NCBI RefSeq assembly: GCF_002895485.1 | Contig: NZ_AZRK01000044.1 | Coordinates: 1 to 64,000, forward strand | Length of the DNA: 64,000 nt | Direction of reading: 5' to 3' | Source: Petrotoga sp. 9PWA.NaAc.5.4 | GTDB taxonomy: Bacteria; Thermotogota; Thermotogae; Petrotogales; Petrotogaceae | Shown: piece by piece, positions 1 through 64,000 of the stretch | Position numbering within the stretch: the stretch's first letter is position 1 | Layout of the letters: every line of letters starts with the position of its first letter | Made by a program: the position numbers and the translations under genes | Notes under the pieces: model-generated | Seen by the model: only the letters and a program-made list of their open reading frames with translations | Databases searched by the model: none | Told to the model about the DNA's origin: nothing

Positions 1-61
1 CTACATAGGAGATAATCTATTAAAAGTAACCATCGAAGAATTGAAAGAAATATTGAAATAG
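1..61 (+). CDS. C-terminal end of a gene truncated by the window edge
   Basis: An open frame enters from the left edge (first full codon at position 2) and ends at TAG, 59-61. The visible 19 residues end in KVTIEELKEILK, a charged amphipathic helix. A good terminator hairpin follows immediately, which supports this being the true end of a plus-strand gene. Too little is visible to name the product. Confidence 0.45.
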   Translation, partial: YIGDNLLKVTIEELKEILK

Positions 62-87
62 AATCCCCTTCAATAAAGGGGATTTTT
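62..87 (+). terminator. Rho-independent terminator after the edge gene
   Basis: The arms AATCCCC (62-68) and GGGGATT (78-84) form a perfect 7-bp stem with a 9-nt loop, followed by a T run. It starts one base after the stop codon of the truncated gene. The rest of the 62-340 gap holds only the promoter listed at 238-266. Confidence 0.8.
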
Positions 88-237
88 ACTTTCCATGCTC
101 TCACTCCTTACCTTTGTTTTATCATTTCCTTCATTTTTCTCCAATCTCTATTTGGGGTGATTATGTTAAGCTTTTCTTACACAAAATATTTTATATCACC
201 TGAGGCCTAAAAAATAAATTATTTTCATTAGAATGTT

Positions 238-266
238 TTGTAAAATTATAAAAAATTTACTATAAT
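238..266 (+). promoter_or_regulatory. Sigma-A-type promoter for the MFS gene
   Basis: TTGTAA (238-243), a 17-bp spacer and a perfect TATAAT (261-266) form a near-consensus promoter in an AT-rich gap. Transcription would start near 273 and give a leader of about 80 nt before the MFS start. Confidence 0.6.
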
Positions 267-354
267 ATATTTTAAAAGTAGTGGGATAAATATAATTATA
301 AAAAGTATTAAATCAATTAAAAGATAAGCTATACTTTAATGAGTGGTGAAAACT

Positions 355-1641
355 TTGAAAAAACGTCATCCTATGATAAATACTCTTTTAAACCTCAAAG
401 GTAACACTAAAGCGTGTGTTTACACTGAACCGTTATGGGGGATTCCTTTTAATCTATATACTCCTTATGCTTCTGTATATATGTTCGCCTTGGGACTTGG
501 AGATAGTCAAATAGGTCTTGTTGCAAGTATAGGACTGGCATTTCAAATATTATTTGCTTTATTAAGCGGTGCTATTACAGATAAACTTGGTAGAAGGAAA
601 ACCACTTTTATATTTGATATTATTGCATGGAGTGTTCCTTGTTTGATTTGGTTTTTTGCGAAAAACTTTACTTATTTTGTGGTTGCCGCAATAATAAACA
701 GTGTTCAACGGGTAACTGCGAATTCGTGGACTTGCTTACTAGTTGAAGATGCTGAACAAGAAAAATTAGTGTATATTTATTCATGGGTTCATATGGCGGG
801 ATTAATAGCGGCTTTTTTTGCACCCATTGCTGGATTTTTTGTAGCAAAATTTGACGTTATTCCTGCTGTAAGGATTTTATATTTAATAGCTTTTGTAATG
901 ATGACTTCAAAATTTGTTATTCTTTATATTTTTTCTGAAGAAACTCAACAAGGGAAAAGAAGGCTTGAAGAAACTAAAAATGAACACATTTTTTCTTTGC
1001 TGAAACAATATGGTGGAGTATTAAAAATTATTTTAGAATCTCCACAAACATTATTGTCATTCGGTATTTTATTGGTAATGAGTATCGTGAATATGGTAAA
1101 TACTACTTTTTGGCCGCTTTATATTACAGAAAAAATTGGAGTTTCGGTACAAATGGTTTCTTTATTTTATTTTTTACGCTCTGCAACTATCTTAGTTATT
1201 TATTTCATTATTATTCCGAAAATAAATTTATCTTTTTTTAAATATCCTCTTCTCATAGGTTTTAGCTTATTTATAGTCAGTCAAACTCTCCTAATCAGTG
1301 CTCCAGCGCATAGTTATATTATTTTAGTGGTAAGTACATTATTGGAAGCTTTTAGCTTATCTTTGATTAACCCTTTAACTGATTCCTTAACAATTATTAA
1401 TGTTGATCCCAATGAAAGGGCTAGAATTATGGCAATTTTGCATGTAATAATGATAGCTTTAACTTCTCCATTTGGATGGATTGCTGGAATCCTTTCAGAA
1501 AAATGGAGACCATTGCCTTTTATATTGAATATCTTTCTTTTTGTAATAGGTATAATATTTACTTATTTTTTATCGTTAATTACTAAAAACAAGGATAAAA
1601 TTAAAGAAGAGATAGTCTTTGTCGAAAAACCATTAAAATAA
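355..1641 (+). CDS. MFS transporter
   Basis: This is a 12-helix major facilitator superfamily transporter of about 428 residues, so an inner-membrane carrier of unknown substrate. The signature motif A between helices 2 and 3 is visible as GAITDKLGRRK (about residues 72-82), and hydrophobic segments continue to the C-terminus, which ends in a lysine-rich cytoplasmic tail. I chose TTG at 355 because GTGGTGA lies at the right distance upstream; the in-frame GTG at 343 would overlap that SD. The gene stands alone between its own promoter (238-266) and the repeat at 1719. Acidic residues in the helices could suit a drug or sugar proton-coupled exporter, but nothing fixes the substrate. Confidence 0.85.
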   Translation: MKKRHPMINTLLNLKGNTKACVYTEPLWGIPFNLYTPYASVYMFALGLGDSQIGLVASIGLAFQILFALLSGAITDKLGRRKTTFIFDIIAWSVPCLIWFFAKNFTYFVVAAIINSVQRVTANSWTCLLVEDAEQEKLVYIYSWVHMAGLIAAFFAPIAGFFVAKFDVIPAVRILYLIAFVMMTSKFVILYIFSEETQQGKRRLEETKNEHIFSLLKQYGGVLKIILESPQTLLSFGILLVMSIVNMVNTTFWPLYITEKIGVSVQMVSLFYFLRSATILVIYFIIIPKINLSFFKYPLLIGFSLFIVSQTLLISAPAHSYIILVVSTLLEAFSLSLINPLTDSLTIINVDPNERARIMAILHVIMIALTSPFGWIAGILSEKWRPLPFILNIFLFVIGIIFTYFLSLITKNKDKIKEEIVFVEKPLK

Positions 1642-1668
1642 AACCATCAATGTTAAGAAATTTAAATA

Positions 1669-1677
1669 TGTTATAAT
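1669..1677 (+). promoter_or_regulatory. Extended -10 promoter upstream of the nitroreductase
   Basis: TGT followed by TATAAT (1672-1677) is an extended -10 element; no good -35 is visible. It lies just upstream of a short copy of the dispersed repeat, so the repeat would be transcribed as part of the 5' leader. Confidence 0.5.
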
Positions 1678-1718
1678 ACTTATGAAACGGTACTTTTTAA
1701 AAATTGGATGAAAATATA

Positions 1719-1847
1719 TAGGTACTTTAGAAATGATAATTTTCAGAAAATAAGCTTTTGAATTTAAAATGGGTACGGGGCATAGCCCTCTCCCCTTCCT
1801 TGCTAAGATATACACATAATAAGGATTTTGGAGGTTCTAAAGTAAGT
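1719..1847 (+). repeat. MITE-like element, short copy, with 11-bp target duplication
   Basis: The left end GGTACTTTAGAAAT and right end TTCTAAAGTAAGT are inverted relative to each other. The copy is flanked by a perfect direct repeat ATGAAAATATA at 1708-1718 and 1848-1858, which looks like a target-site duplication. The middle, including the TTCGGTA hairpin, is deleted, giving about 129 bp instead of about 210. It points toward the nitroreductase. Confidence 0.85.
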
Positions 1848-1878
1848 ATGAAAATATAATAACGGAGGTATGTGAAAA

Positions 1879-2454
1879 ATGAGTGTACGGGATATAATAA
1901 AACAGAGAAGAACAATAAGAAAGTTTAAACAGGACTCTATAGATGATAGTATCTTAAAAGATTTAGTTGATTGTGCAAGGTTAGCTCCTTGTGCTTCAAA
2001 TAAGCAACCTTTGGAATTCGTAGTGGTAAAAGATAAAAAAGTTTGTGCTAAAATTTTTGAAAATACTGGTTGGGCAGGTTATATATCTCCTAAATGGACA
2101 CCAAATGAAGGAGAAAGGCCTACTGCATACATTGCCATTTTGGTTAATAAAGTTCGAGCAACAAAATGGATTGGGCACGATGTAGGTGCCGCATTTGAAA
2201 ACATCGTTTTAGCAGCTTGGGAATTAGGAATAGGCAGTTGTATTATTGGATCCATAAAAAAAGAAAATGTTGCTAAGATTCTGAATGTTCCAGATGAATA
2301 CGAAGTTGATACGATAATTGCCTTAGGATACAAAGGACATGAATCTTACGCTGAGAATAATGATGAAACTGTTAAATATTATATGGATGAAGAAGGTAAT
2401 TTTCATGTGCCTAAAAGGCCACTTGAAAAAGTAATTCATTTTGATAGATTCTAA
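1879..2454 (+). CDS. Nitroreductase family protein
   Basis: This 191-residue protein matches the small, FMN-dependent nitroreductase family, which uses NAD(P)H to reduce nitro compounds, quinones or related acceptors. It opens with the typical SVRDIIKQRRTIRKF segment, whose basic residues contact FMN phosphate in this family. A LAPCASNKQP segment follows near residue 40 and an AAWELGIGSC segment near residues 111-120. The start ATG follows GGAGG at good spacing. It is a single-gene unit between two copies of the dispersed repeat. It is cytoplasmic, and the physiological substrate cannot be read from sequence. Its C-terminus ends FDRF with no extra domain. Confidence 0.9.
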   Translation: MSVRDIIKQRRTIRKFKQDSIDDSILKDLVDCARLAPCASNKQPLEFVVVKDKKVCAKIFENTGWAGYISPKWTPNEGERPTAYIAILVNKVRATKWIGHDVGAAFENIVLAAWELGIGSCIIGSIKKENVAKILNVPDEYEVDTIIALGYKGHESYAENNDETVKYYMDEEGNFHVPKRPLEKVIHFDRF

Positions 2455-2490
2455 AAGATAAAATCTAAAAATTTTATGTGAATCAATGTT

Positions 2491-3057
2491 TAGGTACTTT
2501 AGAAATGATAATTTTCAGAAAATAAGTTTTTGAATTTAAAATGGGTCCAGGGCGGAGCCCTCCTCCCCTTCCTTCGGTACAAATACCGAAAAAGTCAAAA
2601 AATTAAGAATTAGCAAGGATTAGATAGGTACTTTAGAAATGATAATTTTCAGAAAATAAGTTTTTGAATTTAGAATGGGTCCAGGGCGGAGCCCTCCTCC
2701 CCTTCCTTCGGTACAAATACCGAAAAAGTTAAAAAATTAAGAATTAGCAAGGATTAGATAGGTACTTTAGAAATGATAATTTTTCAGAAAATAAGTTTTT
2801 GAATTTAAAATGGGTTCAGGGCGGAGCCCTCCTCCCCTCCCTTCGGTACAAATACCGAAAAAGTTAAAAAATTAAGAATTAGCAAGGATTAGAAGTGGGG
2901 AGGTATTTTATAAAAAGTTAAACACTAAAATATTTATAAAATGTGAAGTTTAGAATTTCTAAAATGAGTAAGGATTAGAGCTAAGGAGGTATTTTTGAAA
3001 AAATCAACGCTAAAACATACATATAATAAGGATTTCGGAATTTCTAAAGCGGTTATA
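2491..3057 (+). repeat. Three tandem copies of the MITE-like element within one target duplication
   Basis: Near-identical units begin at 2493, 2627 and 2761, an exact period of 134 bp. The third unit runs on into the full 3' half of the element, ending AATTTCTAAAATGAGTA near 2970, and a second, diverged 3' half follows to 3057. The whole array is bracketed by the direct repeat AATCAATGTT (2481-2490 and 3058-3067). This suggests one insertion followed by tandem amplification. Each unit has the GGGC/GCCC and TTCGGTA/TACCGAA hairpins. The array points toward the Nfn-like gene at 3084. Confidence 0.9.
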
Positions 3058-3083
3058 AATCAATGTTATAAGGGAGGAAACAA

Positions 3084-5327
3084 ATGTTTTTAATTTCTGA
3101 TAAGAATAAATTAGCCCAAGGTGTTTACAGTATATGGGTAGAAGCTCCAAAAATAGCTCAACATGCTAAAGCGGGACAGTTTGTAATTGTAATAGCTCAG
3201 GAAGATGGAGAAAGAGTTCCTCTCACAATAGTAGATAAAAAAGGTGACAAGATAAGGCTTATCTTCCAAGTTGTGGGTAAAAGTACACAAAAAATGGCTG
3301 CTTTTGAGGATGGAGATTCTTTTGCTCATGTAGTAGGGCCTTTAGGAACACCTTCAGAAATAGATTATTATGGAACTGTTTTGTTAGTTGGGGGGGGTAT
3401 AGGAGTTGCGCCTGTTTTTCCTATTTTGAAAGCATTAAAAGAAAAAGGGAATAGAGTAATTTCTATAATAGGTGCCAGAACCTCTGATCTTGTAATTTTA
3501 GAAGAAGAATTTTCACAATACTCTGATAAAGTACTAATTACTACAGATGATGGATCAAAAGGGATAAAGGGTTTAGTAACTGATGGGATGAGGAAAGTAG
3601 TTTCTGAAGGGGAAAAGATAGATAAAGCGTGGGCTATTGGTCCAGTTATTATGATGAAATATGCGACATTAACTGCTCAAGAATTGGGTTTTCCTATAAT
3701 TGTTTCTTTGAACCCAATTATGGTCGATGGTACGGGGATGTGTGGAGGTTGTAGAGTAACTGTTGGAAACAATGTGAAGTTTGCTTGTGTTGATGGGCCT
3801 GAGTTTGAAGGGGAATTAGTTGAGTGGGACGAACTTTTAAAAAGGCTTGGGCAGTATAAGATAGAAGAAAAAACCGCCATCCAAGACCAGCCAAAAAAGC
3901 AACCTAAAAAAATTTTAAAAAACAAAGTTCCTATAAAAAAGCAACCTCCAGAGGTTAGAAAGCATAATTTTCAAGAAGTTGCATATGGTTATTGTTTAGA
4001 AGAGGCAATGATGGAAGCAGAAAGATGTTTACAATGTCCTGATAGCGCTTATAACTGTATAAAAGGATGTCCTGTAGGTATAGATATTCGTGGATTTATA
4101 AGAGAAATAAAAGAAGGAAACCTTGCCAAATCGGCAGAAATTTTGAAAAGTTACAATAACTTACCTGCCATATGTGGTCGCGTTTGTCCTCAAGAAAATC
4201 AATGTGAAGGAGCTTGTACCTTAGGTAAATCAGGAATTTTTGAACCAGTAGCTATTGGTAGGCTCGAAAGGTTTGTTGCAGATTGGGAACGTGTTCAAAG
4301 AAAAACAGAAGAAAAGAAAGAAGTAATTAAAATTAATGAATTTAGAGGCAAAGTAGCTGTTGTTGGAGCCGGACCTGCGGGTTTAACGGTGGCGGCAGAT
4401 TTAGCTAAAATTGGATATTATGTGAAAATATTTGAGGCATTACACAAGCCTGGTGGGGTTCTTACTTATGGGATTCCTGAATTTAGGCTTCCAAAGCAGA
4501 TAGTTTTCGAAGAAGTTGAATATGTTAAATCCTTAGGCGTTGAAATAGAAACGGATGTCGTAGTTGGTAAAACTATAACGATAGATGAACTGAGAGAAAA
4601 TTTCGATGCAATTTTTATCGGTACTGGTGCGGGAACTCCAAAATTTTTAAATATCTCTGGTGAAAATTTAAACGGAGTTTATTCTTCAAGTGAGTTTTTA
4701 ACAAGAGTAAATCTTATGAAAGCATATCAATTCCCTTTAGTGGATACTCCTGTTAAAAAAGGCAAAAATGTTGTTGTCGTTGGCGGGGGAAATGTAGCTA
4801 TGGATGCTTCGAGATCTGCTTTAAGGCTTGGGGCAGAAAGTGTAACGGTAGTATACAGAAGAACGGAAGAAGAAATGCCTGCAAGAAAAGAAGAATATGA
4901 AAACGCTGTAGAAGAAGGCATCAATTTTATGTGGTTAACCAATCCTATAGAATGTAAGGGAGACGAGACTGGTAATTTAATTTCAATAATTTGTCAAAAG
5001 ATGAAATTAGGTGAACCTGATTCTTCAGGAAGAAGAAGACCCGTACCAGTCGAAAATAGTGAAATAGAAATACCGGCAGATCTTTTTATAGTAGCTATTG
5101 GTCAAGAATCTAACAAAGTATTATTAAACGCTTTTCCAGAATTGAAACTGAATAAATGGGGATATATTGAAGCTGATCCAATCACGGGGGCTACTTCTAT
5201 AGAAGGAATATACGCAGGAGGAGATATTGTTACCGGTGCAGCTACTGTTATAGAAGCAATGGGTGCAGGTAAAAGATCAGCAAAAGCGATAGATGAATAC
5301 ATTTCATCAAAGGTTGGTAAGATTTGA
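3084..5327 (+). CDS. nfnAB: Fused NfnA-NfnB-type ferredoxin:NADP oxidoreductase
   Basis: This 747-residue flavoprotein joins two subunits usually made separately. Residues 1-280 are the ferredoxin-NADP reductase-like NfnA/SudB part: FAD and NAD folds, then a [2Fe-2S] site D215-x4-C220-x2-C223-x11-C235. The Asp first ligand is typical of NfnA rather than PyrK. Residues about 290-745 are the NfnB/GltD-like part: a cysteine-rich double [4Fe-4S] N-domain (CLQC, CIKGC, CGRVC, CEGAC), an FAD site VAVVGAGPAGL and a nucleotide site VVVVGGGNVAMD. NfnAB balances NADH, NADPH and reduced ferredoxin by electron bifurcation; sulfide dehydrogenase activity is the named alternative. Glutamate synthase small subunit is unlikely because no large subunit is nearby. 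pcm follows with overlap. Confidence 0.88.
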   Translation: MFLISDKNKLAQGVYSIWVEAPKIAQHAKAGQFVIVIAQEDGERVPLTIVDKKGDKIRLIFQVVGKSTQKMAAFEDGDSFAHVVGPLGTPSEIDYYGTVLLVGGGIGVAPVFPILKALKEKGNRVISIIGARTSDLVILEEEFSQYSDKVLITTDDGSKGIKGLVTDGMRKVVSEGEKIDKAWAIGPVIMMKYATLTAQELGFPIIVSLNPIMVDGTGMCGGCRVTVGNNVKFACVDGPEFEGELVEWDELLKRLGQYKIEEKTAIQDQPKKQPKKILKNKVPIKKQPPEVRKHNFQEVAYGYCLEEAMMEAERCLQCPDSAYNCIKGCPVGIDIRGFIREIKEGNLAKSAEILKSYNNLPAICGRVCPQENQCEGACTLGKSGIFEPVAIGRLERFVADWERVQRKTEEKKEVIKINEFRGKVAVVGAGPAGLTVAADLAKIGYYVKIFEALHKPGGVLTYGIPEFRLPKQIVFEEVEYVKSLGVEIETDVVVGKTITIDELRENFDAIFIGTGAGTPKFLNISGENLNGVYSSSEFLTRVNLMKAYQFPLVDTPVKKGKNVVVVGGGNVAMDASRSALRLGAESVTVVYRRTEEEMPARKEEYENAVEEGINFMWLTNPIECKGDETGNLISIICQKMKLGEPDSSGRRRPVPVENSEIEIPADLFIVAIGQESNKVLLNAFPELKLNKWGYIEADPITGATSIEGIYAGGDIVTGAATVIEAMGAGKRSAKAIDEYISSKVGKI

Positions 5328-5968
5328 TAGATTTCGAAAAAGCCAGAAAAAATATGGTTGAGTATCAATTAAAATTAAGAGGAATATATGACAAAAAAAT
5401 TCTCAACGCTTTTATGAAGGTTAAGAGACATTTATTTGTTCCTGAAAGTATTCAAGAATACGCTTATGAAGATTGTGCTTTGCCTATAGGCGAAGGGCAA
5501 ACTATTTCTCAGCCATATATAATAGCTCTTATGCTACAAATTTTAGAATTAAATGAAAATGATGTTGTTTTAGAAGTGGGGACTGGATCAGGGTATCAAA
5601 CTGCTTTATTGGCTAATATTGTAAAATTTGTTTATTCTATTGAAAGAAACGAAATTTTAATGCAAAAAGCAAAAGAAAGGTTATTAAACTTAGGTTACAA
5701 TAATATCTTTATTGAAATTGGAGATGGAACTAAAGGATGGCCCGAAAAAAATATTTCTTTTGATAAAATAATCGTATCAGCAGCAGCACCTAAGGTTCCA
5801 GAACCATTGTTTGAGCAACTTAAATCAACTGGGGTTATGGTAATTCCTATTGGTTCTAAAACTTACCAGAGGTTATGCAAAATTGTTAAGTTAAATGATG
5901 GAAGTATGCAAAGTGAAGATTACGATGGGTGTGTATTTGTTCCTTTGATAGGTGAATATGGTTGGTAA
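5324..5968 (+). CDS. pcm: Protein-L-isoaspartate O-methyltransferase
   Basis: Pcm methylates isoaspartyl residues in aged proteins using S-adenosylmethionine, starting their repair, which suits a thermophile. The 214-residue length is normal. The SAM-binding motif I is LEVGTGSGYQT (about residues 83-93), and GEGQTISQPYI (57-67) is the family substrate-binding segment. The start is TTG overlapping the TGA of the upstream Nfn gene by four bases, so the two are translationally coupled. A strong terminator hairpin follows at 5987, which ends this two-gene unit. Confidence 0.92.
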   Translation: MIDFEKARKNMVEYQLKLRGIYDKKILNAFMKVKRHLFVPESIQEYAYEDCALPIGEGQTISQPYIIALMLQILELNENDVVLEVGTGSGYQTALLANIVKFVYSIERNEILMQKAKERLLNLGYNNIFIEIGDGTKGWPEKNISFDKIIVSAAAPKVPEPLFEQLKSTGVMVIPIGSKTYQRLCKIVKLNDGSMQSEDYDGCVFVPLIGEYGW

Positions 5969-5986
5969 TTACGAAATAAGCAGTCA

Positions 5987-6024
5987 AAAAGGCGCATCTA
6001 TCTAATCTTATAAATGCGCCTTTT
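5987..6024 (+). terminator. Terminator after pcm
   Basis: AAAAGGCGCAT (5987-5997) pairs perfectly with ATGCGCCTTTT (6014-6024), an 11-bp stem followed by AT-rich sequence. It lies 18 bp after the pcm stop. The hairpin can work in both directions. Confidence 0.85.
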
Positions 6025-6031
6025 AATTATT

Positions 6032-6208
6032 TTAATTCAAATTATCATCTTTTAAAATATTCCTTTTTCGGAAACATTCTTCTTCAGGTATTTCTCCATT
6101 TGCAAATTTTCCATTCAATATTTCTAACGCTTCGTTCTTAGAACTTTGTTTTTCATAGTATTCATTTCCATTGATAATACCTCCTTTATATCCAGCAGAT
6201 ATGTGCAA
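6032..6208 (-). pseudogene. Remnant of a SHOCT-domain protein
   Basis: Reading leftward from 6208, an open frame of about 58 residues ends with a segment EALEILNGKFANGEIPEEE. This matches the short C-terminal oligomerisation (SHOCT) helix pair, commonly LxxLxxxGxITxEEF. The frame stays open further upstream to about 6250, but there is no credible start codon with an SD; the only nearby start is TTG at 6208 without one. SHOCT normally caps a larger domain that is missing here. I read it as the decayed end of a longer gene. A very small functional protein is the alternative. Confidence 0.4.
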
Positions 6209-6301
6209 GGTATAATTATTGTCTCTAAGTGTTTTAAAATTTATATTGAATAAGTATTAAATATACCTGTTTTTTAATTTGGACTAAAATGCTCTTATTT
6301 A

Positions 6302-6310
6302 TGATATACT
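6302..6310 (+). promoter_or_regulatory. Possible extended -10 promoter for the DsbA-like gene
   Basis: TGA followed by TATACT (6305-6310) lies about 43 bp before the start. The only -35-like hexamer, TTGGAC (6279-6284), is 20 bp away, which is too far to be ideal. Modest support. Confidence 0.35.
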
Positions 6311-6352
6311 ATATTTAAACTGATTTTTATTCCAAATTATTGAGGTGATTAT

Positions 6353-6985
6353 ATGGTAATAGAGTTTTATCATGATGTCTTATGTGCGTGGTGTTACGCG
6401 CTTTCTCCCAGATTAAGAAAAATTGTTAAAGAATATCCTGATATAGAAGTGATTCATAAAGCATTTCCTTTAGCTCCTGAACATAGAGATTTAAGTGAAA
6501 TGTTTGGAAATAAATATAAAGCTAAGGAAGAGATTTTGAATCATTGGAGAGCTGCAAATGCAAATGACGATGAGCATAGAATAAATGCCGAACTTATGGC
6601 GATGAGAGATTTTGATTATCCTTATTCAATGCCTGGACTCATGAGTTGTAAAGCTGCCGAATTGCAGGGAGGACAAGAGGCTCATTGGGACTACTTCGAT
6701 AGAGTTCAGAAAGCGCATTTAACAGACTGTGAAAATATTGCTGATCAAAATGTGTTAATAAATTGTGCAGAAACTATTGGATTAGACATAGATAAATTTA
6801 TAGAAGATTTTCAAAGTGAAAAAGTAAGAAATATGGTTATGGAAGATTATGATTACGCAAGAAAAAGTGGTGTCACTGCTACTCCGACTCTTATAATAGA
6901 TAGAAAATGGATAATAAGTGGAGCAGTAAAATATGAAGAATTAAAACAAGCAATAGAAGAAATAATAACTGGAAAATTAGAATAA
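6353..6985 (+). CDS. DsbA/FrnE-family thiol oxidoreductase
   Basis: This 210-residue protein has the DsbA-type thioredoxin fold with a helical insert. The redox pair is C11-A-W-C14 and the cis-proline loop is T177-P178. There is no signal peptide, so it should act in the cytoplasm, like FrnE-type proteins rather than periplasmic DsbA. FrnE-like members are linked to disulfide chemistry or oxidative stress; the partner here is unknown. The start ATG follows GAGGTGA. It is a single-gene unit ending in a strong bidirectional terminator shared with the convergent BMP gene. 2-hydroxychromene-2-carboxylate isomerase has the same fold but normally lacks this CxxC, so I prefer oxidoreductase. Confidence 0.82.
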   Translation: MVIEFYHDVLCAWCYALSPRLRKIVKEYPDIEVIHKAFPLAPEHRDLSEMFGNKYKAKEEILNHWRAANANDDEHRINAELMAMRDFDYPYSMPGLMSCKAAELQGGQEAHWDYFDRVQKAHLTDCENIADQNVLINCAETIGLDIDKFIEDFQSEKVRNMVMEDYDYARKSGVTATPTLIIDRKWIISGAVKYEELKQAIEEIITGKLE

Positions 6986-7017
6986 AATATCCCGCTTATC
7001 GCGGGATATTTTATTCT
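6979..7017. terminator. Bidirectional terminator between convergent genes
   Basis: A 17-bp perfect stem (6979-6995 pairing with 7001-7017, core ATATCCCGC/GCGGGATAT, loop TTATC) has A-rich and T-rich flanks, so it can stop transcription from both sides. The stop codons of both neighbouring genes lie inside the stem. Confidence 0.9.
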
Positions 7018-8119
7018 AATATGGAAAAACTATTTCAGGAACTTCGAAAGAACCTATTTTTGAAGGATCAGTAGGAATTACCAGTTTTCCTTCTTTTATA
7101 AGTTTTGTCAAATATTCAATTTCAACAAAAAAACGTGTTGGAACCATGCTTCTTGTATATTTCATAGGACTAATGCTAACTCCACCTTCTTTTAAACCCA
7201 AACTATAAACTCCTGAATTAAAAGTTCTCACTGACATAGCATTTTGAATTCCCTCAAATGCAGCAGTATCAACTCTCTTCATCGCACTTGTTAATACGTA
7301 TCCTGGTGCCATATAATCTTGATCAACATCCACACCTATTGCAAAATGACCTCTTTCCAATTCGTAATATTTATCAATTACGTCTTTCAAAGGAGCATTT
7401 ATAGGTAAGTTATACAATGATGCACCTCTTTCTTGAGCAGCACTGATAACTCCGTTACCGGTCGGACCTGCAGCATGGAAAACAATATCTGCTCCCCTTT
7501 CCATTTGTGTCAAAGTCATACTTTTCCCTAAAGCAGGATCGTTGAATGTATTAGCATATCCTGAAATAACTTCAACGTTTGTATTATGTAATACGTTGTA
7601 AACTTTAACACCTGCCCTATAACCTGCTTCATATTTAGTTACTGCCGGGACAGCAACTCCTCCAATAAAACCAACTTTACCGGTTTTTGTCATCATAGCA
7701 GCTAAATAGCCAGCAGGGAAACTCGATTCATGTTCCTTAAATACATAGCTTATAACGTTTGGAGGAACTATTTGACCAGGAGATGGTTCTATATCTATTC
7801 CTACAAAGTAGACATCTGGAAATTGAGGGGCAACATTAAATAAAACATCTGTCATCATAAACCCTACAGCAATTACAACATTAGAATTTTTTGCAGCATT
7901 AGACAAATTTGGTAAATAATCAGTTTGTTCGCGTGATTGAATGACATCAATTTCTACCCCTAATTCATCTTTTGCCCTTAAAACTCCTTGCCATGTACCA
8001 TCGTTGAAAGATTTGTCACCTAAACCACCCACATCAGTAACCATAGTTACTTTAAAAGGAAAAACAAAGGATACTAAAAAAATAGCAAATATAAGCACTA
8101 ACAAAGTCTTTTTCATCAC
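7016..8119 (-). CDS. BMP-family substrate-binding protein
   Basis: This 367-residue protein belongs to the BMP/PnrA family of solute-binding proteins, which capture nucleosides or related ligands for an ABC importer. It has a clear signal peptide (residues 1-22, KKTLLVLIFAIFLVSF core) with no lipobox cysteine, so it should be a free or non-lipidated exported protein. The family start VTMVTDVGGLGDKSFND is visible after the signal. SD GGAGG lies upstream; the start may be GTG at 8119 or ATG at 8116. No ATPase or permease genes are adjacent, so it is an orphan here and must work with a transporter elsewhere. The shared terminator stem overlaps its stop. Confidence 0.88.
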   Translation of the reverse strand: MMKKTLLVLIFAIFLVSFVFPFKVTMVTDVGGLGDKSFNDGTWQGVLRAKDELGVEIDVIQSREQTDYLPNLSNAAKNSNVVIAVGFMMTDVLFNVAPQFPDVYFVGIDIEPSPGQIVPPNVISYVFKEHESSFPAGYLAAMMTKTGKVGFIGGVAVPAVTKYEAGYRAGVKVYNVLHNTNVEVISGYANTFNDPALGKSMTLTQMERGADIVFHAAGPTGNGVISAAQERGASLYNLPINAPLKDVIDKYYELERGHFAIGVDVDQDYMAPGYVLTSAMKRVDTAAFEGIQNAMSVRTFNSGVYSLGLKEGGVSISPMKYTRSMVPTRFFVEIEYLTKLIKEGKLVIPTDPSKIGSFEVPEIVFPY

Positions 8120-8205
8120 TTATCATCCTCCTTTGAAAGTGATTTATGAACAAAAAAATTTTTCTATATTTATTTTAGCATATATACATTTTGAAAAATC
8201 TTTAT

Positions 8206-9636
8206 CTATCTAATAAACATCAAAGAGATTAACAGAAATAATATTTGATAAATGAAGCTGTTTTTAAAATTATAGATTTCTACATCTTTTATGGTGACTC
8301 TATCTTTGAATGTTATAAAAGTCAAAACTCCTAAAGAAAAAAGCAAATACTGAAATAAAATCTTTAAAACCGGTATGACATAATTAAAGTTAAAAAAGTA
8401 ATATACAATTAGGTAAATATTTAAAATCATAAAAATCAAAATATACCAGTATTTTAAAGAAAATTTATTCTTATCGATAGTAAAGATGCTTATAATTTTA
8501 TAAAAATACATACCACATATAAAAATATTGATATCAATGAATATTGATAAATTTGAACTATCTTTTATAAAAAATAAACTAAAAGGGAACAGACCGCTTA
8601 AATTCAACAAGAAAAAGGTGAAAATTATAAAAAATAAAAGATCTATCGACTTTCCCTTTAATTTATGTATATCTTTAGTTCCGGTTTCTTCATATACGTC
8701 TTCTATAATCATGAACAGGAACCCTTTACTAAACATGTGAAAAATTATAAAATGTGGAAAAAGATTCGGATTCGATAAAATTACGAGTAATGCATAGCTC
8801 ATTTGAGTCATAGTTGAATAGGCCAAAAATCTTTTTAAATCGTTTTGCATTAATGTAAAAATAGAAGAACATACCGAAGAAATAATTGCAAATCCAAATA
8901 AAAAGTTCTTCATCTCTATAGTTAAAGATGGTATAAGAAGATATAAAATAAATAACGAAAGCTTAACAATCATTCCGGAAAGAATTGGAGAAATACCTTT
9001 AACTGCTTGTGTGTGAGCATCAGGTAACCAGCCCGATAGAAAAAATAAACCGCTCTTAATTAAAATGCCTGTAGCTATAAAGCTGAAGGCAACAGGATTT
9101 AGTCCATTATTTACATTAAGATATATATTTAAAGTTCCCGAATAAGAATATAATATTCCTACTCCAATCAAATAGAAATTTAAAGCAACTATACTCATTA
9201 TCATATATTTTAAAGAAGACCACACTTTTGTTTCTTTTTTATCGTAAGATAATAGCAAGAATACTGATATTGACGCAAGTTCTAAGTGAACATATAGATT
9301 AAAGAAGTCTCTACTTGAGAAAAAGCCGTTTATACTTCCTATTAAAAGCAGCCATAGTGAGAAGAAAACATTATCATATATCTTTCTTATTCTAAAAAAA
9401 GAAATAAGCGAAAATATTGAAAAAGAAATAACTAATGTTTTACTAATTATGTCAAAGCTAAATTCTATACCGTTTAAAACATTATGACCACCAATCACCA
9501 TAGTTTGTACAGGGGAAAATATAGCAAATACAAAAGTTAATATGGAAGAAATCAGAACTAAAATATTTGCCTTTTTTTTAAATAAATATGCTAAAACTCC
9601 AAAAGACATTGGTATCAAAGTCAAAAGCAAAAACAT
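8206..9636 (-). CDS. mrpD: Mrp antiporter subunit D (MbhH-like)
   Basis: This 476-residue polytopic membrane protein is related to the NuoL/M/N ion-pumping subunits of complex I, which form the ion path of Mrp antiporters. About 14 hydrophobic segments are visible, with the conserved central stretch SGWLPDAHTQAVKGISPILSG containing the PDAH and KGxSP elements. Length fits MrpD or MbhH. It is the last gene of the minus-strand operon, separated from mrpC by 32 bp with its own SD. It is the only large antiporter-like subunit in the cluster. The C-terminal third is diverged. Confidence 0.85.
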   Translation of the reverse strand: MFLLLTLIPMSFGVLAYLFKKKANILVLISSILTFVFAIFSPVQTMVIGGHNVLNGIEFSFDIISKTLVISFSIFSLISFFRIRKIYDNVFFSLWLLLIGSINGFFSSRDFFNLYVHLELASISVFLLLSYDKKETKVWSSLKYMIMSIVALNFYLIGVGILYSYSGTLNIYLNVNNGLNPVAFSFIATGILIKSGLFFLSGWLPDAHTQAVKGISPILSGMIVKLSLFILYLLIPSLTIEMKNFLFGFAIISSVCSSIFTLMQNDLKRFLAYSTMTQMSYALLVILSNPNLFPHFIIFHMFSKGFLFMIIEDVYEETGTKDIHKLKGKSIDLLFFIIFTFFLLNLSGLFPFSLFFIKDSSNLSIFIDINIFICGMYFYKIISIFTIDKNKFSLKYWYILIFMILNIYLIVYYFFNFNYVIPVLKILFQYLLFSLGVLTFITFKDRVTIKDVEIYNFKNSFIYQILFLLISLMFIR

Positions 9637-9668
9637 TATTTCCTCCTACTTCAAAAAAATTTTTAATA

Positions 9669-10019
9669 TCATTCCTTTTTAAAATCATCATTTTTTATTT
9701 TACTTTCTATTTCATCAACATTATATGTTTTGAACTTTAAAAAAAGTATCATGGCAAAAACCAGCATTAAAGCAAGATTTGCAAATCCTATAACTATAAC
9801 TGTTAATAAAAAGGAATGGATCAAGGGGTCCGAATAGCTGTCAACTCCTAACACAATAATAGGGGAATGATAATCAAAGGCTAAAAGAACGAAAAACAAA
9901 ACAACTCCGCTTTGAAAAACTCCAAGATTTATAAATTTTAAAATAAGATCTTTTTTTATAATAACTCCAAATAACCCAATAAAAATTGTTATAAAAGCAG
10001 CTATTTCATAAGCATTCAT
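9669..10019 (-). CDS. mrpC: Mrp antiporter subunit C
   Basis: This 116-residue protein has three predicted membrane helices and resembles NuoK, as MrpC/MbhG does. The segment SYSDPLIHSFLLTVIVIGFA is the typical Mrp subunit C pattern (DPLxxALxLTAIVI). It is made from an ATGA overlap with the upstream mrpB-like gene, so the two are translationally coupled. It acts in the inner membrane as part of the Na+/H+ exchange complex. Confidence 0.88.
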   Translation of the reverse strand: MNAYEIAAFITIFIGLFGVIIKKDLILKFINLGVFQSGVVLFFVLLAFDYHSPIIVLGVDSYSDPLIHSFLLTVIVIGFANLALMLVFAMILFLKFKTYNVDEIESKIKNDDFKKE

Positions 10020-10705
10020 AATAAACCTCTGTGTTTTAAAAATCTATATAGTATTGTCCAAGTTCCTCCAAATACTTCAAACAATATTAAAAAGTTCAAT
10101 ATTATTGCTGAACCTCCACTCGTTAATTTTCCTGGAGTGCCTGCATTATTAAAGTTAGAGAAAAAATTATTTCCCCAAATATAACCCATAAGACCATAAA
10201 CAATTATTGCTAAAGGTACTAACATTTTTGCTTTTTCAATTTGGGAATTAAGGAATATTTCTTCTATTTCATCAGTTTGTCTTACAAAGGATACAGCTAA
10301 AAATGCAGTTCCTAAAATTGTTCCCGCGGCAAATCCTCCTCCTGGAGCAAGGTGTCCTGTTATAGCAATATATAGTGAGGTTAAAACCATTATTTGAAAT
10401 AATATAGGTGTGATTACTTTTATAATTGAAGTTTCATATGTAGTATTTTGATTATTCGTTTCTGAAATGGGTATTTTCTTCATAAACTCAGATACTCCTA
10501 TAACTGCGACTGTGAAAACTAATATTTCAAAAAGAGTATCGTATACTCTATAATCTAGAACAATCGCTGAAACCATATTGGTTGATCCATTTTCGTTCAA
10601 AATGTCTAAAGGATTATAAAAACTTTTTGCATCTCCAATCGTTAAATTCGATACTATTAGGATAAAAATGCATATAAGCAAAGAGAGAATGAAAAAATTT
10701 TTCAT
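10016..10705 (-). CDS. mrpB: Mrp antiporter subunit B with fused MbhE-like N-terminus
   Basis: This 229-residue protein joins two modules. Residues about 1-85 resemble MbhE: one N-terminal helix, a short exported loop, then NMVSAIVLDYRVYDTLFEI, the characteristic (T)NxVxAIxxDYRxxDTLxE pattern. Residues about 90-229 are the MnhB/MbhF domain with four helices and HLAPGGGFAAGTILG, the GHxxPGGGFxxG family signature. In Mrp operons the MbhE part is commonly the end of MrpA or the start of MrpB. The start overlaps the upstream gene by four bases (ATGA), and mrpC follows by the same overlap. Confidence 0.87.
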   Translation of the reverse strand: MKNFFILSLLICIFILIVSNLTIGDAKSFYNPLDILNENGSTNMVSAIVLDYRVYDTLFEILVFTVAVIGVSEFMKKIPISETNNQNTTYETSIIKVITPILFQIMVLTSLYIAITGHLAPGGGFAAGTILGTAFLAVSFVRQTDEIEEIFLNSQIEKAKMLVPLAIIVYGLMGYIWGNNFFSNFNNAGTPGKLTSGGSAIILNFLILFEVFGGTWTILYRFLKHRGLL

Positions 10706-11472
10706 CCAAAGTACCTCCGTATTAGATTTTTATAATATTTTCTATCTTTTTTTATTTCGCTAATATATTTATTAAAATCCTTTAATAGGGAACTATCTTT
10801 TTTTGAGAAAATTATTCTATATCCAGAGCGTTTAAAAATTTTTAAATCCGTAGTTTCCAATTTTTCTAAACTATTCTTTAAGGTCTGTAATCTAATTTCA
10901 TCGATAACAAAATCATTATCTAAATCATTTTGTTGAAAGGTCTCTATATCAGGAAGAAAAATTCCTACAGGAGCTTTTTTAGGTTCTCCTATTACATAAA
11001 GTTTAGAATTAATAATGGGTTTAGAAGCAAGAAATTCTTTGTTATCTTCAAAAATTATTCCTCCAACTAATATTGCCCCGTGATCTTTTAATTTTTCTAA
11101 TACAGATGCGTCATCTACTTTTATAAAATCTGCGTCTAAACCTTTCCTTTCTAAAAAATTCTTAATAATTTCATACTCAAAACCGTGCAATTTATTATCT
11201 TTTTTTTCTATCAAATATGGAGTTTCAAGATAATAAATTGTTATTTCCGCATTTTTTTTAATGGCTAAAATATATATAAATATTACAAAAGCTGCTCCTA
11301 CGGTAATCTCTACAAAAGCAACATCTGGAGCGTTTAAAAGGAAAAATAAAACCGATAAGGAAACTGAAAAAATTCCGTATCCTATAATTGCATACAAATG
11401 ATTATCTTGTATTAAAGTGTATAAAGCAAAAATTATTAAACATCCCAATAAAAAAATTATAGATAGATTCAT
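10702..11472 (-). CDS. MbhD-like membrane domain fused to a solute-binding-protein-like domain
   Basis: Residues 1-75 form three membrane helices that match the MbhD/MrpA C-terminal module, including LLNAPDVAFVEITVGAA (family pattern APDVAxTEA). Residues about 76-256 are a soluble domain beginning ITIYYLETPYLIEKKDNK followed by GFEYEIIKNFLERKG. This is the opening of the type-3 amino-acid-binding fold (pattern PYxxxdngklxGfdvdlxkai). It ends in a lysine-rich tail. Such an extra domain is not part of standard Mrp or Mbh subunits. The basic residues after helix 3 (IKKN) suggest a cytoplasmic side, odd for a binding protein. A ligand-sensing role in regulating the antiporter is an inference. Confidence 0.7.
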   Translation of the reverse strand: MNLSIIFLLGCLIIFALYTLIQDNHLYAIIGYGIFSVSLSVLFFLLNAPDVAFVEITVGAAFVIFIYILAIKKNAEITIYYLETPYLIEKKDNKLHGFEYEIIKNFLERKGLDADFIKVDDASVLEKLKDHGAILVGGIIFEDNKEFLASKPIINSKLYVIGEPKKAPVGIFLPDIETFQQNDLDNDFVIDEIRLQTLKNSLEKLETTDLKIFKRSGYRIIFSKKDSSLLKDFNKYISEIKKDRKYYKNLIRRYFG

Positions 11473-11756
11473 TAGTTCTTTTTCCCTAACTTTTCACCAG
11501 ATTTAGCCGCGCTGTAACCTATAATAGAAGATATTACAGGATTCAAAATCAGAACAAGAACAGCAATTATAGACAATCTTCCAACTATTTCAGGATATCT
11601 TAAAATCAATGCTACCATTATAGAAAATACTCCTACCGTATCCGATACCCCTACAGCTTGAATTTTTGAATAAAGATCTTCCATTGTGAACAACCCTATA
11701 GTTCCAATTATTAAAAACACTATGCCACTAACTAAAAAAATATTTGAAATAATCAT
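11472..11756 (-). CDS. mrpG: Mrp antiporter subunit G
   Basis: This 94-residue protein has three membrane helices and the MrpG/MbhC pattern: a G-rich first helix (LIIGTIGLFTMEDLYSKIQA, family G-x-R-xPDxYxRlxA) and ISSIIGYSAAKSG at the end, matching HAIxRAA-type ends. It is coupled to the mrpF gene by an ATGA overlap and to the next gene by TAATG. It is a structural membrane subunit of the Na+/H+ antiporter. Confidence 0.85.
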   Translation of the reverse strand: MIISNIFLVSGIVFLIIGTIGLFTMEDLYSKIQAVGVSDTVGVFSIMVALILRYPEIVGRLSIIAVLVLILNPVISSIIGYSAAKSGEKLGKKN

Positions 11757-12010
11757 TTTATATCACCTTTTCTCTCTAAAAAAATTGAAATAATCACTAT
11801 TCCCCATACGTTTAAAATCAAAAAAATGATTATCACGTCCAATAAAAATAATTGATCTGAAATAAAAGCAAATACTAACATTAATAAAACAGCTTTTGAA
11901 GAAAAAGAAGAATAAGCAAGAACCTTTTCCCATTTAGAAGCTGTGAACATAAATTTTATAAGTGTTATTAACATTGAAACAAGAAGAAATATTTCTAAAA
12001 TGTTTGTCAA
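11753..12010 (-). CDS. mrpF: Mrp antiporter subunit F
   Basis: This small three-helix protein has the MrpF/MbhB layout, with FLLDVIIIFLILNVWGIVIIS in the third helix, where the D-x-x-x-x-x-x-L pattern of the family falls. I place the start at TTG 12010 (TTGACAAAC) because GGGAGGA lies 10 bases upstream and the TTGA overlaps the mrpE stop. The upstream ATG at 12028 contains the SD itself and would add six residues. It is cotranscribed with the rest of the antiporter operon. Confidence 0.8.
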   Translation of the reverse strand: MTNILEIFLLVSMLITLIKFMFTASKWEKVLAYSSFSSKAVLLMLVFAFISDQLFLLDVIIIFLILNVWGIVIISIFLERKGDIK

Positions 12011-12429
12011 AAGATGTCTTCCTCCCATTCACTTTCGATCTCGTGGATTTCTTCTGAGTTTGAAGATACTTTATGAATAATTAACGTTTCATCTTCTTCA
12101 TACAAAGCAAGTGTTTTAGGCGTCAAAGTAACAGATATTGATATGGCCGCTTTTTCAAAATCTGACTTTCCTTTCATGTCAATATGAGTTATTCCTGAAT
12201 GTCTTTTATAGAAAATAAGAGGTATAAATTGAAAAGTATTTTTGTACATTTTTAAAATGCTACCAATACTATAAATTAAAAGTTGAATAGTTCCATAAAT
12301 TGTATTTTTAAAAAATAAGTTTGTTAGTTTCACTGTAATAAAAACCATTGAAATGCCTAATATTATTGATAGATCTGAAAAGTCATTTATTAAAACACTC
12401 CAAATAAAAAATAAAAATATATACGTCAT
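12007..12429 (-). CDS. mrpE: Mrp antiporter subunit E
   Basis: This 140-residue protein is the first gene of the antiporter operon. It has two or three N-terminal helices followed by a soluble tail with AAISISVTLTPKTLALYEED, the MrpE/MbhA pattern (nsITLTPGTlt). The operon order E-F-G-(A C-terminal module)-B-C-D equals the MbhA-H module of membrane-bound hydrogenases and Mrp complexes. No hydrogenase genes and no large MrpA N-terminal subunit are present in the window. A candidate promoter lies about 90 bp upstream. Confidence 0.82.
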   Translation of the reverse strand: MTYIFLFFIWSVLINDFSDLSIILGISMVFITVKLTNLFFKNTIYGTIQLLIYSIGSILKMYKNTFQFIPLIFYKRHSGITHIDMKGKSDFEKAAISISVTLTPKTLALYEEDETLIIHKVSSNSEEIHEIESEWEEDIF

Positions 12430-12518
12430 TTCTTCACCCTTATATTATTTTATTTATTATATTATTAATTATTATTAATAACATCGAAAAAGCTAAAAAA
12501 ATATTTACAAATACTAAT

Positions 12519-12527
12519 ATTATACCA
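12519..12527 (-). promoter_or_regulatory. Extended -10 promoter for the Mrp operon
   Basis: On the minus strand, TGG is followed by TATAAT (complement of 12519-12524), about 90 bp upstream of mrpE. No good -35 is visible, as is usual for extended -10 promoters. Confidence 0.45.
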
Positions 12528-12555
12528 TATTAATTTCCTATAAATTTTTAAAATT

Positions 12556-12588
12556 ATAAAGTAAAAGTTTATAAAAATTTTACTTTAT
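12556..12588. promoter_or_regulatory. AT-rich inverted repeat between divergent promoters
   Basis: ATAAAGTAAAA (12556-12566) and TTTTACTTTAT (12578-12588) are perfect 11-bp inverted arms with an 11-bp spacer. They lie between the minus-strand Mrp promoter and the plus-strand promoter at 12603. The position fits an operator, but no regulator can be named. Confidence 0.4.
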
Positions 12589-12602
12589 AGAAAATTAATA
12601 AC

Positions 12603-12631
12603 TTGACAAAAAAAAGATAACTTATTATAAT
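12603..12631 (+). promoter_or_regulatory. Perfect consensus sigma-A promoter
   Basis: TTGACA (12603-12608), a 17-bp spacer and TATAAT (12626-12631) match the consensus exactly. The next plus-strand gene is acpP, about 700 bp away, so transcripts must cross three copies of the dispersed element first. Confidence 0.8.
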
Positions 12632-12710
12632 TGTTTCGAATTTTGTATTCTTTTTTTTGAAAAATTATGAAAAACTTCGAAGAATAAATTGCAGAGTTTT
12701 ATGATTTATA

Positions 12711-12919
12711 GAGGCTTCAAAAATGAGAATTTTCTAAAAATAAGCGTTTGAATTTATAACAGGTTCAGGGTGAAATCTCATCCTTCTTCTTTGGTATGTG
12801 TGTCTAAGAGGTTGAAGTAATAGAGGATAGCTCAAAATTAGAATTGTGAAGGTAATTTGTAAAAAGTTAAACGCTGAAATATTGATAAAATATAAATTTT
12901 ATAATTTTTAAAGCGAGTA
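12711..12919 (+). repeat. Diverged copy of the MITE-like element
   Basis: The element layout is recognisable: an AT-rich head with AGAATTTTCTAAAAATAAGCG, a central CAGGTTCAGGGTGAAATCTC block, GTTAAACGCTGAAATATT near the 3' end and the end TTTTTAAAGCGAGTA. The two hairpins are degraded, so it is probably an older copy. It points toward acpP. Confidence 0.65.
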
Positions 12920-12931
12920 AATAACTGATTA

Positions 12932-13300
12932 GGTGCTTTAGAAATAATAATTTTCAGAAAATAAGCTTTTGAATTTAAAACGGGTCCAGGGCACAGCCCT
13001 CTCCTCCTTCTTTGGTTACAAGTACCGAAAAAGGTAAAGAGATTAGGAATTAGTAAGTATTAGAACTTAGAATGACTAAAAAAGAAGTGGGAACTTTAGA
13101 AATGATAATTTTCAGAAAATAAGCTTTTGAATTTAAAACGGGTCCAGGGCACAGCCCTCTCCTCCTTCTTTGGTTACAAGTACCGAAAAAGGTAAAGAGA
13201 TTAGGAATTAGTAAGTATTAGAAGCTTGGAAGTATTTTGTAAAAAGTTAAGCGCTAAGATGCTGATAAAATATGAATTTCATAATTTTTAAAAGCAGTAT
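12932..13300 (+). repeat. Two further tandem copies of the MITE-like element
   Basis: Two near-identical 5' units begin at about 12932 and 13089, with a period of 158 bp. Only the second has the complete 3' half, ending TTTTTAAAAGCAGTA near 13300. Both carry GGGTCCAGGGCACAGCCCTC and the paired TTTGGT/ACCGAA arms, which keep pairing through a G-T wobble. They lie in the long acpP leader and point toward acpP. Confidence 0.85.
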
Positions 13301-13327
13301 TGAAAACTACATAGGGAGGTAAACATT

Positions 13328-13585
13328 ATGACAAAAGACGAATTATTTGAAAAGGTAAAAGAAATAATAGTAGATACATTGAGTGTAGACGAAGACGAAG
13401 TGACTTTGGATGCTTCTTTTACAGATGACCTTGATGCAGATTCTTTGGAATTAGTTGATTTGACAATGGCTTTCGAAACTGAGTTTGGTGTTACAATAGA
13501 AGATGACGAGTTAGAAAAAATTAAAACCGTTGAAAATGCAGTCGATATTCTTGCAGAAAAATTGAATGTTGACGACGAGGAATAA
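13328..13585 (+). CDS. acpP: Acyl carrier protein
   Basis: The 85-residue acidic protein carries growing acyl chains on a 4'-phosphopantetheine arm for fatty-acid and lipid synthesis in the cytoplasm. The attachment site is S39 in [12 protein letters not shown]. Length and acidic character are typical. The start ATG follows GGGAGG. The other fatty-acid synthesis genes are not adjacent. Its leader of about 700 nt, with three copies of the dispersed element behind a consensus promoter, is unusual. A terminator follows directly. Confidence 0.96.
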
Positions 13586-13598
13586 CCCATAATAAAGA

Positions 13599-13627
13599 GG
13601 GGAGCTTTGGCTCCCCCTTATTTTTTA
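13599..13627 (+). terminator. Terminator between acpP and pyrG
   Basis: GGGGAGC (13599-13605) and GCTCCCC (13610-13616) form a 7-bp stem with the loop TTTG, followed by CTTATTTTTT. It starts 14 bp after the acpP stop and would separate acpP from pyrG, or reduce read-through. Confidence 0.85.
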
Positions 13628-13658
13628 ATATTGTTTTTATGAAAGGAGTGAAGAATAA

Positions 13659-15242
13659 ATGGCCAAAAAATATATAATTGTTTCTGGGGGCGTTTTGAGT
13701 GGCATAGGCAAAGGGGTTACTTCTGCTTCAATTGGAAGACTTCTCAAAGAGTTGGGTATAAAGGTTAATTCTTTAAAAATAGATCCTTATTTGAATGTAG
13801 ACGCTGGAACTATGAACCCTAATCAGCATGGGGAAGTTTTCGTTACTGAAGATGGTTACGAAGCTGACCTTGATTTAGGTCATTACGAAAGATTTTTAGG
13901 TATAGAAATGAAGAAGTTTAACAACATGACAGCAGGTCAAGTTTATAAATATGTTATTGAGAAAGAAAGAGAAGGTAAGTATTTGGGTGCTACTGTTCAG
14001 ATGGTTCCTCATGTTACTCAGCGAATTAAAGAGAGAATAGAAGAAATTGAAACTGATGTGTTATTGATAGAGATTGGTGGAACTGTTGGAGATATTGAAG
14101 GAGAAATATTTTTAGAAGCTGTCAGAGAACTATCTTTTGAAAAGGGTAGAGACAATTTTATGTTTATTCATGTTACCTTTGTTCCATATTTGAACATAAC
14201 CAACGAATTTAAAACTAAACCTACTCAACAGTCTGTTCAACTTTTAAGAAGAATTGGGATTCAACCAGATATGATTTTGGTAAGAACTGAAAAAGAAATA
14301 GATTTACCAAGTCTTGAAAAAATTGCTTTATTTGGTGGAGTGCCTTTACAATACGTAGTAAACGTACCAGATTTGAGTAATATTTATGAAGTTCCTGAAT
14401 TGTTGTATGAAAAGGATATTCATTCTCTAATATGTAAAAAACTTAATATTTCTGTTCCGCAAAAAATTGAAAGCATAAATTGGAAATGTCCAAGGATATT
14501 TAAAAATTTAAAGATTGCTATGATATCAAAGTATTTGGGTACAGATGATGCTTACAAAAGTATAATAGAAAGCATATTTTTGAGTGGAGCTAATAAACCT
14601 GAGATAGTTAATGCCGAAGAATTAGAAGAAATGAAAGAAGAAACTTTGGGGATTTTTTTAAGTAAATATCAAGGTATAATTATTCCGGGAGGATTCGGTA
14701 AAAGAGCAATAGAAGGTAAAATAAAAGCTATAAAATATGCCAGAGAAAACAAAATCCCAATTTTAGGTATATGTTTGGGAATGCAATTAATGGTTGTTGA
14801 ATTTGCAAGAAATGTTATGGGATATAAAAACGCCAATTCCACAGAGTTTGATGAAAGTACACCTTATCCTGTAATAGATTTGATGGAGGAACAGAAAAGG
14901 TTATTAAACTTAGGTGGTACAATGAGATTGGGAGCTCAAAAGATAGAAATATTACCAAATACAAAACTTTTTGATATATACGGTAGACAAGTAGAAACAT
15001 ATGAAAGACATAGGCATAGATATGAAGTTAATTATCATGAATTTAATAATATGTTCGAAACGCCAGAAGAAAACGAAAATAAACTTACTATATCTGCAAA
15101 AACAGATTTCGTTGAAGCGGTTGAACTTAAAAATCATCCATTTTTTGTGGGAATTCAATATCATCCTGAATTTAAGTCAAAGGTGGGAAACCCACATCCT
15201 ATTTTTGTAAAATTTATAGAGGAAGTAGAAAAAATCAAATAA
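13659..15242 (+). CDS. pyrG: CTP synthase
   Basis: PyrG converts UTP to CTP with ATP and glutamine. The 527-residue protein has the N-terminal amidoligase domain, opening YIIVSGGVLSGIGKGVTSAS with its P-loop-like GxxSxxGKG, and NQHGEVFVTEDGYEADLDLGHYERF-type UTP/Mg contacts around residues 55-79. The C-terminal class I glutaminase domain has nucleophile C372 in GICLGMQ and the downstream YHPEF catalytic histidine and glutamate. Length is typical. The start ATG follows GAAAGGAG. No promoter is evident between the acpP terminator and this gene, so expression may depend on read-through. Confidence 0.97.
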   Translation: MAKKYIIVSGGVLSGIGKGVTSASIGRLLKELGIKVNSLKIDPYLNVDAGTMNPNQHGEVFVTEDGYEADLDLGHYERFLGIEMKKFNNMTAGQVYKYVIEKEREGKYLGATVQMVPHVTQRIKERIEEIETDVLLIEIGGTVGDIEGEIFLEAVRELSFEKGRDNFMFIHVTFVPYLNITNEFKTKPTQQSVQLLRRIGIQPDMILVRTEKEIDLPSLEKIALFGGVPLQYVVNVPDLSNIYEVPELLYEKDIHSLICKKLNISVPQKIESINWKCPRIFKNLKIAMISKYLGTDDAYKSIIESIFLSGANKPEIVNAEELEEMKEETLGIFLSKYQGIIIPGGFGKRAIEGKIKAIKYARENKIPILGICLGMQLMVVEFARNVMGYKNANSTEFDESTPYPVIDLMEEQKRLLNLGGTMRLGAQKIEILPNTKLFDIYGRQVETYERHRHRYEVNYHEFNNMFETPEENENKLTISAKTDFVEAVELKNHPFFVGIQYHPEFKSKVGNPHPIFVKFIEEVEKIK

Positions 15243-15295
15243 ATTAATGGACAAGAAATTTATAACCGGCTCAAGTTGGTAGCAAAACATATTTT

Positions 15296-15550
15296 AGGGA
15301 TTTTAAAAATGATAATTTTCTAAAAATAAGCATTTGAATTTATAACGGTTAAACTATCCCGTTTGCTACAAAGACTGTCGCATCAATCCCTTCGTAGAAG
15401 GGTAATGGCGGAGCCTCTCTCTGATTACAAGTACAGAAAAGGTTAAAAAATTAGGAATTAGTAAGGATTAGAACTGAGGAGGTATTTTATAAAAATTTCA
15501 ACGCTAAAACATAGATATAATGTAGATTTTATAATTTCTAAAGTGAGTAT
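15296..15550 (+). repeat. MITE-like element, long subfamily, with target duplication
   Basis: This copy is about 255 bp. It has an extra block of some 45 bp in the middle, starting GGTTAAACTATCCCG and including the hairpin CCCTTC-GTA-GAAGGG, not seen in the standard element. CATATTTT occurs on both sides (15288-15295 and 15555-15562), part of a slightly longer imperfect repeat. It points toward the glycosidase gene. Confidence 0.8.
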
Positions 15551-15579
15551 AAAGCATATTTTTATTGGAGGGGATAGTT

Positions 15580-17025
15580 ATGATATTTTATGAACTATAT
15601 TTAAGATCTTTTTATGATTCAAACGAAGATGGATTGGGTGATTTAAAAGGTTTAAAAGAAAAACTTGATTATCTTGTTGAATTAGGTGTAGATCATGTTT
15701 GGTTACTGCCTATAATGAAATCACCGGCCTTTCATGGTTATACTGTTTCTAATTTCTATGAAGTTAATCCCGTATATGGTAATCTAAACGATGTAAAAGA
15801 GGTTTTGAGCGAAGGCCATAAAAAAGGAATCAAATTTGTTCTTGATCTTCCTATAAATCATGTTGCTGTTACATCAGATTGGTTTCAAAAAGCTTTAAAA
15901 GGAGAAGAACCTTATAAGGATTGGTTCGTTTGGGCTAATGAAAAAGCTGATTTAAATGAAAAAAGACATTGGGATGATAGTAAAATATGGCAAAAAATTG
16001 GGAATAAATATTTTTATGGAATATTTGGCCCTGCTTCACCTGATCTTTATTTTGAAAGAAAAGAACTTTGGCAAGAAATAAAAAATATCTTTAAATTTTG
16101 GTTGGATGCAGGATTTGATGGTTTTAGATTAGATGCAGCTAAGCATATTTTTGATTTTGACACTGAAACTATGAGATTTAAATATCAACATGAAAAGAAC
16201 GTAGAGTTTTGGAAGGAAATGATTTCTTTTATAAAATCTATAAAGAACGAAGCATTAGTTATAAGCGAGGTTTGGGATGCTCCCGAGATAGTGAGAAAAT
16301 ATGAAGGAATTTTTGACATTGGATTTAATTTTCCAATAGCTGAAGATTTAAAAACCACTTTAAAAGATGAAAACACTCAAAGGTTTGTAGAAACTTTAAA
16401 TAAATGTATACCTGAATATTTGCCTACTGGTAAGGTTTTTTCGGCTTCTGGTAACTTTTTAACTAATCACGATATGACACGTATATTATCAGATTTGAAA
16501 AGTGAAGAGAAAGTTAAGTTGGGATTTTCTATAATATATACTTTACCAGGCATTCCTTTCATATATTACGGTGAAGAAATAGGAATGAAAGGTATTCCTA
16601 TAGATGTGAATTTTACAGAAGATAGTCAAGAACCGTTTCATTGGTATGAAAATGGTTTTGGATTAGGTCAAACGGAATGGAAAGGCTATAAATTCAATCC
16701 ACCTTATTCTGGTAATTCTTACGAAGAGCAAGCAAAAGATAGAAATTCTATACTAAATATCGTTAAAAACCTCATTAAATTCAGAAAAAACAACAGTTGG
16801 ATAGACAATGCAAAGATCGATATTTTGAATTTTGACCAAAATGTGGTAAAATTAAAGGTGTATGACCAATTAAACGAAATTATTGCTTATTATAACCTAA
16901 AATCTTCAAATAGCTCGTTTTTTCTCGAAAATGGTACAAGATTGTTGTCCATAGGGGAAAATATAATTGATGGAAAAAATCTGAAATTAGCACCTTATGG
17001 AGTTTATGTTGTAAAACATAAGTAG
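15580..17025 (+). CDS. GH13 alpha-amylase family glycosidase
   Basis: This 481-residue enzyme has no signal peptide, so it acts on alpha-glucans or oligosaccharides in the cytoplasm. It carries the GH13 barrel: DLPINH (region I), GFRLDAAKH with nucleophile D185, ISEVWD with acid/base E230, and TNHD with D298. Domain B is short and a small beta C-terminal domain follows. The start is ATG 15580 behind GGAGGGG; a longer TTG start at 15565 would include the SD. Products could be those of an alpha-glucosidase, cyclomaltodextrinase-like or maltodextrin hydrolase. The lytic transglycosylase follows without a gap. The glgC/glgD pair at 24.5-26.9 kb suggests glycogen turnover. Confidence 0.88.
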   Translation: MIFYELYLRSFYDSNEDGLGDLKGLKEKLDYLVELGVDHVWLLPIMKSPAFHGYTVSNFYEVNPVYGNLNDVKEVLSEGHKKGIKFVLDLPINHVAVTSDWFQKALKGEEPYKDWFVWANEKADLNEKRHWDDSKIWQKIGNKYFYGIFGPASPDLYFERKELWQEIKNIFKFWLDAGFDGFRLDAAKHIFDFDTETMRFKYQHEKNVEFWKEMISFIKSIKNEALVISEVWDAPEIVRKYEGIFDIGFNFPIAEDLKTTLKDENTQRFVETLNKCIPEYLPTGKVFSASGNFLTNHDMTRILSDLKSEEKVKLGFSIIYTLPGIPFIYYGEEIGMKGIPIDVNFTEDSQEPFHWYENGFGLGQTEWKGYKFNPPYSGNSYEEQAKDRNSILNIVKNLIKFRKNNSWIDNAKIDILNFDQNVVKLKVYDQLNEIIAYYNLKSSNSSFFLENGTRLLSIGENIIDGKNLKLAPYGVYVVKHK

Positions 17026-17061
17026 GTGGATAATAAGCAAAGCAGAGGTGATGTAAAAGTA

Positions 17062-17667
17062 ATGAGATTTAAAAAAACGATGTCCTTTTATATTATGGTA
17101 ATGTTTTCTGTGATTTTTTTCTCTATTTCTCCTTCTTTAGAAATTAGTGAAGAAGATATTAAGGCCGATATTAAACTCAAGACCGTTTTGTACGATTATA
17201 TAGCAACTCAGTATAAATTAGCTACAGAAAAGGATATGCCGGAAGAAAGATTGTATTTATTAGTTGATGCTATTATGGAAGCATCTAAGGTTTTTGATAT
17301 TTCACCCATAATGATAGTAGCTGTTATTGATACCGAAACTACTTTTAAAAACATCATAGGACCTTATGGTGAAATAGGATACATGCAAATTAAGCCTACA
17401 ACTGCTAAATACATCGTAGAGAAAAATATTTTGCTGTTTGAAAGTTTAGGTTACAACAATACAGATTTAGATTGGATTAGAGAGAGATTACTGGTTGATC
17501 CACGTTTTAATATATTAGTTGGAACAGGATATTTAAAATATTTGATAGAAGAACATGAAGACATTTATATGGCTTTAGGCTGGTATAACGGTGGTGGAAA
17601 TACATATTATGCCAATAAAGTAGTATACAAAGTAAATGCCATATCTATTAAATATCCGATAATTTAA
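17062..17667 (+). CDS. Lytic transglycosylase (SLT family)
   Basis: The protein of about 201 residues has one N-terminal membrane or signal helix (residues 6-24) followed by an SLT-like lysozyme fold that cleaves peptidoglycan glycan strands. The catalytic glutamate is E92 in IDTETTF, and GYMQI (106-110) and LGWYNGGG near the end match the family motifs ESxFNP, GLMQL and AYNAG. I chose ATG 17062, which follows AGAGGTG. An in-frame GTG at 17026, directly after the glycosidase stop, would add 12 residues. It is cotranscribed with the glycosidase and followed by a strong terminator. Confidence 0.85.
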   Translation: MRFKKTMSFYIMVMFSVIFFSISPSLEISEEDIKADIKLKTVLYDYIATQYKLATEKDMPEERLYLLVDAIMEASKVFDISPIMIVAVIDTETTFKNIIGPYGEIGYMQIKPTTAKYIVEKNILLFESLGYNNTDLDWIRERLLVDPRFNILVGTGYLKYLIEEHEDIYMALGWYNGGGNTYYANKVVYKVNAISIKYPII

Positions 17668-17677
17668 AAGTTTTTTT

Positions 17678-17705
17678 AAAGCTCCGCAAAAATGCGGAGC
17701 TTTTT
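17678..17705 (+). terminator. Terminator after the lytic transglycosylase gene
   Basis: AAAGCTCCGCA (17678-17688) pairs perfectly with TGCGGAGCTTT (17693-17703) around the loop AAAA, followed by a T run. Confidence 0.93.
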
Positions 17706-17737
17706 GCTTTTTATTAGACAATTAGTTATATATTATA

Positions 17738-17746
17738 TGATATAAT
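17738..17746 (+). promoter_or_regulatory. Extended -10 promoter for arcA
   Basis: TGA followed by a perfect TATAAT (17741-17746) lies about 52 bp before the arcA start and just after a terminator. TAGACA upstream is 20 bp away, too far for a normal -35. Confidence 0.5.
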
Positions 17747-17798
17747 AATTTAAAATGTAATAACTTCAAATTATAAAAGGTTGGTGTCTTATTAAAAA

Positions 17799-19019
17799 AT
17801 GAAAATATCGATTTATTCTGAAATTGGAAAATTAGAAAAGATATTATTACATAGACCTGGTAATGAATTAGAAAATTTATCTCCTTATTATCTTTCGGAT
17901 CTATTATTTGACGATATTCCTTATTTAGAAAAGGCTCAGCAAGAACATGATTATTTTGCAAATCTTTTACAGAGAAATGGGGTTGAAGTTTTATATCTTA
18001 CAAAATTACTAAAAGAAACTCTTGAAAAGGATAATTTAAAAGAACAGTTTTTAAATGAGTTTTTAGATTTTTCGGATATAAAAAATGACTTTATCTTTGA
18101 AATTTTAAAAGATTATTTGTTTTCTCTTGAGACAGAGGTTATGATAAATAAAATTATCGCAGGTGTCAGATCGGATGAGTTGGAAATAAAAAGAAATATC
18201 TTTTCCTTGAGAGTTAGACGTGCAGATATAGAATTGCCATTTTTTTTGAATCCTATGCCAAATCTTTATTTTCAAAGAGACCCCGTTGCTATGGTTGGAA
18301 AAGGTGCCTGTATTAATCGAATGAAAACTTATGCAAGAAGAAGAGAAGTTATGTTAACCGAGTATATAATAAAATATCATGATGATTTTAAAGAAACAGA
18401 AGTATATTACGAGAGAAATTTCCCATATTCAATAGAAGGTGGAGATATTTTAGTTTTAAGTGACAAAGTTTTGGCTATAGGAATATCTCAGAGAACTTCT
18501 CCTGAAGCAGTTGAAATACTCGCCAAAAAGTTTTTAAAAGAAAATAGAGATTCATTTGAAAAAATTTTAGCATTCATCATACCAGATAATAGAGCATACA
18601 TGCACTTAGATACAATATTTACTATGGTAGATTACGATAAATTCCTTGTCCATGCAAATTTAAGAGGGGATATAGACACATTTGTAATTTACAAAACTGC
18701 AAAAGGGTTTGATTTTACTGAAGAAGAAATGTCTTTAGAAGAAATATTAAAAAGGCACTTGAACTTAGATAGAGTGCAATTGATAAAATGTGGAAACGGA
18801 GACATCATTGCTTCTCATAGAGAACAATGGAATGATGGGTCAAATTGTTTGGCAATTGAGCCTGGAAAGGTAATATCCTACGATCGAAATTATGTAACAA
18901 ATAGAGAGTTGGAAAATGCTGGCGTAGAGGTTCTTGCCATACCATCTAGTGAATTATCAAGAGGCAGAGGTGGACCCAGATGCGCAAGTATGCCTCTAAT
19001 AAGGAGGAGATTGTTATGA
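17799..19019 (+). CDS. arcA: Arginine deiminase
   Basis: ArcA hydrolyses arginine to citrulline and ammonia, the first step of the deiminase pathway that yields ATP in anaerobes. The 406-residue length is typical. The nucleophile is C395 in GGPRCASMPL, with NLYFQRDP near residue 155, the EGGD segment near residue 213 and a conserved HLDT. Ornithine carbamoyltransferase and carbamate kinase are not in the window. It overlaps the next gene by ATGA, so a COG2403 GTPase is translationally coupled to it, which suggests a shared pathway. Its own extended -10 promoter lies just upstream. Confidence 0.95.
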   Translation: MKISIYSEIGKLEKILLHRPGNELENLSPYYLSDLLFDDIPYLEKAQQEHDYFANLLQRNGVEVLYLTKLLKETLEKDNLKEQFLNEFLDFSDIKNDFIFEILKDYLFSLETEVMINKIIAGVRSDELEIKRNIFSLRVRRADIELPFFLNPMPNLYFQRDPVAMVGKGACINRMKTYARRREVMLTEYIIKYHDDFKETEVYYERNFPYSIEGGDILVLSDKVLAIGISQRTSPEAVEILAKKFLKENRDSFEKILAFIIPDNRAYMHLDTIFTMVDYDKFLVHANLRGDIDTFVIYKTAKGFDFTEEEMSLEEILKRHLNLDRVQLIKCGNGDIIASHREQWNDGSNCLAIEPGKVISYDRNYVTNRELENAGVEVLAIPSSELSRGRGGPRCASMPLIRRRLL

Positions 19020-20347
19020 AAAGAAAAGTTTTAATAATGGGAGCAGCAGGAAGAGATTTTCACAATTTCAACGTATATTATCGAGACAATCCTGATTTTG
19101 AAGTTGTATGTTTCACCGCTACACAAATTCCTGATATTGAAGGAAGAGTTTATCCAAAAGAACTTGCTGGAGACCTTTATCCCACCGGTATTCCTATAGA
19201 ATCTGAAGAAAAGCTTATAGAATTTATAAAAGAAAAAAATATTGACGAAGTTGTTTTGTCTTATAGTGATTTGCCTTTCCAATATGTTATGGAGAAGGCG
19301 TCGATCGTTCTTGCAGCAGGTGCTGAATTTAAACTTTTAGGGCCGAAGGATACTATGATAAAATCTACGAAGCCCGTTATTTCAATTTGTGCTGTAAGAA
19401 CAGGGTCTGGAAAAAGTCAAACTTCAAGACGCGTTTTAGATATTTTAAGAAACAAAGGACTAAAGGTTGTTTCTATAAGGCATCCTATGCCTTATGGGGA
19501 CCTTGTTAAACAAAAAGTACAAAGATTTGCTTCCTACGATGATTTAGATAAACATGAGTGCACTATAGAAGAGAGAGAAGAATATGAACCTCACATAGAC
19601 AGAAATTCTGTAATTTATGCAGGAGTTGATTATGAAGCTATTTTAAGGCAAGCAGAGCAAGAAAACCCAGATATAATATTATGGGATGGGGGAAATAATG
19701 ATTTTTCTTTTTACAAACCAGATTTGTCGATAGTTGTTGCTGATCCTCATAGGGCTGGACATGAAGTAACGTATTTCCCAGGAATGGTAAATCTGCTTGC
19801 AGCAGATGTTATTGTTATAAATAAAGAAGAAACCGCTTCTTTGGAAAATATTGAAAAGGTAAGAAAAAACATAGAAATGTGGAATCCAACCGCAACCGTT
19901 GTCGATGCTGCTTCACCACTTTTTGTACAAAATCCTTCGATTATAAAAGGCAAAAAGTGTTTAGTAATAGAAGATGGTCCTACTTTAACTCATGGAGGAA
20001 TGACCTATGGGGCAGGATTCATAGCTGCCAAAAAATATGGTGCATCTGAAATCATAGATCCAAGACCATATGCTGTAGGTTCGATAATAGATACTTATAA
20101 AAAATATACTCATCTTGATAAGATTCTTCCAGCAATGGGTTATGGAGTAAAACAGATGAAAGAATTAGAAGAAACTATAAATAGATCACAAGCCGAAGTT
20201 GTTGTAGTCGGAACTCCTATTGATCTAACAAGAGTTGTAAAGATATCTAAGCCACATGTTAGAGTAACTTATGAGCTTCAAGAAATAGGTAAACCCAATT
20301 TACAAGACGTAATTGAAGAGTTTTTATCACGGAATAGTCTCATATGA
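19016..20347 (+). CDS. COG2403-family predicted GTPase (cyclic 2,3-diphosphoglycerate synthetase-like)
   Basis: This 443-residue protein matches the COG2403 family, annotated after archaeal cyclic 2,3-diphosphoglycerate synthetase. The first about 115 residues form a Rossmann-like domain opening VLIMGAAGRDFHNFN. The second part has a Walker A motif, RTGSGKSQTSR (about residues 128-138), the pattern of a P-loop GTPase or ATP-dependent ligase. The start is ATG 19016 behind GGAGGAG; it overlaps the arcA stop as ATGA. The coupling to arginine deiminase suggests a role in arginine or carbamoyl-phosphate metabolism rather than cyclic diphosphoglycerate synthesis. That is an inference from context only. 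Confidence 0.75.
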   Translation: MKRKVLIMGAAGRDFHNFNVYYRDNPDFEVVCFTATQIPDIEGRVYPKELAGDLYPTGIPIESEEKLIEFIKEKNIDEVVLSYSDLPFQYVMEKASIVLAAGAEFKLLGPKDTMIKSTKPVISICAVRTGSGKSQTSRRVLDILRNKGLKVVSIRHPMPYGDLVKQKVQRFASYDDLDKHECTIEEREEYEPHIDRNSVIYAGVDYEAILRQAEQENPDIILWDGGNNDFSFYKPDLSIVVADPHRAGHEVTYFPGMVNLLAADVIVINKEETASLENIEKVRKNIEMWNPTATVVDAASPLFVQNPSIIKGKKCLVIEDGPTLTHGGMTYGAGFIAAKKYGASEIIDPRPYAVGSIIDTYKKYTHLDKILPAMGYGVKQMKELEETINRSQAEVVVVGTPIDLTRVVKISKPHVRVTYELQEIGKPNLQDVIEEFLSRNSLI

Positions 20348-20417
20348 TTTAGAAAATGTAAGATTCTTAAAAAAAGATCTATTTCTTAACAAGTTAAATA
20401 TTGTGGAGGTGTAGTTC

Positions 20418-21128
20418 GTGGCAAATGTTTATCTTGGAAGTAAAAAGAAAAAAAGAAGTAAATTTTGGATAAGTTTAATTATAATCATTGTAGCAGTTGT
20501 TGCTTTTTTTGGTTTCTTTTTTTATAGATATTCTCGATTAACAAAATCACCCGTGGTTAGTGCTGATGCTTTAACTTATGTGGTTTCATATAGCGAGGAC
20601 TTATATTTCATAAGGGTGTTAAATAACAATAGAAAAGTTATGGTTATGAAAATTCAAAATGGTACAACATTTCCTGGACAATATATTACCTTAACCTCAG
20701 ATAATTTGGAAATTGCTGCAAGGAACTTTTTAAACCTTTTTGAGCTCAAATCTGATGTAAATTATTATTTGTACCTATCTGATAATTTAGCAAATGAGTT
20801 GATCAGCAAACTTAACGGTACGACTTCACAGGGTATAGATGGGTTGTTAACCGCGCTTAAAAATAGTAAATTCAATATGTGGGAAGTTTTCACTCTTGGC
20901 GGAGTTATTAATACAATAAAAGATTATGATAGGAGTAGTAACATAGATCAGGAAGGTTTTTATGCCTTAATTAATGCATTCTCTAAGTATGCAATAACAA
21001 ATTACGACAAATTGACAATACCTTTGGTTTTAGATGAACCCTTACAAATCAATATTGGAACTCAAAAGCTTGAAAGAAAATATGCAGATGTTGGAGCTTT
21101 TCAGAGGATGAAAGAAATTTTGGAGTGA
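20418..21128 (+). CDS. Membrane-anchored protein of unknown function
   Basis: I do not recognise this 236-residue protein. A very basic N-terminus (KKKKRSK) is followed by one strong membrane helix (about residues 17-37). The remainder is a soluble domain, probably exported, rich in beta-prone and polar residues without cysteines. The start is GTG behind GGAGGTG at ideal spacing. It lies directly upstream of the LCP-family gene (8-bp gap) and a FtsX-like permease that overlaps that gene, so the three are one operon. An envelope-related role is likely by association. Confidence 0.7.
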   Translation: MANVYLGSKKKKRSKFWISLIIIIVAVVAFFGFFFYRYSRLTKSPVVSADALTYVVSYSEDLYFIRVLNNNRKVMVMKIQNGTTFPGQYITLTSDNLEIAARNFLNLFELKSDVNYYLYLSDNLANELISKLNGTTSQGIDGLLTALKNSKFNMWEVFTLGGVINTIKDYDRSSNIDQEGFYALINAFSKYAITNYDKLTIPLVLDEPLQINIGTQKLERKYADVGAFQRMKEILE

Positions 21129-21135
21129 AAATATT

Positions 21136-22308
21136 TTGAGGTTAAATATTTTAAGAATAGTTTCTTTTGTACTACTTTTCATTTTATTAATAAGTTTCTT
21201 TGTTCCGTTCATTAAGATATTCGATGAAAGAGAAAGTAAAATCGAATTACCTTATTATTTTTTAATTCTTGGAAGAGACGAAGATTTAGAAAACTCAGTG
21301 AGAACTGATGTTATAATGTTGGGAGCTTTAAACGAAGATAAAATTCTTCTTTTATCTATTCCAAGAGACTTGTTAGTCAATATAAACGGAAATGAAAGAA
21401 GAATAAATTCTATCTATGAATTATATGGTATAGAAACTTTGATGCGTGAAATTGAAAATTTAACCGACGTTTCTATACAGGATTACATTATTTTTGATTA
21501 TTCAATATTTAAAGAAGTTGGAGATCTTTTTGCTCCAATTGATATATATATTGAAAAAGATATGAAATATGTAGACTATCATCAAAACTTGTTTATTGAC
21601 TTTAAAATGGGTTACAATCAATTAAGCGGAGAAGAATTACTTTATTATGTAAGGTACAGAGATGAAAGTGGTGATTTAGGAAGAATAGAAAGACAAAAGA
21701 ATGCCGTATTTTCATTATTGAATGAAGCCAAAAATGGGGGCATATCAAAGATAATAGAAGCAGCAACTTTGGTTTTAAACCATACTATTAATACATTTGA
21801 AATAACAGATTTGATATATTTGTATTCTTTTGGCAAAGATGCGCAATTAGATTTTTTATCTTTTCCATATATAATAACAGAGAAGGGTTATTTAGTTATA
21901 AATGAAAAGGAATTGACAAATCTCAAACATACTTTAAAAACCTTTGAAATGTCTTTTAACGTTTCTACAGATAAAAAAGTTTGGATGTTGGTTACAAAGA
22001 ATTTTGATAGCAAGGTTTACAATTTCTATACTTATGTGTTTTCAGTGTGGAAAAAACCTAATTATCAAATAAAAGTTTTAGACGAAGTTTTTAGAGGTTT
22101 ACCTTCTACTCACTCATATGTTTTTTTTAAAGATATTGAGGAAGAGAAAAAAGAAACCATAAAATCAGATTTAAAAGAAAGTTTTGGCACAGATTTTCTG
22201 GAAATAACTGATAAAAATAAGTATTTTGAATTAATAGACTTTATTGCTTCGAATTTAGTTAATAGTTTGGACTACGATGTTTTGGTGATTCTTAATGATA
22301 GATGGTAA
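21136..22308 (+). CDS. LytR-CpsA-Psr (LCP) family protein
   Basis: LCP enzymes transfer undecaprenyl-linked polymers to peptidoglycan or other acceptors outside the cytoplasmic membrane. This 390-residue protein has an N-terminal helix (residues 4-27), then the LCP core: YYFLILGRDED, RTDVIMLGALNEDKILLLSIPRD and LSGEELLYYVRYRDESGDLGRIERQ. These match the family motifs with the conserved R/D residues (RTDxxxl, SIPRD, YxRxR, DxxRxxRQ). A C-terminal extension of about 130 residues may be a LytR_C-like domain. The start is TTG behind GGAGTG. This is a diderm lineage without classical teichoic acids, so the polymer attached is unknown. Confidence 0.85.
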   Translation: MRLNILRIVSFVLLFILLISFFVPFIKIFDERESKIELPYYFLILGRDEDLENSVRTDVIMLGALNEDKILLLSIPRDLLVNINGNERRINSIYELYGIETLMREIENLTDVSIQDYIIFDYSIFKEVGDLFAPIDIYIEKDMKYVDYHQNLFIDFKMGYNQLSGEELLYYVRYRDESGDLGRIERQKNAVFSLLNEAKNGGISKIIEAATLVLNHTINTFEITDLIYLYSFGKDAQLDFLSFPYIITEKGYLVINEKELTNLKHTLKTFEMSFNVSTDKKVWMLVTKNFDSKVYNFYTYVFSVWKKPNYQIKVLDEVFRGLPSTHSYVFFKDIEEEKKETIKSDLKESFGTDFLEITDKNKYFELIDFIASNLVNSLDYDVLVILNDRW

Positions 22309-23383
22309 AAATATTAGAATGAGTTTTACTTTAGCCAAAATGTTTTTTAGAAGATCAAAAAGCAATTTTAGATTTTCTGTCGTAGCTATGGTAATTGGAG
22401 TGTGGGGTGTAATAATCGTAACTTCCATAATCAATGGATTTCAAAATGTTTTGATTAATTCTATTACAAATTTCTACCCTCATATTATAGTGTACGGCGA
22501 TTATAACGAAAATAATGAACATATTGTAGACAAAATTAAATTTAATCTAAAGAATGCTGCCGTTTTTTTTCAAAATCAAATAAATTTTGTTCAGATCATG
22601 GAGTTGGATGATGCCTCTTTCTATAAAGATTTTTTAGTGAACGGTAAGTTGAGTGAAGGGGTAATAGTAGGTAAAAAAATGGCAGAAAGTTTAAATATAA
22701 ACATTGATGATGAAATATTATTAATAAGTCCAACAGGTTTTCTTCCCATAACGCAAAGAGTTAAAGTTTCTGGCATTTTTGAATCAGGTGTTGCAACGTA
22801 TGACACCTCTTTTTTATTAGTACAAAATACATCCGAAAAGAATTATACAGGGATATTTCTTAAAAATTCTAATATGGCAGACAGATTTAAAAGTAGTTAT
22901 TTAAAAGAATATTCTGCGTTCACTTGGGAAGAATCTAATCAAACCTTAGCAAAAGCTATACAATTCGATAGTTTGATTGCCTTTTTAATAACTTTCTTTA
23001 TTATATTAATCTCCGGCTTTAGCATTTCCAATTCAGTTTCCTTTTCTGTTTTTACAAGGAAAAAGGAAATAGCTATATTAAGAGCGCTTGGTTTAAAGAA
23101 GAATAATGTAGCAAAAATTTTTATTTTAGAAACCTTTTTTATATCTTTAATTGGTTATTCGGGAGGAGTTTTTTTCGGTATTTTGACATCTTGGACTTTA
23201 AATTTAATAAAAATACCTTTACCACAAGACCTTTTTTATGTTGATTATTTGCCTTTAAATATTACGTTTAATTCTTTTTTTGTAGCTTTTGTTATGAACT
23301 GTTCTGTCTCTATACTTTTCAGTTTTGCTGCTGCAAGGCGAGCATCTAACTTGAACATTGTTGAAATTTTAAAAGAAGAATAA
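22295..23383 (+). CDS. LolC/FtsX-like ABC transporter permease
   Basis: This 362-residue protein has the FtsX/LolC plan: one N-terminal helix (about 25-47), a large periplasmic domain, then three C-terminal helices. The linker FTRKKEIAILRALGLKK is the family signature where the permease meets its ATPase. Such permeases release lipoproteins, act in cell division or export other envelope cargo. No ATPase or second permease is adjacent, so it must pair with subunits encoded elsewhere. Its start overlaps the LCP gene by 14 bp. Two copies of the dispersed element follow. Confidence 0.8.
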   Translation: MIDGKNIRMSFTLAKMFFRRSKSNFRFSVVAMVIGVWGVIIVTSIINGFQNVLINSITNFYPHIIVYGDYNENNEHIVDKIKFNLKNAAVFFQNQINFVQIMELDDASFYKDFLVNGKLSEGVIVGKKMAESLNINIDDEILLISPTGFLPITQRVKVSGIFESGVATYDTSFLLVQNTSEKNYTGIFLKNSNMADRFKSSYLKEYSAFTWEESNQTLAKAIQFDSLIAFLITFFIILISGFSISNSVSFSVFTRKKEIAILRALGLKKNNVAKIFILETFFISLIGYSGGVFFGILTSWTLNLIKIPLPQDLFYVDYLPLNITFNSFFVAFVMNCSVSILFSFAAARRASNLNIVEILKEE

Positions 23384-23388
23384 TTAAT

Positions 23389-23600
23389 AGGCACTTTAGG
23401 AACGATAATTTTCAGAAAATAAGCTTTTGAATTTAAAATGAATTCAGGGCACAGCACTCTTCCCCTTTCTTGGCTAAAAGTACCGAAAAAGGTAAAAAAA
23501 TTAGGAATTAGTAAGGATTAGAAGTGGGGAGGTATTTCATAAAAAATTCAACGATAAAATATACATAAAAAATGTTTTTAGAGTTTCTAAATTCAGTATA
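23389..23600 (+). repeat. MITE-like element copy
   Basis: It runs from GGCACTTTAGGAACGATAA to AGTTTCTAAATTCAGTATA, with the internal GGAGGTATTTC and CAACGATAAAATAT blocks. The first hairpin is weakened (GGGCACAGCACTC). It is immediately upstream of the next copy and points toward ndk. Confidence 0.75.
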
Positions 23601-23615
23601 TACTAATGTTTATAT

Positions 23616-23826
23616 AGAAACTTTAGAAATGGAGATTTTTCAGAAAATAAGCTTTTGAATTTATAAAGGGTCCAGGGCGGAGCCCTCTCCCTATTCCTTC
23701 GGTACAAGTACGAAGAAGTTAAAAAAATTAGGAATTAGTAAGGATTAGAAGCGGGGAGGTATTTTGCAAAAAGTTAACCGCTGAAATATTTATAAAATGT
23801 GAAGTTTAGAATTTTTAAAGTGAGTA
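23616..23826 (+). repeat. MITE-like element with a perfect 12-bp target duplication
   Basis: This 211-bp copy is the best-bounded one. TAATGTTTATAT occurs exactly at 23604-23615 and again at 23827-23838. The ends are AGAAACTTTAGAAAT and TTTTTAAAGTGAGTA. AGGGC-GGA-GCCCT and a TTCGGTAC...GTACGAA hairpin are inside. The right-hand duplication lies 8 bp before the ndk Shine-Dalgarno sequence. Confidence 0.9.
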
Positions 23827-23854
23827 TAATGTTTATATCAAAGGAGAAGTTAAC

Positions 23855-24298
23855 ATGATTGAAAGAGAATTTGTTTTTATCAAACCAAATGCAGTAAGAA
23901 GATCACTAATAGGAGAAATCATATCAAGGTACGAAAAAAAAGGATTAAAAATAATTGCTTTAAAGATGATACAAATGACAAAAACTCAGTCAGAAAAGTT
24001 ATACAAAGAACATGAAGGTAAAGATTTTTATAAACCCTTGATTGATTTTGTTTTGTCTGGTCCAGTTTTAGTAATGGTTTTAGAAGGTGAAAGGGCTGTT
24101 GAAGTGGTCAGGCATATGCATGGAGATACCGATCCTTTAAAAGCTTTTCCTGGGAGTATAAGAGGAGATTATGGATTGACCGTTAGAAAAAATATAGTAC
24201 ATGCTTCTGATTCACAAGAAAAGGCTGAAAAGGAATGGCAAATATTTTTTGATCAAGAAGAACTTTTGGAATATTCAATTGGTGAAGAAAATTTTTAA
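23855..24298 (+). CDS. ndk: Nucleoside diphosphate kinase
   Basis: Ndk transfers the gamma phosphate from ATP to other (d)NDPs through a phosphohistidine. The 147-residue protein opens ERTFVFIKPNAV-like (here EREFVFIKPNAV), keeps RGDYG near residue 103 and has the active-site H116 in NIVHASDS. Length is typical and no extra domain is present. The start ATG follows AAGGAGAAG. The leader contains two dispersed elements. It is a single-gene unit. Confidence 0.96.
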   Translation: MIEREFVFIKPNAVRRSLIGEIISRYEKKGLKIIALKMIQMTKTQSEKLYKEHEGKDFYKPLIDFVLSGPVLVMVLEGERAVEVVRHMHGDTDPLKAFPGSIRGDYGLTVRKNIVHASDSQEKAEKEWQIFFDQEELLEYSIGEENF

Positions 24299-24322
24299 AG
24301 ATTGATTAAATTAAATGTAGCC

Positions 24323-24508
24323 GTTTTAGATTTAGAAATGAAGATTTTCTAAAAATGGGATTTTGGATTTATAATTGGTCCAGGATATAGCTCTTTCCTG
24401 ACTCCGTATAAGTACAGAAAAACTAAAGAAATTAGTGAGGTGTTTTGTAAAAAAATTAAATTTAAAAGATTGGCAAAACTTAAGTTTTGGAATTTCTAAA
24501 AACAGTAA
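24323..24508 (+). repeat. Diverged MITE-like element upstream of glgD
   Basis: The copy is recognised by GATTTAGAAATGAAGATTTTC at the left end, GGTCCAGGATATAGCTCTTT in the centre, and GGAATTTCTAAAAACAGTA at the right end. The hairpins are weak. It points toward glgD, 30 bp before its start. Confidence 0.65.
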
Positions 24509-24537
24509 AAATATGATGGAAAGAAGGGGAAAAGTTT

Positions 24538-25659
24538 ATGAGAGTAATGGGATTGATATTATCCGGTTCAAGTAGAGATAATTTAGATAAATTAACAACA
24601 AAAAGAGCAAGTGCGGCTGTCCCTGTTTTTGGAAAATACAGGGCGATTGATTTTACTTTAAGTAATATGGTGAATTCTGGCATTATAAATGTAGGTGTTT
24701 TAACTCAATACAATCCTAGATCTCTAATGGACCATTTAGGAAGTGGCAAAGAATGGAACCTTGATAGAAAGAGAGGCGGCCTTTTTATTTTACAGCCTTT
24801 TATGAGTTTGGAAAGTCAAAAAATGCAATACGAAGGAACTGCTGATGCAATTTTTCAAAATATGACTTATTTGCGTAGATCTATAGAAGATTTTGTATTG
24901 ATTGGTTCGGGTGATCATATATATAATATAGATTTTAGAGATGTTTTCAAATACCATGTGAGAAATGGTGCAGATATTACTTTAATTACAAAAACCATGA
25001 AAAAAGGTTTAGATTTGACACAATATGGTCAAGTGGTTGCAGATGAAAATAATCGAATTTCCAAAATATATGAAAAGGTTTCAGAGTTTCATTCTGACAA
25101 AATATTTTTAGGCTTATATTTTATAAATAAAGCTTTACTTTTAGAAATGCTTTATGCAAACGTACCAAACAAAAAATATGATTTATTAACAGATATAGTT
25201 ATTCCAAATTTATCTCGATTAAGAGTTTTTTCTTACGAATTTAATGGATATTGGAAAAATATTAAAAAGTCCGTAGAAGAATATTATAATACTAATATGG
25301 ATATACTAAAAAAAGAAGTACGTGACGAGTTATTTTACAATCCCGAAAGAAAAATTTATACGAAATTAAGAGATTCGGCACCACCTAAAATAAATATAAA
25401 CGCTAAAATAAGTAATTCTTTTATATCGGATGGGTGTATAATAAATGGGGTAGTTAAAAATTCTATTTTGTCAAGAGATGTAATCATAAATGCGGGAGCA
25501 GTTATAGAAGATTCGATAATATTACAAGGATGTGTTGTTGAAGAAGGTAGTGTGATAAAAAGAGCCATTATAGATAAAAACGTACGAATAAGATCAGGTA
25601 AAAGATTAGAAACAGTAGGAAACGAGATTAACCTTATAGAAAAAGGTACAATCATATAA
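24538..25659 (+). CDS. glgD: GlgD-type ADP-glucose pyrophosphorylase subunit
   Basis: This 373-residue protein has a nucleotidyltransferase domain followed by a left-handed beta-helix. It resembles GlgC but the catalytic GGxGTRLxxLT loop is replaced by [12 protein letters not shown], the usual state of GlgD, which is thought to be a regulatory partner of Glg[23 protein letters not shown] is otherwise well conserved. The glgC gene follows 11 bp later. Together they supply ADP-glucose for glycogen. The start ATG follows AAGGGGAAAAG. Confidence 0.9.
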
Positions 25660-25670
25660 GGAGTGATTTT

Positions 25671-26930
25671 ATGAGAGTTATAGGAATGATTTTAGCTGGA
25701 GGGCAAGGTACTCGTCTTGGTGCAATAACTAACAATCTTGCAAAACCTGCTGTACCTTTTGGTGGAAAATATAGAATGATTGATTTTACTTTGAGTAATT
25801 GTGTAAATTCTAACATAAATACGGTAGGCGTTGTTACTCAGTATATGCCTCATAGACTGGTAGAACATTTGGGGATTGGAAAGCCTTGGGATCTTGATAT
25901 AAAAGGAGGAGGACTTCATATTCTTCCACCTTATTTAAGTAGATCCGGAACTTCGTGGTATAGAGGTACTGCCGATGCTGTTTACCAAAATATGGAGTTT
26001 ATAGAACGTTATAAACCAGATTTTATTGTTTTACTATCTGGTGATCATATATATAAAATGGATTACAACGATATAATAGATTATCACATCGAAAAAGAAG
26101 CGGATTGTACAATAGCTTGTATGGAGGTACCTATATCAGAGTCACATAGATTTGGTATAATGGTTACTGATCCTTTTAACAGAATTGTTGAATTTCAAGA
26201 AAAGCCCAAAGATCCAAAAGGAACATTAGCTTCCTTAGGGATATATGTGTTTAATTGGAAATTTTTAAAAGAATCCCTTATCAAAGATGCAAAGGATAGT
26301 AAATCTGAACATGATTTCGGTAAAAACGTTATTCCAAATGTTTTGCAAGAAAAAGCTAAACTTTTTGCTTTCAATTATGAAGGTTATTGGAGAGATGTTG
26401 GAACTATTCAGTCGTATCTTGATTGCAATTTAGAAATATTAGCTCCATTACCTCCTTTAGATTTGCATGATGAAAATTGGAAAATATATACTCAATCAGA
26501 AGAACTGCCTCCTGCTTTTATTGCAAAAGATGCTGAAGTTACAAGAAGTTTTATAAGTGAGGGTTCTGAGGTTTATGGAAATGTAGAAAGTTCGGTTGTT
26601 TTCCAGGGAGTTACAGTTTCTGAAGGAGCCATTATTAAAGATTCGGTTATAATGAACAACGTTTTTATAGATAAAAATGTTTACATAGAAAAGGCGATAA
26701 TATGCGAAAATGCTTTTATAGGAAAATCAGTTAAAATTGGTATAGGAGAATTTGCTGAGTCTAAGGTTGATAAAAAAATCTATGACTCTGAAATTACAGT
26801 AGTAGGGTTCAACAGTAAGGTTAAAGAAAGGATTAAAATTGGTAAAAATTGTGTTATAGATAATAATGTTGATTTAAACAATTATGATGTTAAAGAATTA
26901 AAAAGTGGGGAAGCCATTATTGTTGAGTAA
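25671..26930 (+). CDS. glgC: Glucose-1-phosphate adenylyltransferase
   Basis: GlgC makes ADP-glucose from ATP and glucose-1-phosphate, the committing step of glycogen synthesis. The 419-residue protein has the intact catalytic loop [12 protein letters not shown] (residues 9-20), [29 protein letters not shown] and [13 protein letters not shown]. The C-terminal third is a left-handed beta-helix with hexapeptide repeats. It is cotranscribed with glgD. No glycogen synthase is in the window. Confidence 0.95.
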
Positions 26931-26969
26931 GACATATTAGGTTTGGAATCGAACTGAAACTTTATAGCA

Positions 26970-27580
26970 GTTACGTTAGAAATTGAGATTTTCGAAAAAC
27001 GATGTTTTGAAAAGAGTTCATCGCACAGCCCTTTTCCCTTTTCTTCGCTACACTTAGCGAAAAAGTTAAAAATGCATTAGTAAGAATTAGATAGATACTT
27101 TAAAAATAAGAATTTTATAAAAAATAATGTTTTTTTGAATTTATAACGGGTTCAGGGCGGAGCCCTCTCCCCATTCCTTGGGTACAAGTACCGAAAAACT
27201 AAAGAAATTCATATTTTGAAGGAATTAGATAAGAATTTTAGAAATGAGAATTTTATAAAAAATAATGTTTTTTTGAATTTAAAACAGGTTCAGGGGGGAG
27301 CCCTTCCTTCTTCTTTGATATGCGTACCTAAGAACTTAAAAAATAGTTAATTTGTCAAAATTAGAATTGCATAAGCATTTTATAAATAAAGATTTTAGAA
27401 AATAAGCTTTTGAATTTAAAAAGGGTTTAGGGCGGAGCCCATTTCTCTTCTTAGTCACACGTAGCGAAAAAGTTAAAAAATGCCTATTTATTAAGAATTA
27501 GAGTTATAGAAGTGTTTTTTTAAAAAGTTAAACGTCAAAACATTAATATAATCTAAGTTTAAGAATTTCTAAAGGGATTA
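26970..27580 (+). repeat. Cluster of four MITE-like element copies
   Basis: Four units begin near 26970, 27093, 27230 and 27371. All keep the GGGC..GCCC-type centre; the last runs to the full right end AAGAATTTCTAAAGGGATTA. The first has TTCGCTA/TAGCGAA instead of TTCGGTA/TACCGAA, a compensatory swap. The second and third share a variant head with AATTTTATAAAAAATAATG. All point toward the gene at 27607. Apart from this cluster, nothing else is seen in the 676-bp gap. Confidence 0.85.
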
Positions 27581-27606
27581 ACAATTAATTTTAAGAGGTG
27601 TCTATT

Positions 27607-28575
27607 TTGGACTTTTATGCAGTTAAATTTATGGCAACTTCTAATTTAACAGGAGAAACTTATATTGGTTACCTGTTTGGGAAGAAAGCGCAAAGTCCAT
27701 ATTTCAATGTTTTATTACTTAATAAGAGTCAAATGAAAGAAATAGATCTTCCTGATATTTCTAAAGATTATTTAGAGTTTAAATCAGATATTGATTTGTT
27801 GTACTATCAGCTATCAAGGAAGAAAGAAAATGATTCGTTGCAGCAATTTAGAGCTTATTTTTATAGCACTCTAAGAAAGATGAATTTTGAAATTATCGGC
27901 ACAAAAATCTTTTTAGCTATAGAAGAAAACGACACATATGTTTTAAAATCTATTTTAGCTGATATTTTAAAAGAATGGGCAGGAGAAACAAACATAAAGT
28001 TAATTGCTCAGAAATTTGATTATAAAGATTTAACTTGGGTATCCGCAGTAAAGGAAAAAGGTGAAAAAGGTTTTGAAGAATATTTTAATAGGCAAGATGT
28101 TAAAGATGCAATAGAAGTTTATCCTATAATAGATCCAGTAGAAGGTTATCCAATATTTAAGTTAGATATAGGAGAACCTATAATTGTTCTACTTGTTGAC
28201 AACACAGAAAAAGCTAAAAAACCTAAAAGCATAATAGAAGGAAGGATTATTTCTAAAGAATTGATTCCTTCAAGTGATTATATATTTTTGAAAATCGACT
28301 TAGGAAATAATAATATAGGAAAAACTATAGTTCACAACGATTTAAAAGTTTCCATTGACCAAAGTAAATTACAATTGTTGAGACAATCGCAAGAAAAGTT
28401 AGAGGATGATGAAAACGAAAAAATTATTGGAGATATTTATGAGCAAATGAAAAATAATAAAAATAGTTATGAATACCGTAAAATAGGGTCGTTGGACTTT
28501 CTTTTAATAAGCGGTTTTTCTGTAATAGCGATTTTATTAATAATTTTAATAGCAATTATTTTAGGAGCCGTTTAA
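27607..28575 (+). CDS. Tail-anchored protein of unknown function
   Basis: I do not recognise this 322-residue protein. Most of it is soluble and charged, with an N-terminal mixed alpha/beta region and a middle part containing EVYPIIDPVEGYPIFKLDIG. The last 25 residues are one hydrophobic helix (LISGFSVIAILLIILIAIIL), so it should be anchored in the membrane by its C-terminus with the bulk in the cytoplasm. I place the start at TTG 27607, six bases after GAGGTG. A small membrane protein and a radical SAM enzyme follow in the same operon. Confidence 0.7.
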   Translation: MDFYAVKFMATSNLTGETYIGYLFGKKAQSPYFNVLLLNKSQMKEIDLPDISKDYLEFKSDIDLLYYQLSRKKENDSLQQFRAYFYSTLRKMNFEIIGTKIFLAIEENDTYVLKSILADILKEWAGETNIKLIAQKFDYKDLTWVSAVKEKGEKGFEEYFNRQDVKDAIEVYPIIDPVEGYPIFKLDIGEPIIVLLVDNTEKAKKPKSIIEGRIISKELIPSSDYIFLKIDLGNNNIGKTIVHNDLKVSIDQSKLQLLRQSQEKLEDDENEKIIGDIYEQMKNNKNSYEYRKIGSLDFLLISGFSVIAILLIILIAIILGAV

Positions 28576-28857
28576 TTGAAAGTTGTTTTAACCTTTGTAA
28601 TTATGATTCCTTTATTGCTTTTTTCTATATTGTCATATTATTATACAGCTAAAATTTTAGAATATAGAAATATTAAAAATGCGGAAGTTAATGAAGCCTT
28701 CAATTTAATATCTGAAGTTGAAGAAATATTAGCATTACCTATAGAAGATTTTTTTAACAATATACAAATCAGTGAAACGATTAATACAACAACGAAAGAA
28801 GCAACTGTCTACATATTTAATCATGAGGGGTATGATTTTGTGTATATCGAAAAATAA
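28576..28857 (+). CDS. Small membrane protein of unknown function
   Basis: This 93-residue protein has one N-terminal membrane helix (about residues 2-24, VVLTFVIMIPLLLFSILSY) followed by an acidic soluble tail. The TTG start follows GGAG eight bases upstream and begins directly after the preceding stop codon. The radical SAM gene starts within 20 bp downstream. No family is recognised; conserved placement is the best evidence that it is real. Confidence 0.6.
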   Translation: MKVVLTFVIMIPLLLFSILSYYYTAKILEYRNIKNAEVNEAFNLISEVEEILALPIEDFFNNIQISETINTTTKEATVYIFNHEGYDFVYIEK

Positions 28858-28874
28858 TTCAGAAGGTGGTTTGT

Positions 28875-29774
28875 TTGCAAATTTCTTATGCTACTGCTGT
28901 TGAGATGAATTTAAAAAAAGGAAAACTGGATTACCATAATTTTACTGCATACGTCTCTGTTGGGAAAAAGTGTCTTTTTAATTGTTCATTCTGTTCGAAA
29001 GCTCGAGATTCAAAAAGCGAGTTAGATTTATTATCAAGAGTTATTTGGCCAGAAGTTTCTATGGAAGAATTTAAAAGCCATTTTGTGCGAGATAAATTTA
29101 AAAGAGTTTGCATTCAAGTAATTTCTTCAATTAACTATTGGAGTGAATTATCTGAATTGTTAAATTTTACCAAAGAGCAAAAGGTCAAAACGTCTGTTTC
29201 TATAAGACCGAAAAATATCGAAGAAATAAGGATTTTATTTGATAAATACGGAGTTGATAGAGTAGGCATAGCCGTTGATGTAGCAAACGAAGAACTTTTC
29301 TCAATTATAAAAGGAGGAAGATATTCAACTTATGAGGACCTACTTATAGCCGTTTCTCAAGAGTTTCCTAATAGGATTACTACTCATTTAATCGTTGGAT
29401 TAGGTGAAACAGATAAAGATATAATAAATTTTCTCTTAAAGATGAAAAAATTAAGTATAACTGTTAGTTTATTTGCGTTTACCCCTGTTAAAGGAACGAA
29501 GTTGGAAAATTTGAACACTCCGGATATTGAAAGATACAGAAAAATTCAGTATGCACGTCAAATGATATTAGAGTATGAATTAGATGGAGATTCTTTTATT
29601 TTTGATGAGAATGGTAATATTATGCATCTTCCAGATTTAGAGATAGATAAGGAAGAATCTGTTAAAACCGCCGGATGCAGTTGGTGTACGAGGCCATTCT
29701 ACAATGAAAAACCTGGAAAAGAACTATACAATGTTCCACTTCCAAAAAATTTTTTAATTAAAAGTCATAGGTGA
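28875..29774 (+). CDS. Radical SAM enzyme, biotin synthase/LipS-like
   Basis: This roughly 299-residue enzyme has the radical SAM cluster motif C33-LFN-C37-SF-C40 near the N-terminus and a barrel with THLIVGLGET near residue 178. The C-terminus has a second cysteine pair in AGCSWCTRPFYNE followed by a GKELYNVP segment, which could bind an auxiliary iron-sulfur cluster. Compact enzymes of this type include biotin synthase-related proteins and the two-protein lipoyl synthase LipS. LipS-like is plausible but not proven. I place the start at TTG 28875 behind AAGGTGG; GTG at 28866 is part of that SD. Confidence 0.75.
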   Translation: MQISYATAVEMNLKKGKLDYHNFTAYVSVGKKCLFNCSFCSKARDSKSELDLLSRVIWPEVSMEEFKSHFVRDKFKRVCIQVISSINYWSELSELLNFTKEQKVKTSVSIRPKNIEEIRILFDKYGVDRVGIAVDVANEELFSIIKGGRYSTYEDLLIAVSQEFPNRITTHLIVGLGETDKDIINFLLKMKKLSITVSLFAFTPVKGTKLENLNTPDIERYRKIQYARQMILEYELDGDSFIFDENGNIMHLPDLEIDKEESVKTAGCSWCTRPFYNEKPGKELYNVPLPKNFLIKSHR

Positions 29775-29822
29775 TTTAAAAATGGGATTTTTCAAAAAGC
29801 AATGTTTCGAATTTATTAGTAA
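29774..29822 (+). repeat. Truncated remnant of the MITE-like element
   Basis: Only the head is visible: GATTTAAAAATGGGATTTTTC and then GTTTCGAATTTATTAG. It lies in the short gap upstream of thrB and points toward thrB. Confidence 0.45.
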
Positions 29823-29849
29823 TAAATGTTGAATCAGGAGGAAAACATA

Positions 29850-30749
29850 TTGTTTAAAATAAAAATTCCGGCAACGACTGCAAATTTAGGATCCGGTTTT
29901 GATTGTTTTGGATTAGCAATTAAAATTTATAATACTTTCAAATTTGAAGAGACGGCTGATGGTTTTGAATGTGTTATGAACTTCAGAAATAAAAAAGAGT
30001 ATATCAATATTAACGAAAATGAAAATTTAGTATATACTACAGTTAAGAAGGTTTTCGATCAATATGGTAAAAGATTACCAGGTATACACTTAGAGGAAGA
30101 TATAAGCATTCCTTTTTCCAGAGGATTAGGTAGTAGTGCTTCAGCTGTTTTAGCGGGTATTTTAGCGAGTAATATTTTTTTAGGCGATATAATGAAAGAA
30201 GAAGATATATTAAATCTTGCTTTTAAAATCGAAGGGCATGGTGATAATATAGTACCCGCTTTAAAAGGTGGTTTCAATATAACTGTTTTAGAAGATAATA
30301 GAATAATTTATAAAAAATTAGAAGTAGACGAAAACTTAAAGATAGTAGTTTTGGTACCAAAGATGGAAATTAGAACAAAAGACTCTAGGAAAATACTTCC
30401 TTCAGAAGTTAAAATGGAAGATGCTGTGTTCAATATCGCTAGAGCTTCTCTATTAACTGCATGTTTTACCACAAAAGACTATAAATACTTTCCAATAGCC
30501 TTTCAAGATAAATTACACCAAAATTACAGAGCAAAGTTAATTCCGGGCTTTGATAAAGTCATAATAAACGCTTATAAAAACGGAGCTTTAGGTGTAGCTT
30601 TAAGTGGATCAGGATCTTCCATAATAGCTTTTTGTGAAAAAAATGAAAAATACGTTGGGGAAGAAATGGTAAAAACCCTTTCTTCTTACGGATTAGAAAG
30701 TGAGTATCTTATAACCTTTGCTGATAATCAGGGCACTTTAATCATCTAA
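29850..30749 (+). CDS. thrB: Homoserine kinase
   Basis: ThrB phosphorylates homoserine with ATP, for threonine synthesis. This 299-residue GHMP kinase opens FKIKIPATTANLGSGFDCFG, typical of ThrB, and has the ATP-binding loop SRGLGSSASA (residues 90-99) and GVALSGSGSS near the C-terminus. The start is TTG 29850, seven bases after AGGAGGA; an in-frame ATG at 29826 precedes the SD. No other threonine genes are adjacent. Confidence 0.93.
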   Translation: MFKIKIPATTANLGSGFDCFGLAIKIYNTFKFEETADGFECVMNFRNKKEYININENENLVYTTVKKVFDQYGKRLPGIHLEEDISIPFSRGLGSSASAVLAGILASNIFLGDIMKEEDILNLAFKIEGHGDNIVPALKGGFNITVLEDNRIIYKKLEVDENLKIVVLVPKMEIRTKDSRKILPSEVKMEDAVFNIARASLLTACFTTKDYKYFPIAFQDKLHQNYRAKLIPGFDKVIINAYKNGALGVALSGSGSSIIAFCEKNEKYVGEEMVKTLSSYGLESEYLITFADNQGTLII

Positions 30750-30775
30750 AAATTTGATGAAAGGAGAATCTTTAA

Positions 30776-31549
30776 ATGAATTTTTTTGAAAAAATCCCCA
30801 AAGAGACCAAAGTTTCTCCTATTTCTAAAGAACTATATTTAAAAGGTGATAAAGATGTAGCCGTCTTGATTTTACATGGTTATACAGGATCTCCGCACGA
30901 TATGTATTATATAGGTAGAGAAATAAACAAAGCGGGTTTCACAATTTATATTCCTAGATTATCTGGGCATGGTACTAATTCGATAGATTTTTTAAACTCT
31001 TCTTGGAAAGATTGGCTCAGAAAATCTTATGAGTCATATTTAAATTTAAAATCTTATTATGAGAAAACTTATGTATTAGGTTTATCTATGGGAGGAGTGT
31101 TAGCAACTATTTTAGCTGAAAAGTTTGAAATCGAAAAGGTAGTATTGGCAGCACCTGCTTTATTAACTGTTGATTGGAGAATTAAACTAACTCCTTTTAT
31201 GAAATTTTTTATTAAAAGAATTCCTAAAAAAAACGTTCAGACTTTTGATGACCATAATTTAGATTTCTTAGCGAAAAATTATTGGAATTACGATTGGCCT
31301 TCTAAAGCAGCAGACTTGTATAAATTGGAGAGGTTAGCTGTAAAAAATCTCGGTGACATAAAATCAAAGTTGTTTGTTATTCTTTCAGAAAAAGACGACG
31401 CAGTTCCCCTCAGTGTAAAAAACTTAATAGAAACCCATGTACATTCCAATTATGATTTCCTAATTTTGAAAGAAAGTGGTCATGTTGTTGTGAACGATAT
31501 AGAAAAAGAAACAGTAGCCAAAGAAACTATAAATTGGCTATTGAACTAA
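30776..31549 (+). CDS. Alpha/beta-hydrolase, carboxylesterase or monoacylglycerol-lipase type
   Basis: This 257-residue cytoplasmic hydrolase has the nucleophile elbow GLSMGG with S104, the oxyanion segment LHGYTGSP (33-40), a probable catalytic Asp in SEKDDAVPL and His in ESGHVV. It resembles small thermophilic carboxylesterases such as Est30. Typical substrates are short acyl esters. The start ATG follows AAAGGAGAA. It is the last plus-strand gene before the convergent aromatic operon. Confidence 0.87.
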   Translation: MNFFEKIPKETKVSPISKELYLKGDKDVAVLILHGYTGSPHDMYYIGREINKAGFTIYIPRLSGHGTNSIDFLNSSWKDWLRKSYESYLNLKSYYEKTYVLGLSMGGVLATILAEKFEIEKVVLAAPALLTVDWRIKLTPFMKFFIKRIPKKNVQTFDDHNLDFLAKNYWNYDWPSKAADLYKLERLAVKNLGDIKSKLFVILSEKDDAVPLSVKNLIETHVHSNYDFLILKESGHVVVNDIEKETVAKETINWLLN

Positions 31550-31550
31550 T

Positions 31551-31575
31551 AGTCGTATGATGACGTCTTTTTTTT
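31551..31575 (+). terminator. Weak terminator between convergent genes
   Basis: AGTCGT and ACGTCT can pair with one mismatch around ATGATG, followed by eight T residues. The stem is short, but the site lies right after the hydrolase stop. Confidence 0.45.
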
Positions 31576-31586
31576 CTATGCCAACT

Positions 31587-32009
31587 TTAAGTCCTTTTGT
31601 TTTTAATATATTCTAATGCTAAGATATATCCATCGAACCCTAATCCAGAAATAATACCGTCGCAGGAGGCTGCGGTCACAGAAGTCTCTCTAAAACTTTC
31701 TCTTGCCAATATATTTGTTAAGTGAACTTCGATTTTTGGAACTTTTGCAATTTCCAAAGCATCTCTTATGGCATAAGAATAATGAGTATAAGCTCCAGGG
31801 TTTATAATTATTGCTTGGTAGTTCAATTTTTGAATCCTATCGATTATATTTCCTTCGGAATTAGATTGAAATAGCTCTACTTCTAAATTGTTATTTTTTG
31901 CGTATTCGTTTATAGTTCTTTGTAAATCTTGGTAACTACCGCTTCCATAAATTTCCTGTGGTCTTTTTCCAAGCATGTTTAAATTTGGGCCGTTTATTAT
32001 TAAAATCAT
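31587..32009 (-). CDS. aroQ: Type II 3-dehydroquinate dehydratase
   Basis: AroQ dehydrates 3-dehydroquinate to 3-dehydroshikimate. The 140-residue length and opening ILIINGPNLNMLGKRPQEIYG are typical of type II enzymes. IINPGAYTHYSYAIRDAL carries the conserved Asn/His region, and VEVHLTN-like IEVHLTN follows. The start is ATG 32009, behind GGAGGG at good spacing. It is the last gene of the aromatic operon, 184 bp after aroKB. Confidence 0.95.
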   Translation of the reverse strand: MILIINGPNLNMLGKRPQEIYGSGSYQDLQRTINEYAKNNNLEVELFQSNSEGNIIDRIQKLNYQAIIINPGAYTHYSYAIRDALEIAKVPKIEVHLTNILARESFRETSVTAASCDGIISGLGFDGYILALEYIKNKRT

Positions 32010-32193
32010 ATATTCCCTCCTATCGAATTTGAAATAGTAACTTTCCTTCAAGTTAGTCAAACCTAAATTTTTATTTTATAAAAATCCTTTTTCCAAAAGT
32101 AAAATCTCAAAGTCAGATTTATAGGTTACCTTTTCGCATTTTTCAATAATTATAAATGAGAGATTTTAAAAAGTTTCATTTAAATGATCGGGC

Positions 32194-33687
32194 TTATAGG
32201 GAATTTTTTAATACAGAATATTCAATTTCCTCTAAAGTAACGTTCCCAGGAGACTTTAAAATAGGTATTTTTATTTTTTTAGAATTTTCCGCTTTTTTAT
32301 CGTTGATAAGGTAATAAAATAACTCTTCTTTATTTATTTCGATATTTCTAATGTTTTCTGAAACAAGGTATTCTAAAGTATTTTTAATTTCTTGATAACA
32401 TTTCTCATCTGTTAAATTGTATTTTTTAAATAACTCTAATTCTTTAAGTAATCCCCATCCAACTGATAAACCATGTGCAATTCCAGTAGATGCTTCAAAC
32501 GCATGTCCTAAGGTATGCCCCAAATTCAAAAAACTTCTTGATCCTATATCTCTAAAATCTTCTTGTACTATTCGTATTTTCTCTTCTACAGCCCATTTTA
32601 TAAAATTACTTAATTTTTCAAGATTACGATTCAATAATTCATTCAAGTTTTCTTTAAAAAAACTATAAAAATCTCTACCAGCTATTAAAGCCATCTTATA
32701 TCCTTCTATTAGACCTTCTCTGTAAATTTCTTCGTCTAATGATAAAAGAGAAAGAGGGTCTATTATGACTTCGTTAGGTAAGTTTATAGTTCCAACAACA
32801 TTTTTGTATTTTTTAAAATCTATTCCATTCTTTCCTCCAATAGAAGCATCTATTTGTGCGAGTAATGTCGTTGGATAAAATGTAAAATTCATACCCCTTT
32901 TATAAGTTGATGCTACAAAACCTGTGAAATCAGTAATTGTACCTCCACCAATTCCGCAGAGAAAATCTTTTCTTGAAACGTTGTTTTCAAGTAGTTGTTC
33001 GTAAGCTTTTGAAACATAAGATATATCTTTTACTCTCTCCCCATTTGGGAAAATAAACTTTTTATTTGAGAAAAAATTTCCATATAAGCTGTTAACTTTT
33101 TCATTTGTAAAAATTATCCATTCTTTCGGCACTAATTTTAAAGCTCCCATTTGTATACGAACCTTTTGAAATGACGAATCTATCTCCAATTTTTCGTATA
33201 TATTTAAAGTATATAAAATTTTAGCTGTAGCTTCCCACTCGTTAAGACTAGTAATATCAACAGTTTCAAAAATTTCATATAACTCTTTTCTTTGATTGTA
33301 TATTTCTAAAATTTTTTCTTTATTATTTAATAAAAGAGGTCTATTTTCAACTGAAACACGATTTTTTAATTCTATAGGATCTACTTTTAAATATATTGTT
33401 TTTTGATTTTTCAGTAATTCACGATTTTTAGGGTTTAAAATTATACCTCCACCAGTAGATACAACTAAATCTTCTCTTCTTTTCAATAACGATTCAAGTA
33501 TTTGATTTTCCAACTTTCTAAAATATATTTCACCTTTTTTTTCAAATATTTCTTTTATTTCCATATGGTGGGATTTCTCTATTTCTTCATCTGTATCTAT
33601 ATAAGGTATAGATAAGATTTTAGAAATCATTTTTGCAAGTGTTGTTTTACCTGAGCCCATCATTCCAATTAAAAATATTTTACTCAA
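32194..33687 (-). CDS. aroKB: Bifunctional shikimate kinase / 3-dehydroquinate synthase
   Basis: The 497-residue protein joins two shikimate-pathway enzymes. Residues 1-165 are AroK: P-loop GMMGSGKTT (8-16), DTDEEIE and STGGG. The rest is AroB, which cyclises DAHP to 3-dehydroquinate with NAD+ and a metal: GGGTITDFTGFVASTYKRG, PTTLLAQIDASIGGKNG and LGHTLGHAFE (metal His). The same fusion is known in Thermotoga. The start is TTG 33687, seven bases after GAGGAGG. A 467-bp gap with a two-copy repeat array separates it from aroC. Confidence 0.95.
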   Translation of the reverse strand: MSKIFLIGMMGSGKTTLAKMISKILSIPYIDTDEEIEKSHHMEIKEIFEKKGEIYFRKLENQILESLLKRREDLVVSTGGGIILNPKNRELLKNQKTIYLKVDPIELKNRVSVENRPLLLNNKEKILEIYNQRKELYEIFETVDITSLNEWEATAKILYTLNIYEKLEIDSSFQKVRIQMGALKLVPKEWIIFTNEKVNSLYGNFFSNKKFIFPNGERVKDISYVSKAYEQLLENNVSRKDFLCGIGGGTITDFTGFVASTYKRGMNFTFYPTTLLAQIDASIGGKNGIDFKKYKNVVGTINLPNEVIIDPLSLLSLDEEIYREGLIEGYKMALIAGRDFYSFFKENLNELLNRNLEKLSNFIKWAVEEKIRIVQEDFRDIGSRSFLNLGHTLGHAFEASTGIAHGLSVGWGLLKELELFKKYNLTDEKCYQEIKNTLEYLVSENIRNIEINKEELFYYLINDKKAENSKKIKIPILKSPGNVTLEEIEYSVLKNSL

Positions 33688-33723
33688 CTTTTGTCCTCCT
33701 CGTATAATGATCACTACTGTCTT

Positions 33724-34130
33724 AAGAAATTTCAAAACACAGATTCTATAAATATTTCAACGTTTAGTTTTTTAAAAAATACTTCCATAACTCTAATTCT
33801 TACTAAAGTACTTTTAACTTTTTCGCTAAGTGTAGCGAAGAAAAGGGGAGAGGGCTCCGCCCTGGACCCATTTTAAATTCAAAAAAACATTATTTTTATA
33901 AAATTCTTATTTCTAAAGTGCCTATCTAATTCTCACAAAATATGAATTTCTTTAACCTCTTCGCGACGTGTAACTAAGGAGAGAGGGAGGGCTCCGCCCT
34001 GGACCCGTTATAAATTCAAAAAAAATTATTTTATTGACTAATTGTAAAGACGTGCTATAAGTACCTCTGATGTTTTTTAAATAAGCTCATTATAAAAATT
34101 CAAAAATCTTTATTTCTAAAGTCTTATTAT
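33724..34130 (-). repeat. Two MITE-like element copies inside the aromatic operon
   Basis: In minus orientation two units are visible. Their centres are GGGCGGAGCCCTC, complement near 33853 and 33988. The unit nearest aroKB has the covarying hairpin TTCGCTA/TAGCGAA, and its 3' half covers 33724-33835. The junction, ATTTCTAAAGTG on the plus strand, is near 33910. The array lies between aroC and aroKB and points in the direction of aroKB transcription. Confidence 0.85.
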
Positions 34131-34154
34131 AAAAGTTAAATTATTTTTATAAAA

Positions 34155-35288
34155 TCAACCTTCGATATTAAAATCATTAGCATACTTTTTAAAATACCTT
34201 TCTTTCATTAGATCTATATTGTCGTTTCCAAAACCATCTATTATTTCTTCCATTAATATTATAGCCAATGTACATTCTGTTATGACTGTTGCAGCAGGAA
34301 TAATGACAGAATCAGACCTTATATAAGGAGCTTTTTCACTTTCTTTTGTCTTTAAATTAACTGAATCCAAAGGTTTAGCAAGTGTTGATATTGGTTTAAA
34401 ATATGTCGTAACCACAATATTTTCTCCGTTTGTAATTCCACCTTCTATTCCGCCGGCATAGTTTTTAGACCGGCTAATTTTGTTGTCAATTAATATAAAT
34501 GGATCTTGATATTCTGTTCCAGTTAAACTCACATCTTGATGTCCAATGAATACTCCTTTTACAGAAGGAATAGACATAAAATATTTCCCTATTTTCGAAT
34601 CAACTTTGTTAAATACGTCCGTATAACTTCCAAGGCCAGGTTTTACATTTGTAGCGAAAGTCTTTATACTTCCACCTAAGGTTGTAGCTTTCATCAAAGC
34701 GTTACTTCTTATTTCTTCTATCATTTTTTTTGATTCATCTTCAAAAGGGCATTGAACTTCAGATTCATTACGCTTTTGAATGTATAAATCAAAATTGTTT
34801 TGAACTTCATCAAATAACTCATCTTTAATTTCTACCCTTCCTATAGATCTTACAAAACTAATTGTTTGAATTTCAAAATTTTCCAAAAATTGTTTAGCAA
34901 TACTTCCTATAGCTGTTAATACACTTGTCCAGCGAGCGCTATTTCTTTCAGTATAAATATTTAAATCTTGCAATCTATATTTATTCCATCCGCTATAGTC
35001 TCCATGCCCAGGTCTGGGAACGTATCTTTCATCTTTTATAGGATTTTGAGCTTTATTTTGTATAGAAAGAACTAATGGTGCTCCCGTAGTTACTCCTTTC
35101 CATAATCCTGAAATAATTTGAACCTCATCTTTTTCTAATTTCATTCTATTTCCTCTTGCGTATCCTGACTGTCTTCTTTTTAAATTTTCGTTTATTTTTT
35201 CAATTTCTAAATTTAATCCTGCAGGAACTTCTTCAATAAATCCTATCATTTGACTACCATGCGAATCACCGGCTATTTTTATTTGCAT
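34155..35288 (-). CDS. aroC: Chorismate synthase
   Basis: AroC removes phosphate from EPSP to make chorismate, using reduced FMN without net redox. The 377-residue protein has the family motifs GDSHGSQMIGFIEEVPAG at the N-terminus, RPGHGDYSGWNKY, and the arginine-rich RRQSGYARGNR region. The middle GGIEGGITNGE matches the conserved GGIxGGxSNGx. Length is typical. It lies 50 bp after aroE with its own SD, in the aromatic operon. Confidence 0.95.
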   Translation of the reverse strand: MQIKIAGDSHGSQMIGFIEEVPAGLNLEIEKINENLKRRQSGYARGNRMKLEKDEVQIISGLWKGVTTGAPLVLSIQNKAQNPIKDERYVPRPGHGDYSGWNKYRLQDLNIYTERNSARWTSVLTAIGSIAKQFLENFEIQTISFVRSIGRVEIKDELFDEVQNNFDLYIQKRNESEVQCPFEDESKKMIEEIRSNALMKATTLGGSIKTFATNVKPGLGSYTDVFNKVDSKIGKYFMSIPSVKGVFIGHQDVSLTGTEYQDPFILIDNKISRSKNYAGGIEGGITNGENIVVTTYFKPISTLAKPLDSVNLKTKESEKAPYIRSDSVIIPAATVITECTLAIILMEEIIDGFGNDNIDLMKERYFKKYANDFNIEG

Positions 35289-35338
35289 CTTTTCACCTCT
35301 TAAATTGTAAAATCTAAGTAGCTAAAAAAATTCAGTTA

Positions 35339-36118
35339 TTATTTTTGAAAATCAGAAAATACTTTCTTGAATATCTCTTCTTGGTAAATATTCCAAATTT
35401 TTAAATTTTCTAAAGCTTGATAATACCAGAATATTTTTCCATCTAAACATGTTATATTATTTTTTTTAGCTAATTGTTGTAAAGGAGTATCGTTGTACAC
35501 TATATCATAGATGAAGGTTATATTTGATAAATCGCTATCGGTAAAATCAAAAGACTCTCCAAACATGCCAATTGAAGTAGAGTTTATAAGTGTTTTTACC
35601 TTTTTTATAACTATTTTTAAATTCTCAAACGGTTCTATATGTATTTCCAATTTATCGGAGAAATATTTTTTCAAGTTTTCAGCTTTTTCTTTTGTTCTAT
35701 TGACTAAAATGATTTCTTTTATATCTTTTTTGAATAATGTGTAAAGAATAGCTTTGCAAGCTCCTCCAGCTCCTATAATCAACACAGGAAGTTCAATTTC
35801 AACATTTTCAAGTGAATTGTAAAAACCTTTCCAATCAGTATTATAGCCTTTATTATGATAAATGCAGTTCACCGCACCAATTTCCTTGGCGTCTTCAACA
35901 GGTTCAACAAATTTGATAACTTTTTGTTTAAAGGGAACAGTAACATTTACTCCTTCGTAACTCTCCAAATAATATTCCGCTTTATTATCAAAATCTTTTG
36001 GTTCAATTACAATATCTTCGTAAATTGCGTTTATATCTGCCTTACGGAAATATTCATTAAAAACCTTTTTAGAAAGGCTTTCTTTTTGTGGATACTGAAA
36101 TAAACCATATTTTTTCAT
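35339..36118 (-). CDS. aroE: Shikimate dehydrogenase
   Basis: AroE reduces 3-dehydroshikimate to shikimate with NADPH. The 259-residue protein has NVTVPFK (the substrate-lysine motif) near residue 79, a Rossmann loop GAGGACKAILYTL, NRTKEKAENL for NADPH binding and NSTSIGM. Length fits, although the N-terminal segment YGLFQYPQKESLSKKVFNEYF deviates from the usual GxPIxHSxSP (the S-x-S feature is retained as SLSK). It is in the aromatic operon between aroA and aroC. Confidence 0.92.
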   Translation of the reverse strand: MKKYGLFQYPQKESLSKKVFNEYFRKADINAIYEDIVIEPKDFDNKAEYYLESYEGVNVTVPFKQKVIKFVEPVEDAKEIGAVNCIYHNKGYNTDWKGFYNSLENVEIELPVLIIGAGGACKAILYTLFKKDIKEIILVNRTKEKAENLKKYFSDKLEIHIEPFENLKIVIKKVKTLINSTSIGMFGESFDFTDSDLSNITFIYDIVYNDTPLQQLAKKNNITCLDGKIFWYYQALENLKIWNIYQEEIFKKVFSDFQK

Positions 36119-36153
36119 ATTTTCCTCCTACTACAACTTCTTTATGCTGCTTT

Positions 36154-37446
36154 TTATATCAAAGAGTTCAACGTTTCAAGAAAGTTTGGATATGAAATAT
36201 TCACACATTCAAAATTTTTAATTTTTATAGGATTTTCTGCGATTAGTCCTGCAATTGCAAGCGACATAGCTACTCTATGGTCGTTATAGCTTTCGCATAT
36301 ACAGTTTCCTTTTATTTTTTGTTTTCCGTTTATTTCAAAGCCATCTTCTTTCTCTATTATATTTATACCAATTCGCCTTAGTTCATCTGTTATCGCTTTT
36401 ATTCTATCTGTTTCCTTTACTCTCAACTCTTTTGCATCTTTAACTACAGTTTTGCCTTCCGCTTGGGTAGCAGCAACTGCCAAAATGGGTATCTCATCGA
36501 TTAAAGTTGGAATCATTTCTCCTTTAATTTCTACTGCCGTCAGTTTACTACTTTTAACTAATAAATCAGCTACAGGTTCATTGTTGAGAATTCTTTCATT
36601 CATTATCTCTATATTTGCCCCCATCATTTTTAGTACTTTTAATATCCCTATTCTTGTAGGATTAATACCAACATTTTTTATAAGAATAGATGAGTTCTTT
36701 GTAATTAGCGATGCAACCAAAAAGAAAGAAGCAGAAGAAATATCTCCGGGCACAAAAAGTTCTTTTCCATACAAGTTATAGGCGGGACCTTCTAAATTTA
36801 CAATATTTTCTTTTTCTAAAATATTGGCTCCCAAATACCTCAGCATTCTTTCGGTGTGGTCTCTTGACTTATAAGGTTCTATGACCGTTGTGACACCGTT
36901 GGCGTATAAAGCATTTATTAATATTGCAGACTTAACTTGTGCACTTGCAACCGGAGAATGATAAGTTATGGAAGAAATATTTTTTGATCCTAATATCGTA
37001 ATTGGAGCGTAGTTTCCGGATTTTCTGCCGTAGAAACGTCCTCCCATTTTGCTTAAAGGTTCTATAACTCTTTTCATAGGTCTTTTTCTAAGTGAATCGT
37101 CCCCTGTTATAACAGTATAAAAATCTTGAGCAGCCAGTACCCCCATTATTAATCTTATAGTAGTACCAGAATTTTTTGCGTTTAGTACATCTAAAGGTTC
37201 ACAAAAACTATGAAGGCCTTCCCCATTTATAATTAGTTCATTTGAATCAGTTTGTCGAATGTCAACGCCCAAAGATTTTAAAATATTCAACGTTGCTAAG
37301 GTATCTTCAGAAGTTAAAAAATTATAGACTTTTGTTTGCCCATTAGCAAGGGATCCAAAAATTAAAGCTCTATGCGATATTGACTTATCTCCTGGTACCG
37401 TTATTTCACCATCAATACTTTTAAGGGGAGTAATTTCTATTTCCAT
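36154..37446 (-). CDS. aroA: 3-phosphoshikimate 1-carboxyvinyltransferase (EPSP synthase)
   Basis: AroA joins phosphoenolpyruvate to shikimate-3-phosphate. The 430-residue protein has PGDKSISHRALIFGSLA, NAKNSGTTIRLIMGVLA (PEP site), RKRPMKRVIEPL and ESYNDHRVAMS. These are standard, with the second motif NSGTTIR rather than NAGTAxR, as in class II-type enzymes. The start ATG follows GGAGG. It is 17 bp from tyrA in the aromatic operon. Confidence 0.96.
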   Translation of the reverse strand: MEIEITPLKSIDGEITVPGDKSISHRALIFGSLANGQTKVYNFLTSEDTLATLNILKSLGVDIRQTDSNELIINGEGLHSFCEPLDVLNAKNSGTTIRLIMGVLAAQDFYTVITGDDSLRKRPMKRVIEPLSKMGGRFYGRKSGNYAPITILGSKNISSITYHSPVASAQVKSAILINALYANGVTTVIEPYKSRDHTERMLRYLGANILEKENIVNLEGPAYNLYGKELFVPGDISSASFFLVASLITKNSSILIKNVGINPTRIGILKVLKMMGANIEIMNERILNNEPVADLLVKSSKLTAVEIKGEMIPTLIDEIPILAVAATQAEGKTVVKDAKELRVKETDRIKAITDELRRIGINIIEKEDGFEINGKQKIKGNCICESYNDHRVAMSLAIAGLIAENPIKIKNFECVNISYPNFLETLNSLI

Positions 37447-37463
37447 TTTTACCTCCTGTTTGA

Positions 37464-38309
37464 TTATAACTTATTTCTAAATTCTCTTACTTGTTTTAGT
37501 TCTTCAACTATTTCTTTGTACTTATTCTCATTTAAGTTATTTTTAAAGTTTTGTATTTGACTTTCAAATATTTCGACAGAATTTAAAATATTTTCTTTAT
37601 TTTGTTTAAAAATATCTATCCATATAGTTGGATCGCTTTTGGCAAGTCTTGTAGTATCTTTAAAACCAGATCCCACTAATTTTAGAAAATCTTCATCTTT
37701 TTCTTTTAAAAGTGTTTTTGCAAGATAGAAAGAAACTATTTGGGGTAAATGACTTGTTACAGCAACGATTTTATCGTGTTTTTGGGCTTCCATTATTACA
37801 GGATTAGCTTCTATTTTATTTATTAGGCATCGAAACTTCTCAAATGCTTCATTAGAACATTTTTTTGTTTTCACAAGTACATATGGTTTATTTTTAAAAA
37901 GATCTTTTCTTGCAAACAAAGGTCCAGAATTTTCGGTACCCGCCATTGGGTGTCCTCCAATAAAATTTATGTTTTTATCTACGAAACTATCAAAAATTTT
38001 TACAATTTGGTACTTAGTACTTCCAACATCAGAAACAATTGTTCCTGGCTTTATAAGTTCAATTGTATTTGTTAAAATATCTTTTATACTTTCAACAGGT
38101 GTAGCAAAAATTATAATATCAGCTGTAGGAATACCATCTTGTAAATTCTCTATTTCGTCAATAGAACCTAATTTTAAAGCATCTTGAGAATTGGTTTTAT
38201 TTACATCATAACCACTTATTTTTCTTATTGAATTAGTCTCTTTAAAAGCTAACGCTAAAGAGGTTCCTATCAATCCTGTCCCAATTATCATTAACTTTTC
38301 AAAATTCAT
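37464..38309 (-). CDS. tyrA: Prephenate dehydrogenase
   Basis: TyrA oxidises prephenate (or arogenate) on the way to tyrosine. The 281-residue protein has the N-terminal Rossmann motif IIGTGLIGTSLA, FATPVESI, SDVGSTK and GGHPMAGTENSGP, then a helical C-terminal domain with VTSHLPQIVS. There is no ACT or chorismate mutase domain. The start is ATG 38309 behind GGGGGAAA; a longer ATG start at 38348 lacks an SD. It is the second gene of the operon. Confidence 0.93.
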   Translation of the reverse strand: MNFEKLMIIGTGLIGTSLALAFKETNSIRKISGYDVNKTNSQDALKLGSIDEIENLQDGIPTADIIIFATPVESIKDILTNTIELIKPGTIVSDVGSTKYQIVKIFDSFVDKNINFIGGHPMAGTENSGPLFARKDLFKNKPYVLVKTKKCSNEAFEKFRCLINKIEANPVIMEAQKHDKIVAVTSHLPQIVSFYLAKTLLKEKDEDFLKLVGSGFKDTTRLAKSDPTIWIDIFKQNKENILNSVEIFESQIQNFKNNLNENKYKEIVEELKQVREFRNKL

Positions 38310-38405
38310 AAATTTTCCCCCAGGATTGCGAATATCGTAAGTTCCCATTACGATAGCCGATTATGATTTTCAAAAAAACACATTTTTAAAGAATATATAA
38401 TAAAT

Positions 38406-39425
38406 TCATGATAAAACTTTATGCTCTATTTTTGCAAGAGTTCTTAAATTAGACATTAATTCCTTAAATTTTTCAAAGTCTAGGGATTGTTTACCATCAG
38501 ATAGAGCATTTTTGGGATCAGGATGGACTTCGACGATTATTCCATCTGCCCCTACTGCTAAAGCGGCTTTTGATAATGGAATTATGTACCTCCAATCTCC
38601 CGCAGCATGGCTTGGATCTACAATTATTGGAAGATGACTATATCTTTTTATTACAGGAATAGCAGTAATATCAAGTGTGTTTCTAATTTCATCTTCAAAT
38701 GTTCTAATACCTCTTTCACATAATATAACTTCATAATTTCCTTCGGACATTATATATTCAGCTGACATCAATAATTCTTTATATGTTGCAGATAAACCTC
38801 GTTTTAGTAAAACAGGTTTTTTTATCCTGCCAACCTCTTTTAATAAAGAGAAATTTTGCATGTTTCTTGCTCCAATCTGTAAAATATCTGCATATTTTGC
38901 TACTAATTCTACTTCTTTTGTGTCCATAACTTCTGTTACAATTTTAAGGCCGGTCTCTTCAGATGCTTCTTTTAAAATCTTTAATCCCTCTTCTTTTAAA
39001 CCTTGAAAAGAATAGGGAGATGTTCTTGGCTTATAAGCACCACCTCTCAAAAAATGAACCCCCTCTTCTTTTAACATTTTAGCAGTTTTTATAACTTGTT
39101 CTCTATTTTCCACAGCACAAGGACCAGCAATAACAGTAAAATTTTCTCCCCCTATTTTTATTCCTTCTACATTATAAATAGAGGGATTAGGTCTAAAGGT
39201 TCTGCTCGATAATTTGAATGGTTGGGTAATTTCCACCACTTTTTGCACCCCCGGAAAGGTACCGATGTTATTTAAAATATATTCTCTGTCACCTTCACCA
39301 ACGACACCTACAATTGTATGATTCTCGCCTTTATCTGGATGAGCTTTAAATCCAGCTTCTTCTACTTTCTTAATTACCCTGTGGATCTCTTCTTCTGTAG
39401 CATCTTCCTCCATTACAATAATCAT
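38406..39425 (-). CDS. aroF: DAHP synthase with N-terminal ferredoxin-like regulatory domain
   Basis: AroF condenses phosphoenolpyruvate and erythrose-4-phosphate, the first step of aromatic biosynthesis. The 339-residue protein has an N-terminal ferredoxin-like domain (about 1-66), as in the Thermotoga enzyme where it mediates feedback inhibition by tyrosine or phenylalanine. The barrel follows with [32 protein letters not shown] and DPSHAAG. The start is ATG 39425, eight bases after GGAGGTG; the in-frame TTG at 39443 overlaps that SD. It is the first structural gene behind the aromatic attenuator. Confidence 0.96.
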
Positions 39426-39458
39426 AAAAGAATTCACCTCCAAAGTTGTGTATATATT

Positions 39459-39489
39459 AAAAAAAGGTGTCTACAATTAAGTAGACACC
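39459..39489 (-). terminator. Attenuator terminator of the aromatic operon
   Basis: On the minus strand GGTGTCTAC (complement of 39481-39489) pairs with GTAGACACC (complement of 39466-39474) around TTAATT, followed by seven T residues (39459-39465). It ends 34 bp before the aroF start, so when formed it would stop transcription before the operon. Confidence 0.9.
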
Positions 39490-39552
39490 CATTTTGGAAT
39501 CTTTGATGCTATGTTTGCGTACGCACAAACAAAGGCACCAAAATGGGTGTCT
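39481..39552 (-). promoter_or_regulatory. Antiterminator pairing of the aromatic attenuator
   Basis: On the minus strand AGACACCCATTTTGG (complement of 39538-39552) pairs perfectly over 15 bp with CCAAAATGGGTGTCT (complement of 39483-39497). The second arm contains the left half of the terminator stem, so the two structures exclude each other. The first arm lies inside the leader-peptide frame, just after the aromatic codons. A nested GTTTG...CAAAC hairpin sits in the loop. Confidence 0.9.
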
Positions 39553-39610
39553 TTCTAAAATACCAATAATAAAACATATTAACTTTTTCAAAATAATTCT
39601 TGAAATTCAT
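39509..39610 (-). CDS. Aromatic-rich leader peptide of the shikimate operon
   Basis: A 33-codon frame starts at ATG 39610 behind AAAGAGG and ends at TAG 39509-39511. It encodes the run F-Y-Y-W-Y-F at residues 13-18, with further F or Y at 3, 6, 7 and 28. All three aromatic amino acids are therefore sampled in one run. The first antiterminator arm begins four bases after the last aromatic codon and lies within the frame. A ribosome stalled on the aromatic codons would leave that arm free to form the antiterminator; a ribosome translating on would mask it and let the terminator form. Logic inferred from classical amino-acid attenuators. Confidence 0.9.
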   Translation of the reverse strand: MNFKNYFEKVNMFYYWYFRKTPILVPLFVRTQT

Positions 39611-39663
39611 AACAAAACCTCTTTCTTAAATAGATTTATATATGTTTTCTTAATATTATAGTA

Positions 39664-39692
39664 ATTCTATCAAAAAGATCAAAAATTGTCAA
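39664..39692 (-). promoter_or_regulatory. Consensus promoter of the aromatic operon
   Basis: On the minus strand TTGACA (complement of 39687-39692), a 17-bp spacer and TAGAAT (complement of 39664-39669) form a near-perfect sigma-A promoter. Transcription would start near 39657, about 47 bases before the leader-peptide start. Confidence 0.85.
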
Positions 39693-39829
39693 CTATTATA
39701 TTAAATTTTTATTGATGATTTGAAATACGTAAAAAGTTATAAAGTATACATAACCGTAAAATAGTTTAAATAAAACCATGTTAACATAAATATTAGCAGC
39801 TTAATATTTTTGAGGTCATAATTGGCGTT

Positions 39830-40100
39830 ATATACTTTAAAAACTTTAAAAATGAAAATTTCTAAAAATAAGTGCTTGTATTTATAATGGTTAAACTTTG
39901 ATGTCGGTGACATAAAACAGTCGCATCTACCCCTTCGTAAAAGGGAAAAGGCGAAGTTTTCTTCTTCTCTTTCGATACACGTAACAAAAAAGGTTAAAAA
40001 ATTCAGAATTAGTGAAGCTTAGAAGTGGGGAAGTATTTTTAAATAAATTTAAAACTAAAATGTTGGCAAACTTAAGTTTTAGAATTTTTAAAGATAGTAA
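39830..40100 (+). repeat. MITE-like element, long subfamily
   Basis: This 271-bp copy shares the extra central block with the copy at 15296: GGTTAAACTTTGATG, CAGTCGCATC and a CCCTT-CGTA-AAGGG hairpin. It also has ATGTC-GGT-GACAT. The right end is AGAATTTTTAAAGATAGTA. It points toward the Zn peptidase gene. Confidence 0.8.
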
Positions 40101-40128
40101 AATATAAATTTTTAGGAGGTGAATAATT

Positions 40129-40800
40129 ATGTTTTACTCAACGTTATTGTTATTAATACCCCCTTTACTGTTGGCAATTTATGCGCAAGCGAGGGTTAGT
40201 AGTACTTTTAATAAGTACTCCAAAGTGAAGTCTTCTTTAGGAGAACCAGGGTATATGTTTGCCAGAAGGTTGCTTGATTCTATGGGACTATATGATGTTA
40301 AAATCGAAAGAGTTAGAGGAACTTTAACTGATCATTATGATCCAACGAAAAAAGTATTAAGACTTTCTGATGCGACTTATAATAGTTCTTCGATAGCAGC
40401 TTTAGGAGTAGTAGCACATGAGGCAGGCCATGCTATACAACATGCTAAAGGCTACAAACCGCTGGTTTTAAGAAACTTAGCTGTTCCCTTGGCTGGTTTT
40501 GGTTCTAATATGGCGTGGATAATTTTCTTTGTAGGATTAATTTTTTCTGCTCCTTTTCTTTTAAATGCCGGTATATTCTTGTTTCTTTTTGTAGTTTTGT
40601 TTTCTGTAATAACTTTACCGGTTGAATTTAATGCCAGCAAAAGGGCAATAAAAATTTTACCCGTAATGGGTATGTCTAAAGAAGAAGTTTCTGGTGCCCA
40701 AAAAGTTTTAAGTGCGGCGGCTTTAACTTATGTTGCAGCAGCTTTAATGTCTATAGCACAACTTCTTAGAATGCTAATTTTAGCAAGAGGAAGAAACTAA
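40129..40800 (+). CDS. Zinc metallopeptidase (YugP family)
   Basis: This 223-residue membrane protein belongs to the Zn_peptidase_2 family. The zinc motif is H97-E-A-G-H101 in VVAHEAGHAIQH. There is one N-terminal helix (1-19) and three or four C-terminal helices (about 115-220). The catalytic part lies near the membrane. Substrates in this family are poorly known. The start ATG follows TAGGAGGTG. A terminator follows at 40857. Confidence 0.9.
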   Translation: MFYSTLLLLIPPLLLAIYAQARVSSTFNKYSKVKSSLGEPGYMFARRLLDSMGLYDVKIERVRGTLTDHYDPTKKVLRLSDATYNSSSIAALGVVAHEAGHAIQHAKGYKPLVLRNLAVPLAGFGSNMAWIIFFVGLIFSAPFLLNAGIFLFLFVVLFSVITLPVEFNASKRAIKILPVMGMSKEEVSGAQKVLSAAALTYVAAALMSIAQLLRMLILARGRN

Positions 40801-40856
40801 TTTATTAGTTTTAAATTTAAAAATTCCTAAATTTAGAACTTTGAAAAATAATTTTT

Positions 40857-40892
40857 ACCCCGGCATTAATTTTAGATAGCCGGGGTTTTTTA
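40857..40892 (+). terminator. Terminator after the Zn peptidase gene
   Basis: ACCCCGGC (40857-40864) pairs with GCCGGGGT (40879-40886), a GC-rich 8-bp stem, followed by TTTTTTT. Confidence 0.92.
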
Positions 40893-40928
40893 AAGAATTT
40901 AGATTTTTATTTTTATATGATTGTATAG

Positions 40929-40934
40929 TATAAT
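40929..40934 (+). promoter_or_regulatory. Candidate -10 element upstream of rlmN
   Basis: A perfect TATAAT lies after the terminator and before the repeat at 41009. The -35 region (TTTATT) is weak. It is the only good -10 in this gap. Confidence 0.4.
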
Positions 40935-41008
40935 AAATTAAGAAAATAGAATACATATTTCTTTGAAACTCAAATATATTCGAAGTCACCTCAATGATAA
41001 AAATAAAT

Positions 41009-41177
41009 TTATGTACTTTAGAAAAGGTGAATTTTCATAAAAATAGATTTGAATGTATAAATGGGTTCAGAGCGGAGCCCTCCCCCTCTCTTTCGCTATA
41101 CGTAGCGAAGAAGTTAAAGTAATAGTAGTTAACAAAAATATTAATAAAACTTAAGTTTTAGAATTTCTAAAGTGAGT
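41009..41177 (+). repeat. MITE-like element with 10-bp target duplication
   Basis: A shortened copy, TATGTACTTTAGAAAAGG to GAATTTCTAAAGTGAGT, is flanked by AAAAATAAAT at 40999-41008 and 41178-41187. It has GAGC-GGA-GCCC in the centre and the covarying hairpin TTCGCTA/TAGCGAA. It points toward rlmN. Confidence 0.88.
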
Positions 41178-41211
41178 AAAAATAAATGTATACGGAGGAT
41201 TATTATAAAAA

Positions 41212-42255
41212 ATGAACGTTAAAAATATTTTAGATTTTAACTATAACGACTTGAAAAAATATTTAACTGAAAACATAGGATTAGAAAAATATAGAACCGA
41301 TCAGATTTGTGATTGGATATATAAAAAGAAAATATTTGATTTTCAAGAGATGACTAATTTATCTAAAACTGATAGAGATATACTCACCGAAAATTTTCAG
41401 ATAAGTATACCTTATCTCATTAAAAAACAAGTTTCTAAAGTTGATGGTACTACGAAATATCTTTTTGAATTAGAAGATGGAAATACTGTAGAATCTGTTC
41501 TTATATTTTATCCAAATAGAACCATTGCTTGTATTTCTTCACAAGTTGGTTGTCCTTTGAAATGTGAATTTTGTTCTACAGGGCAAAGTGGTTTTATAAG
41601 AAATTTGAGTTCCGGGGAAATTATAGGCCAATTATTAGCAATAGAAAAAGACAAAAACTTAGAAATAAATAATGTAGTATATATGGGAATGGGAGAACCT
41701 CTTTTAAATTTTGACAATGTTATTCGAAGCATCGAAATTTTAAATGATCCTAAAATGAAAAGATTAGGGGCTAGACACATAACAATTTCTACTGCAGGAA
41801 TTCCTCATAAGATTGAAGAATTAGCTGAATATAAAAAGGAAATAAGATTATCTGTTTCTTTACATGCTCCTACTAATGCCCAAAGAAACAAAATAATGCC
41901 TGTAAATCATAAATATACTATTGAACAGGTAGTTCAAGCTTGTAAAATATATCAGGAAAAAACAAATAAAAGGGTAACCTTTGAATATATTTTAATAAAA
42001 GGGTTTAATGATACGAAAGAAGATGCTTTAAAATTAGCTGATCTTATCGGAAATATGAAAGCTATGGTGAATTTGATACCCATAAATGAAAATCCAGCAG
42101 GTTTCGAAAAACCTTCGAAAAGGTTTATAGAAATATTTTTGGATACTTTAATAAAAGCTGGAATAGACGCAGTTGTCAGAGCTGAAAAAGGAAGCGATAT
42201 TTTGGCAGCGTGTGGACAACTTCGCCTTAAAAAGATAGGGGTTTCATACAAATGA
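41212..42255 (+). CDS. rlmN: Dual-specificity RNA methyltransferase RlmN
   Basis: RlmN is a radical SAM enzyme that adds a C2 methyl group to A2503 of 23S rRNA and to A37 of some tRNAs. The 347-residue protein has the cluster motif C114-PLK-C118-EF-C121 and a conserved cysteine C334 near the C-terminus (ILAACGQL), needed in the methylation cycle. VYMGMGEPLLN is also typical. The start ATG follows GGAGG with a long spacer. The stop overlaps the PASTA gene start as ATGA. Confidence 0.96.
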   Translation: MNVKNILDFNYNDLKKYLTENIGLEKYRTDQICDWIYKKKIFDFQEMTNLSKTDRDILTENFQISIPYLIKKQVSKVDGTTKYLFELEDGNTVESVLIFYPNRTIACISSQVGCPLKCEFCSTGQSGFIRNLSSGEIIGQLLAIEKDKNLEINNVVYMGMGEPLLNFDNVIRSIEILNDPKMKRLGARHITISTAGIPHKIEELAEYKKEIRLSVSLHAPTNAQRNKIMPVNHKYTIEQVVQACKIYQEKTNKRVTFEYILIKGFNDTKEDALKLADLIGNMKAMVNLIPINENPAGFEKPSKRFIEIFLDTLIKAGIDAVVRAEKGSDILAACGQLRLKKIGVSYK

Positions 42256-42761
42256 AATGGAAGATAAAGGTAAAGCGATTTATCAAGAGCTTGATTTTCT
42301 TTTTATTAGGAATAGTTTGTGCAGGTATTTTTTCTTTCTTTTTTATGACAGCTTTTGTTAATGTTTCTAAAATGGTTGAGGTACCGTATTTAGTAGGAGA
42401 AAATAAAAATATAGCGTTAAATTCTCTGAAAGAATTAAATTTAATTCCAAATTTAATAGGAAGTGGGGATACGGTTCTATATACAGATCCTCCTGCAGGG
42501 ACTAAGGTTAAACTAGGGCATCATGTAATTGTACAGTTAAGAGATATTGACTCATTAGTAATACCAGATTTGATAGGTATACCTACTGAAGTGGCAAAAC
42601 AATTTTTAGAAGAATATAATATTAGTTATGAAATAAGAAATAGGCTAACGAATAATCCTGAACAACATGGGATAATTTTAGAAATTTCTCCCTCACCTGG
42701 AAAAGAATATTTTGGTGAAAAAGTTATTCTATACAATGGAAAGTATGAAGGAGTTAAATGA
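42252..42761 (+). CDS. PASTA-domain membrane protein without a kinase domain
   Basis: The 169-residue protein has a basic N-terminus, one membrane helix (about 13-36) and two PASTA repeats outside the cell (about 40-98 and 104-165). The repeats are recognised by VEVPYLVGENKNIALNSLKE, DPPAGTKVKLG, LVIPDLIGIPTEVAKQFL and SPSPGKEYFGE. PASTA repeats bind peptidoglycan fragments, usually as the sensor of PrkC/Stk kinases. No kinase is present. It sits between rlmN and rsgA with ATGA overlaps at both ends. In many Gram-positive genomes the same position holds prpC-prkC. Confidence 0.85.
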   Translation: MKWKIKVKRFIKSLIFFLLGIVCAGIFSFFFMTAFVNVSKMVEVPYLVGENKNIALNSLKELNLIPNLIGSGDTVLYTDPPAGTKVKLGHHVIVQLRDIDSLVIPDLIGIPTEVAKQFLEEYNISYEIRNRLTNNPEQHGIILEISPSPGKEYFGEKVILYNGKYEGVK

Positions 42762-43645
42762 TGGCTTGGAAAAAGGCTATAGTAGTTAGATTTCATTCCA
42801 ATATGGTTACTGTTCAGGATCTTGAGACACACCAGAGGCTTGAATGCTATTTAAGAGGGAAATTTAAAATTCAAAAAATTAGGCCAATAGTCGGAGACTA
42901 TGTTGAATATTCCGTTCAAGAAAATGGAAACTATGGTACAATCGAAAATATATTGCCAAGGAAAAATCAGTTATTTAGGCCTACAGTGGCAAACATCGAT
43001 CAAGTAGTTTTAGTTACTACATTAAAGGATCCTAAAGTAGATTTATTAATAGTCGATAAATTTTTGGTACAAGTGGAAAAAGAAAAATTGGAAGTAATAA
43101 TTGTTTTAAACAAAATGGATTTAATAAATTCTCAAGAGGAAAAAAGTAAATTAAAAGAATTTTTAGAAATATATAAACCCTTATATCCTATCATTTGTAC
43201 TTCTAAGATTACTAAAGAAAATATAGATTTGCTTAAAAGTGTTTTAAAAGGTAAAATATCTACTTTTGCAGGTTTATCTGGAGTGGGGAAGTCTTCACTG
43301 TTGAATCTTCTTGATCCACAATTAAACCTTAAAGTAGGGGAAATTTCCAAAAAGTTAAAAAGAGGGAAACATACTACTACTTATGGAGAACTTTTGTATC
43401 TAGATTTTGGAGGATTTATAGTGGATACTCCTGGCTTTGCAAATCTTGAATTGGAATCTTTCGACAAAGATGAAATAAAGTATTATTTTATAGAATTTTT
43501 AAAATATCAACCTTATTGTACTTTTACGGACTGCTCACATACTGTTGAACCTGATTGTGCGGTTAAAGCAGCGGTAGAAAAAGGGGATATTTCATTAAGT
43601 AGGTATAATAATTATTGTGTTATTTATAGAGAATTAAACCAATAG
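42758..43645 (+). CDS. rsgA: Ribosome small subunit-dependent GTPase A
   Basis: RsgA helps late 30S maturation and couples it to GTP level. The 295-residue protein shows the circularly permuted GTPase order: an OB-fold N-domain, NKMD (118-121) before the P-loop GLSGVGKSS (172-180), then DTPG. A C-terminal zinc-knuckle has CTFTDCSHTVEPDC. ATG at 42758 overlaps the PASTA gene stop; the second ATG at 42761 is also possible and better spaced from GGAG. Confidence 0.94.
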   Translation: MMAWKKAIVVRFHSNMVTVQDLETHQRLECYLRGKFKIQKIRPIVGDYVEYSVQENGNYGTIENILPRKNQLFRPTVANIDQVVLVTTLKDPKVDLLIVDKFLVQVEKEKLEVIIVLNKMDLINSQEEKSKLKEFLEIYKPLYPIICTSKITKENIDLLKSVLKGKISTFAGLSGVGKSSLLNLLDPQLNLKVGEISKKLKRGKHTTTYGELLYLDFGGFIVDTPGFANLELESFDKDEIKYYFIEFLKYQPYCTFTDCSHTVEPDCAVKAAVEKGDISLSRYNNYCVIYRELNQ

Positions 43646-43762
43646 AATTTAAGAAAAAAGGATTTTCTCAAGGCAGTAACAGAATGAACTCGATTTTTTA
43701 TAAATACTTTATAGGTTAGAAAAAATCAAATTAAGTGAATGTGTAGTTGGAGGTTTTCAATA

Positions 43763-44419
43763 ATGATAAAAATTTATCCCTCTATCTTAGCTGCGAATTT
43801 TATGAATTTAGCAAAAGAAATTGACAGCGTTTCGAAAGAGGCCGATGGAATTCATTTAGATATTATGGATGGAGTTTTTGTTCCAAACTTGACTTTTGGT
43901 TTTCCTTTAATTGAATCAATAAGAAATTATACCGATACTTATTTAGATGCTCATTTGATGATGATTGACCCCGATAAATATTTAGAAAGATTTGCTAAAT
44001 ATGTAAGTTCCATAACTGTCCATTTTGAAGCAGTTACACATTTGCATAGAATTATAAGTAAAATAAAAGATTTAGGTTGTGATGCGGGTGTTTCTTTAAA
44101 TCCGCATACACCTATATCTTTTTTAGAAGAGATTCTACCGTTTGTAGATAAAGTGCTTATCATGTCTGTAAATCCTGGTTTTACAGGGCAACAATTTTTA
44201 GATTTGACATTTGATAAAGTTAGAAAATTGCGAGATATGGCTCAAAAAAAAGGCTATAAAACGGAAATTATAGTAGATGGTGGGGTCAGTGTAAATAATA
44301 TAAAAAAGTTATATGATTGTGGAGCTAACACATTTATAGTTGGTGCGAGTATATTTCATAGTTCAAATCCTTCTTTAGCAATAAAAGAATTAAAAAAGGT
44401 GGTTGAAAGTTTTGAGTAA
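43763..44419 (+). CDS. rpe: Ribulose-phosphate 3-epimerase
   Basis: Rpe interconverts ribulose-5-phosphate and xylulose-5-phosphate in the pentose phosphate pathway. The 218-residue TIM barrel has PSILAANFMNL, HLDIMDGVFVPNLTFG, HLMMIDPD, MSVNPGFTGQQF and VDGGVSVNN, all typical metal- and phosphate-binding segments. The start is ATG 43763 behind TGGAGG; an in-frame ATG at 43739 precedes the SD. It follows rsgA after a 117-bp gap, which has no clear terminator. Confidence 0.95.
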   Translation: MIKIYPSILAANFMNLAKEIDSVSKEADGIHLDIMDGVFVPNLTFGFPLIESIRNYTDTYLDAHLMMIDPDKYLERFAKYVSSITVHFEAVTHLHRIISKIKDLGCDAGVSLNPHTPISFLEEILPFVDKVLIMSVNPGFTGQQFLDLTFDKVRKLRDMAQKKGYKTEIIVDGGVSVNNIKKLYDCGANTFIVGASIFHSSNPSLAIKELKKVVESFE

Positions 44420-45035
44420 TCAGATAAAATTATATTTAGCAACTTCAAACAAAAATAAAGTAAGAGAAGTTAATGAGATTTTGGCTCAAATTGATTATAT
44501 AAATAATATTCAAATTCAATATATATTTGATGAAATAGAAAATCAAGAGGTTAGAATAATAGAAAATGGGGAAAGTTTTATAGAAAATTCTGTGATCAAA
44601 GCTTGGTCTTATGGTAAAATAATAAAAAAACCAGTTTTATCTGATGACTCTGGTCTATCGATTTTATGTTTAAAAGATTTCCCAGGCATCAATTCTTCAA
44701 GATTCCTTGAAGATGAACCTTATGAAAAAAAGATGGAAAAAATTTTGGCTATGCTTGAAGGAGAAGAAGATAGGAGAGCATTTTTCGCTTGTGCTGCAAC
44801 CTATTTTGATATAGAAAAAAACATATTATTAAGTTTTGAGGAAAAAATTTATGGTACAATTTCAAATGAAATAAGAGGTACTAATGGGTTTGGTTATGAT
44901 CCTATTTTTATTCCTGAGGGCTTTAAAACAACATTTGGAGAACTTAAAAAAGATATTAAAAATAAAATTAGTCATCGAGCAAAAGCCTTTGAAAAACTGT
45001 TTTCATTTATAGAAAAAAACGGATTACTGCATTAA
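44412..45035 (+). CDS. rdgB: XTP/dITP pyrophosphatase (RdgB/HAM1)
   Basis: RdgB removes non-canonical purine nucleotides such as dITP and XTP. The 207-residue protein opens LYLATSNKNKVREVNEIL, keeps SDDSGLSI, FPGINSSRF and GTNGFGYDPIFIPEG, and ends with SHRAKAFEKL. The start is TTG 44412, nine bases after GGTGG; a TTG at 44403 is also in frame. It overlaps the rpe end. rsgA, rpe and rdgB make one unit. Confidence 0.93.
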   Translation: MSNQIKLYLATSNKNKVREVNEILAQIDYINNIQIQYIFDEIENQEVRIIENGESFIENSVIKAWSYGKIIKKPVLSDDSGLSILCLKDFPGINSSRFLEDEPYEKKMEKILAMLEGEEDRRAFFACAATYFDIEKNILLSFEEKIYGTISNEIRGTNGFGYDPIFIPEGFKTTFGELKKDIKNKISHRAKAFEKLFSFIEKNGLLH

Positions 45036-45087
45036 AATAGAAAAACAAGAAAAAATTTGTTAATTTGTAGATTTTTTAGGAAGTTTG

Positions 45088-45096
45088 TGGTATAAT
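45088..45096 (+). promoter_or_regulatory. Extended -10 promoter of the HU gene
   Basis: TGG followed by a perfect TATAAT (45091-45096) lies 60 bp before the HU start, in the gap after rdgB. No matching -35. Confidence 0.6.
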
Positions 45097-45156
45097 TGCG
45101 TTGAAGTTTGAAGAATAGTGGTTTTAGAGTTATTATCTTTGAAAGGGGGAATGTTC

Positions 45157-45429
45157 GTGAATAAGAAGGAGTTAGTGGATGCTTTCGCAAAAAAAGCTTC
45201 TGTAACTAAAAAAGAAGCAGAGACTTACGTTGATGCATTTGTTGAAGTTGTAAGTGAAGCTTTAAGTAAAGGGGAAGAAGTAAAGTTAGTAGGGTTTGGA
45301 ACATTCAAAGTTCAAGAAAGAGCGGCAAGAAAAGGTGTAAACCCACAAACAGGGAAACCTTTAAAGATTCCTGCAAAGAAAGTTCCAAAATTCGTTCCCG
45401 GAAAAGAATTGAAAGACGCTGTAAAGTAA
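45157..45429 (+). CDS. hup: HU-family DNA-binding protein
   Basis: HU bends and compacts DNA as a dimer. The 90-residue protein opens NKKELVDAFAKKA and has the DNA-binding arm region VGFGTFKVQERAARKGVNPQTGKPLKIPAKKVPKF with the proline at the arm tip. The start is GTG 45157, seven bases after AAGGGGG; longer starts at 45118 or 45151 either precede or abut the SD. It is a single-gene unit with its own promoter and terminator. Confidence 0.96.
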   Translation: MNKKELVDAFAKKASVTKKEAETYVDAFVEVVSEALSKGEEVKLVGFGTFKVQERAARKGVNPQTGKPLKIPAKKVPKFVPGKELKDAVK

Positions 45430-45431
45430 TA

Positions 45432-45461
45432 AAAAAATGGGCATTAATATGCCCATTTTTT
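45432..45461. terminator. Bidirectional terminator after HU
   Basis: AAAAATGGGCAT and ATGCCCATTTTT form a 12-bp stem with loop TAAT, between the convergent HU and P1 peptidase genes. Confidence 0.93.
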
Positions 45462-45468
45462 ATATTTG

Positions 45469-46425
45469 CTAAAAATTTTCTTTTAAATCTCTATAACTTA
45501 AAATATTCTCAATTTTTTTAGAATTTTTGATTGCATTTATTATTGATTTTTCTACCACATCTGCTGCAACTTCAGCAATTATTGTAGTATCTGTTTCTAT
45601 ATTATCCGTAGATAAGCAAAAAACAGTATCTCCATCATACATAGAATGAACCGGTTTTATTGCTCTTGCCATACCATCATGAGCGACTTGTGCTACTTTA
45701 TTTGCTTGTTCTTTTGTCAATTTCGCATTTGTTGCAACAACTGAAAGTGTAGTATTTTCACCGGGGTGAGCTCTAAAAACAAGCTTTTTCATGCTTTCAT
45801 AAATGTTCATGAAGGTATAATTTTTATTTATAGCTCCAGCAATAATGTTTCCATTTTCATAAACATCTCCTGTAGCGTTTACGACAGTTAAGGCTCCAAC
45901 TATTAAACCACTGTTTAGTTCTAAAGAATAACTTCCTACACCGCTTTTCATAGCATACTCTTTTCCTAAAGCTTTGCCAACTAAAGCTCCTATTCCTACT
46001 CCTATACAACCCTGCTCAACCGGCTCTTCTGTGGCATATTTTGCTGCTAAATAGCCAAACTCTGAGTTAGGCCTAATAAAAGTATTTCCAATATCAAGGT
46101 CATAAATGACAGCAGCTGAAACTATAGGGACTTTAATAGTTGTTGTTTGAAAACCTATTTTATTTTCTTCTAAATATTTCATAACCCCATCTGCAGCAGC
46201 TAAGCCAAAGGCACTGCCTCCAGTTAAAAGAACGCCGTGAATTTGCTGTACGAGGTTTCCCGGGCGCAATAAATCTGTCTCTCTTGTACCTGGAGCCGAT
46301 CCCCTAACATCTACGCCACCTATTGCTCCTTTTTCAGACAGAACAACTGTGCAACCAGTTAAAGCTTTAAAATCTGTATAATGACCAACTTTTATTCCTG
46401 GGACAGCTGTAATTGTTTCATTCAA
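45469..46425 (-). CDS. P1-family peptidase (DmpA/BapA-like)
   Basis: This protein of about 318 residues matches the DmpA family of self-processing aminopeptidases, which cleave into alpha and beta chains and expose a nucleophile. The opening TAVPGIKVGHYTD, VDVRGSAPGTRETD and LTGGSAFGLAAADGV are clear. The junction region is ENTTLSVVATNAKL, where the usual GS nucleophile pair is replaced by NTT, so a Thr nucleophile or loss of processing is possible. The start is uncertain: TTG 46425 follows GGAAGG; ATG 46449 has no SD. It is 43 bp after the membrane gene and may be in its operon. Confidence 0.85.
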   Translation of the reverse strand: MNETITAVPGIKVGHYTDFKALTGCTVVLSEKGAIGGVDVRGSAPGTRETDLLRPGNLVQQIHGVLLTGGSAFGLAAADGVMKYLEENKIGFQTTTIKVPIVSAAVIYDLDIGNTFIRPNSEFGYLAAKYATEEPVEQGCIGVGIGALVGKALGKEYAMKSGVGSYSLELNSGLIVGALTVVNATGDVYENGNIIAGAINKNYTFMNIYESMKKLVFRAHPGENTTLSVVATNAKLTKEQANKVAQVAHDGMARAIKPVHSMYDGDTVFCLSTDNIETDTTIIAEVAADVVEKSIINAIKNSKKIENILSYRDLKENF

Positions 46426-46468
46426 TTTTATCAAACCTTCCTTAGGCATGAGTTATCAACGATTGTTT

Positions 46469-46963
46469 TTATTTAAAATTTAAAATATTATTTAACAAAT
46501 ATTTTATTTCCAACTTTAATCTTTCCAATAGATACCCATAAAAGTTACAAAACAAAATATAAATAAAAATTATAATAGTCAATATACTTTTATTTTCTAT
46601 AAAATCTGGTAACAAATCTCCAAAAAAATAATACATCACAAAAAAAGAGCTAAAAGAAAAGATTGAAATAAAAAGATGTTTTAAAAAATTATTTTTAACA
46701 AATTTAAAAACAATTATCGGAATAAAAAATAACAAAAAGATTCCAATAACTTCTACAAAAAAACCGCTCAAAAAGGTTAAAAATAAAAGAACAAATGAAA
46801 AAATTATAGACTGCCATTTATCCAAAAACAAAATACCTAAAGGCATTAATAAACTAACCACTGTTGGAGCAATTCTTAGATATCTTGATATAATAAATAA
46901 TAGATAAAAAAAAATAACCAAAAATGCGATTTTTATTAAAGGATTTTTTAAGTTAACATTCAT
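46469..46963 (-). CDS. Small polytopic membrane protein of unknown function
   Basis: This 164-residue protein has about five hydrophobic helices spread over its length and very few charged residues apart from a basic C-terminal end. No motif is recognised. Its ATG lies three bases after the stop of the Cys-rich peptide gene, so it is probably translated from the same mRNA. A role in export or membrane assembly of a neighbour's product is possible but is only context. Confidence 0.6.
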   Translation of the reverse strand: MNVNLKNPLIKIAFLVIFFYLLFIISRYLRIAPTVVSLLMPLGILFLDKWQSIIFSFVLLFLTFLSGFFVEVIGIFLLFFIPIIVFKFVKNNFLKHLFISIFSFSSFFVMYYFFGDLLPDFIENKSILTIIIFIYILFCNFYGYLLERLKLEIKYLLNNILNFK

Positions 46964-46966
46964 AAT

Positions 46967-47197
46967 TTAAAACCAATGACAAAGATCTCCTCCACCACAT
47001 TCACACAAGGTATCCAAACAAACAGTAGCTCCCAAACACTTCAAACATTCACCACATCCGGATCCTCCGTATCTGTAGTATCCAGCTCTAAAGGTATCGA
47101 TATCTTTTTTTAAATTTTCGTCGTTTTTATATTTTAAAAATAGGTTTTTGAAATCCCCATTTTTTATATAACTTTGTAACATTATTTGGTTTGCCAT
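46967..47197 (-). CDS. Cys-rich small protein coupled to DUF5685
   Basis: The 76-residue protein has a helical, charged N-terminal part (ANQIMLQSYIKNGDFKNLF) and a C-terminal tail with seven cysteines: GCGECLKC, VCLDTLCEC and GGGDLCHWF. The start is ATG 47197, eight bases after GGAGG; the upstream ATG at 47212 holds the SD itself. Its 5' part overlaps the DUF5685 gene by 71 bp in another frame. The tail could bind metal or an iron-sulfur cluster, form disulfides, or be a modified peptide core. No function is known to me. Confidence 0.7.
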   Translation of the reverse strand: MANQIMLQSYIKNGDFKNLFLKYKNDENLKKDIDTFRAGYYRYGGSGCGECLKCLGATVCLDTLCECGGGDLCHWF

Positions 47198-48017
47198 GTT
47201 TCTTTCCTCCATATAAAATATTAGTTATTTCATTTCTATGATAGATTAATGAAAAAGTAGCTAATTTTTTACTGAAGTGGATATTAAATTCTGTTATATT
47301 TTGAAGGTTTTCCATAAATTCTTTTGCACAGATATCATAAGTAAAAAGTAATCTTTCTTTTTGGTCTTCTGTCAAAAATTTTATTTCACTTATTCCAAAA
47401 GAACTATTTAATGCATTAAATTTATGTCTTTTTATATCTTTTTTAAAGTCGTATATACTATCTAATAAATAAACTAAGTTCGCTGTTACTATAGGCATTG
47501 TTTCGGGATATCCATCGGCAAAAAAATTTTTAAAAATTAAATTCATTACTTCTTGTGATGGTTTAGCGTACTCATCTAAGTCTAACTTTTGCTTTTCTAT
47601 TTCGTCTTGTCTTTTCAATAACCTCTCATATTCTGTTAAAAATTTTTCATCAAAAAAAGTAATTAATAAATTTTTGACTTTATTAACAATCTTCAAAGGA
47701 ATAGAAATACCTTCTAATTTATAATCTAAGAGTTTTCCATAAATTATTAACAAATTTAGGTAAGAATAGGGTTCTAAAAATGTTATATCAACAGGTTTGT
47801 ATCTTTCCTTAAAAAAGGTGTACGGACACCTAAATGTGTTAAATTTTTGCATAGGGTTTTTTATCATAGAAAAAAATACGACTTCTCTTATTATTATTGG
47901 CCTATAAGCTTCTCCGAATTTTTGTTTTAGAATATGGCATAATCCGCAGTAATAATAAAGATAACTCTCTATTTCTTTTTTAGTCGGTTGAAAGTAAATT
48001 GATATATATCCAAACAC
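47127..48017 (-). CDS. DUF5685 family protein
   Basis: This 296-residue, mostly helical protein begins MFGYISIYFQPTKKEIESY and has YYCGLCHILKQKFG near residue 22, the defining start of the DUF5685 family. A third and fourth cysteine lie near residues 64 and 226 (FRCPY and YDICAKEF). There are no membrane helices or signal. The middle LVYLLDSIYDFKKDIKRHKFNALN has the look of a metal- or diphosphate-handling helical bundle, but that is only a visual impression. A truncated dispersed element lies upstream. The function is unknown. Confidence 0.75.
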   Translation of the reverse strand: MFGYISIYFQPTKKEIESYLYYYCGLCHILKQKFGEAYRPIIIREVVFFSMIKNPMQKFNTFRCPYTFFKERYKPVDITFLEPYSYLNLLIIYGKLLDYKLEGISIPLKIVNKVKNLLITFFDEKFLTEYERLLKRQDEIEKQKLDLDEYAKPSQEVMNLIFKNFFADGYPETMPIVTANLVYLLDSIYDFKKDIKRHKFNALNSSFGISEIKFLTEDQKERLLFTYDICAKEFMENLQNITEFNIHFSKKLATFSLIYHRNEITNILYGGKKHGKPNNVTKLYKKWGFQKPIFKI

Positions 48018-48029
48018 AGTAATACCTCG

Positions 48030-48100
48030 TTACTTTTAGAAATTTTACTTGCTTTAGATATTCTAAAACTTAGGTTTTGTAAATATTCTAAGTTTTATAA
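48030..48100 (-). repeat. Truncated 3' end of the MITE-like element
   Basis: In minus orientation the segment CTTAGGTTTTAGAATATCTA then AAGCAAGTAAA matches the 3' end of the element (compare CTTAAGTTTTAGAATTTCTA and AAGTGAGTAAA upstream of rlmN). The hairpin part is absent. It lies just upstream of the DUF5685 gene and points toward it. Confidence 0.5.
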
Positions 48101-48148
48101 GTTCTGATTGTACAAGCTATTAAAGTAAAAGTTATTTATGTTAATAAA

Positions 48149-49360
48149 TTAATAAACTTGAATCTTTTTACTTTGAGAAAAAATTTTGTTTCCTATTTTA
48201 ACAGAGAATTGTGCTTCATAATTACCTGCGATGTCTAACACAATATTTCTAATATCATTTATATTAAAAATTTTCGTTGTTCCTAATTCTGAAAGATAAA
48301 CTCGAAAGTTGTCTGTGTTTTCATAATTAAAAATCAAGTTATTTTCAAAAAAGAGTTTGAAATTCATGCTTGAAATTAAAATTCCACGAGGTGTTCTTTT
48401 GTCATTTTTCAAATGGGCTTCAAAATATAAAGGTCCACCTCTATCTGAACTTGAAATAGAATAAACTATTAAAGATAAATTCTCACCACTTTCGTCAATT
48501 CTTTCAAATACAGGAAGTGTTAATAAATAATTCTTGTCTAAAGAATCAAATTCAAATAAAATTGAATAAATATTAGGAGAAAATAGGCTGTTAATGGTTA
48601 TAGTGTATGCGAAAGATTCTAAAGAATTTAAACTTAAAGTACCGAATGAAAATTCTGAAGTAAAAACTTCATCATTTCTTGTTTTCACTGTATAGCTACC
48701 GTTTAGTTCTTTAGAGATAAGACTATCTGTTCGATTAGAAACTAATATATCAAAAACGGGAAATTCATTGCTTAAGAAAAACATTTCTTTAGGATAAATG
48801 TTTAAAACTAAGTCTTGATTATATTTAAAGCTTTTTCTAAGATTTATATTTTCATTATTTAAAATAAAAGAGCTTCTTATTTCATAATTTCCATTTTTTA
48901 ATCCTTTTAACTCTTTTTCTCTTAATAAATCGAAAACCAGTATCGTTTGATAAGATTGAACCACGGTGTTTATGCTTTCAGTAAAAACAAAACTATAAAC
49001 TATTTCCGAAGTATCCGTATTTAAAATTAAAAATGAAAAGTTTTCTAATGTAATATTAGCAGAAGTATTGTTTGTATTTTGCATGGTTATTTTGACATCA
49101 ACAATATCTGGATAATGATATTCTTCTTCTGCTTGTAAATTTAGGTTAATTCCTTTAATAACAACATTATAAGGTAGATCAAATCTTGAAAATCTTGGCC
49201 CAAAAAAAATAAAAAACAAAGTCGCTATAGACAACAAAATAATAATATAAGAAGTCCATTTGGTTATCTTCTTTCTGGTTCCATATTTTTTTTCTTTTGT
49301 TTTTCTTTTTTTTTCGTCATATTCTTCCCATTCCTTGGGGCTTTTAGAAAAATACTGCAT
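48149..49360 (-). CDS. Membrane-anchored beta-rich extracellular protein
   Basis: I do not recognise this 403-residue protein. A very basic N-terminal segment is followed by one membrane helix (about residues 36-55), then about 340 residues outside the membrane, rich in beta strands and N-T-S content. They look like two or three Ig-like or CARDB-like domains, for example VDVKITMQNTNNTSANITLE. The start is ATG 49360 behind GGAGAG; the longer frame to 49411 overlaps the ATPase gene. Its coupling to a secretion-type ATPase suggests a cell-surface or pilus-related role. Confidence 0.65.
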   Translation of the reverse strand: MQYFSKSPKEWEEYDEKKRKTKEKKYGTRKKITKWTSYIIILLSIATLFFIFFGPRFSRFDLPYNVVIKGINLNLQAEEEYHYPDIVDVKITMQNTNNTSANITLENFSFLILNTDTSEIVYSFVFTESINTVVQSYQTILVFDLLREKELKGLKNGNYEIRSSFILNNENINLRKSFKYNQDLVLNIYPKEMFFLSNEFPVFDILVSNRTDSLISKELNGSYTVKTRNDEVFTSEFSFGTLSLNSLESFAYTITINSLFSPNIYSILFEFDSLDKNYLLTLPVFERIDESGENLSLIVYSISSSDRGGPLYFEAHLKNDKRTPRGILISSMNFKLFFENNLIFNYENTDNFRVYLSELGTTKIFNINDIRNIVLDIAGNYEAQFSVKIGNKIFSQSKKIQVY

Positions 49361-49370
49361 TTTCTCTCCT

Positions 49371-50477
49371 TTATTCAAAAGAAGAAAGATTTCCAAGATA
49401 TTCTTCTTCATTTATTATCTTACTATTAAGAGCTTCTAAAAGCTTAAGGTTAGGATCAATATAAAATTCCGAAAACTTGTACTTTTCTTTGATATAGTTG
49501 ACACTTTTATTTTGTGCTATATCTTTTTTTAAGTTTTCTGATACGATTAATCCTTCAAATACTGTAATAAAACCATCTTTACCTGTATAGAAACAGTTAT
49601 CACATCCTGCACCTTTACATAGATTACAATTTTTTGATATCAATCTTTGATTAGTTAAAAAATCAAGACTATCTGAAAGATTTTTAACATCTATATCAAA
49701 CATTTTAAGCCTTTGAAGTACTAAAAATACGTTTTTTGTATGTAAAGAAGAAAATACTAAATGACCAGTTACAGAAGATTCAAACAATAATTTTGCAAAA
49801 TTTTTTTCTCTAACTTCTCCTACTACTATTAATTCAGGATCCTGTCTCAATATATATTTCAATATGTCTAATCTTTCATTTTCATCGTGACAAACAATTT
49901 GTATTATTTCTGGATTTATATACTCTATCGGATCTTCTATACTATGGACTTTTCTTTGACCTTTAAATTTGTTTACAATGTAATGCATAGTTGTTGTTTT
50001 TCCAGAACCAGTAGGGCCAGAAAAAATGAGTACTTTTGACTTCTCTTTCATTAAATCAACTGTTTTTTTCTCTATTTCAGAACCCAATTCAACTTCTATC
50101 TCTGATATATTTCGAAGTTTTCTTAAAACGCAACTTATACCTCTTGCGGATTTAACAAAAGAGACACGAAAATTTTCCCTTTTATAAGTAAAAGAGCCGT
50201 CTATATTTTCAAAATCTTTTATTATATCAAAGCCACAATTAATAAGTAATTTGTTGAGTAAGATTTCGTATTCATAAAAATCAATAGGATTCAAATTTAT
50301 TAAACTACCACAATATCTTATTTTTACCAATACATTATCTTCAAGAGGTTCAAAATGAAAATCTGTTATATTTTTATTATTATACTTTTCAAAAAATTTA
50401 CTTAAAATATCCTCTTCAACTAAAAATTCATTATTTTTTTTGTATAGATCGTACAAATTAAACTTTTTATTACTCAT
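49371..50477 (-). CDS. GspE/PilB-like secretion ATPase
   Basis: This 368-residue P-loop ATPase matches the type II secretion / type IV pilus assembly ATPases, in a short form like ComGA. It has an N-terminal domain with DFHFEPLEDNVLVKIRY (family DIHIEP), Walker A GPTGSGKT (154-161), the Asp box SIEDPIEY, Walker B RQDPELIVVGEVR, His box GHLVFSSLHT and a zinc tetracysteine C284-x2-C287-x4-C292-x2-C295. It lies eight bases after ftsZ, an arrangement also seen in Thermotoga. Partners are not in the window. Confidence 0.88.
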   Translation of the reverse strand: MSNKKFNLYDLYKKNNEFLVEEDILSKFFEKYNNKNITDFHFEPLEDNVLVKIRYCGSLINLNPIDFYEYEILLNKLLINCGFDIIKDFENIDGSFTYKRENFRVSFVKSARGISCVLRKLRNISEIEVELGSEIEKKTVDLMKEKSKVLIFSGPTGSGKTTTMHYIVNKFKGQRKVHSIEDPIEYINPEIIQIVCHDENERLDILKYILRQDPELIVVGEVREKNFAKLLFESSVTGHLVFSSLHTKNVFLVLQRLKMFDIDVKNLSDSLDFLTNQRLISKNCNLCKGAGCDNCFYTGKDGFITVFEGLIVSENLKKDIAQNKSVNYIKEKYKFSEFYIDPNLKLLEALNSKIINEEEYLGNLSSFE

Positions 50478-50484
50478 TGCTTTT

Positions 50485-51606
50485 TTATTGAATTTCTTCT
50501 TCTGAAGTTTCTTGAATATGTTCTTGCAAATATTTGTTTAACCTAGATATTTCTTCAGAAACAACGCCTTTTCCAAACTGCCTATAAAGTGCGGGTTGTT
50601 CATAGAGGTCTAAATAATTTTCTTCTCCAGGTAATTTATCATATCCTGATGCTATAACAGTTACCTTTATCATTTCAGGAGGTAAATCAGCAATGGTTAT
50701 ACCCATTTTAAGTTTTGCATCGTCGATTGCATAGGACCGGAGTATCTCATTTATAATCTTGACATCTTGTGTAGTTGGGTTTTTACCAGCAATGTTCACA
50801 AGAGCAGCTGTAGCATTTCTTACAGGATCTTCTAAAATTTTACTGTTTAGAGCATTTTTAATGGCTTCTTCTGCTCTTTTTTCACCTTTAGCTATTCCTA
50901 TACCCAACATAGCTGAACCCTTTATTCTTAATACAGATGCGACATCGGCGAAATCTAAGTTTACCATCCCAGGTTTAGTAATAAGATCTGAAATGCCAGT
51001 TATGGCCTGAAGCAATATCTCATCAGCTTTTTCAAAAGCTTTATCGATAGGTATATCTTCATCGTTGTCTATGAGTTTATCGTTAGAAATTTTTATTAAG
51101 CTGTCCACATATCTTTTAGTTTCCTGAAAACCTTTCAAAGCAATTCTTTCTTTGGTAGATCCTTCAAAATGAAAAGGCATGGTTACTATTGCTACTGTCA
51201 AAATCCCCATTTTAGTTGCTAAGTCAGATATGACAGGTAAAGCTCCTGTACCTGTTCCTCCTCCTAATCCTGCTGTCACGAATAAAAGATCAGTATCTTT
51301 CAAAATTTCTTTTATTTCTTCTTCACTTTCTAAAGCTGATCTTTTTCCAATTTCTGGATCTCCTCCTGCTCCAAGTCCTCTTGTAAGTTCTTTGCCTAAT
51401 TGAATTTTTATTGGGGCATCATTATTTTCCAATACTTGAACGTCTGTATTAGCTGCTATCAATTCTACTCCATCTATCCCTTTTTTCACCATACGTTGGA
51501 TAGCATTGTTCCCTGCTCCACCTAAACCGATGACTTTTATTTTATAAGTAGTTTTACGAGTGAACAGTTTTTTTTGTTTACCAATATCCTCAATTTCAAA
51601 CGGCAT
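50485..51606 (-). CDS. ftsZ: Cell division protein FtsZ
   Basis: FtsZ is the tubulin-like GTPase that forms the division ring. The 373-residue protein has GLGGAGNNAI (27-36), the tubulin signature GGGTGTG (115-121) and NVDFADV-like NLDFADV. The C-terminal tail is short and ends acidic; the usual conserved FtsA-binding peptide is not obvious. The start is ATG 51606, eight bases after GGAGG inside the ftsA end, so the genes overlap by 11 bp. Confidence 0.97.
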   Translation of the reverse strand: MPFEIEDIGKQKKLFTRKTTYKIKVIGLGGAGNNAIQRMVKKGIDGVELIAANTDVQVLENNDAPIKIQLGKELTRGLGAGGDPEIGKRSALESEEEIKEILKDTDLLFVTAGLGGGTGTGALPVISDLATKMGILTVAIVTMPFHFEGSTKERIALKGFQETKRYVDSLIKISNDKLIDNDEDIPIDKAFEKADEILLQAITGISDLITKPGMVNLDFADVASVLRIKGSAMLGIGIAKGEKRAEEAIKNALNSKILEDPVRNATAALVNIAGKNPTTQDVKIINEILRSYAIDDAKLKMGITIADLPPEMIKVTVIASGYDKLPGEENYLDLYEQPALYRQFGKGVVSEEISRLNKYLQEHIQETSEEEIQ

Positions 51607-52906
51607 CTTCATCGCCTCCGGTAATTTTCTTAATAAAGGTTTTAAATATTTTACCTCTCGGTTCGTCTTTCGACTTTTTCGGGGACTCTACATATTGTTG
51701 TTCTTTTATTTTCTCAGTAGAGCTTTCTTCTAGTAAATCAAGTCTATATTTATCAATTATACCAAATACAGGCAAATATTCCGGATCCTTTTTTAATTCG
51801 TCAGGTACATCTTGAAAAGAATCTGTAGAAACAAATGAACCTTTTCTAAAGTTTTCACCCATAAGTTCTTTAACTGTCTGTTCAATGTTTCTAATTTTTG
51901 AACCACCACCAGTTAAAACAATCCCACCTTGTAAAGCTCCAACTTCAAAAGTTTTTTCATAACCTATTTTAGATAGCTCACCATTTAATCTGCTGATAAT
52001 TTCTCTGACACGTGCAAAAATAATCTTATTTAAAAGACTAAGCGGTACATAAGAATATCCTGTCCCTGTCAATAGTTGAAAATCTACTTTTTTTACTATC
52101 TTTGTATCTCTGAGACAAGCTCCTTCTTCTGATAACAATCTATGCGCTTCTTTTTCAGAAACTTTTAAAACATTACTTATATCTTTCAAAACATATTTAA
52201 TGCCGTATGGGAAAGAATAAAACAGTTTTGGTATCCCGTCTTTGAAAATAATTAATCGACAGGAATTGTACCCTAAATCTATCACTGTTATTCCTATGCT
52301 TCTATCGTTTGCAGTAGTGACTAAATAACTGGTAGATAAAGTAGAGTCATAGACCGGTATTTGTGAAGTTGGAACAATATCTTTTAAAACATTTATTAAC
52401 AAAGAGAACGCATTTCCATCCACCCAAACGATGTTTAAAGAAGTAGTCAGAGTTCTCTCAGCAAAAAAAGAAACAGGATTTTTCACTGTTTTATCGTCTA
52501 TAATAAATTTAACAAAACTAACATCTAAAATTATTTTACCTTCTTCGATGTATTTTTTTGTAATGTTTCTTTTTATGTTATAAAGTTCTTTTTCTCTAAT
52601 TTCTGTTTTTTGGCTGAATTCAACGGTAAAGTTTTCTTGCGTTATACTCAATGAGTTTGTCGAATATCCAACAACTATTTCAGGATTCTTGAATTTCTTT
52701 TGTAGATCTTCTTTTAATTTATCGATTATATAAAAAATAGTTCTTCGTAATGATTCTACATCTTGAATTTCTCCATTTATTATTCCTTCAACAGGTAATT
52801 TTGCAAAAGAAATTGGCCTTATCTTTTCATCTTCTCCGACTTCGAATAACACACCTTTTATAAAAAAGCTGCCTATATCTAAACCTATTAAATAACTTTT
52901 CGTCAT
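51596..52906 (-). CDS. ftsA: Cell division protein FtsA
   Basis: FtsA is the actin-like membrane tether for FtsZ. The 436-residue protein has YLIGLDIGSFFIKGVLFE at the N-terminus, VIDLGYNSCRLIIF (phosphate 2) and IVLTGGGSKI (adenosine motif). The C-terminus ends with a basic helix GKIFKTFIKKITGG that fits the membrane-targeting amphipathic helix. The start is ATG 52906 just after the stop of the upstream gene, behind GGGGGC. It is coupled to ftsZ. Confidence 0.95.
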   Translation of the reverse strand: MTKSYLIGLDIGSFFIKGVLFEVGEDEKIRPISFAKLPVEGIINGEIQDVESLRRTIFYIIDKLKEDLQKKFKNPEIVVGYSTNSLSITQENFTVEFSQKTEIREKELYNIKRNITKKYIEEGKIILDVSFVKFIIDDKTVKNPVSFFAERTLTTSLNIVWVDGNAFSLLINVLKDIVPTSQIPVYDSTLSTSYLVTTANDRSIGITVIDLGYNSCRLIIFKDGIPKLFYSFPYGIKYVLKDISNVLKVSEKEAHRLLSEEGACLRDTKIVKKVDFQLLTGTGYSYVPLSLLNKIIFARVREIISRLNGELSKIGYEKTFEVGALQGGIVLTGGGSKIRNIEQTVKELMGENFRKGSFVSTDSFQDVPDELKKDPEYLPVFGIIDKYRLDLLEESSTEKIKEQQYVESPKKSKDEPRGKIFKTFIKKITGGDEDAV

Positions 52907-52907
52907 A

Positions 52908-53393
52908 TCATAGCCCCCGATCATCTATATAAAATAGCTTTTGTCCGATTAAAACATAGTTGCCACTATTCAAATAGTTCAAGTTATTTTTTTCTAAATA
53001 TGCTTCAATATCCTTAAATTCGAAATATTTAATTGAAACATTATTAAAACAAGTTATTTCTTGATTTTTAAAATCTACTTTTATAATGTTTGGTAACCAA
53101 TAAATCTTTTTTATTAAATTTAATTCTTCGTTTCTTTTTTTAATGTCTTCACTATAAATAACTTCGATAAATTTAGGATTGGGAAGATCATTTATTAAAA
53201 CGATTTTATCATATATGTCAAAATAAAAAAAACGATTATTATATTTTATATAATATATAATTCCTTCATTCTTTATTTGAGACGATAAGTTTTCAATGTC
53301 TGTTTGTAAACGATAAGGGAAAAATATTTTATATAAACATACCAAAGTTACAAAAAAATATAGTAATGTAATGAAACGTCTTTTCAAACTCAT
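52908..53393 (-). CDS. Small FtsQ/DivIB-like membrane protein
   Basis: The 161-residue protein has a basic N-terminus, one membrane helix (about 7-27) and an extracytoplasmic part of mixed strands and helices. Its place between gyrB and ftsA, with the gene end touching ftsA, matches the usual place of ftsQ/divIB upstream of ftsA. It is shorter than typical FtsQ (about 250 residues) and I see no POTRA signature. FtsQ-like is a positional inference. Confidence 0.6.
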   Translation of the reverse strand: MSLKRRFITLLYFFVTLVCLYKIFFPYRLQTDIENLSSQIKNEGIIYYIKYNNRFFYFDIYDKIVLINDLPNPKFIEVIYSEDIKKRNEELNLIKKIYWLPNIIKVDFKNQEITCFNNVSIKYFEFKDIEAYLEKNNLNYLNSGNYVLIGQKLFYIDDRGL

Positions 53394-53395
53394 CT

Positions 53396-55321
53396 TTAAA
53401 CATCTAACTCTTTCACCTTATTAGCGTTTGTTTCGATGAACTCTCTACGTATATTAGGATCATCTCCCATAAGTATTTCTATTATCTCTTGAGCCATTTC
53501 TAAATCCTCTAATTTTATTTTTATTAATTTTCTTGAATTTCTATCCATCGTAGTTTCTCTAAGTTGTTCCGGATTCATTTCACCCAATCCTTTATATCTT
53601 TGAAGCCTCCATTTTTTATTTGGATAGTTTTTTTTGATCGTCTCCAGTTCTTCATCGGAGTAGAGATAAAAATGATTATTATCAACTTCGAACCTATACA
53701 AAGGCGGTTGGGCTATATAAACATGCCCTTCCTCTATAAGAGGCCTCATATATCTGTAAAACAAAGTTAAAATCAAGGTTCTTATGTGGGCTCCATCCAC
53801 ATCGGCATCGGTCATAATTATAATTTTACCATATCTTAATTTTGAAATGTTGAACTCTTCTCCTATACCTGTACCTAAGGCAGTAAAGATATTTGTTATT
53901 TGTTCGTTCTTTAGAAGTTTTATTAAATCTGTTTTTTCTGCATTTAATATTTTACCCCTTAAAGGCAATATGGCTTGGTAATACCTATCTCTGGCTTGCT
54001 TGGCATTTCCTCCTGCCGAGTCTCCTTCAACAATGAAAAGCTCAGATTCTTCCATATTTTTGGATGTACAATCAGCTAATTTACCAGGCAATGTAGAACT
54101 TTCAAATATTGATTTTCTTTTTACATTTTCTCTGGCTTTTTTAGCAGCCATTCTTTTTTTAAATGCAAAACTCATTCTTTCTAAAATTTTTTTCGTTTCT
54201 TTAACGTTGGAATCAAAATAAAGAGATAATTTTTCTGAAGTAATCTGATTGGTAGCTTCTCTTGCTGCTTTGGAACCCAATCTCCCTTTTGTTTGACCCT
54301 CAAAAATTGGATTAGCCATTTTTACATGTATAATTGCTATTAAACCTTCTCTAACATCTTCTCCACTAAAATTTTCATCTTTTTCTTTTAAAATTCCATA
54401 TTTTCTGGCATATTCATTAGCTAATCGAGTTAGAGCTTGTTTAAATCCTGATTCATGTTCTCCTCCATCTATAGTTCTTATATTATTTACAAAAGATATA
54501 ATTTCACTTTCTTCTGATTGTGTATAGGTTAAAACAATTTCTACTTGTATATCAGGATCTTTTTCATTGTATCTATAGGAACCATAAAGATAAATTGTTT
54601 CTGAAATAGATTCTTTTTTTCGCTTTTTAAGTAAGAAATCAAGAAATTCTTTCATTCCACCTTTATATTGGAATGTTTCTTTGTAATTTCTTTTTTTATC
54701 TTCAAAATAAATTGTTAGTGAAGGATTCAAAAAAGCTATTTCTTTTAATCTGTTTTCTATCAATCTTGATTCTACAACAATATCTCCATCATCAAAAATT
54801 TCCTTATCGGGTAAAAATTTAACAAAAGTACCTGTTTTGTCTGTTTCACCTATAACTATAACATCTGTTTCAGGAATCCCTCGAGAATATTTTTGATAAT
54901 ATATTTTGCCTTCTCTGTATACTTTTACTTCCATATATTCAGATAAAGCGTTAACTACCGATGCACCTACTCCATGAAGACCTCCACTTACTTTATAAGC
55001 TTTTTTGTCGAATTTTCCGCCGGCGTGTAAAGAGGTCATCACCAATTCTAACGTATTTTTTTTCTCAATTGGATGTATATCTACAGGTATTCCTCTTCCA
55101 TTGTCTTCAACTTCTATTGAATTATCTTCGTTTATTATAACGCTAATTTCACTACAAAAACCATTTATATGTTCATCTATAGAATTATCGATTATTTCAT
55201 ATACCATATGATTAAGCCCAGACTTTCCTGTTGAACCTATGTACATCCCTGGTCTTAATCGAACAGCTTCTAACCCTTTTAAAACTTTTATTTGTTCCCC
55301 AGAATATTCTTTCTCAACCAT
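53396..55321 (-). CDS. gyrB: DNA gyrase subunit B
   Basis: GyrB is the ATPase subunit of gyrase, which introduces negative supercoils. The 641-residue protein has the GHKL ATPase fold (YEIIDNSIDEH, VEDNGRGIPVD, GGLHGVGASVVNALS), the transducer domain, and the TOPRIM domain with EGDSAGG and DADVDGAHIRTL. QRYKGLGEMNPEQL near the C-terminus is the family signature. Length is normal for non-proteobacterial GyrB. It is 19 bp downstream of the DciA-like gene. Confidence 0.97.
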   Translation of the reverse strand: MVEKEYSGEQIKVLKGLEAVRLRPGMYIGSTGKSGLNHMVYEIIDNSIDEHINGFCSEISVIINEDNSIEVEDNGRGIPVDIHPIEKKNTLELVMTSLHAGGKFDKKAYKVSGGLHGVGASVVNALSEYMEVKVYREGKIYYQKYSRGIPETDVIVIGETDKTGTFVKFLPDKEIFDDGDIVVESRLIENRLKEIAFLNPSLTIYFEDKKRNYKETFQYKGGMKEFLDFLLKKRKKESISETIYLYGSYRYNEKDPDIQVEIVLTYTQSEESEIISFVNNIRTIDGGEHESGFKQALTRLANEYARKYGILKEKDENFSGEDVREGLIAIIHVKMANPIFEGQTKGRLGSKAAREATNQITSEKLSLYFDSNVKETKKILERMSFAFKKRMAAKKARENVKRKSIFESSTLPGKLADCTSKNMEESELFIVEGDSAGGNAKQARDRYYQAILPLRGKILNAEKTDLIKLLKNEQITNIFTALGTGIGEEFNISKLRYGKIIIMTDADVDGAHIRTLILTLFYRYMRPLIEEGHVYIAQPPLYRFEVDNNHFYLYSDEELETIKKNYPNKKWRLQRYKGLGEMNPEQLRETTMDRNSRKLIKIKLEDLEMAQEIIEILMGDDPNIRREFIETNANKVKELDV

Positions 55322-55340
55322 TAATGCACCTCCAAAAATT

Positions 55341-55631
55341 TCACGAAACTACGCTGATACTTTTTACAACATTTGGTTCAAATAAAATATCGATTTTTTT
55401 CAAAATTTCTTTTTCCCTAAATACTATTTCTTGCATAACAAAATTATTATTACATGAAATTATTAATTTTTTTTCTTTTATAAGATAATTTTTTATTTTA
55501 ATATCTTTTATTAAATGCTCGGGAATATATTGATGCATTTCTAAACGCAATTTTGAAAGAATGTATATTTTTTTAAAAATAGGATTCTTAATCGATAATT
55601 TTTTTAAAATATCTTCAAATTTTTCCTCCAA
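55341..55631 (-). CDS. DUF721/DciA-like protein
   Basis: The 96-residue protein has a KKLIISCNNNFVMQEIVFREKEIL segment that matches the DUF721/DciA core (LxIxvxsxxWxxeLxxxxxxll). DciA is the helicase operator or loader used by bacteria without DnaC/DnaI. It lies directly upstream of gyrB, where DUF721 genes are often found. The fit is to a shortened domain, so the helicase-loading role is an inference. Confidence 0.6.
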   Translation of the reverse strand: MEEKFEDILKKLSIKNPIFKKIYILSKLRLEMHQYIPEHLIKDIKIKNYLIKEKKLIISCNNNFVMQEIVFREKEILKKIDILFEPNVVKSISVVS

Positions 55632-55663
55632 TTTTATTTTCTCCCGCGCAATTTATCATTATA

Positions 55664-56476
55664 TTAATCTATATTTTTTGCAATAAAATCTTTCCAATTT
55701 TCTAAAATTGCTTCTGTTACTACCCCGGGTACAGTAAAAGTAAAGTCTGGAAAGATCCTTCTTACGGGAACTACACCCCTTGAAGTATGTGAAAGAAAAA
55801 CCTCATCAGCAGACAACAACTCCCATACTTCAACATTTGTTTTTTCTTCCACTTCCATAGAAAGTTCTTCAGCCAACTCTATTACATTTCTTCTGGTTAT
55901 TCCTGGTAAAATACCACTTGACAGATGTGGAGTAATTAATACTCCGCCGCTTACATAAAAAATATTTGAAAACGTACATTCAGTAACATATCCAAATTCG
56001 TTCAATACGATAGAATCATAATAATAATCATATTTCTTGTGGATATATTTAACAGATCCATTCAATGGTGTTTTTACATAATAAGGAATAATTGGTGAAG
56101 AAGGCTTCCTTTCTCGAGATATATTGACAATTACCCCTTCTTCTATCAAGTCGTCGTCTTCTTTTAACTCTTCGATAAAGCAATAAAAAGTTTTGTATTT
56201 TGAGGTGAAAGGGGTGACAAATATTCTATACCTATATTCCTCATAATTATGAATTTTATTTGCTTGTTCTAAAACGGTTTTTATTTTTTCTAAAGAAGGT
56301 ATTTCTAATCCCATAAAATCAGCAGACTTCTTTAACCTTTCATAATGTTTATTTAAACTATAAGGTATTTTTGAATAAGTTCTGATTACTTCATAAATAG
56401 AATAACCATTAACAAAACCTTCATCATCTGCACTAACTAAAGGGAATTCTACCCATTCTTTTCCATTAAAAAACAT
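55664..56476 (-). CDS. Class IV aminotransferase / aminodeoxychorismate lyase-like
   Basis: This 270-residue PLP enzyme has the fold-type IV pattern: YSIYEVIRTY near residue 30, the likely Schiff-base lysine K135 in YYVKTPLNG, VTECTFSNIFYV and SGILPGITRRNVIELAEE. The family includes branched-chain aminotransferase, D-alanine aminotransferase and 4-amino-4-deoxychorismate lyase, and these cannot be separated by eye. The start overlaps the mtaB end by 11 bp. A valine/alanine-type or PabC role are both open. Confidence 0.82.
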   Translation of the reverse strand: MFFNGKEWVEFPLVSADDEGFVNGYSIYEVIRTYSKIPYSLNKHYERLKKSADFMGLEIPSLEKIKTVLEQANKIHNYEEYRYRIFVTPFTSKYKTFYCFIEELKEDDDLIEEGVIVNISRERKPSSPIIPYYVKTPLNGSVKYIHKKYDYYYDSIVLNEFGYVTECTFSNIFYVSGGVLITPHLSSGILPGITRRNVIELAEELSMEVEEKTNVEVWELLSADEVFLSHTSRGVVPVRRIFPDFTFTVPGVVTEAILENWKDFIAKNID

Positions 56477-57770
56477 TTGATGCCACCCCTTTCCTTCTGT
56501 CAGATATTGAAAAAATTTTACTTCTTACGAATTCTCCTTTTTTTAAATTATCCGAAGTATTTGTTATTTCATGAAAAATATAGTACTCATCATAACCGTA
56601 AAAATTATTTTTATAAAAAGATTCTATTAACACGTTAACTTCGAAATTAATTAACTGACTTAAATAATCATACTTAGATTTTTCAGAAACACTGAGCAAT
56701 TGATTTAATCGCTCTTTTTTTTCGTTTTCTGGGATCTGATTTTCCATTTTTGCTGCTATTGTACCTTCTCGAGGAGAAAATCTAAATCCATGAACTTTTA
56801 ACAACTTAAGATTCTTAACAGAATCTAACATTATTTGAAAATCTTCTGCTTCTTCTCCTGGAAATCCTACTATCAAATCACAAGTTATTGAAAATTTAGG
56901 ATCATACTTTCTCAAACGGTTTATAGCTGTAGAAACATCCTCGTTACTATATTTTCTTCCCATTGCTTTTAATATTTTGTCTGAGAAATGTTGAATAGAC
57001 AAATGGACATGCTTTTCGAATATTGAATAGTTATTCAAAATAAAACTCAAATTGTTCGATACATTTTCTGGATACAAAGATGTTAATCTTATTCTTATAT
57101 TTTTATTATCAAAGATTTTTCCTATATTATTCAATAAATCTTCGAGACTTTCTCCTCTTTCAAAACCATAATAACCTAAATTTATGCCGGTCAGAACTAC
57201 TTCTTTATAGCCGCGTTTTATCGCTTCTCTAATTTGGGTGATAACCTCTTCTTGTGACAAGCTTGAAATTTTTATACCCCTTAAAAACCTAATCTTACAA
57301 AAAGTACAGCCATTAACACATCCCTCTTCGATAGGCAGAAAGAATCTCGTATAATTACTGTAAGCGCTTTGTGGTTTCATTATTACCATTTTCTCTTTAT
57401 CGAGCCAAAAATTTTTGTCTACATAAACTCCATTTTTTTCGATAAAATTTTCAATGTTTTTCTTTTCGAAGTTACCTAAAACCAAATCTACTCCGAGATT
57501 TTCTAATTCATTTGGATTGGCATTTGAAAAACACCCTATGGTTACTATCTTAGAGTCTTTATTTAAATTTTTTAATCTTCTTATAGTTTGTCTTACTTTT
57601 CTTTCAGCTTCTTTAGTTACAGCACAAGTATTTAATATATAAATATCACTTTCGCCATTTTTTTCTTCAAAGTTAATTTCAAAATTTCTTGACAATCTTT
57701 CAGCTATTGCTTGAGTTTCCGCTTGATTCAGCTTACATCCAAAAGTTAAAAGCGATACTTTTTGCCTCAC
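56466..57770 (-). CDS. mtaB: tRNA t6A37 methylthiotransferase MtaB
   Basis: MtaB is a radical SAM enzyme that makes ms2t6A at position 37 of tRNAs. The 434-residue protein opens VSLLTFGCKLNQAETQ, with cluster cysteines also in NTCAVT and IGCFS, then the radical SAM triad EEGCVNGCTFCKIRFLRG and a C-terminal TRAM-like domain. CKxNQAE points to MtaB rather than MiaB or RimO. It is the first gene of a long minus-strand operon that continues to gyrB, ftsA and ftsZ. The start ATG follows AGGAGGAAA. Confidence 0.93.
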   Translation of the reverse strand: MRQKVSLLTFGCKLNQAETQAIAERLSRNFEINFEEKNGESDIYILNTCAVTKEAERKVRQTIRRLKNLNKDSKIVTIGCFSNANPNELENLGVDLVLGNFEKKNIENFIEKNGVYVDKNFWLDKEKMVIMKPQSAYSNYTRFFLPIEEGCVNGCTFCKIRFLRGIKISSLSQEEVITQIREAIKRGYKEVVLTGINLGYYGFERGESLEDLLNNIGKIFDNKNIRIRLTSLYPENVSNNLSFILNNYSIFEKHVHLSIQHFSDKILKAMGRKYSNEDVSTAINRLRKYDPKFSITCDLIVGFPGEEAEDFQIMLDSVKNLKLLKVHGFRFSPREGTIAAKMENQIPENEKKERLNQLLSVSEKSKYDYLSQLINFEVNVLIESFYKNNFYGYDEYYIFHEITNTSDNLKKGEFVRSKIFSISDRRKGVASNVF

Positions 57771-57791
57771 AATTTCCTCCTGATTTTTAGA

Positions 57792-58002
57792 TATTTACTC
57801 ACTTTGGAAACTCTAAAACTTGATTTTTATCCTGTTTTAGCGTTTAATTTTTTTCAAAAATACTCCATAACTCTAATTCTTGCTAACTATGAATTTCTTC
57901 AACTTCTTCGCTACATCCAACGAAAGAAAGGAGCTCTGTCCCGAAATCATCATAAATTCAAAGCATTCCCATTCGAAAACCTGGCTTCTAAAGTTCTTGT
58001 AT
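57792..58002 (-). repeat. MITE-like element copy upstream of mtaB
   Basis: In minus orientation it runs from AGAACTTTAGAAGCC to GAGTTTCCAAAGTGAGTAAA, about 211 bp. It has the hairpin TTCGTTG/TAGCGAA (pairing with wobbles) and AAACGCTAAAACAGG. ATATCTACT and ATATTTACT flank it, an 8-of-9 match that may be a target duplication. It lies between the promoter at 58047 and mtaB. Confidence 0.75.
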
Positions 58003-58046
58003 ATATCTACTTTTAAAAATTACATAACTGTTCAATTTACTTTAAT

Positions 58047-58055
58047 ATTATATCA
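58047..58055 (-). promoter_or_regulatory. Extended -10 promoter for the mtaB-gyrB-fts operon
   Basis: On the minus strand TGA is followed by a perfect TATAAT (complement of 58047-58052). It lies upstream of the repeat copy and 277 bp before mtaB. No -35 match. Confidence 0.5.
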
Positions 58056-58081
58056 TATTAAAACTAAGTATTATTATCAAA

Positions 58082-58123
58082 TAAATTAAAATAACGGGCA
58101 ATATCACCCGTTATTTTAATTTA
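58082..58123 (-). terminator. Terminator after the SPASM radical SAM gene
   Basis: A 17-bp perfect stem (58082-58098 with 58107-58123; core ATAACGGG/CCCGTTAT, 8-nt loop) lies 32 bp after the stop of the minus-strand gene at 58155. AT-rich sequence follows. Confidence 0.85.
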
Positions 58124-58154
58124 TTTTCAATTTTATTAAAACGTTTTTTATCAA

Positions 58155-59600
58155 TCAAGCTTTTTTATCTAAAGCTAACTTTTCTTCATTTTCTGCATAT
58201 CTTCTCATTCTCACTTCATAGTTGTAAACGCCTCTTTTTGAAGGATACTTCTCAGCGTAACCTTCTTCGTACCAAAGTTTATCCGCATATTTTTTCCATT
58301 CTTCAGCTAATTGATCTAATTCGGGAGCTAATTCATTAACGGTTCTTTCACTTCCAGGATGTTGAGGAATAGCGTTAAACTTTTTAACCATGGCTCTAAA
58401 TACTTTAGGATTATCAATTATTGGACAGGGTCTAAATAGATTGTCAGAATAAGGAATTGTTCTTTTATATGCTTCAAAGAAAGGAGATTTTAAAATATCT
58501 ATCAATCTTTTTTCTCTGATGTTGTCTACTGCAAATTGCTGGAAAACACATGGTTCAACATAACCTTTAGCATTTATATGAAGGTATTTTGCACCAGAAG
58601 CCAAGCATCCGTTTGTTAAAAAGCCGTGATTCCAAAAATCAGCTACAAATGCGAATTTACCTCCAAGCCTCAACTCTTCTGTTTTATAGAATCTCTCATA
58701 TCTTTGTTCTGGAGTAGGTACTAAATCCATAGACGCATCTGCTCCTACAGGCATAAATTGGAAGACCCATGCATAACTTACGTTATTTTCCTTTAAATAA
58801 TTCCAAAACTCATCGCTCATAATCAAATCATGATTTTTGCGTGTTGCTGTAACGGAAGCTCCATATATAACGCCATTTTCGCTTAAGAGTTTCCAAGCAT
58901 TTTTTATTTGATCAAATACTCCTTTTCCTCTTCTCCAATCAGTCATTTCTTCGAATCCTTCTATAGATATAGCTAAGGTAGCATTTCCTAATTCAGCTAA
59001 TCTTTTGGCATTTTCTTCGTTGATAAGAGTACCGTTTGTGTATATCATAAAAAATGAATCGTTAAATTTTTCTAAAACATCAAAAAGGTATGGATATACG
59101 AACGGTTCTCCACCTGTTATTATGAAAAAATAAATTCCCAAATCATTGAATTGCTGTATAACGTCAAAAATTTCTTCTTTTGAAAGCATGTATTTGTGTC
59201 CATATAAAGCAGCATAACATCCTACGCATCGTAAATTACATGCATATGTAGGAGAAATAACCCCTAATTTTGGCAAAACTGTTTGATATTCGTGCATTTT
59301 TTCTTGCCTTACTTTTTCCCCAATTGCAAATTCATTAATTATTAGATTATTTATTATCTTTTCAACGACTTTAGGATTTGATTTTTGGAATAATTCAGAC
59401 CAATTCACAAGCATTGGATCGTGGTTTTCAGCACCTTCTGCGAGTTTTTTTAAGCCACTTTTTGCTGGTTCCTTAGATAATTTAGACAATGTCCACAACA
59501 ACTTTGCCAATTGATCGATATCTGCATGCCTAACTACATTTGTCACCAATTTTGCACTTTGTCTTAACATCATGTTTTTCATTGAATCTATTACAGCCAT
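58155..59600 (-). CDS. Radical SAM/SPASM-type protein
   Basis: This 481-residue protein has the radical SAM motif C121-NLR-C125-VG-C128 after a helical N-terminal domain of about 110 residues. ITGGEPFVYPYL and YTNGTLI are typical barrel motifs. The C-terminal part has further cysteines (NGCLASG, VEPCVFQQF, RPCPIID), fitting SPASM-type auxiliary clusters. Such enzymes modify peptides, proteins or hopanoid-like lipids; the substrate is unknown. The start is ATG 59600 behind GGAGGTG. It is downstream of a TetR regulator gene with a one-base gap. Confidence 0.8.
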   Translation of the reverse strand: MAVIDSMKNMMLRQSAKLVTNVVRHADIDQLAKLLWTLSKLSKEPAKSGLKKLAEGAENHDPMLVNWSELFQKSNPKVVEKIINNLIINEFAIGEKVRQEKMHEYQTVLPKLGVISPTYACNLRCVGCYAALYGHKYMLSKEEIFDVIQQFNDLGIYFFIITGGEPFVYPYLFDVLEKFNDSFFMIYTNGTLINEENAKRLAELGNATLAISIEGFEEMTDWRRGKGVFDQIKNAWKLLSENGVIYGASVTATRKNHDLIMSDEFWNYLKENNVSYAWVFQFMPVGADASMDLVPTPEQRYERFYKTEELRLGGKFAFVADFWNHGFLTNGCLASGAKYLHINAKGYVEPCVFQQFAVDNIREKRLIDILKSPFFEAYKRTIPYSDNLFRPCPIIDNPKVFRAMVKKFNAIPQHPGSERTVNELAPELDQLAEEWKKYADKLWYEEGYAEKYPSKRGVYNYEVRMRRYAENEEKLALDKKA

Positions 59601-59601
59601 T

Positions 59602-60186
59602 TTATACACCTCCATTTTCTTTTGCTAAACATATAATTATCTTTTTAAATGTTTCCCTGATTTCATCATCTGGAAACTCTACACCCACTGCCCTATAAAT
59701 AACTAACCCATCAAACATTGCTTGTAACATCAAAGCTTTAGTCTTTGACTTAAATATTCTCTCAAAGTTACTTAATATCTTTCCATAATAATCTTTAAAA
59801 GTTTGTGTCAATATCTTCATCATATTGTTATCGTGAGTAGAATTTATTAAAATTTCAAATAACCTCATTAATTCATTAGCAGGGAAGTTCGATAAAACCT
59901 CTGAATAAAGGTCTGAATATATTTCAGCACTTTTTTCAACACAATTGTTTGGTGTTTCAGACTCTTTTTCTTCAAAAAACATTTGTATTTTTTCCAATAA
60001 GGCACTGAAAGCTGCGACAATTAATGCGTTTTTATTCTTATAATAGTTATAAAGAGATCCTTTTGATAAGTCACATGAAAAAGCTACATCTTCCATTGTA
60101 AAATTCGAAAGTCCTTTTTCATTTATAAGTTCAAGAGTTTTCTCCGCTATATATTTTTTCTTTTTATTTTTATCTAATGTTTTCAT
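59602..60186 (-). CDS. TetR-family transcriptional regulator
   Basis: The 194-residue protein has an N-terminal TetR helix-turn-helix: AEKTLELINEKGLSNFTMEDVA then CDLSKGSLYNYYKNK (residues about 14-53). The C-terminal ligand domain is helical. The gene is followed by the SPASM protein gene. A palindromic operator overlaps its own promoter, so it should repress itself and the radical SAM gene until a ligand binds. The ligand is unknown. The start ATG follows GGAGG at a rather long spacing of 14 bases. Confidence 0.92.
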   Translation of the reverse strand: MKTLDKNKKKKYIAEKTLELINEKGLSNFTMEDVAFSCDLSKGSLYNYYKNKNALIVAAFSALLEKIQMFFEEKESETPNNCVEKSAEIYSDLYSEVLSNFPANELMRLFEILINSTHDNNMMKILTQTFKDYYGKILSNFERIFKSKTKALMLQAMFDGLVIYRAVGVEFPDDEIRETFKKIIICLAKENGGV

Positions 60187-60211
60187 TTATTTTTATAATT
60201 CCTCCTTAACT

Positions 60212-60229
60212 TGACTGACCGTTCAGTCA
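60212..60229. promoter_or_regulatory. TetR-type operator
   Basis: TGACTGA-CCGT-TCAGTCA is a perfect inverted repeat with 7-bp arms. It lies just downstream of the -10 box at 60235-60240, covering the expected start of transcription. Such TGAC/GTCA arms are typical TetR operators. Confidence 0.85.
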
Positions 60230-60234
60230 TTTTA

Positions 60235-60263
60235 ATTATAAACTATTTTTTGTAATTTTTCAA
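60235..60263 (-). promoter_or_regulatory. Promoter of the TetR-SPASM operon
   Basis: On the minus strand TTGAAA (complement of 60258-60263), a 17-bp spacer and TATAAT (complement of 60235-60240) form a good sigma-A promoter, directly in front of the operator. Confidence 0.75.
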
Positions 60264-60478
60264 ATATGATAAATTTTGTCAAATTTTAGTCTGTTCAATT
60301 TATATTTATTCTTATATCTAATATTAATAAACTTTCTAAAGGACAAAGAAATTAAGATATATAAGTCGTATTTTTGAATTCGATAAATAACGTTTTATTT
60401 ACTTTTTCGCAAATATAAAATTTATATCTTAACATTTTTGTCTTTGGTTCACTTATCTTCAAAAAAACTTTGCTATTA

Positions 60479-60487
60479 TGATATAAT
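60479..60487 (+). promoter_or_regulatory. Extended -10 promoter for the thiI operon
   Basis: TGA then a perfect TATAAT (60482-60487), 118 bp before thiI. A truncated dispersed element begins 23 bp downstream, so it is part of the leader. Confidence 0.5.
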
Positions 60488-60509
60488 TTTATAAGTAAAA
60501 TTGTATGTA

Positions 60510-60578
60510 TATCTACTTTAGAAATTAAGGTCATCAAAAAAACATTTTTATAAATTCATGTCAGGTCAGGGCGATTAT
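60510..60578 (+). repeat. Truncated 5' part of the MITE-like element
   Basis: TATCTACTTTAGAAATTAAGG at the left matches the element head; CAGGTCAGGGCGATTATAC matches the start of the GGGC hairpin, after which the element stops. It points toward thiI. Confidence 0.6.
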
Positions 60579-60604
60579 ACATATTTATTGAGGTGAAACA
60601 GTAT

Positions 60605-61846
60605 ATGCATTTTAATAAAGATAAATATATTATAGTAAGAGTTGATGAAATAGGCTTGAAAATTAAAAACAAATTTATTTTTATGAATCAATTAAAAAGT
60701 AACATTAAAAAAGTTTTTAAGAACGATTTTTTGTATCATGTTGTGAATAATCGGATTTATTTAGAACCATTAAATAATGAAAGTTTAGATGTACTTAATT
60801 TAAAAAAGTTGGAAAAAATTTTTGGTATCCATTCATATTCTTTTGCTGAAAAGGTCGAAGAAGACTTTGAGAAAGTAAAAATAAAGGCTTATGAAACATT
60901 AGAAAAAAGTTTATTAGATAAAAAGATTGATACCTTTAAAGTTTCGGTGAATAGGGCAGATAAAACTTTTCCTTTAAAAAGTCCGGAGATAGCTGCAAAA
61001 ATAGGAGCTTACATTTTAGAAAAAAGACCAGAATTAAAAGTAAATTTGAAAAATCCTGATATCACTGTAGAAATAGATATAAGAAATGACGGAATCTTTG
61101 TGTTTTCAAACCGCTACAAAGGACCTGAAGGGCTTCCAGTAGGTGTTTCTTCAAACGGAACAGTTCTTTTGTCAGGAGGAATTGACAGTCCGGTAGCATC
61201 GATTTTAATGCTTAGAAGAGGAATGAACATAAATGCGGTTAATTTTTATAGTCCACCTTTTACTGGGATGAAATCTTTAAATAAAATCTTAAAATTATCT
61301 TCCAAAATTTCTGAATATATTCCATTTCCTTTTAATGTTTACATAGTTCCATTGACAAAAATACAGCTTCTTTTTAAAGATTTGAAAGAAAACAAATTTT
61401 CTGTTATTCTTCAAAGAAGGTCTATGATGAGAATTGCAAATAAGATCTCTGAAATTACTGGTACAAATGTTTTAATTACCGGAGAGAGTTTGGGGCAAGT
61501 TGCTTCTCAGACACTTGAAAATTTATTAACTATTTCTGCTGCTTCAAAAAAAGAGATTTTAAGGCCTTTGATTGGTTTTACAAAAAATGAGACAATAAAT
61601 CTGTCAAAAAAATATGGGCTATATGAAATTTCTATTATTCCTTACGAAGATTCATGTAGCATTTTTGTTCCTGAAAAACCAGCAACTAAGTCAAAAAAAG
61701 AAAAAATATCAGAATTAGAAGCTTCAATTGCAGAACTTTTGAACTTAGAAGAAGAAGCGCTAACCACATCTAAGAAGTTTGAAATTTTTGATGGAAAAAT
61801 AGAAGAAATAAATTCATTTAAATATATAAAGAGGGGATCTTTATGA
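60605..61846 (+). CDS. thiI: tRNA 4-thiouridine synthase ThiI
   Basis: ThiI adenylates and thiolates U8 of tRNA and can supply sulfur for thiamine. The 413-residue protein has an NFLD/THUMP N-terminal half (about 60-170) with VNRADKTFPLKSPEIA, then the PP-loop SGGIDSP (190-196) and the AANH-type ATPase domain (GESLGQVASQTLENL). There is no C-terminal rhodanese domain, so sulfur must come from a partner. The start is ATG 60605, nine bases after GAGGTG; a GTG at 60593 is the SD itself. Confidence 0.94.
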   Translation: MHFNKDKYIIVRVDEIGLKIKNKFIFMNQLKSNIKKVFKNDFLYHVVNNRIYLEPLNNESLDVLNLKKLEKIFGIHSYSFAEKVEEDFEKVKIKAYETLEKSLLDKKIDTFKVSVNRADKTFPLKSPEIAAKIGAYILEKRPELKVNLKNPDITVEIDIRNDGIFVFSNRYKGPEGLPVGVSSNGTVLLSGGIDSPVASILMLRRGMNINAVNFYSPPFTGMKSLNKILKLSSKISEYIPFPFNVYIVPLTKIQLLFKDLKENKFSVILQRRSMMRIANKISEITGTNVLITGESLGQVASQTLENLLTISAASKKEILRPLIGFTKNETINLSKKYGLYEISIIPYEDSCSIFVPEKPATKSKKEKISELEASIAELLNLEEEALTTSKKFEIFDGKIEEINSFKYIKRGSL

Positions 61847-62598
61847 AAACTTTTCTAAAAGTAATTCAGAGTATTTTATTTAGCATTTGGCTTTTCATAG
61901 GATTTGTGGGTGTGGTTCTTGTATACGGTAGTTATGTTTTAATAAAGGCTAAAATTATAGAAAAGCGCAAAGATAAAAAATCAGCAGATGATTATATTAG
62001 AAATGTAGTTTCATGGTTTGGAAGAGTTACTTTTAAATTTTTATTTAGCAAAGTTAAAGTTATAGGGAAAGAAAATATTCCCAAAGAAGGGCCATATGTA
62101 ATAGTTTCAAATCATCAAAGTATTTTTGATATTCCATTAATCTTAGGATACGTATATCCCAGTGGTTTCATTGCTAAAGAGGAACTTTCTAAAATTCCTA
62201 TTTTAGGGAAGTTCATAGAGAGTTTAGGTTCTATTTTAATTGATAGAAAGAATCCAAAAAGCGGAGCTATTGCGTTAAAAAGATTTGCTCAAGCTATCCA
62301 GCAAGAAAGTATATTAACCGTTTTTCCGGAAGGTACACGAAGTTTAGATGGAAAAGTCAATGAATTTAAAAAAGGTTCTTTGCTTATACCTTTTAGATAT
62401 AATGTAAAAATTTTACCAGTTAGTATAAGTGGAACCATAAATATGAATAAAAAGGGGAGTTTTTTAATAAAGCCTTCAAATGTTGAACTAAAAATACACC
62501 AGCCGATAGAACCAAAGAGTTTTGAAAATGAAGAATCATTAAGGAATTATGTTAGAGATATTATCTCTAAGGAGGTGGAAAATAATGAGAAAAATTAG
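61843..62598 (+). CDS. plsC: 1-acyl-sn-glycerol-3-phosphate acyltransferase
   Basis: PlsC adds the second acyl chain to make phosphatidic acid. The 251-residue protein has an N-terminal membrane helix (about 8-32), the HX4D motif in NHQSIFD (H91, D96) and FPEGTRS. Length is normal. It overlaps thiI by four bases (ATGA) and the next gene by 14 bases, so it is in the same operon. acpP at 13.3 kb would supply acyl groups in this lineage's lipid synthesis. Confidence 0.93.
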   Translation: MKTFLKVIQSILFSIWLFIGFVGVVLVYGSYVLIKAKIIEKRKDKKSADDYIRNVVSWFGRVTFKFLFSKVKVIGKENIPKEGPYVIVSNHQSIFDIPLILGYVYPSGFIAKEELSKIPILGKFIESLGSILIDRKNPKSGAIALKRFAQAIQQESILTVFPEGTRSLDGKVNEFKKGSLLIPFRYNVKILPVSISGTINMNKKGSFLIKPSNVELKIHQPIEPKSFENEESLRNYVRDIISKEVENNEKN

Positions 62599-63103
62599 TA
62601 ATATTACCATGGGAATAGATAAACTATCAAATTCTCCCATTGTCTTTTTAAAAGTAGAAAACACAAATTTAGTAGTACCAATTTGGATAGGGCCTTGTGA
62701 AGCGGGTGTTTTGGCTTTAATACTAAGAAACGAAGAATTTGAAAGACCACTTACGCATGATCTTATACAAAGTGTTATAGAGAATTTGGGAGCAATTCCA
62801 ATAAAAGTTCTGATAGATGAATTTAAAAATGACATTTACTTTGCGAAATTAATTTTAGAAGATAAAGATTCAAATCAAATTTCTATAGATGCAAGACCTT
62901 CTGATTGCATTATATTATCTTTAAAAAAGAACATTCCTATTTTTATAGACGAAAAAATTGCGGTAGAACATTCTATTGATTCATCTTTTTTTGAAGAAAA
63001 CGAGGAAAATAGTATAAAAAAAGATATTGATAATTTCAATATAGATGAGTTGAGAAGAAAGTTTGAAAAAAAAGACGATGAAACCGACGAAGATAATAAC
63101 TAA
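62585..63103 (+). CDS. Bifunctional nuclease family protein (DUF151)
   Basis: The 172-residue protein has the DUF151/BFN fold: NSPIVFLKVENTNLVVPIWIGPCEAG, RPLTHDLIQSVIENLG and IDARPSDCIILSLK. Plant and Thermotoga homologues are described as DNA/RNA nucleases or are structural-genomics targets; the role in bacteria is not settled. The C-terminal 40 residues are acidic and low complexity. The start is ATG 62585, behind AAGGAGGTGG inside the plsC end. Confidence 0.9.
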   Translation: MRKISNITMGIDKLSNSPIVFLKVENTNLVVPIWIGPCEAGVLALILRNEEFERPLTHDLIQSVIENLGAIPIKVLIDEFKNDIYFAKLILEDKDSNQISIDARPSDCIILSLKKNIPIFIDEKIAVEHSIDSSFFEENEENSIKKDIDNFNIDELRRKFEKKDDETDEDNN

Positions 63104-63125
63104 CACACACCAAAGAGGTGCCTTT

Positions 63126-63995
63126 ATGGATTTGTTAGAGTTAGGAGAGTTTAAGCGCGTTTTTGATAAATATTTAGAAAATTTTTTTGATCAAGCTACA
63201 TTAGAATCCAATATCAAAGAAGTTTTAGGATACGCTGTAATAAACGGTGGAAAAAGATTACGACCATGGTTAATTTATGTGTTGGGCCAACTATTAGGTA
63301 ATAATGATCATGAAACCCTTATAAATTTAGGAATGGCGGTAGAAATACTTCATACAGCTTCTCTAATTCATGATGATTTACCAGCTTTAGATAATGCTAC
63401 TTTAAGAAGAGGTTCACTAACAAGTCATTTAAAATTTGGTGAATTTAAAGCCGTTGTTAGTGGAGATTATGGGTTTGTATTACCGTTGAAAATTATAAAT
63501 AATTTAAAATATATAGATGTAAATAATAAAACTTTATTATCAGAATATTTTATAGAAGATACCTTAAAATTATTTGAAGGAGAAATGCTTGATTTAGTTT
63601 TTGAAAAAGAAGAGTTGCACGTTAATGAAAAAGATATTATAGATATGTATTCAAAAAAAACCGGAGCTTTATTTGGGCTGTGTTTTTCTATACCTTTTAT
63701 TCTTAAAAAAAATACCTTTAATATTGAAGAGATACATAACACAGGAATATATTTTGGTATAGCTTTTCAAATATATGATGATTTAAAAGATTTATCAAAA
63801 AATTCTGAAGAATTAGGAAAAGACGTTCAAAAAGATAATTACAAAAAAACCTTGCTTAATATATATTCTCTTCAAGAAACTAAAAAAATGGCCGATAATT
63901 ATTATGAAAGTACTCTAAACTATTTTAGAAAGATTAATTTAAATAAGATGGTAGAGCTTTTATTAAACATCAGAAATCTTATAGAAAGTAGGTAA
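63126..63995 (+). CDS. Polyprenyl (farnesyl/geranylgeranyl) diphosphate synthase
   Basis: This 289-residue trans-prenyltransferase joins isopentenyl units to allylic diphosphates. GGKRLRPWL, the first aspartate-rich motif D83-D-L-P-A-L-D89 and YDDLKDLSKN are present; the second motif is DDLKD rather than DDILD. The insertion of two residues in the first motif is typical of bacterial short-chain synthases. Product length cannot be read by eye. The start is ATG 63126 behind AGAGGTG. It is the last complete gene in the window. Confidence 0.93.
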   Translation: MDLLELGEFKRVFDKYLENFFDQATLESNIKEVLGYAVINGGKRLRPWLIYVLGQLLGNNDHETLINLGMAVEILHTASLIHDDLPALDNATLRRGSLTSHLKFGEFKAVVSGDYGFVLPLKIINNLKYIDVNNKTLLSEYFIEDTLKLFEGEMLDLVFEKEELHVNEKDIIDMYSKKTGALFGLCFSIPFILKKNTFNIEEIHNTGIYFGIAFQIYDDLKDLSKNSEELGKDVQKDNYKKTLLNIYSLQETKKMADNYYESTLNYFRKINLNKMVELLLNIRNLIESR

Positions 63996-64000
63996 TTGAG

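Follow-up and report, generated by a model that had tools for sequence, protein, structure and literature searches.

The window, that is the whole 64-kb stretch of DNA analysed here, carries near its start a short repeat copy that is enclosed by two identical words and lies directly upstream of a nitroreductase gene:

1708-1718, + strand: left target-site duplication (TSD) ATGAAAATATA, a word that occurs on the + strand only at 1708 and 1848
1719-1847, + strand: short, internally deleted MITE copy, TAGGTACTTTAG...TTCTAAAGTAAGT, 129 bp
1848-1858, + strand: right TSD ATGAAAATATA
1864-1868, + strand: Shine-Dalgarno (SD) motif GGAGG of the nitroreductase gene (ATG at 1879), 16 nt past the element end

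Most of the R unit is missing from this copy; the usual copy with one L and one R unit measures about 200 bp. A sequence-only reading of the window had listed five pairs of flanking repeats, all of which are present. Three of the repeated words, ATGAAAATATA, AATCAATGTT (2481 and 3058) and TAATGTTTATAT (23604 and 23827), are each confined to their two listed places on the + strand of the window. AAAAATAAAT and CATATTTT are common words with 4 and 13 occurrences in the window, so these two pairs are weak taken alone. The other copies in the window are the following:

2481-2490, + strand: left TSD AATCAATGTT of a composite copy; right copy at 3058-3067
2491-3057, + strand: composite MITE of three L and two R units (LLLRR); GGAGG at 3073-3077, gene start at 3084
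2759-2969, + strand: probable nested MITE inside the 2491-3057 composite; 10-bp TSD AAGGATTAGA at 2749-2758 and 2970-2979
12709-13299, + strand: composite MITE (LRLLR); GGAGG at about 13315
15295-15549, + strand: MITE (LR), possible TSD CATATTTT (15288, 15555); GGAGG at about 15567; upstream of an alpha-amylase family gene
23388-23826, + strand: double MITE (LRLR), TSD TAATGTTTATAT (23604, 23827); AAAGGAG at 23840; upstream of ndk
24324-24507, + strand: MITE (LR) with a weak SD; gene at 24538
26968-27580, + strand: MITE (LLLLR); gene at 27598
33715-34060, - strand: MITE (LLR), SD GAGGAGG; upstream of a minus-strand shikimate kinase/3-dehydroquinate synthase fusion gene
39837-40097, + strand: MITE (LR), AGGAGG; gene at 40129
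41010-41177, + strand: MITE (LR), TSD AAAAATAAAT (40999, 41178), CGGAGG; gene at 41212
48051-48101, - strand: R-unit fragment upstream of a minus-strand gene
57800-57867, - strand: R-unit fragment, AGGAGG, upstream of a minus-strand gene

The nested MITE at 2759-2969 lies upstream of an element-internal AAGGAGG (2983-2989). The 10-mer AAGGATTAGA also ends the preceding L unit, and the inner element could alternatively start at 2625.

The repeat family was gathered by profile searches for the L and R parts in 1.62 of the 2.22 Mb of the window's genome (G000), which returned 476 L and 262 R matches. The 299 MITE clusters make up 4.5% of the 1.62 Mb read, a density biased somewhat upward by the partial choice of stretches that hold copies, and about 17% of the called genes have a cluster directly upstream. 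A consensus copy (about 200 bp) runs from TAGGTACTTTAGAAAT through an L unit with a hairpin-like GGGCGGAGCCC and an R unit with GGAGGTATTTT to ATTTCTAAAGTGAGTA. The ends TAGGTACTTTAGAAAT and ATTTCTAAAGTGAGTA are inverted repeats of one another, and the bounding inverted ends read TANNNACTTTAGAAAT. Copies are non-coding and range from about 130 to 750 bp. The element thus has the hallmarks of a MITE, being short, non-coding, bounded by terminal inverted repeats and flanked by a target-site duplication, and G000 also contains an autonomous partner that matches it in ends and TSD length.

All flank and target statistics refer to the 131 clusters in the 1.62 Mb with both ends complete, which are built as LR (66), LLR (20), LRLR (15), LLLR (12) and others. 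Left and right flanks mispaired from different copies served as control. Perfect 10-bp flanking repeats accompany 27 of the 131 copies, versus 0.31% of mispaired flanks (0.4 copies expected); at least 11 of 12 flank letters match in 35 copies, versus 0.62%; and exact flank repeats of at least 9 nt number 38, versus about 1.5 expected. The TSD is typically 10-12 bp long, with element boundaries ambiguous by 1-2 nt owing to the TA-rich ends; some exact matches reach 16 nt, possibly including chance extension. Many old copies have no detectable TSD. The flanking duplications are real and were produced by transposition.

Arrays may grow when an element inserts before an internal GGAGG and the two R units then recombine; the LRR and LLLRR clusters possibly represent something like the intermediate of such growth. 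At one MITE locus in two sister genomes, a variable-number repeat is found, with five L units in one (G003:C1:1799143-1799666) and six in the other (G009:C27:65278-65895). Self-comparison of the G000 stretches read displayed no multi-copy transposase; apart from the repeats of the element itself, it brought up only stretches that are tandem or duplicated. These comprise a long tandem array of 120-bp periodicity, possibly inside a repetitive coding region (G000:C15:38700-42020), an 804-bp duplication of 97.5% identity on one small contig (G000:C4:15578-18121), and a long tandem array of about 132-bp period, probably of MITE L units (G000:C12:70298-71283).

The position of the copies relative to genes is highly regular. 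GGAGG, AGGAG or GAGGT starts 14-24 nt outward of the R end in 114 of the 131 copies (87%), versus 2.8% when intergenic positions and orientations are drawn at random; in 108 copies the distance is 16-21 nt, and beyond the L end such a motif is found in 3 copies only. By simple longest-ORF calls, 110 of 130 copies are followed on their own strand by a gene that starts no more than 60 nt away. The layout is thus element, duplication of 10-12 bp, a few nucleotides, AGGAGG, start codon. Most of the 17 copies outside this rule still have a weaker SD. In G003 and G009, which represent another genus, 15 of 16 R ends obey the rule. Almost no copies stand in reverse orientation or in convergent intergenic space. 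Two insertions are nested, each upstream of an AAGGAGG inside another element and flanked by 10-bp TSDs (AAGGATTAGA and AAGGATTAAA), and the copy at C43:67815 lies upstream of AAAGGAGC in a terminator-like hairpin.

The genome of the window also harbours an autonomous insertion sequence (IS):

G000:C2:50420-52043: autonomous IS of 1,624 bp, terminal inverted repeats TACCCACTTTAGAAAT/TAGTCACTTTAGAAAT, 10-bp TSD ATATATATAA, followed by AATTAGGAGG

AATTAGGAGG adjoins the start of an adenine phosphoribosyltransferase-like gene (named from reading its sequence). The transposase is encoded by an open frame of 417 amino acids with DUF772 and DDE_Tnp_1 domains, and a search of G000 for DDE_Tnp_1 found no protein beyond this single one. 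The match to PF01609 (DDE_Tnp_1) scores 34.3 bits with a cut-off of 23, the domain being common to other families too. Putative catalytic residues are D148, D250 and E356; D250 and E356 are invariant in all four aligned transposases, and D148 in all that cover it. A PDB sequence search with the transposase gave no match, and its predicted structure was poor (mean pLDDT 43.9). MITE and IS have common ends and share little internal sequence. The IS is probably the mobiliser of the MITEs, a pairing suggested by ends, TSD length and target. In G003, a mobile element with an IscB-like protein (L165) has unrelated ends and was ruled out as partner. This multi-copy element (L165:16850-17850) has many matches in G009 and places an IscB-like protein (from reading the sequence) after a structured RNA-like stretch.

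The transposase has relatives in 15 of the 21 genomes of the family and, at E <= 1e-40, in 11 of the 103 genomes searched in the phylum. Wherever readable, the transposase-start end adjoins an SD (L195, L196, L197, L198, L199, L200/L211, L201, L203, L210, L214, L224, L225, L226, L228); these autonomous or decayed copies come from several genera, L200/L211 being probably one orthologous locus. Perfect 12-bp TSDs flank the copies at L196 (TTACCTTCAAAA) and L225 (AAAATGATAATA). The transposase at L226 is 37-38% identical, and the motif AAAGGAGGT is present there, with no confident start codon or TSD. A 2025 survey of REP sequences counts Defluviitoga tunisiensis among repeat-rich Thermotogota.

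One locus can be compared among relatives. It holds an autonomous element with a perfect 12-bp duplication in G008, is empty in G002, G014 and G018 with a single CTTTGCCATATCGAAAGGAGG or a close variant, and carries in G012 and G016 a 77-bp MITE between TTTGCCATTT and TTTACCATTT. Different elements have thus been inserted separately at a single SD. The 77-bp MITE is a member of a further abundant family, which has a different body, is found in the G002-G018 genus and has more than 40 matches in each of five genomes; 18 of its 22 readable copies strictly obey the SD rule, orthologous loci being partly counted more than once. A second empty site, filled in G003 and empty in G009, has diverged so far that the duplicated letters can no longer be seen. 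The sequence-only reading had attributed the flanking repeats to target-site duplication by transposition and had proposed that empty sites in sister strains should hold one copy of the duplicated word. Relatives do hold such a single copy, and together with the genome-wide excess over mispaired flanks this bears out the attribution. The further statement that the element moves or moved recently is supported with regard to mobility by transposition, but not with regard to recency of the 1708-1858 copy. Since perfect duplications stand beside many decayed ones, activity of the MITE spans a long time.

Based on this dataset, we consider it likely that the repeat is a MITE moved in trans by the DUF772 and DDE_Tnp_1 transposase of the 1.6-kb IS in the same genome, with its target chosen by A(A)GGAGG. 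Under such a mechanism, this transposase would act on the MITE ends in trans, insertion would duplicate about 10-12 bp of AT-rich target, and the transposition complex would pick its site by A(A)GGAGG, usually the SD of a gene. The duplicated stretch would immediately precede the motif on its 5' side, and the R end, which in the autonomous copy is the one where the transposase starts, would face the motif, so that the element would land in the 5' UTR in fixed orientation and leave SD and coding sequence intact. More generally, it appears likely that DDE insertion sequences of one lineage, together with the MITEs that share their ends, use the AGGAGG of the SD as an orientation-specific DNA target, and have thereby filled hundreds of 5' UTRs in several genera (probably of the Thermotogota) with SD and frame intact. 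Neither this choice of target nor the autonomous element had been part of the sequence-only reading. Full-text literature searches of open-access papers found no SD-directed insertion sequences or MITEs, and a 2024 review of prokaryotic MITEs makes no mention of Shine-Dalgarno or ribosome binding.

The same distribution may be thought to arise from an ordinary MITE with near-random insertion, the copies upstream of an SD being survivors that break neither genes nor SD. Prokaryotic MITEs are normally intergenic (PMC10969869), and insertions in 5' UTRs can be tolerated. However, random insertion followed by selection appears unlikely, because the spacing is kept within a few nucleotides, a single orientation prevails, and convergent intergenic space, where it would leave copies, is nearly empty. 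Survivorship is also at odds with autonomous IS copies at the same spacing in several genera, with nested copies at an AAGGAGG inside another element, and with elements inserted independently at a single SD in different species. The nested copies and the terminator-associated copy, few in number and all before genes or gene ends, favour recognition of AGGAGG as a DNA motif. We infer that the transposase selects AGGAGG as DNA; survivorship may contribute to the placement in 5' UTRs.

A second alternative, which we regard as very improbable, sees in the repeat a regulatory leader or promoter element, conserved and kept upstream of genes by selection, with mobility secondary. The nearly constant sense placement directly upstream of genes, the conserved hairpin-like GGGCGGAGCCC and the AT-rich R unit are compatible with it. 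On the other hand, the downstream genes are functionally unrelated, the element is absent at orthologous loci in sister species, and the autonomous IS takes the same positions. A function as RNA regulator was rejected, as there is no Rfam match, the hairpin pairs are kept no more than column independence predicts, and the consensus fold of the aligned copies has no pairs. With regard to a promoter, an AT-rich -10-like stretch is visible in the R unit, with no convincing -35. Finally, the IS4-type transposition that the sequence-only reading had suggested is compatible with TSDs of 10-12 bp and a DDE_Tnp_1 domain but is hardly credible, as the transposase with matching ends has DUF772 and its NCBIfam matches are IS1182 (the nearest), IS5 and IS982, all below cut-off, with no IS4-family model among them.

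Transposition by the resident DUF772 and DDE_Tnp_1 transposase may be compared with known systems. The IS1182 family (e.g. IS1272) shares the DDE_Tnp_1 domain and the one-gene layout, and provides the best NCBIfam match. Scores are only 56-74 bits (55.9, 73.5 and 68 bits with NF033551), far below the curated cut-off of 270. IS1272 inserts by replacing a stem-loop, and no TSD arises (PMC5678879), whereas the elements described here have 10-12 bp TSDs and AGGAGG as target. The ISAjo2 group of the IS1202 family consists of 1.5-kb IS with a single transposase, inserted at fixed distance and orientation beside dif/pdif (PMC10132070). The likeness lies in the single transposase and in this placement beside a short chromosomal motif; in contrast, the ISAjo2 transposase is TnsB-like with two HTH domains, its TSD measures 5 bp, and its target is dif, not AGGAGG. 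The BOX elements of Streptococcus pneumoniae are alike in architecture only, as modular MITEs with variable tandem internal modules and ends resembling those of the resident ISSpn2; their modules differ, and the available part of their description includes no SD targeting (PMC3049150). REP/BIME and ERIC sequences likewise are repeats that form hairpins and lie between genes in high copy number. REPs make no TSD and are associated with tyrosine (HUH) transposases, unlike the element described here, which is of DDE type with a TSD.

To our knowledge, few transposons have a defined safe target, Tn7 being the best studied, besides the ISAjo2-type elements next to dif. If our reading is true, an element with a single protein recognises the ribosome-binding motif and has a target before nearly every gene, 5' UTRs are altered genome-wide, and a compact system is available for studying site selection by DDE transposases. 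It would also account for a class of repeats that abounds in these genomes and makes up about 4.5% of the sequence read.

In a transcript that runs into the IS from outside across the element end, a 13-bp stem (ACCTCCTTACGAT/ATCGTAAGGAGGT) is predicted to cover the SD of the transposase itself; a transcript from the internal TATAAT would be without the 5' arm of this stem. IS10 and IS50 are known to be protected against read-through, and the predicted leader hairpin may resemble this arrangement. As predicted for L195 and L196, the SD-covering hairpin is kept with sequence changes between two species.

Follow-up and report, generated by a model that had tools for sequence, protein, structure and literature searches.

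A nearly single-lobed solute-binding-protein domain on the MbhD subunit of a Petrotoga stand-alone group 3 Mrp

Introduction

The membrane arm of respiratory complex I has relatives in the Mrp antiporters. In P. furiosus, a stand-alone group 3 Mrp is encoded by mrpEFGBB'CD and lacks both the NuoL-type half of MrpA and a redox module (PMC8415708). In the sections of that report drawn on here, MrpB is described as homologous to TM17-21 of MrpA (equivalent to MbhD plus MbhE), and no solute-binding domain is mentioned. A cyanobacterial group 3 Mrp, that of Aphanothece halophytica, is given the gene order mrpCD1D2EFGAB in the relevant extract of PMC5703873. For the Mrp of B. pseudofirmus, excerpts of two reports describe Glu687 of MrpA, which lies on TMH19, as essential (PMC9568556, PMC5703873), and a cation tunnel has been proposed that leads from Glu687 and opens at the cytoplasm near MrpA Glu707 and MrpC Arg27 (PMC9568556).

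Here, we describe an operon of Petrotoga sp. 9PWA.NaAc.5.4, located in a 64,000 nt stretch of DNA that was analysed as a whole and is referred to below as the window. The operon has the gene order of the P. furiosus system and, like it, contains neither the NuoL-type half of MrpA nor a redox module. However, the MbhD subunit encoded in the window carries a solute-binding domain, and its MbhE is joined to MrpB.

Results

The fusion gene and its operon

The ORF at 10702-11472 on the minus strand, which begins with ATG and encodes 256 aa, was confirmed as a real gene with exactly these coordinates. It overlaps both adjoining genes, mrpG and that for MbhE/MnhB, with shared stretches of 1 and 4 bases, and is, therefore, part of a tightly packed operon. 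The operon runs from 12429 to 8206 of the minus strand and encodes, in this order, MrpE, MrpF, MrpG, the fusion protein, MbhE/MnhB, MrpC and MrpD, with the following features:

12007..12429, minus strand: MrpE (Pfam MNHE).
11753..12028, minus strand: MrpF (Pfam).
11472..11756, minus strand: MrpG (Pfam).
10702..11472, minus strand: fusion protein of MbhD and a one-lobe solute-binding domain, 256 aa (ORF, Pfam, profile search, AlphaFold2, Foldseek and VIA-align).
11251..11472, minus strand: MbhD part of the fusion protein, residues 1-74, equal to TMH17-19 of MrpA (Pfam MbhD, model helices, and homology to 6cfw chain D and 6u8y chain D).
11308..11310, minus strand: codon of Glu55, the equivalent of MrpA Glu687 on TMH19 of B. 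pseudofirmus (motif APDVAxxE).
10705..11250, minus strand: type-II periplasmic-binding-protein domain, residues 75-256, with a full lobe 1 and a reduced lobe 2, predicted to be cytoplasmic (Pfam, profile, model and charge).
10906..10986, minus strand: remnant of lobe 2, residues ~163-189, of low model confidence (model and alignment).
10016..10705, minus strand: MbhE (a weak match, 23.8 bits, under the cut-off of 27) fused to MnhB/MrpB (MnhB 78.9 bits, above the cut-off).
9669..10019, minus strand: MrpC (Oxidored_q2; Pfam).
8206..9636, minus strand: MrpD, the sole NuoL/M/N-type subunit of the operon, 476 aa (Pfam).

The presence of E, F, G, B-type (MbhD), B', C and D genes in one operon is the make-up of a stand-alone group 3 Mrp. 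One Proton_antipo_M protein was found among the seven operon products, so the operon contains no mrpA; no further NuoL-type frame was detected between 5500 and 17500, and the operon has no redox module. Judged by its gene content, the operon is a complete stand-alone group 3 Mrp, with putative cation/proton antiport activity. The neighbours of the fusion gene in the operon encode Mrp subunits, and neither an ABC permease nor an ATPase was present among the operon genes.

Two further observations were made around the operon. The gene after mrpD, likewise on the minus strand (7016-8119), encodes a PnrA/Bmp-type binding protein; the Pfam family of this protein is not the one to which the fusion domain belongs. 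The non-coding region between mrpE and the next gene (12709-13299) contains long direct repeats, comprising two 130 nt copies at 12936 and 13094 that are 99% alike, with one more, related copy at 12709. No Rfam match, including any to an upstream riboswitch, was obtained in the window, these repeats included.

Fold of the tail domain

Pfam MbhD (PF13244) matched residues 12-73 of the fusion protein with 56.5 bits (cut-off 27.2), and the AlphaFold2 model places three helices in this part, at residues 2-21, 25-45 and 49-74. An earlier note on this DNA, made from the sequence alone, had described an MbhD-like three-helix membrane subunit continuing into an amino-acid-binding-type fold, and is confirmed on both points. 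SBP_bac_3 matched residues 85-256 with 40.9 bits (cut-off 26.4), covering positions 11-131 of the 132-position profile. A profile of 15 Thermotogota relatives matched solved amino-acid-binding proteins (6h30, E 1.1e-15; 4zv1, E 6.2e-12; the T. maritima arginine-binding protein 6svf, E 6.7e-10); the alignments omit approximately 50-60 target residues where the second lobe sits.

AlphaFold2, run on a 20-row alignment in which just six rows span most of the tail, returned a model of the window protein with a mean pLDDT of 84.6 and a pTM of 0.75, the weakest part being residues 161-190 (pLDDT 61-65); single-sequence prediction gave a poor model (pLDDT 49). The top Foldseek match of the model was again 6svf (E 2.2e-10), and VIA-align superposed the model on the glutamine-binding protein 9p4d (Z 18.4, 181 aligned, rmsd 3.2) and on the isolated domain A of LAO, 6xks (Z 17.1, 130 residues, rmsd 2.1). 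The Pfam score above cut-off, the profile matches, the structure prediction and both structural comparisons agree on a binding-protein fold after the MbhD module, and not on an unrelated one.

One point in the first reading of the sequence, which had seen the start and core of the fold in about 180 residues, needs correction: the tail is not a whole two-lobed domain. The window protein has 25 residues between its hinge strands, compared with 59 in a canonical binding protein encoded by the same genome (locus L159), and hence does not contain two full lobes. We conclude that the tail is a natural, nearly single-lobed family-3 binding-protein domain, in which lobe 1 is complete and lobe 2 is reduced.

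Distribution of the fusion

A survey of Thermotogota MbhD proteins identified the fusion in 69 of 103 genomes and in all 11 family codes, as a single frame in 68 genomes and split in two in the remaining one. The split fusion belongs to the Marinitoga lauensis assembly (L042, 5989-6728), where two overlapping frames are present, perhaps as a result of a sequencing error. The fusion was not found in the other 34 of the 103 genomes (some of these assemblies are incomplete) and is, therefore, not required for Thermotogota life. The 69 genomes rule out a fusion unique to one genome. An assembly or gene-calling artefact is likewise ruled out, as 67 distinct Thermotogota proteins have an open frame here and purifying selection acts on it.

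Among the matches listed for 287 genomes of other phyla, only those of genomes G157, G301 and G210 extend beyond the MbhD part. Matches were obtained for 45 of the 117 genomes in the phylum of G157; 43 of these have MbhD as a frame of its own, 177-275 aa long, and the other two an MrpA-sized frame. PsaA/PsaB were present in all eight of the tested genomes of this phylum, which we therefore identify as cyanobacteria. In a third phylum, that of G210, the match extends well into the tail in 54 of 100 genomes.

The extension is not universal amongst MbhD proteins. At 19 of 22 non-Thermotogota loci the MbhD frame is 43-95 aa in length, measured from the start nearest the match, which rules out a tail common to all MbhD; the other three are L047 (179 aa, with an unlike tail) and L050 and L061, which are parts of larger Mrp proteins. 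The Petrotoga genome itself provides an internal control, as the MbhD of its second Mrp operon has 81 aa and no tail. This second Mrp module (L104, 8901-19552 on contig C13), with its plain 81-aa MbhD, is accompanied by what we take to be redox parts: complex-I-like membrane, hydrogenase-like and iron-sulfur subunits, and an NADPH-oxidoreductase-like protein. The statement that standard Mrp and Mbh operons have no such domain consequently holds for MBH-type operons and for most other MbhD seen, but not for one entire clade of stand-alone group 3 Mrp operons, cyanobacterial members included, in which the domain is the rule.

Origin of the fusion and loss of lobe 2

MrpD was chosen for phylogenetic analysis, the trait itself lying outside this protein. 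The tree contained 45 rows, from 45 of 68 loci; loci without MrpD beside MrpC, L105 (whose assembly is the same as that of L042) and MrpD proteins of <380 or >640 aa were dropped beforehand. The 25 fusion operons fall on one side of a single branch, with support of 100/98 and recovery in all of 200 bootstrap trees, showing one origin of the fusion operons on the MrpD tree. With the tree drawn from its midpoint root, the third phylum branches first within the fusion clade and the cyanobacteria are nested in Thermotogota beside family code f11. This nesting of the cyanobacterial group 3 Mrp suggests transfer between phyla.

The number of residues between the hinge strands, 59 in the canonical L159, is 27-47 in 16 third-phylum proteins. 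Amongst 67 Thermotogota proteins it is 17-29 in 21 (families f1, which is that of the window, f5 and f7) and 1-3 in the other 46. Lobe 2 was, thus, lost stepwise over the clade.

Cyanobacterial tails are 106-126 aa in length and correspond to the beginning of the Thermotogota tails in an hhalign comparison (93.8%, E 1.7e-7, ~66 columns). The single cyanobacterial protein scanned had no Pfam SBP match and corresponds to NCBIfam PRK07377, a 'hypothetical protein'. The Thermotogota protein of L113 matches PRK07377.1-6 with an E value of 2.2e-28 over residues 13-146, whilst the window protein scores 26.8 bits against PRK07377.1-4, for which the cut-off is 151, and is accordingly homologous to the family but not a member. 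A different tail, of ~105 aa, follows MbhD at L047 (5992-6531, in a Bacillota record) and L116 (3421-3966, in a Thermotogota genome). The MrpD proteins of these two loci are sister to the fusion clade (97/88), and their tails may represent an eroded version of the fusion domain.

Membrane side of the tail

Family-3 binding proteins usually act outside the cell membrane. In the fusion proteins, the mean number of Lys and Arg residues after helix 3 is 3.33 in the 67 Thermotogota, 3.06 in the 16 third-phylum and 2.06 in 16 cyanobacterial proteins, against values near zero throughout for the loop between helices 2 and 3 (0.04 in Thermotogota and 0 in the third phylum). The loop between helices 1 and 2 is basic too, but weakly so in cyanobacteria (0.25). 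Because the segment after helix 3 is basic and the loop between helices 2 and 3 nearly devoid of Lys and Arg, the positive-inside rule probably places the tail domain on the cytoplasmic side, as the basic residues after helix 3 had hinted from the start. The same charge pattern makes a periplasmic sensor unlikely.

Binding site, conservation and selection

Binding-site columns were referenced to one canonical binding protein, L159, and we assumed the ligand roles of the examined columns to be those known from LAO, with the titles of LAO mutants as an aid. The arginine column, which we take to be the residue holding the ligand carboxylate of the amino acid, contains Arg in one of 67 Thermotogota proteins and none of 16 third-phylum proteins (1/83 in all), and the lobe-2 Asp column contains Lys or Arg in 39 of 67 Thermotogota proteins. 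The canonical amino-acid site is lost.

Other positions have been kept or newly fixed over the 83 proteins. Amongst columns filled in at least 70% of the proteins, these are G97 (76 proteins), E99 (70; Asp in L159), E101 (63), G137 (71 of 74 without a gap), Thr at S156 (65), D191 (73) and Y218 (67). The conserved polar positions E99, E101 and Thr at 156 could form a ligand site.

At the column equivalent to Glu687, 20 of the 67 Thermotogota fusion proteins have Gln and one has Ser (Kosmotogaceae-type and Marinitoga-type proteins), and four of the 16 third-phylum proteins have Gln. Loci to which this observation applies include L011-L015, L018-L025, L101, L187, L189 and L191.

The dN/dS of the tail, calculated for 18 hand-picked close pairs, was 0.04-0.26 in 17 of them, the 18th being saturated; the tail is, therefore, not freely decaying and is under purifying selection. 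The net charge of the window tail is +2, compared with -9 for the canonical lobe 1 of L159. As the tail is not specially acidic, the idea of an acidic surface that gathers cations is unsupported.

Discussion

The motif APDVAxxE identifies Glu55 of the window protein as the equivalent of Glu687, and the lobe starts 20 residues further on, which is the spacing between Glu687 and Glu707. This correspondence led us to propose a cytosolic cap with a role in assembly or cation access. In this reading, the third MbhD helix leads, at its probably cytoplasmic end, into lobe 1 of a family-3 amino-acid-binding protein. Judging from published Mrp structures and the distance along the sequence, the domain would be positioned by the tunnel mouth near Glu707, between the chains that match TMH19 and TMH20. 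The lobe would no longer close on an amino acid, and may instead hold neighbouring subunits together as a cytosolic cap, tuning cation access or coupling. Such a cap would provide an antiporter that has no MrpA half with its own module for assembly or regulation. We give a probability of about one in two to this reading, in which the MbhD subunit of a group 3 Mrp has co-opted a one-lobe domain as a cytosolic assembly or regulatory cap; the function is its least certain part.

The suggestion in the earlier note of an antiporter gated by a small molecule has lost its main support, given that the closing lobe is reduced or lost and that the carboxylate Arg occurs in 1/67 and 0/16 proteins. The main rival to the cap, which we hold to be doubtful but worth weighing, is that the single lobe binds a small cytosolic molecule or ion non-canonically and signals to the antiporter. 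In its favour, the engineered one-lobe D1 of the T. maritima arginine-binding protein is reported, in the extract considered, to bind arginine at ~3 uM (PMC7589609), and the fusion profile matched the one-lobe constructs 7a99, 6gpc and 6y16. The conservation of E99, E101, Thr at S156, G137 and D191 across 83 proteins and the purifying selection on the tail are also consistent with a ligand gate. However, besides the near-complete absence of the carboxylate-binding Arg (1/83), the lid formed by lobe 2 has shrunk to 1-3 residues, counted from one hinge strand to the other, in 46 of the 67 Thermotogota proteins, and the cyanobacterial tails align over ~66 columns only, with no Pfam SBP match in the single protein scanned. 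Moreover, the separate lobes of the T. maritima ribose-binding protein are described in the available part of PMC10601554 as not binding ribose.

It is rather unlikely, in our estimation, that a natural one-lobe half Venus flytrap located in the cytoplasm is the control module of a complex-I-type antiporter clade spanning three phyla. Such a module would sense a cytosolic ion or metabolite via a new site in the region of E99, E101 and T156, would open or close the path taken by cations where TMH19 ends, and would replace the missing MrpA half.

The progressive shortening across the clade and the absence of the fusion from 34 of 103 Thermotogota genomes could be taken to mean that the lobe is an inert leftover of an accidental fusion, present only as a bulk structural part. 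We consider this improbable, as the dN/dS values of 0.04-0.26, the conserved core positions and the retention of the domain in three phyla after one origin all speak against it. More improbable still is a docking platform recruiting a soluble partner that gives the drive or control supplied by MrpA in other Mrp complexes: redox genes are absent from the operon, which encodes a single NuoL-type subunit, and PMC8415708 describes what drives the stand-alone Mrp of P. furiosus as unknown, but there is no candidate partner gene in the operon.

Whatever the function of the proposed cap, a defined soluble module of one origin now appears in a stand-alone Mrp without MrpA, a system whose drive is, in the account cited above, described as unknown (PMC8415708). 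The cyanobacterial 'hypothetical protein' PRK07377 is placed in the fusion lineage. The clade also offers a natural case of a binding-protein lobe that stands almost alone, a state made by dissection in the work excerpted from PMC7589609 and PMC10601554. No published description of a fusion of MbhD to a solute-binding domain was found in the open-licence literature searched.

The MbhD subunits of P. furiosus MBH (6cfw) and MBS (6u8y) share the three-helix part (E 1.2e-6 and 2.2e-7 in a single-sequence search); unlike the window protein, these chains, of 96 and 94 aa, have no tail. The cyanobacterial group 3 Mrp belongs to the same MrpD clade as the window operon and has an MbhD with a homologous tail that is shorter than that of the window protein. 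The lobe-1 fold is shared with the T. maritima arginine-binding protein and its engineered D1 (6gpc, 7a99), in which the removal of lobe 2 by design resembles its loss in the fusion clade. In contrast to engineered D1, the window domain is natural, probably cytoplasmic, tied to an antiporter subunit and without the ligand Arg. The operon encodes a group 3 Mrp in which one subunit carries a naturally occurring, nearly single-lobed binding-protein domain.

Follow-up and report, generated by a model that had tools for sequence, protein, structure and literature searches.

The aro operon and its leader

The window, a stretch of 64,000 nucleotides from Petrotoga sp. 9PWA.NaAc.5.4, carries on its minus strand seven genes of aromatic amino acid biosynthesis preceded by a short stretch with a leader peptide ORF and a terminator. 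The first structural gene, aroF (38406-39425), encodes DAHP synthase and scores above the cut-offs of both NF006421 (513.5 bits) and TIGR01361 (414.2 bits); its Shine-Dalgarno sequence GGAGGTG is read directly at 39435-39441. It is followed by tyrA for prephenate dehydrogenase (37464-38348), aroA for EPSP synthase (36154-37446; TIGR01356, above cut-off), aroE for shikimate dehydrogenase (35339-36118), aroC for chorismate synthase (34155-35288; TIGR00033, above cut-off), aroKB for a fusion of shikimate kinase and 3-dehydroquinate synthase (32194-33735; NF010556, above cut-off) and aroQ for type II 3-dehydroquinate dehydratase (31587-32060; TIGR01088, above cut-off), the starts of tyrA, aroKB and aroQ being uncertain. 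The assignment of all seven to the aromatic pathway in the earlier note is borne out by model matches, with those of tyrA (NF006307, 275.5 bits against 295) and aroE (TIGR00507, 165.8 bits against 200.2) falling below the curated cut-offs. For tyrA, all 19 listed hits are prephenate or arogenate dehydrogenases, one of them within a bifunctional enzyme, and none passes its own cut-off. A gap of about 420 bp separates aroKB from aroC. The seven genes probably form a single transcript.

The promoter, ribosome binding site, leader peptide and alternative stems described in the earlier note are all found at this locus. The predicted promoter (39664-39692) reads TTGACA-17-TAGAAT, with the -35 hexamer at 39692-39687, the -10 hexamer at 39669-39664 and a TG before the latter, and is with 11 of 12 consensus matches the best of the region. 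The Shine-Dalgarno sequence AAAGAGG (39618-39624) precedes a leader ORF of 33 amino acids, MNFKNYFEKVNMFYYWYFRKTPILVPLFVRTQT (39509-39610), in which Phe-Tyr-Tyr-Trp-Tyr-Phe (FYYWYF) occupies residues 13-18 (39557-39574). Arm 2, the 5′ arm of the antiterminator (AGACACCCATTTTGG, 39538-39552), lies within the leader ORF and pairs over 15 bp with arm 3 (CCAAAATGGGTGTCT, 39483-39497). The 3′ half of arm 3 (39489-39483) is at the same time the left arm of a 9-bp intrinsic terminator hairpin, GGTGTCTAC-TTAATT-GTAGACACC (39466-39489), which is followed by seven T (39459-39465). Both structures are far more stable than expected from composition, with -34.2 kcal/mol for the antiterminator stretch 39554-39481 (z -7.5) and -14.5 kcal/mol for the terminator stretch 39490-39466 (z -5.4), neither being equalled in 200 shuffles, and the leader's terminator is the only terminator-like site on either strand of 31400-39750.

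A further local hairpin, P1 (39531-39554; AAAG.CACC/GGTG.CTTT), is made by arm 2 itself and is a candidate 1:2 (pause or protector) hairpin on folding grounds. Folded by itself, the window copy reaches -5.9 kcal/mol (z -3.0), a value matched by two of 200 shuffles, and in a 50-nt context it is weak (z -0.6). The RNAalifold consensus of 18 aro and transporter copies consists of a slightly shorter P1 plus the terminator, the hairpin inside arm 2 pairing CACC with GGTG, a stem that AAG and the CCTT next to it lengthen. P1, the transporter-linked paralog, the trpE and his attenuator candidates and the phylum-wide family described below did not figure in the earlier note.

Conservation in the Petrotogaceae

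By blastn, the element is found upstream of aroF in nine of the 21 genomes of the family (G000-G002, G012-G017), and these retain the leader and both stems, the feature on whose conservation in close relatives the earlier note had staked its reading. It is absent from the other 12, of which two (G019, G020) have no detectable DAHP synthase of this aroF type; at the DAHP synthase loci of G003, G005 and G007-G011, no convincing aromatic leader was seen in the 600-800 bases scanned. The same nine genomes hold a second, diverged copy upstream of a TrpX-like ABC transporter, its leader reading ..QYFYFWYWKDT.. or near variants. In eight of the nine, the two copies match over 120-149 bases with 70-73% identity; in G001 the match spans 44 bases only. 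As the binding protein of this transporter scores 196.7 bits with the TrpX model, against a cut-off of 390 (PF04392, 220.6 bits), its designation as an aromatic amino acid transporter, TrpX by homology, is a putative one.

Two parts of the leader are maintained in these copies at different levels. The arm AAAGACACCC..TTGGTGCC is near-identical in aro and transporter copies and is read in different frames, as KTPILV in the former and KDTQFG in the latter, and is therefore conserved at the RNA level. The aromatic run is kept at the peptide level. In the seven most similar aro leaders, all five run columns (YYWYF) are invariant, in agreement with the codon conservation expected by the earlier note, compared with nine of 27 other columns; invariant run columns number 5/7 in the trpX leaders of nine genomes, 6/6 in the f8 trpX leaders (nine), 4/4 in the f2 trpX leaders (eight genomes) and 3/3 in the trpE leaders (nine). 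A synonymous codon change occurs in four of the 23 invariant run columns of these five leader groups. Around the run, differing codon pairs are nonsynonymous rather than synonymous in 88 versus 12 cases for aro and 47 versus 27 for trpX, and are likewise mostly nonsynonymous in the three other groups. From these alignments, only the aromatic run and the RNA arm are conserved, and the rest of the peptide drifts.

The exact sequence FYYWYF is confined to this genome, the other aro leaders reading YYWYF (six), YYYWF or YYYYYWF. Phe at position 13 is thus absent from the relatives, and in the eight other aro leaders with all three residues Phe is the last codon of the run only. Formal covariation is weak within the family because the arms hardly vary: the observed score was reached by 14, 174 and 158 of 500 shuffles in three alignments, in which 2, 1 and 2 pairs show double changes. 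The P1 hairpin of the transporter leader is larger and pairs the TGG TAT TGG codons with the segment just downstream, in the position of a classical 1:2 hairpin. Its z ranges from -2.8 to -4.3 across the nine copies of the family, and in its alignment 96.3% of cells are paired, with one double change. Such 1:2-type hairpins are stronger in the trpX copies and in most trpE leaders than in the window copy.

Leader codons and downstream genes

Within the same nine genomes, leader codons track the products of the genes downstream, with Trp runs before trpE, His runs before hisG and mixed Phe, Tyr and Trp (FYW) runs before the aro operon and the transporter. The trpE leader reads NWWWHL or TWWWHL and is accompanied by a terminator and alternative stems, its arm 2:3 duplexes having p values of 0.010-0.040; a Trp-run leader is present at 10 of the 16 trpE loci examined. 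A WWTW stretch at locus L203 belongs to a far-upstream ORF and was left out of that count. An HHH leader followed by a terminator precedes hisG at nine of the 12 loci examined, in the same nine genomes. None of nine pheA loci showed an aromatic leader with terminator in a scan that a leader with fewer aromatic codons would escape, and nothing convincing lies within 2.5 kb of the genome's own pheA; G000 carries both pheA and trpE. The ilvB loci gave no leader in nine of nine cases under a criterion of six out of seven Ile, Leu or Val residues plus a Shine-Dalgarno-like stretch. A script for an aromatic leader with terminator matched 27 of 30 TrpX loci, one of 25 pheA or trpE loci and none of 21 ilvB or hisG loci. 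The single pheA/trpE match is weak and is not the Trp leader.

Related scaffolds also occur with exchanged sensor codons. Genome G056 uses one scaffold for its aro (FFYAYWF), trpX (FSYAYWF) and trpE (WWWLW) leaders, G011 has WWW, FSFYFYYW and FSFF leaders before three transporter copies, and G038 has leaders with FYFYYFWW and WWW. In two f6 genomes, three tandem transporters are preceded in the same order by Phe leaders (QQFVFAFR, HSFAFAFR), mixed leaders (SVYYFWYK, NVYGFWYR) and Tyr leaders (FVYAYYR, LYAYYR). Over the alignable N-terminal stretches of 32-51 residues to which the comparison is limited, transporters with like-coded leaders are identical at 45/51, 31/37 and 31/36 positions, and all unlike pairs have lower identity.

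Distribution across the Thermotogota

A model built from the 18 family copies (R1) matched 16 of 103 phylum genomes at E≤0.01. Among its new members, G071 and G073, from another family, have an aroF leader with YYYYYC, and the DAHP synthase of G071 is 79% identical to that of the window, nearly as close as the 80% of G014 from the same family, which suggests transfer. Further new members are a WW leader upstream of a DAHP synthase in G018 and transporter leaders with FFAYYWY in G003 and Phe only in G011. Two genomes of genus g4 have the Tyr-run leaders YCYYY and YYYY before DAHP synthase with other arm sequences. The R1 matches in G077 and G083 have no convincing aromatic leader and were set aside as plain hairpins or chance. 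A second model (R2) matched 48 of the 103 genomes at E≤0.01, many weakly, and 15 places were inspected. These matches include three Met leaders. Nothing convincing was seen at G000:C14, and the matches at G003:C7, G008 (two), G011:C11 (within a coding gene), G014:C1:867798 and G067:C1:1989097, which have no convincing aromatic leader, were attributed to plain hairpins or chance. A scan of the genome contigs collection for DAHP synthase returned 80 loci, with no Thermotogota name among the titles.

The association is most regular for the transporter. TrpX model matches occur in 49 of the 103 genomes at E≤0.001, none of them over the model cut-off, and each of the 40 genomes whose TrpX match is strong (E≤1e-60) has an aromatic leader before at least one copy (39 in the compiled set and G046 seen separately), some leaders having been picked out visually or by a less strict script requiring three aromatic residues in seven. 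Examples are FAYAYWWFRG, FAYAYWFRRN and SYYYWYGKG. The compiled set comprises 70 leaders, 46 of trpX, 11 of aro, 10 of trpE and three of other DAHP synthases, and a terminator was found by script in 69; G025 was omitted from the duplex test, for which its script gave no terminator, though another script found one. Compared with 200 shuffles each, 66 of the 69 have a better arm 2:3 duplex at p≤0.05 (median z -4.5), and 52 reach the floor of p 0.005, although these are not 69 independent tests, since the set was chosen by aromatic content and contains many close relatives. The exceptions are G011a (p 0.075), G027c (p 0.055) and the trpE leader of G018 (p 0.657); for the last, the wrong terminator was probably chosen. 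The arm sequences of different families (GACACCC, GCCCTCTTCC, AACGTCC, GGGCATCCAC, GCACTTA) differ, each being complementary to its own arm 3, and it is this contrast between families that supports the pairing where covariation within the Petrotogaceae is weak. P1 hairpins have z below -1.5 in 52 of 69 leaders. Relative to the last aromatic codon, arm 2 starts between -3 and +8 nt in aro and trpX leaders, with a median of 3 in each.

When classified by the composition of the densest eight residues, the trpX leaders comprise 34 with all three aromatic residues, four with Tyr and Trp, three with Phe, two with Phe and Tyr and one each with Phe and Trp, Trp, and Tyr. The aro leaders comprise nine with all three and two with Tyr, all 10 trpE leaders have Trp, and the three other DAHP synthase leaders have Phe and Tyr, Tyr, and Trp, respectively. 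By eye, the leader classed as Phe and Trp (G011c) is a WWW run preceded at some distance by a single Phe.

The earlier note knew of no three-way leader described in the Thermotogota, and a search of the mostly open-access literature likewise returned no paper seen to describe these leaders, although an attenuation survey might list some. In the parts of the literature consulted, amino acid attenuators in Rfam-based surveys are almost wholly from gamma-proteobacteria, the survey consulted covering the four attenuators then in Rfam (PMC3766115), further attenuators have been predicted in Actinobacteria (PMC1262725), and Thermotogae are named among the groups with few genomes or related strains (PMC4833913).

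Proposed mechanism

As read from the sequences, the two stems are mutually exclusive, the element is conserved and codon content follows the genes downstream. Ribosome-mediated attenuation of the aro operon by aromatic amino acids is the interpretation that we hold with high confidence, Tyr and Trp being its safest inputs. RNA polymerase would transcribe the leader while a ribosome translates it. When the supply of charged Phe, Tyr or Trp tRNA falls short, the ribosome would stall in FYYWYF, and arm 2, which starts a few bases past this run, would be free to pair with arm 3, so that the operon is read. When all three are plentiful, the ribosome would cover arm 2, arm 3 would pair with arm 4, and transcription is predicted to stop near 39459. 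P1 may refold behind the passing ribosome and could serve to pause the polymerase or to lock arm 2 once the ribosome has passed.

Stalling was followed in 13 of the 70 leaders with a partition-function model in which the ribosome covers a footprint of constant size. At 37 C, arm 3 of the window leader has a pairing of 0.8 as long as the A site is no further than W16, 0.5 when it is at Y17 or F18, about 0.6 over the next ten codons and 0.8 near the stop, a modest fall from 0.8 to 0.5-0.6 that corresponds to partial masking. The modelled antiterminator also forms when the ribosome is absent (0.79) or stands at the stop codon (0.8). In these two states the model yields no termination, a real gap, and termination under plenty would require co-transcriptional timing or P1, which the model lacks. 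The fall is sharper, and at the end of the aromatic run, in G063, G043 and G026a, lies inside the Tyr run in G071, and is not clear in two of the 13 (G000 trpE, G026c trpX). In the model, the aromatic run tends to sit where a stall would free arm 2 and where the next steps would mask it.

The fully permissive zone takes in F13, Y14, Y15 and W16, so that Phe, Tyr and Trp could each be sensed by the window leader. Read as it is from the codons only, an actual response to all three is somewhat probable. Tyr and Trp are on the sequence evidence the stronger candidates and Phe the weakest predicted input, since F13 is found in this genome only and Phe is just the last codon of the run in the eight other aro leaders with all three residues. 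In the aro leader of G014, the modelled pairing at this last-codon Phe is 0.3 at 37 C.

Alternative explanations

The rival that carries most weight is that only Tyr, only Trp, these two together, or only Phe (as in AroR) is an effective input, with the other aromatic codons as passengers or as a means of slowing the ribosome, a possible though somewhat improbable reading. The Tyr-only relatives of the aro leader in G071 and G073 speak for it, as do the eight other aro leaders with all three residues, where Phe comes last in the run and pairing is partial in the model, and the AroR leader of Corynebacterium glutamicum, whose Phe-Tyr-Phe is described as responding to Phe and not to Tyr in the part of the source consulted (PMC11802643). 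It has to be set against the window leader itself, in which stalls at F13, Y14, Y15 and W16 all leave the antiterminator free in the model (0.8), and against the recurrence of all three residues, with differing arm sequences, in nine of the 11 aro leaders and 34 of the 46 trpX leaders. That the aromatic run, its short ORF and the terminator lie together by chance has negligible probability, even though the window is A+T-rich (GC 0.297) and Phe and Tyr codons are accordingly frequent. An ATG ORF with at least six consecutive Phe, Trp or Tyr residues arose in eight of 5000 shuffles of the region, and one including all three residues in three of 5000, besides the failure of 200 shuffles to match either the antiterminator or the terminator energy; a script for a short ORF with four aromatic residues in seven followed by a terminator matched a single place on both strands of the window, namely this leader. 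Chance is refuted by conservation in nine genomes, to which related architecture throughout the phylum is added.

An RNA element read by a riboswitch, a T-box or an RNA-binding protein, with an incidental ORF, would account for the strong conservation of the arm between aro and trpX copies despite the change of frame and for P1 hairpins being as common as they are. This is very unlikely given that the aromatic codons are conserved while the remaining peptide drifts, and that they vary by operon within one genome (WWW, HHH, FYW). Rfam likewise offers no such reader: at the gathering level, the window gave no match and 14 related loci gave tRNAs only, and a search of 39400-39720 up to E 5 gave no Trp, Phe, His, Leu or Thr leader and no T-box. 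The six matches of that search, to miRNA, lncRNA, snRNA and unrelated sRNA families, had E-values at chance level. By analogy with the trans action reported for Sinorhizobium peTrpL in the portion of the source consulted (PMC7298713), the leader peptide itself might act in this way, a still less probable reading given the poor conservation of the peptide outside the aromatic run and the RNA arm. Specific support for a trans-acting peptide was not seen at this locus.

A wider form of the attenuation model, in which the window leader is a three-input Phe/Tyr/Trp OR gate and the Thermotogota share modular attenuators whose sensor codons, swapped on related RNA scaffolds, also label transporters, is evenly balanced between being right and wrong. 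If true, the sensor set would comprise all three aromatic residues, Tyr with Trp, Tyr, Phe and Trp, as well as His, and Met before a MetQ-like transporter, and the codons of a leader could be read as a barcode for what its transporter carries; the Phe-, mixed- and Tyr-coded leaders before three tandem TrpX-like transporters would be an example. A Thermotogota set with codons matching the controlled genes would show attenuation to be more widely spread and modular, and leader codons would give substrate predictions for transporters of unknown specificity, much as the T-box specifier has been used to predict transporter substrates in work consulted in part (PMC2494555). The number of amino acids that a single leader can sense could also be tested directly on such leaders.

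Comparison with known systems

T-box elements control aromatic biosynthesis and transport genes in Firmicutes, and a T-box resembles the leaders described here in naming its amino acid by a codon-like specifier; at the window leader, the sensor would instead be the translating ribosome, and no T-box was found. The trp, his and pheA operons of E. coli are the classical cases of ribosome-mediated attenuation. The window element is like them in its short translated leader with regulatory codons, its exclusive 2:3 and 3:4 stems and its U-run terminator before the first structural gene, and the trpE leader of the same genome is closer still, with candidate 1:2, 2:3 and 3:4 stems and Trp codons in arm 1. 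Unlike them, the window leader has three aromatic amino acids in one run, most of its arm 1 coincides with the front of arm 2, it has no Rfam match, and it would govern the common shikimate pathway, with a paralog that would govern a transporter. The ilvGMEDA and ilvBN leaders of E. coli contain codons for several branched-chain amino acids and provide the parallel of one leader serving a group of related amino acids made by a common pathway, albeit a branched-chain one. Measured against them, the earlier note draws the line too narrowly in stating that one or two amino acids are sensed by classical leaders. All five E. coli operons are named as attenuators in the part of the source consulted (PMC1183508). 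The other known case to set beside that view of the earlier note is the AroR leader of C. glutamicum, which lies with its Phe-Tyr-Phe upstream of DAHP synthase and for which, in the available part of the account, only Phe limitation matters and the Tyr codon gives no response (PMC11802643). Compared by that description, the aroR-aroF system belongs to another phylum, has no Trp codon mentioned and responds to Phe only, and it shares with the window element the role, proposed for the latter, of an attenuator of a DAHP synthase operon.

Candidate attenuators upstream of other operons

Several leaders, each a short open reading frame with sensor codons followed by a terminator, precede genes outside the aro operon. 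In the nine Petrotogaceae genomes that carry the FYW leader before aroF, the hisG operon is preceded by an HHH-containing leader (..NIHHHTWRGR..) and a strong terminator (loci L300-L308; for example L300 294-399 in G000:C45), making this arrangement a candidate His attenuator. The trpE leader of the same nine genomes is followed, by visual inspection, by a second, larger inverted repeat and T-run upstream of the structural gene, and this element is perhaps a second terminator. In locus L210 the repeat, which there reads for example AGAGGTTCTTCCTCCTT..AAGAACCTCTTTTTATTT, lies some 90 bases beyond the WWW codons.

In f2, another family of the phylum, a transporter gene is preceded by the leader NRIAMMMYGNALVSSGA and a terminator in all four genomes examined for that leader (G051, G048, G045 and G050; loci L272 127-205, L275, L276 and L277). 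The downstream transporter is of the NlpA/MetQ type by Pfam in L272, the other three resemble it by eye at their start, and the leader is a candidate ribosome attenuator sensing methionine. In G022, the genes downstream of the Trp-run leader INSAWWWHRSLFF and its terminator (C43, L266 208-381) are of the ferredoxin type, together with one resembling an aldehyde ferredoxin oxidoreductase gene; Trp control of such a target would be unexpected.

The aro operon within and beyond the family

In the window, aroC and aroKB are separated by approximately 420 bp (33736-34154) without any listed ORF of 80 aa. Minus-strand sequences resembling promoters lie in this gap, at 34153-34126 and 34118-34089, and suggest that the last two aro genes may be transcribed from a promoter of their own. 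An aro operon with the same RNA scaffold as that of the window also occurs in two genomes of a different family, G071 and G073 (L143 and L144), where the sensor codons are Tyr only. The G071 DAHP synthase is 79% identical to that of the window, and the operon appears to represent transfer between families together with an altered sensor.

Follow-up and report, generated by a model that had tools for sequence, protein, structure and literature searches.

A conserved DUF5685 cassette in Petrotoga as a candidate system for cysteine prenylation of C-terminal protein tails in bacteria

ComQ, a member of the isoprenoid-synthase fold superfamily, prenylates the peptide ComX, the product of the next gene (PMC5331326). 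Such trans-IDS-like peptide prenyltransferases need an Asp-rich motif, and they act near the C-terminus of a small protein whose gene comes next to their own (PMC5331326, PMC13290415). Among known systems, these enzymes (ComQ-ComX of Bacillus, ChrPC and PalQ) are the closest in kind to the gene cassette described here, which is built around a protein of the Pfam family DUF5685 that is predicted to belong to the same fold superfamily. In the open-licence papers that we searched, DUF5685 receives a single passing mention, and no case of bacterial cysteine prenylation was found. Our best explanation of the cassette as a whole is that DUF5685 prenylates the tail cysteines of its partner and so tethers the tailed protein to the membrane; we consider the case for this reading to be evenly balanced.

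The window analyzed here, the whole stretch of 64,000 nucleotides, comes from Petrotoga sp. 9PWA.NaAc.5.4, and its cassette consists of three genes (Table 1). An earlier note on this DNA had placed them correctly: the coordinates of the open reading frames agree, the DUF5685 gene and the gene for a 76-residue Cys protein overlap by 71 bp, and the membrane ORF follows after 3 bp (46964-46966). Also as claimed there, the small protein has seven cysteines and ends in GGGDLCHWF; all seven lie within its last 29 residues. The DUF5685 gene has a GTG start and encodes 296 aa, and the score of its product against the PF18937 profile (84 bits; gathering score 26.7) places it in this Pfam family. Two starts are possible for the Cys protein, the first ATG giving 81 aa (46967-47212, minus strand) and the second 76 aa and the 71 bp overlap. 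The second is most likely the true start, since it is preceded by a Shine-Dalgarno sequence (AUGGAGGAAAGAAACAUG) and the 76-aa start also occurs in L009. Neither the small Cys protein nor the membrane protein matches a family in Pfam or NCBIfam. Directly upstream of DUF5685 is a gene for a 420-aa protein (48149-49411, minus strand) with one apparent N-terminal membrane helix and no confident Pfam match, which is a possible fourth cassette partner in the window's family. A homologue of this protein adjoins DUF5685 even in a genus (g7; five loci: L030, L031, L034, L042 and L043) whose small and membrane genes lie elsewhere.

Table 1 Features of the DUF5685 cassette and a polyprenyl-diphosphate synthase gene in the window
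Feature	Position	Strand	Evidence
DUF5685 protein, predicted class I isoprenoid-synthase-fold enzyme, proposed prenyltransferase	47127..48017	-	PF18937, E 1.6e-23
76-aa protein, short helical head and C-terminal Cys tail, proposed acceptor	46967..47197	-	ORF, Shine-Dalgarno and relatives
Cys tail module, 32 aa, motif DxxCExxGGD, seven Cys	46970..47065	-	Ungapped alignment with tails of Clostridia and Thermotogota J proteins
Six-helix membrane protein, predicted ECF-transporter S-component fold	46469..46963	-	AlphaFold model and VIA rows
Polyprenyl-diphosphate synthase (PF00348), sole one found in the genome, outside the cassette	63210..63905	+	E 8e-50

The small gene occurs in the window genome and in 18 others of its family, spanning 8 genera at 41-70% identity, and DUF5685 is present in the same 19 genomes. 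The membrane gene was found in 20 of the 21 family genomes, the additional one being a genome (G011) in which the tail and the membrane gene lie at a contig end, so that the apparent absence there is an assembly effect. Another, nearly complete genome is without all three cassette genes. The small and membrane genes of genus g7 adjoin each other, with DUF5685 distant from them (at 1977465 and 2209496 in one genome), and yet both the small gene and DUF5685 are retained, so that their link is functional and not merely positional. We rejected an apparent decay of both genes in one further genome as evidence, since its small gene differs by a single -1 indel that may be an assembly error. The small gene is not a chance ORF: it is kept in 8 genera, and DUF5685 has the Cys tail as a neighbor or as part of itself in Thermotogota, Bacillota and Actinobacteria.

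In related families, DUF5685 adjoins a J-domain protein, mostly with TPR and ~200 aa long, whose C-terminus is the same Cys tail. The HPD of the J domain is found in 87 of 92 tailed relatives, and a Pfam search found no J domain in the window protein. The form found throughout the window's family retains only a short helical head and the tail, and a class-level relative (L020) is intermediate, with 133 aa, no Pfam J-domain match and the tail CCECMGGDCISCM. From these sequences, we take the window protein to be a short form of the Cys-tailed J-domain protein. From a scan of GTDB genomes for DUF5685, 80 Clostridia loci were kept, and the gene for the Cys-tailed J protein comes next after DUF5685 in all but about two of them (one locus truncated, one unclear). 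The tail gene also adjoins DUF5685 in other Thermotogota. In many Clostridia loci, a gene for a hydrophobic protein of ~170 aa then follows. The first two genes stand in the same order in Pusillibacter, where they are annotated, and all three do so in Subdoligranulum, where they are not, while T. maritima also has DUF5685. Four Actinobacteria (two Nocardia, Tsukamurella and Nonomuraea) have DUF5685 proteins that themselves carry a fused Cys-rich tail. The cassette is no isolated oddity, with DUF5685 present in 70 of 118 Clostridia-class genomes.

Two records from these scans deserve separate mention. In Pusillibacter faecalis, the 504-kb element pMM59_01, which also bears rpoZ, gmk and priA, has ispD-ispF and cdaA-cdaR and, downstream of these, DUF5685 and the J-tail gene. 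A phage origin was considered for DUF5685 matches and rejected for the one record read (MT835652, a gut record labeled 'Bacteriophage sp.'), which looks chromosomal because it carries aminotransferase-like and folC-like genes together with the usual DUF5685-J-tail pair. A scan of viral_contigs for relatives found none.

The tail itself is conserved. Twenty-five tails from Clostridia and Thermotogota, that of the window included, align over 32 columns with no gaps, with D, C, E, G and D invariant (consensus CxxCxxLxCADCCCECMGGDLIxCC; window tail CLKCLGATVCLDTLCECGGGDLCHWF). Among the 118 Clostridia-class genomes, 44 have a canonical tail and every one of these has DUF5685 (44/44, p 2e-14, shared ancestry uncorrected), whereas the tail is absent from all 48 genomes lacking DUF5685. 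Of the 44 pairs, 41 lie within 1.5 kb and 3 are unlinked. When the tail profile was run on 61 related genomes, it found one tail per genome beyond marginal matches, in genomes with DUF5685 (the contig-end case above being an assembly exception), and a single tail protein per genome is the rule in nearly all cases in both sets. Three genomes of one family (f2) have DUF5685 and no match to the profile; the tails of the two that were read are reduced. Two f2 genomes with DUF5685 (L041 and L044) encode J-TPR proteins with the eroded Cys tails CATCILCDLLCNCC and CATCVLLDLLFNCC, which could be regarded as natural variants toward a minimal acceptor. The tail thus adjoins DUF5685 across phyla and is conserved, the opposite of what the earlier note had said would speak against its proposal.

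That note had proposed a modified-peptide or metal-handling cassette of leader-core shape. The best reading is still that an enzyme modifies the Cys-rich tail, but a leader-core RiPP is too narrow a description: the tail looks like a permanent C-terminal module, not a cleaved core, because the same tail ends J-domain/TPR proteins and a Cys-rich tail ends actinobacterial DUF5685. No exporter gene was seen among the ORFs beside the cassette in the window. As for metal, the tail might bind Zn, Fe-S or Cu, with the CxxC and further Cys of DUF5685 inserting or handing over the metal and the S-component-like protein handling it at the membrane. The Cys-rich tail, the CxxC and C64 that are invariant in DUF5685, the invariant acidic residues of the tail and the fold of the membrane protein would all suit such a role. 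However, Cys number and spacing vary widely among the tails. In 110 tailed proteins, 4-11 Cys lie within the last 32 residues, often vicinal and at the extreme C-terminus. Ahead of their last 40 residues, the J proteins average 0.7 Cys. The fixed set of Cys ligands expected of a metallochaperone or metallothionein was therefore not found, and DUF5685 is predicted to have an isoprenoid-synthase fold with invariant Asp and not a metallochaperone fold. We keep metal handling as a rival that we judge unlikely; as far as the sequences can tell, the Cys pattern is easier to reconcile with lipidation of the tail than with a fixed site for metal. The invariant Asp, Glu and Gly of the tail, however, would not be needed by a bare lipid anchor, and count against prenylation.

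The idea that DUF5685 is a prenyltransferase came from its motifs KLxDxxxDE and YLxDAxxDLxxDxxxxNYNP, which resemble those of squalene/phytoene synthases, and preceded any structure prediction. Residues C24, C27, C64, D98, Y183, D186, D190, D194 and N201 are invariant in 64/64 DUF5685 sequences. The AlphaFold model (pLDDT 91.8, pTM 0.88) predicts a class I isoprenoid-synthase fold, the best 50 rows of VIA-align all being isoprenoid-synthase-fold proteins (50/50). The best match is MoeN5 (PDB 5b01/5b02; Z 13.9, rmsd 3.4 A over 221 residues, 9% identity), followed by polyprenyl synthases, FPPS, CrtM, SQS and HpnC, and since a Z of 13-14 is attainable for helical models by helix arrangement alone, we rely on three other features: all the rows belong to one class, the Asp residues sit at helix ends, and a weak profile alignment shows a telling register. 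In the model, D98xxx[D/E] lies where helix 79-101 ends, and D186xxxD190xxxD194 is grouped around the end of helix 173-189, positions at which the Asp motifs of isoprenoid synthases are expected. The profile alignment (hhalign against squalene/phytoene synthases) has a probability of 1.1 and E 0.05, with 2 of 100 column shuffles scoring as high; it sets WIYLiDAxDDLxKD..YNP on AMQLTNILRDVGED..YLP, with motif 2 in register. Foldseek gave weak E-values for the model (best 0.45, HpnC). A profile search of PDB sequences returned designed helical proteins, prefoldin and similar and no isoprenoid synthase, Pfam gave no relevant match linking DUF5685 to isoprenoid synthases, and no PF00348 or NCBIfam match, as a ComQ or polyprenyl synthase would give, was found at E 1. 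Sequence evidence alone would not prove the kinship.

Two further rivals bear on this fold. DUF5685 could be an inactive member that binds prenyl diphosphate or lipid, with the tail Cys taking part in thiol redox or envelope-stress sensing or being S-acylated, as is known for the Cys string of eukaryotic CSP (PMC10903463). The first motif indeed has Glu as its second acidic residue in 8 of the 64 sequences, but the main Asp residues never vary in this diverse set, unlike in a pseudoenzyme, which leaves the inactive form very doubtful. Alternatively, DUF5685 might make a small isoprenoid, with the J/Cys-tail protein as its chaperone or regulator, after the manner of plant Orange, which has a DnaJ-like Cys-rich domain. 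Orange stabilises phytoene synthase (PMC5025653), and both the predicted fold of DUF5685 and the J domain of most partners would agree with this precedent. Yet the conserved part is the tail and not the J domain, which the window's family has lost, and Actinobacteria fuse a Cys tail to DUF5685; an Orange-like role thus seems quite improbable.

For the membrane protein, the five helices of the earlier note need correction: the AlphaFold model (pLDDT 94.1), built on a joint alignment of the two membrane-protein groups, has six main helices and predicts an S-component fold, as in the S-components of ECF transporters such as RibU. Its top VIA rows are TmRibU (5kc0, Z 10.4) and RibU (3p5n, Z 10.3), and the next unrelated row is at 6.2. 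The alignments of the two groups are colinear over 157 columns (hhalign E 0.0024, probability 12), so that their homology is likely rather than proven. We infer that the protein serves as a docking site or a transporter.

Class I enzymes bind a prenyl diphosphate through Mg2+ held on Asp motifs and then ionize it, and in eukaryotic protein prenyltransferases zinc activates the thiol. Given a dedicated Cys-tailed partner for a class I fold enzyme, the simplest chemistry would be thioether formation on the tail Cys. In the prenylation reading that we prefer, DUF5685 would move an isoprenyl group from a prenyl diphosphate onto cysteines in the C-terminal tail of the next gene's product, forming a multi-prenyl membrane anchor. 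The lipidated tail would keep its protein on the cytoplasmic side of the membrane, probably next to the cassette's ECF-S-like protein, and in most bacteria the tailed J-domain/TPR chaperone would recruit DnaK there. Of this reading, the order of the genes, the homology of the tails, their co-occurrence with DUF5685 and the invariant residues are observed and the two folds are predicted, while catalysis, the donor, Cys as the acceptor, anchoring and the part played by the membrane protein are inferred. The PF00348 synthase is a possible supplier of the prenyl donor; no SQS/PSY was found in the window's genome. Residues C24, C27 and C64 of DUF5685 are a possible zinc or thiol site and, speculatively, might hold a thiol-activating zinc, but the prenylation reading as such does not account for their invariance, which counts against it.

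In its general form, the proposal is that DUF5685 is a prokaryotic cysteine prenyltransferase, and that the Cys-tailed J proteins, together with their short forms, make up a dedicated set of S-prenylated proteins, a lipid-anchored chaperone system found in more than half of the sampled Clostridia, several Thermotogota families and some Actinobacteria, unrelated to eukaryotic CaaX/Rab prenylation; we put this at slightly below an even chance. To our knowledge, attachment of isoprenoid lipids to cysteine is so far known only from eukaryotes, so that, were Cys the acceptor, this would be the first such chemistry in prokaryotes that we know of. Bacteria would then own a separate route to the best-known eukaryotic lipid anchor, serving a J-domain co-chaperone, a Pfam family of unknown function would gain a function, and proteins with a C-terminal tag might be lipidated there by a new enzyme.

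The comparison with known systems shows both likeness and difference. ComQ has a FPP/GGPP-synthase-like sequence, to which DUF5685 has no detectable similarity, and prenylates Trp, whereas Cys is conserved in the partner of DUF5685, which, unlike ComX, is usually a J-domain protein. No conserved Trp acceptor was found near the partner's C-terminus, with Trp confined to some of the tails in the window's family and CSCI, CSFF or -CC elsewhere, nor did the ORFs listed near the cassette in the window include a ComP/ComA-like partner. MoeN5 prenylates an acceptor that is not itself an isoprenoid, as proposed here for DUF5685, but this acceptor is a phosphoglycolipid and not a protein tail. Ydj1/HDJ2 is a farnesylated J-domain protein with a CaaX C-terminus. 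The eukaryotic cysteine string protein (CSP, DNAJC5) is likewise a J-domain protein, with a lipidated Cys-rich region (PMC10903463). These two use a eukaryotic farnesyltransferase or palmitoyl transferases, and the window protein differs in having no J domain; nonetheless, in joining a J domain to a lipidated Cys-rich or CaaX C-terminus they resemble, in layout, the tailed J proteins proposed here, which may likewise bring DnaK to the membrane.
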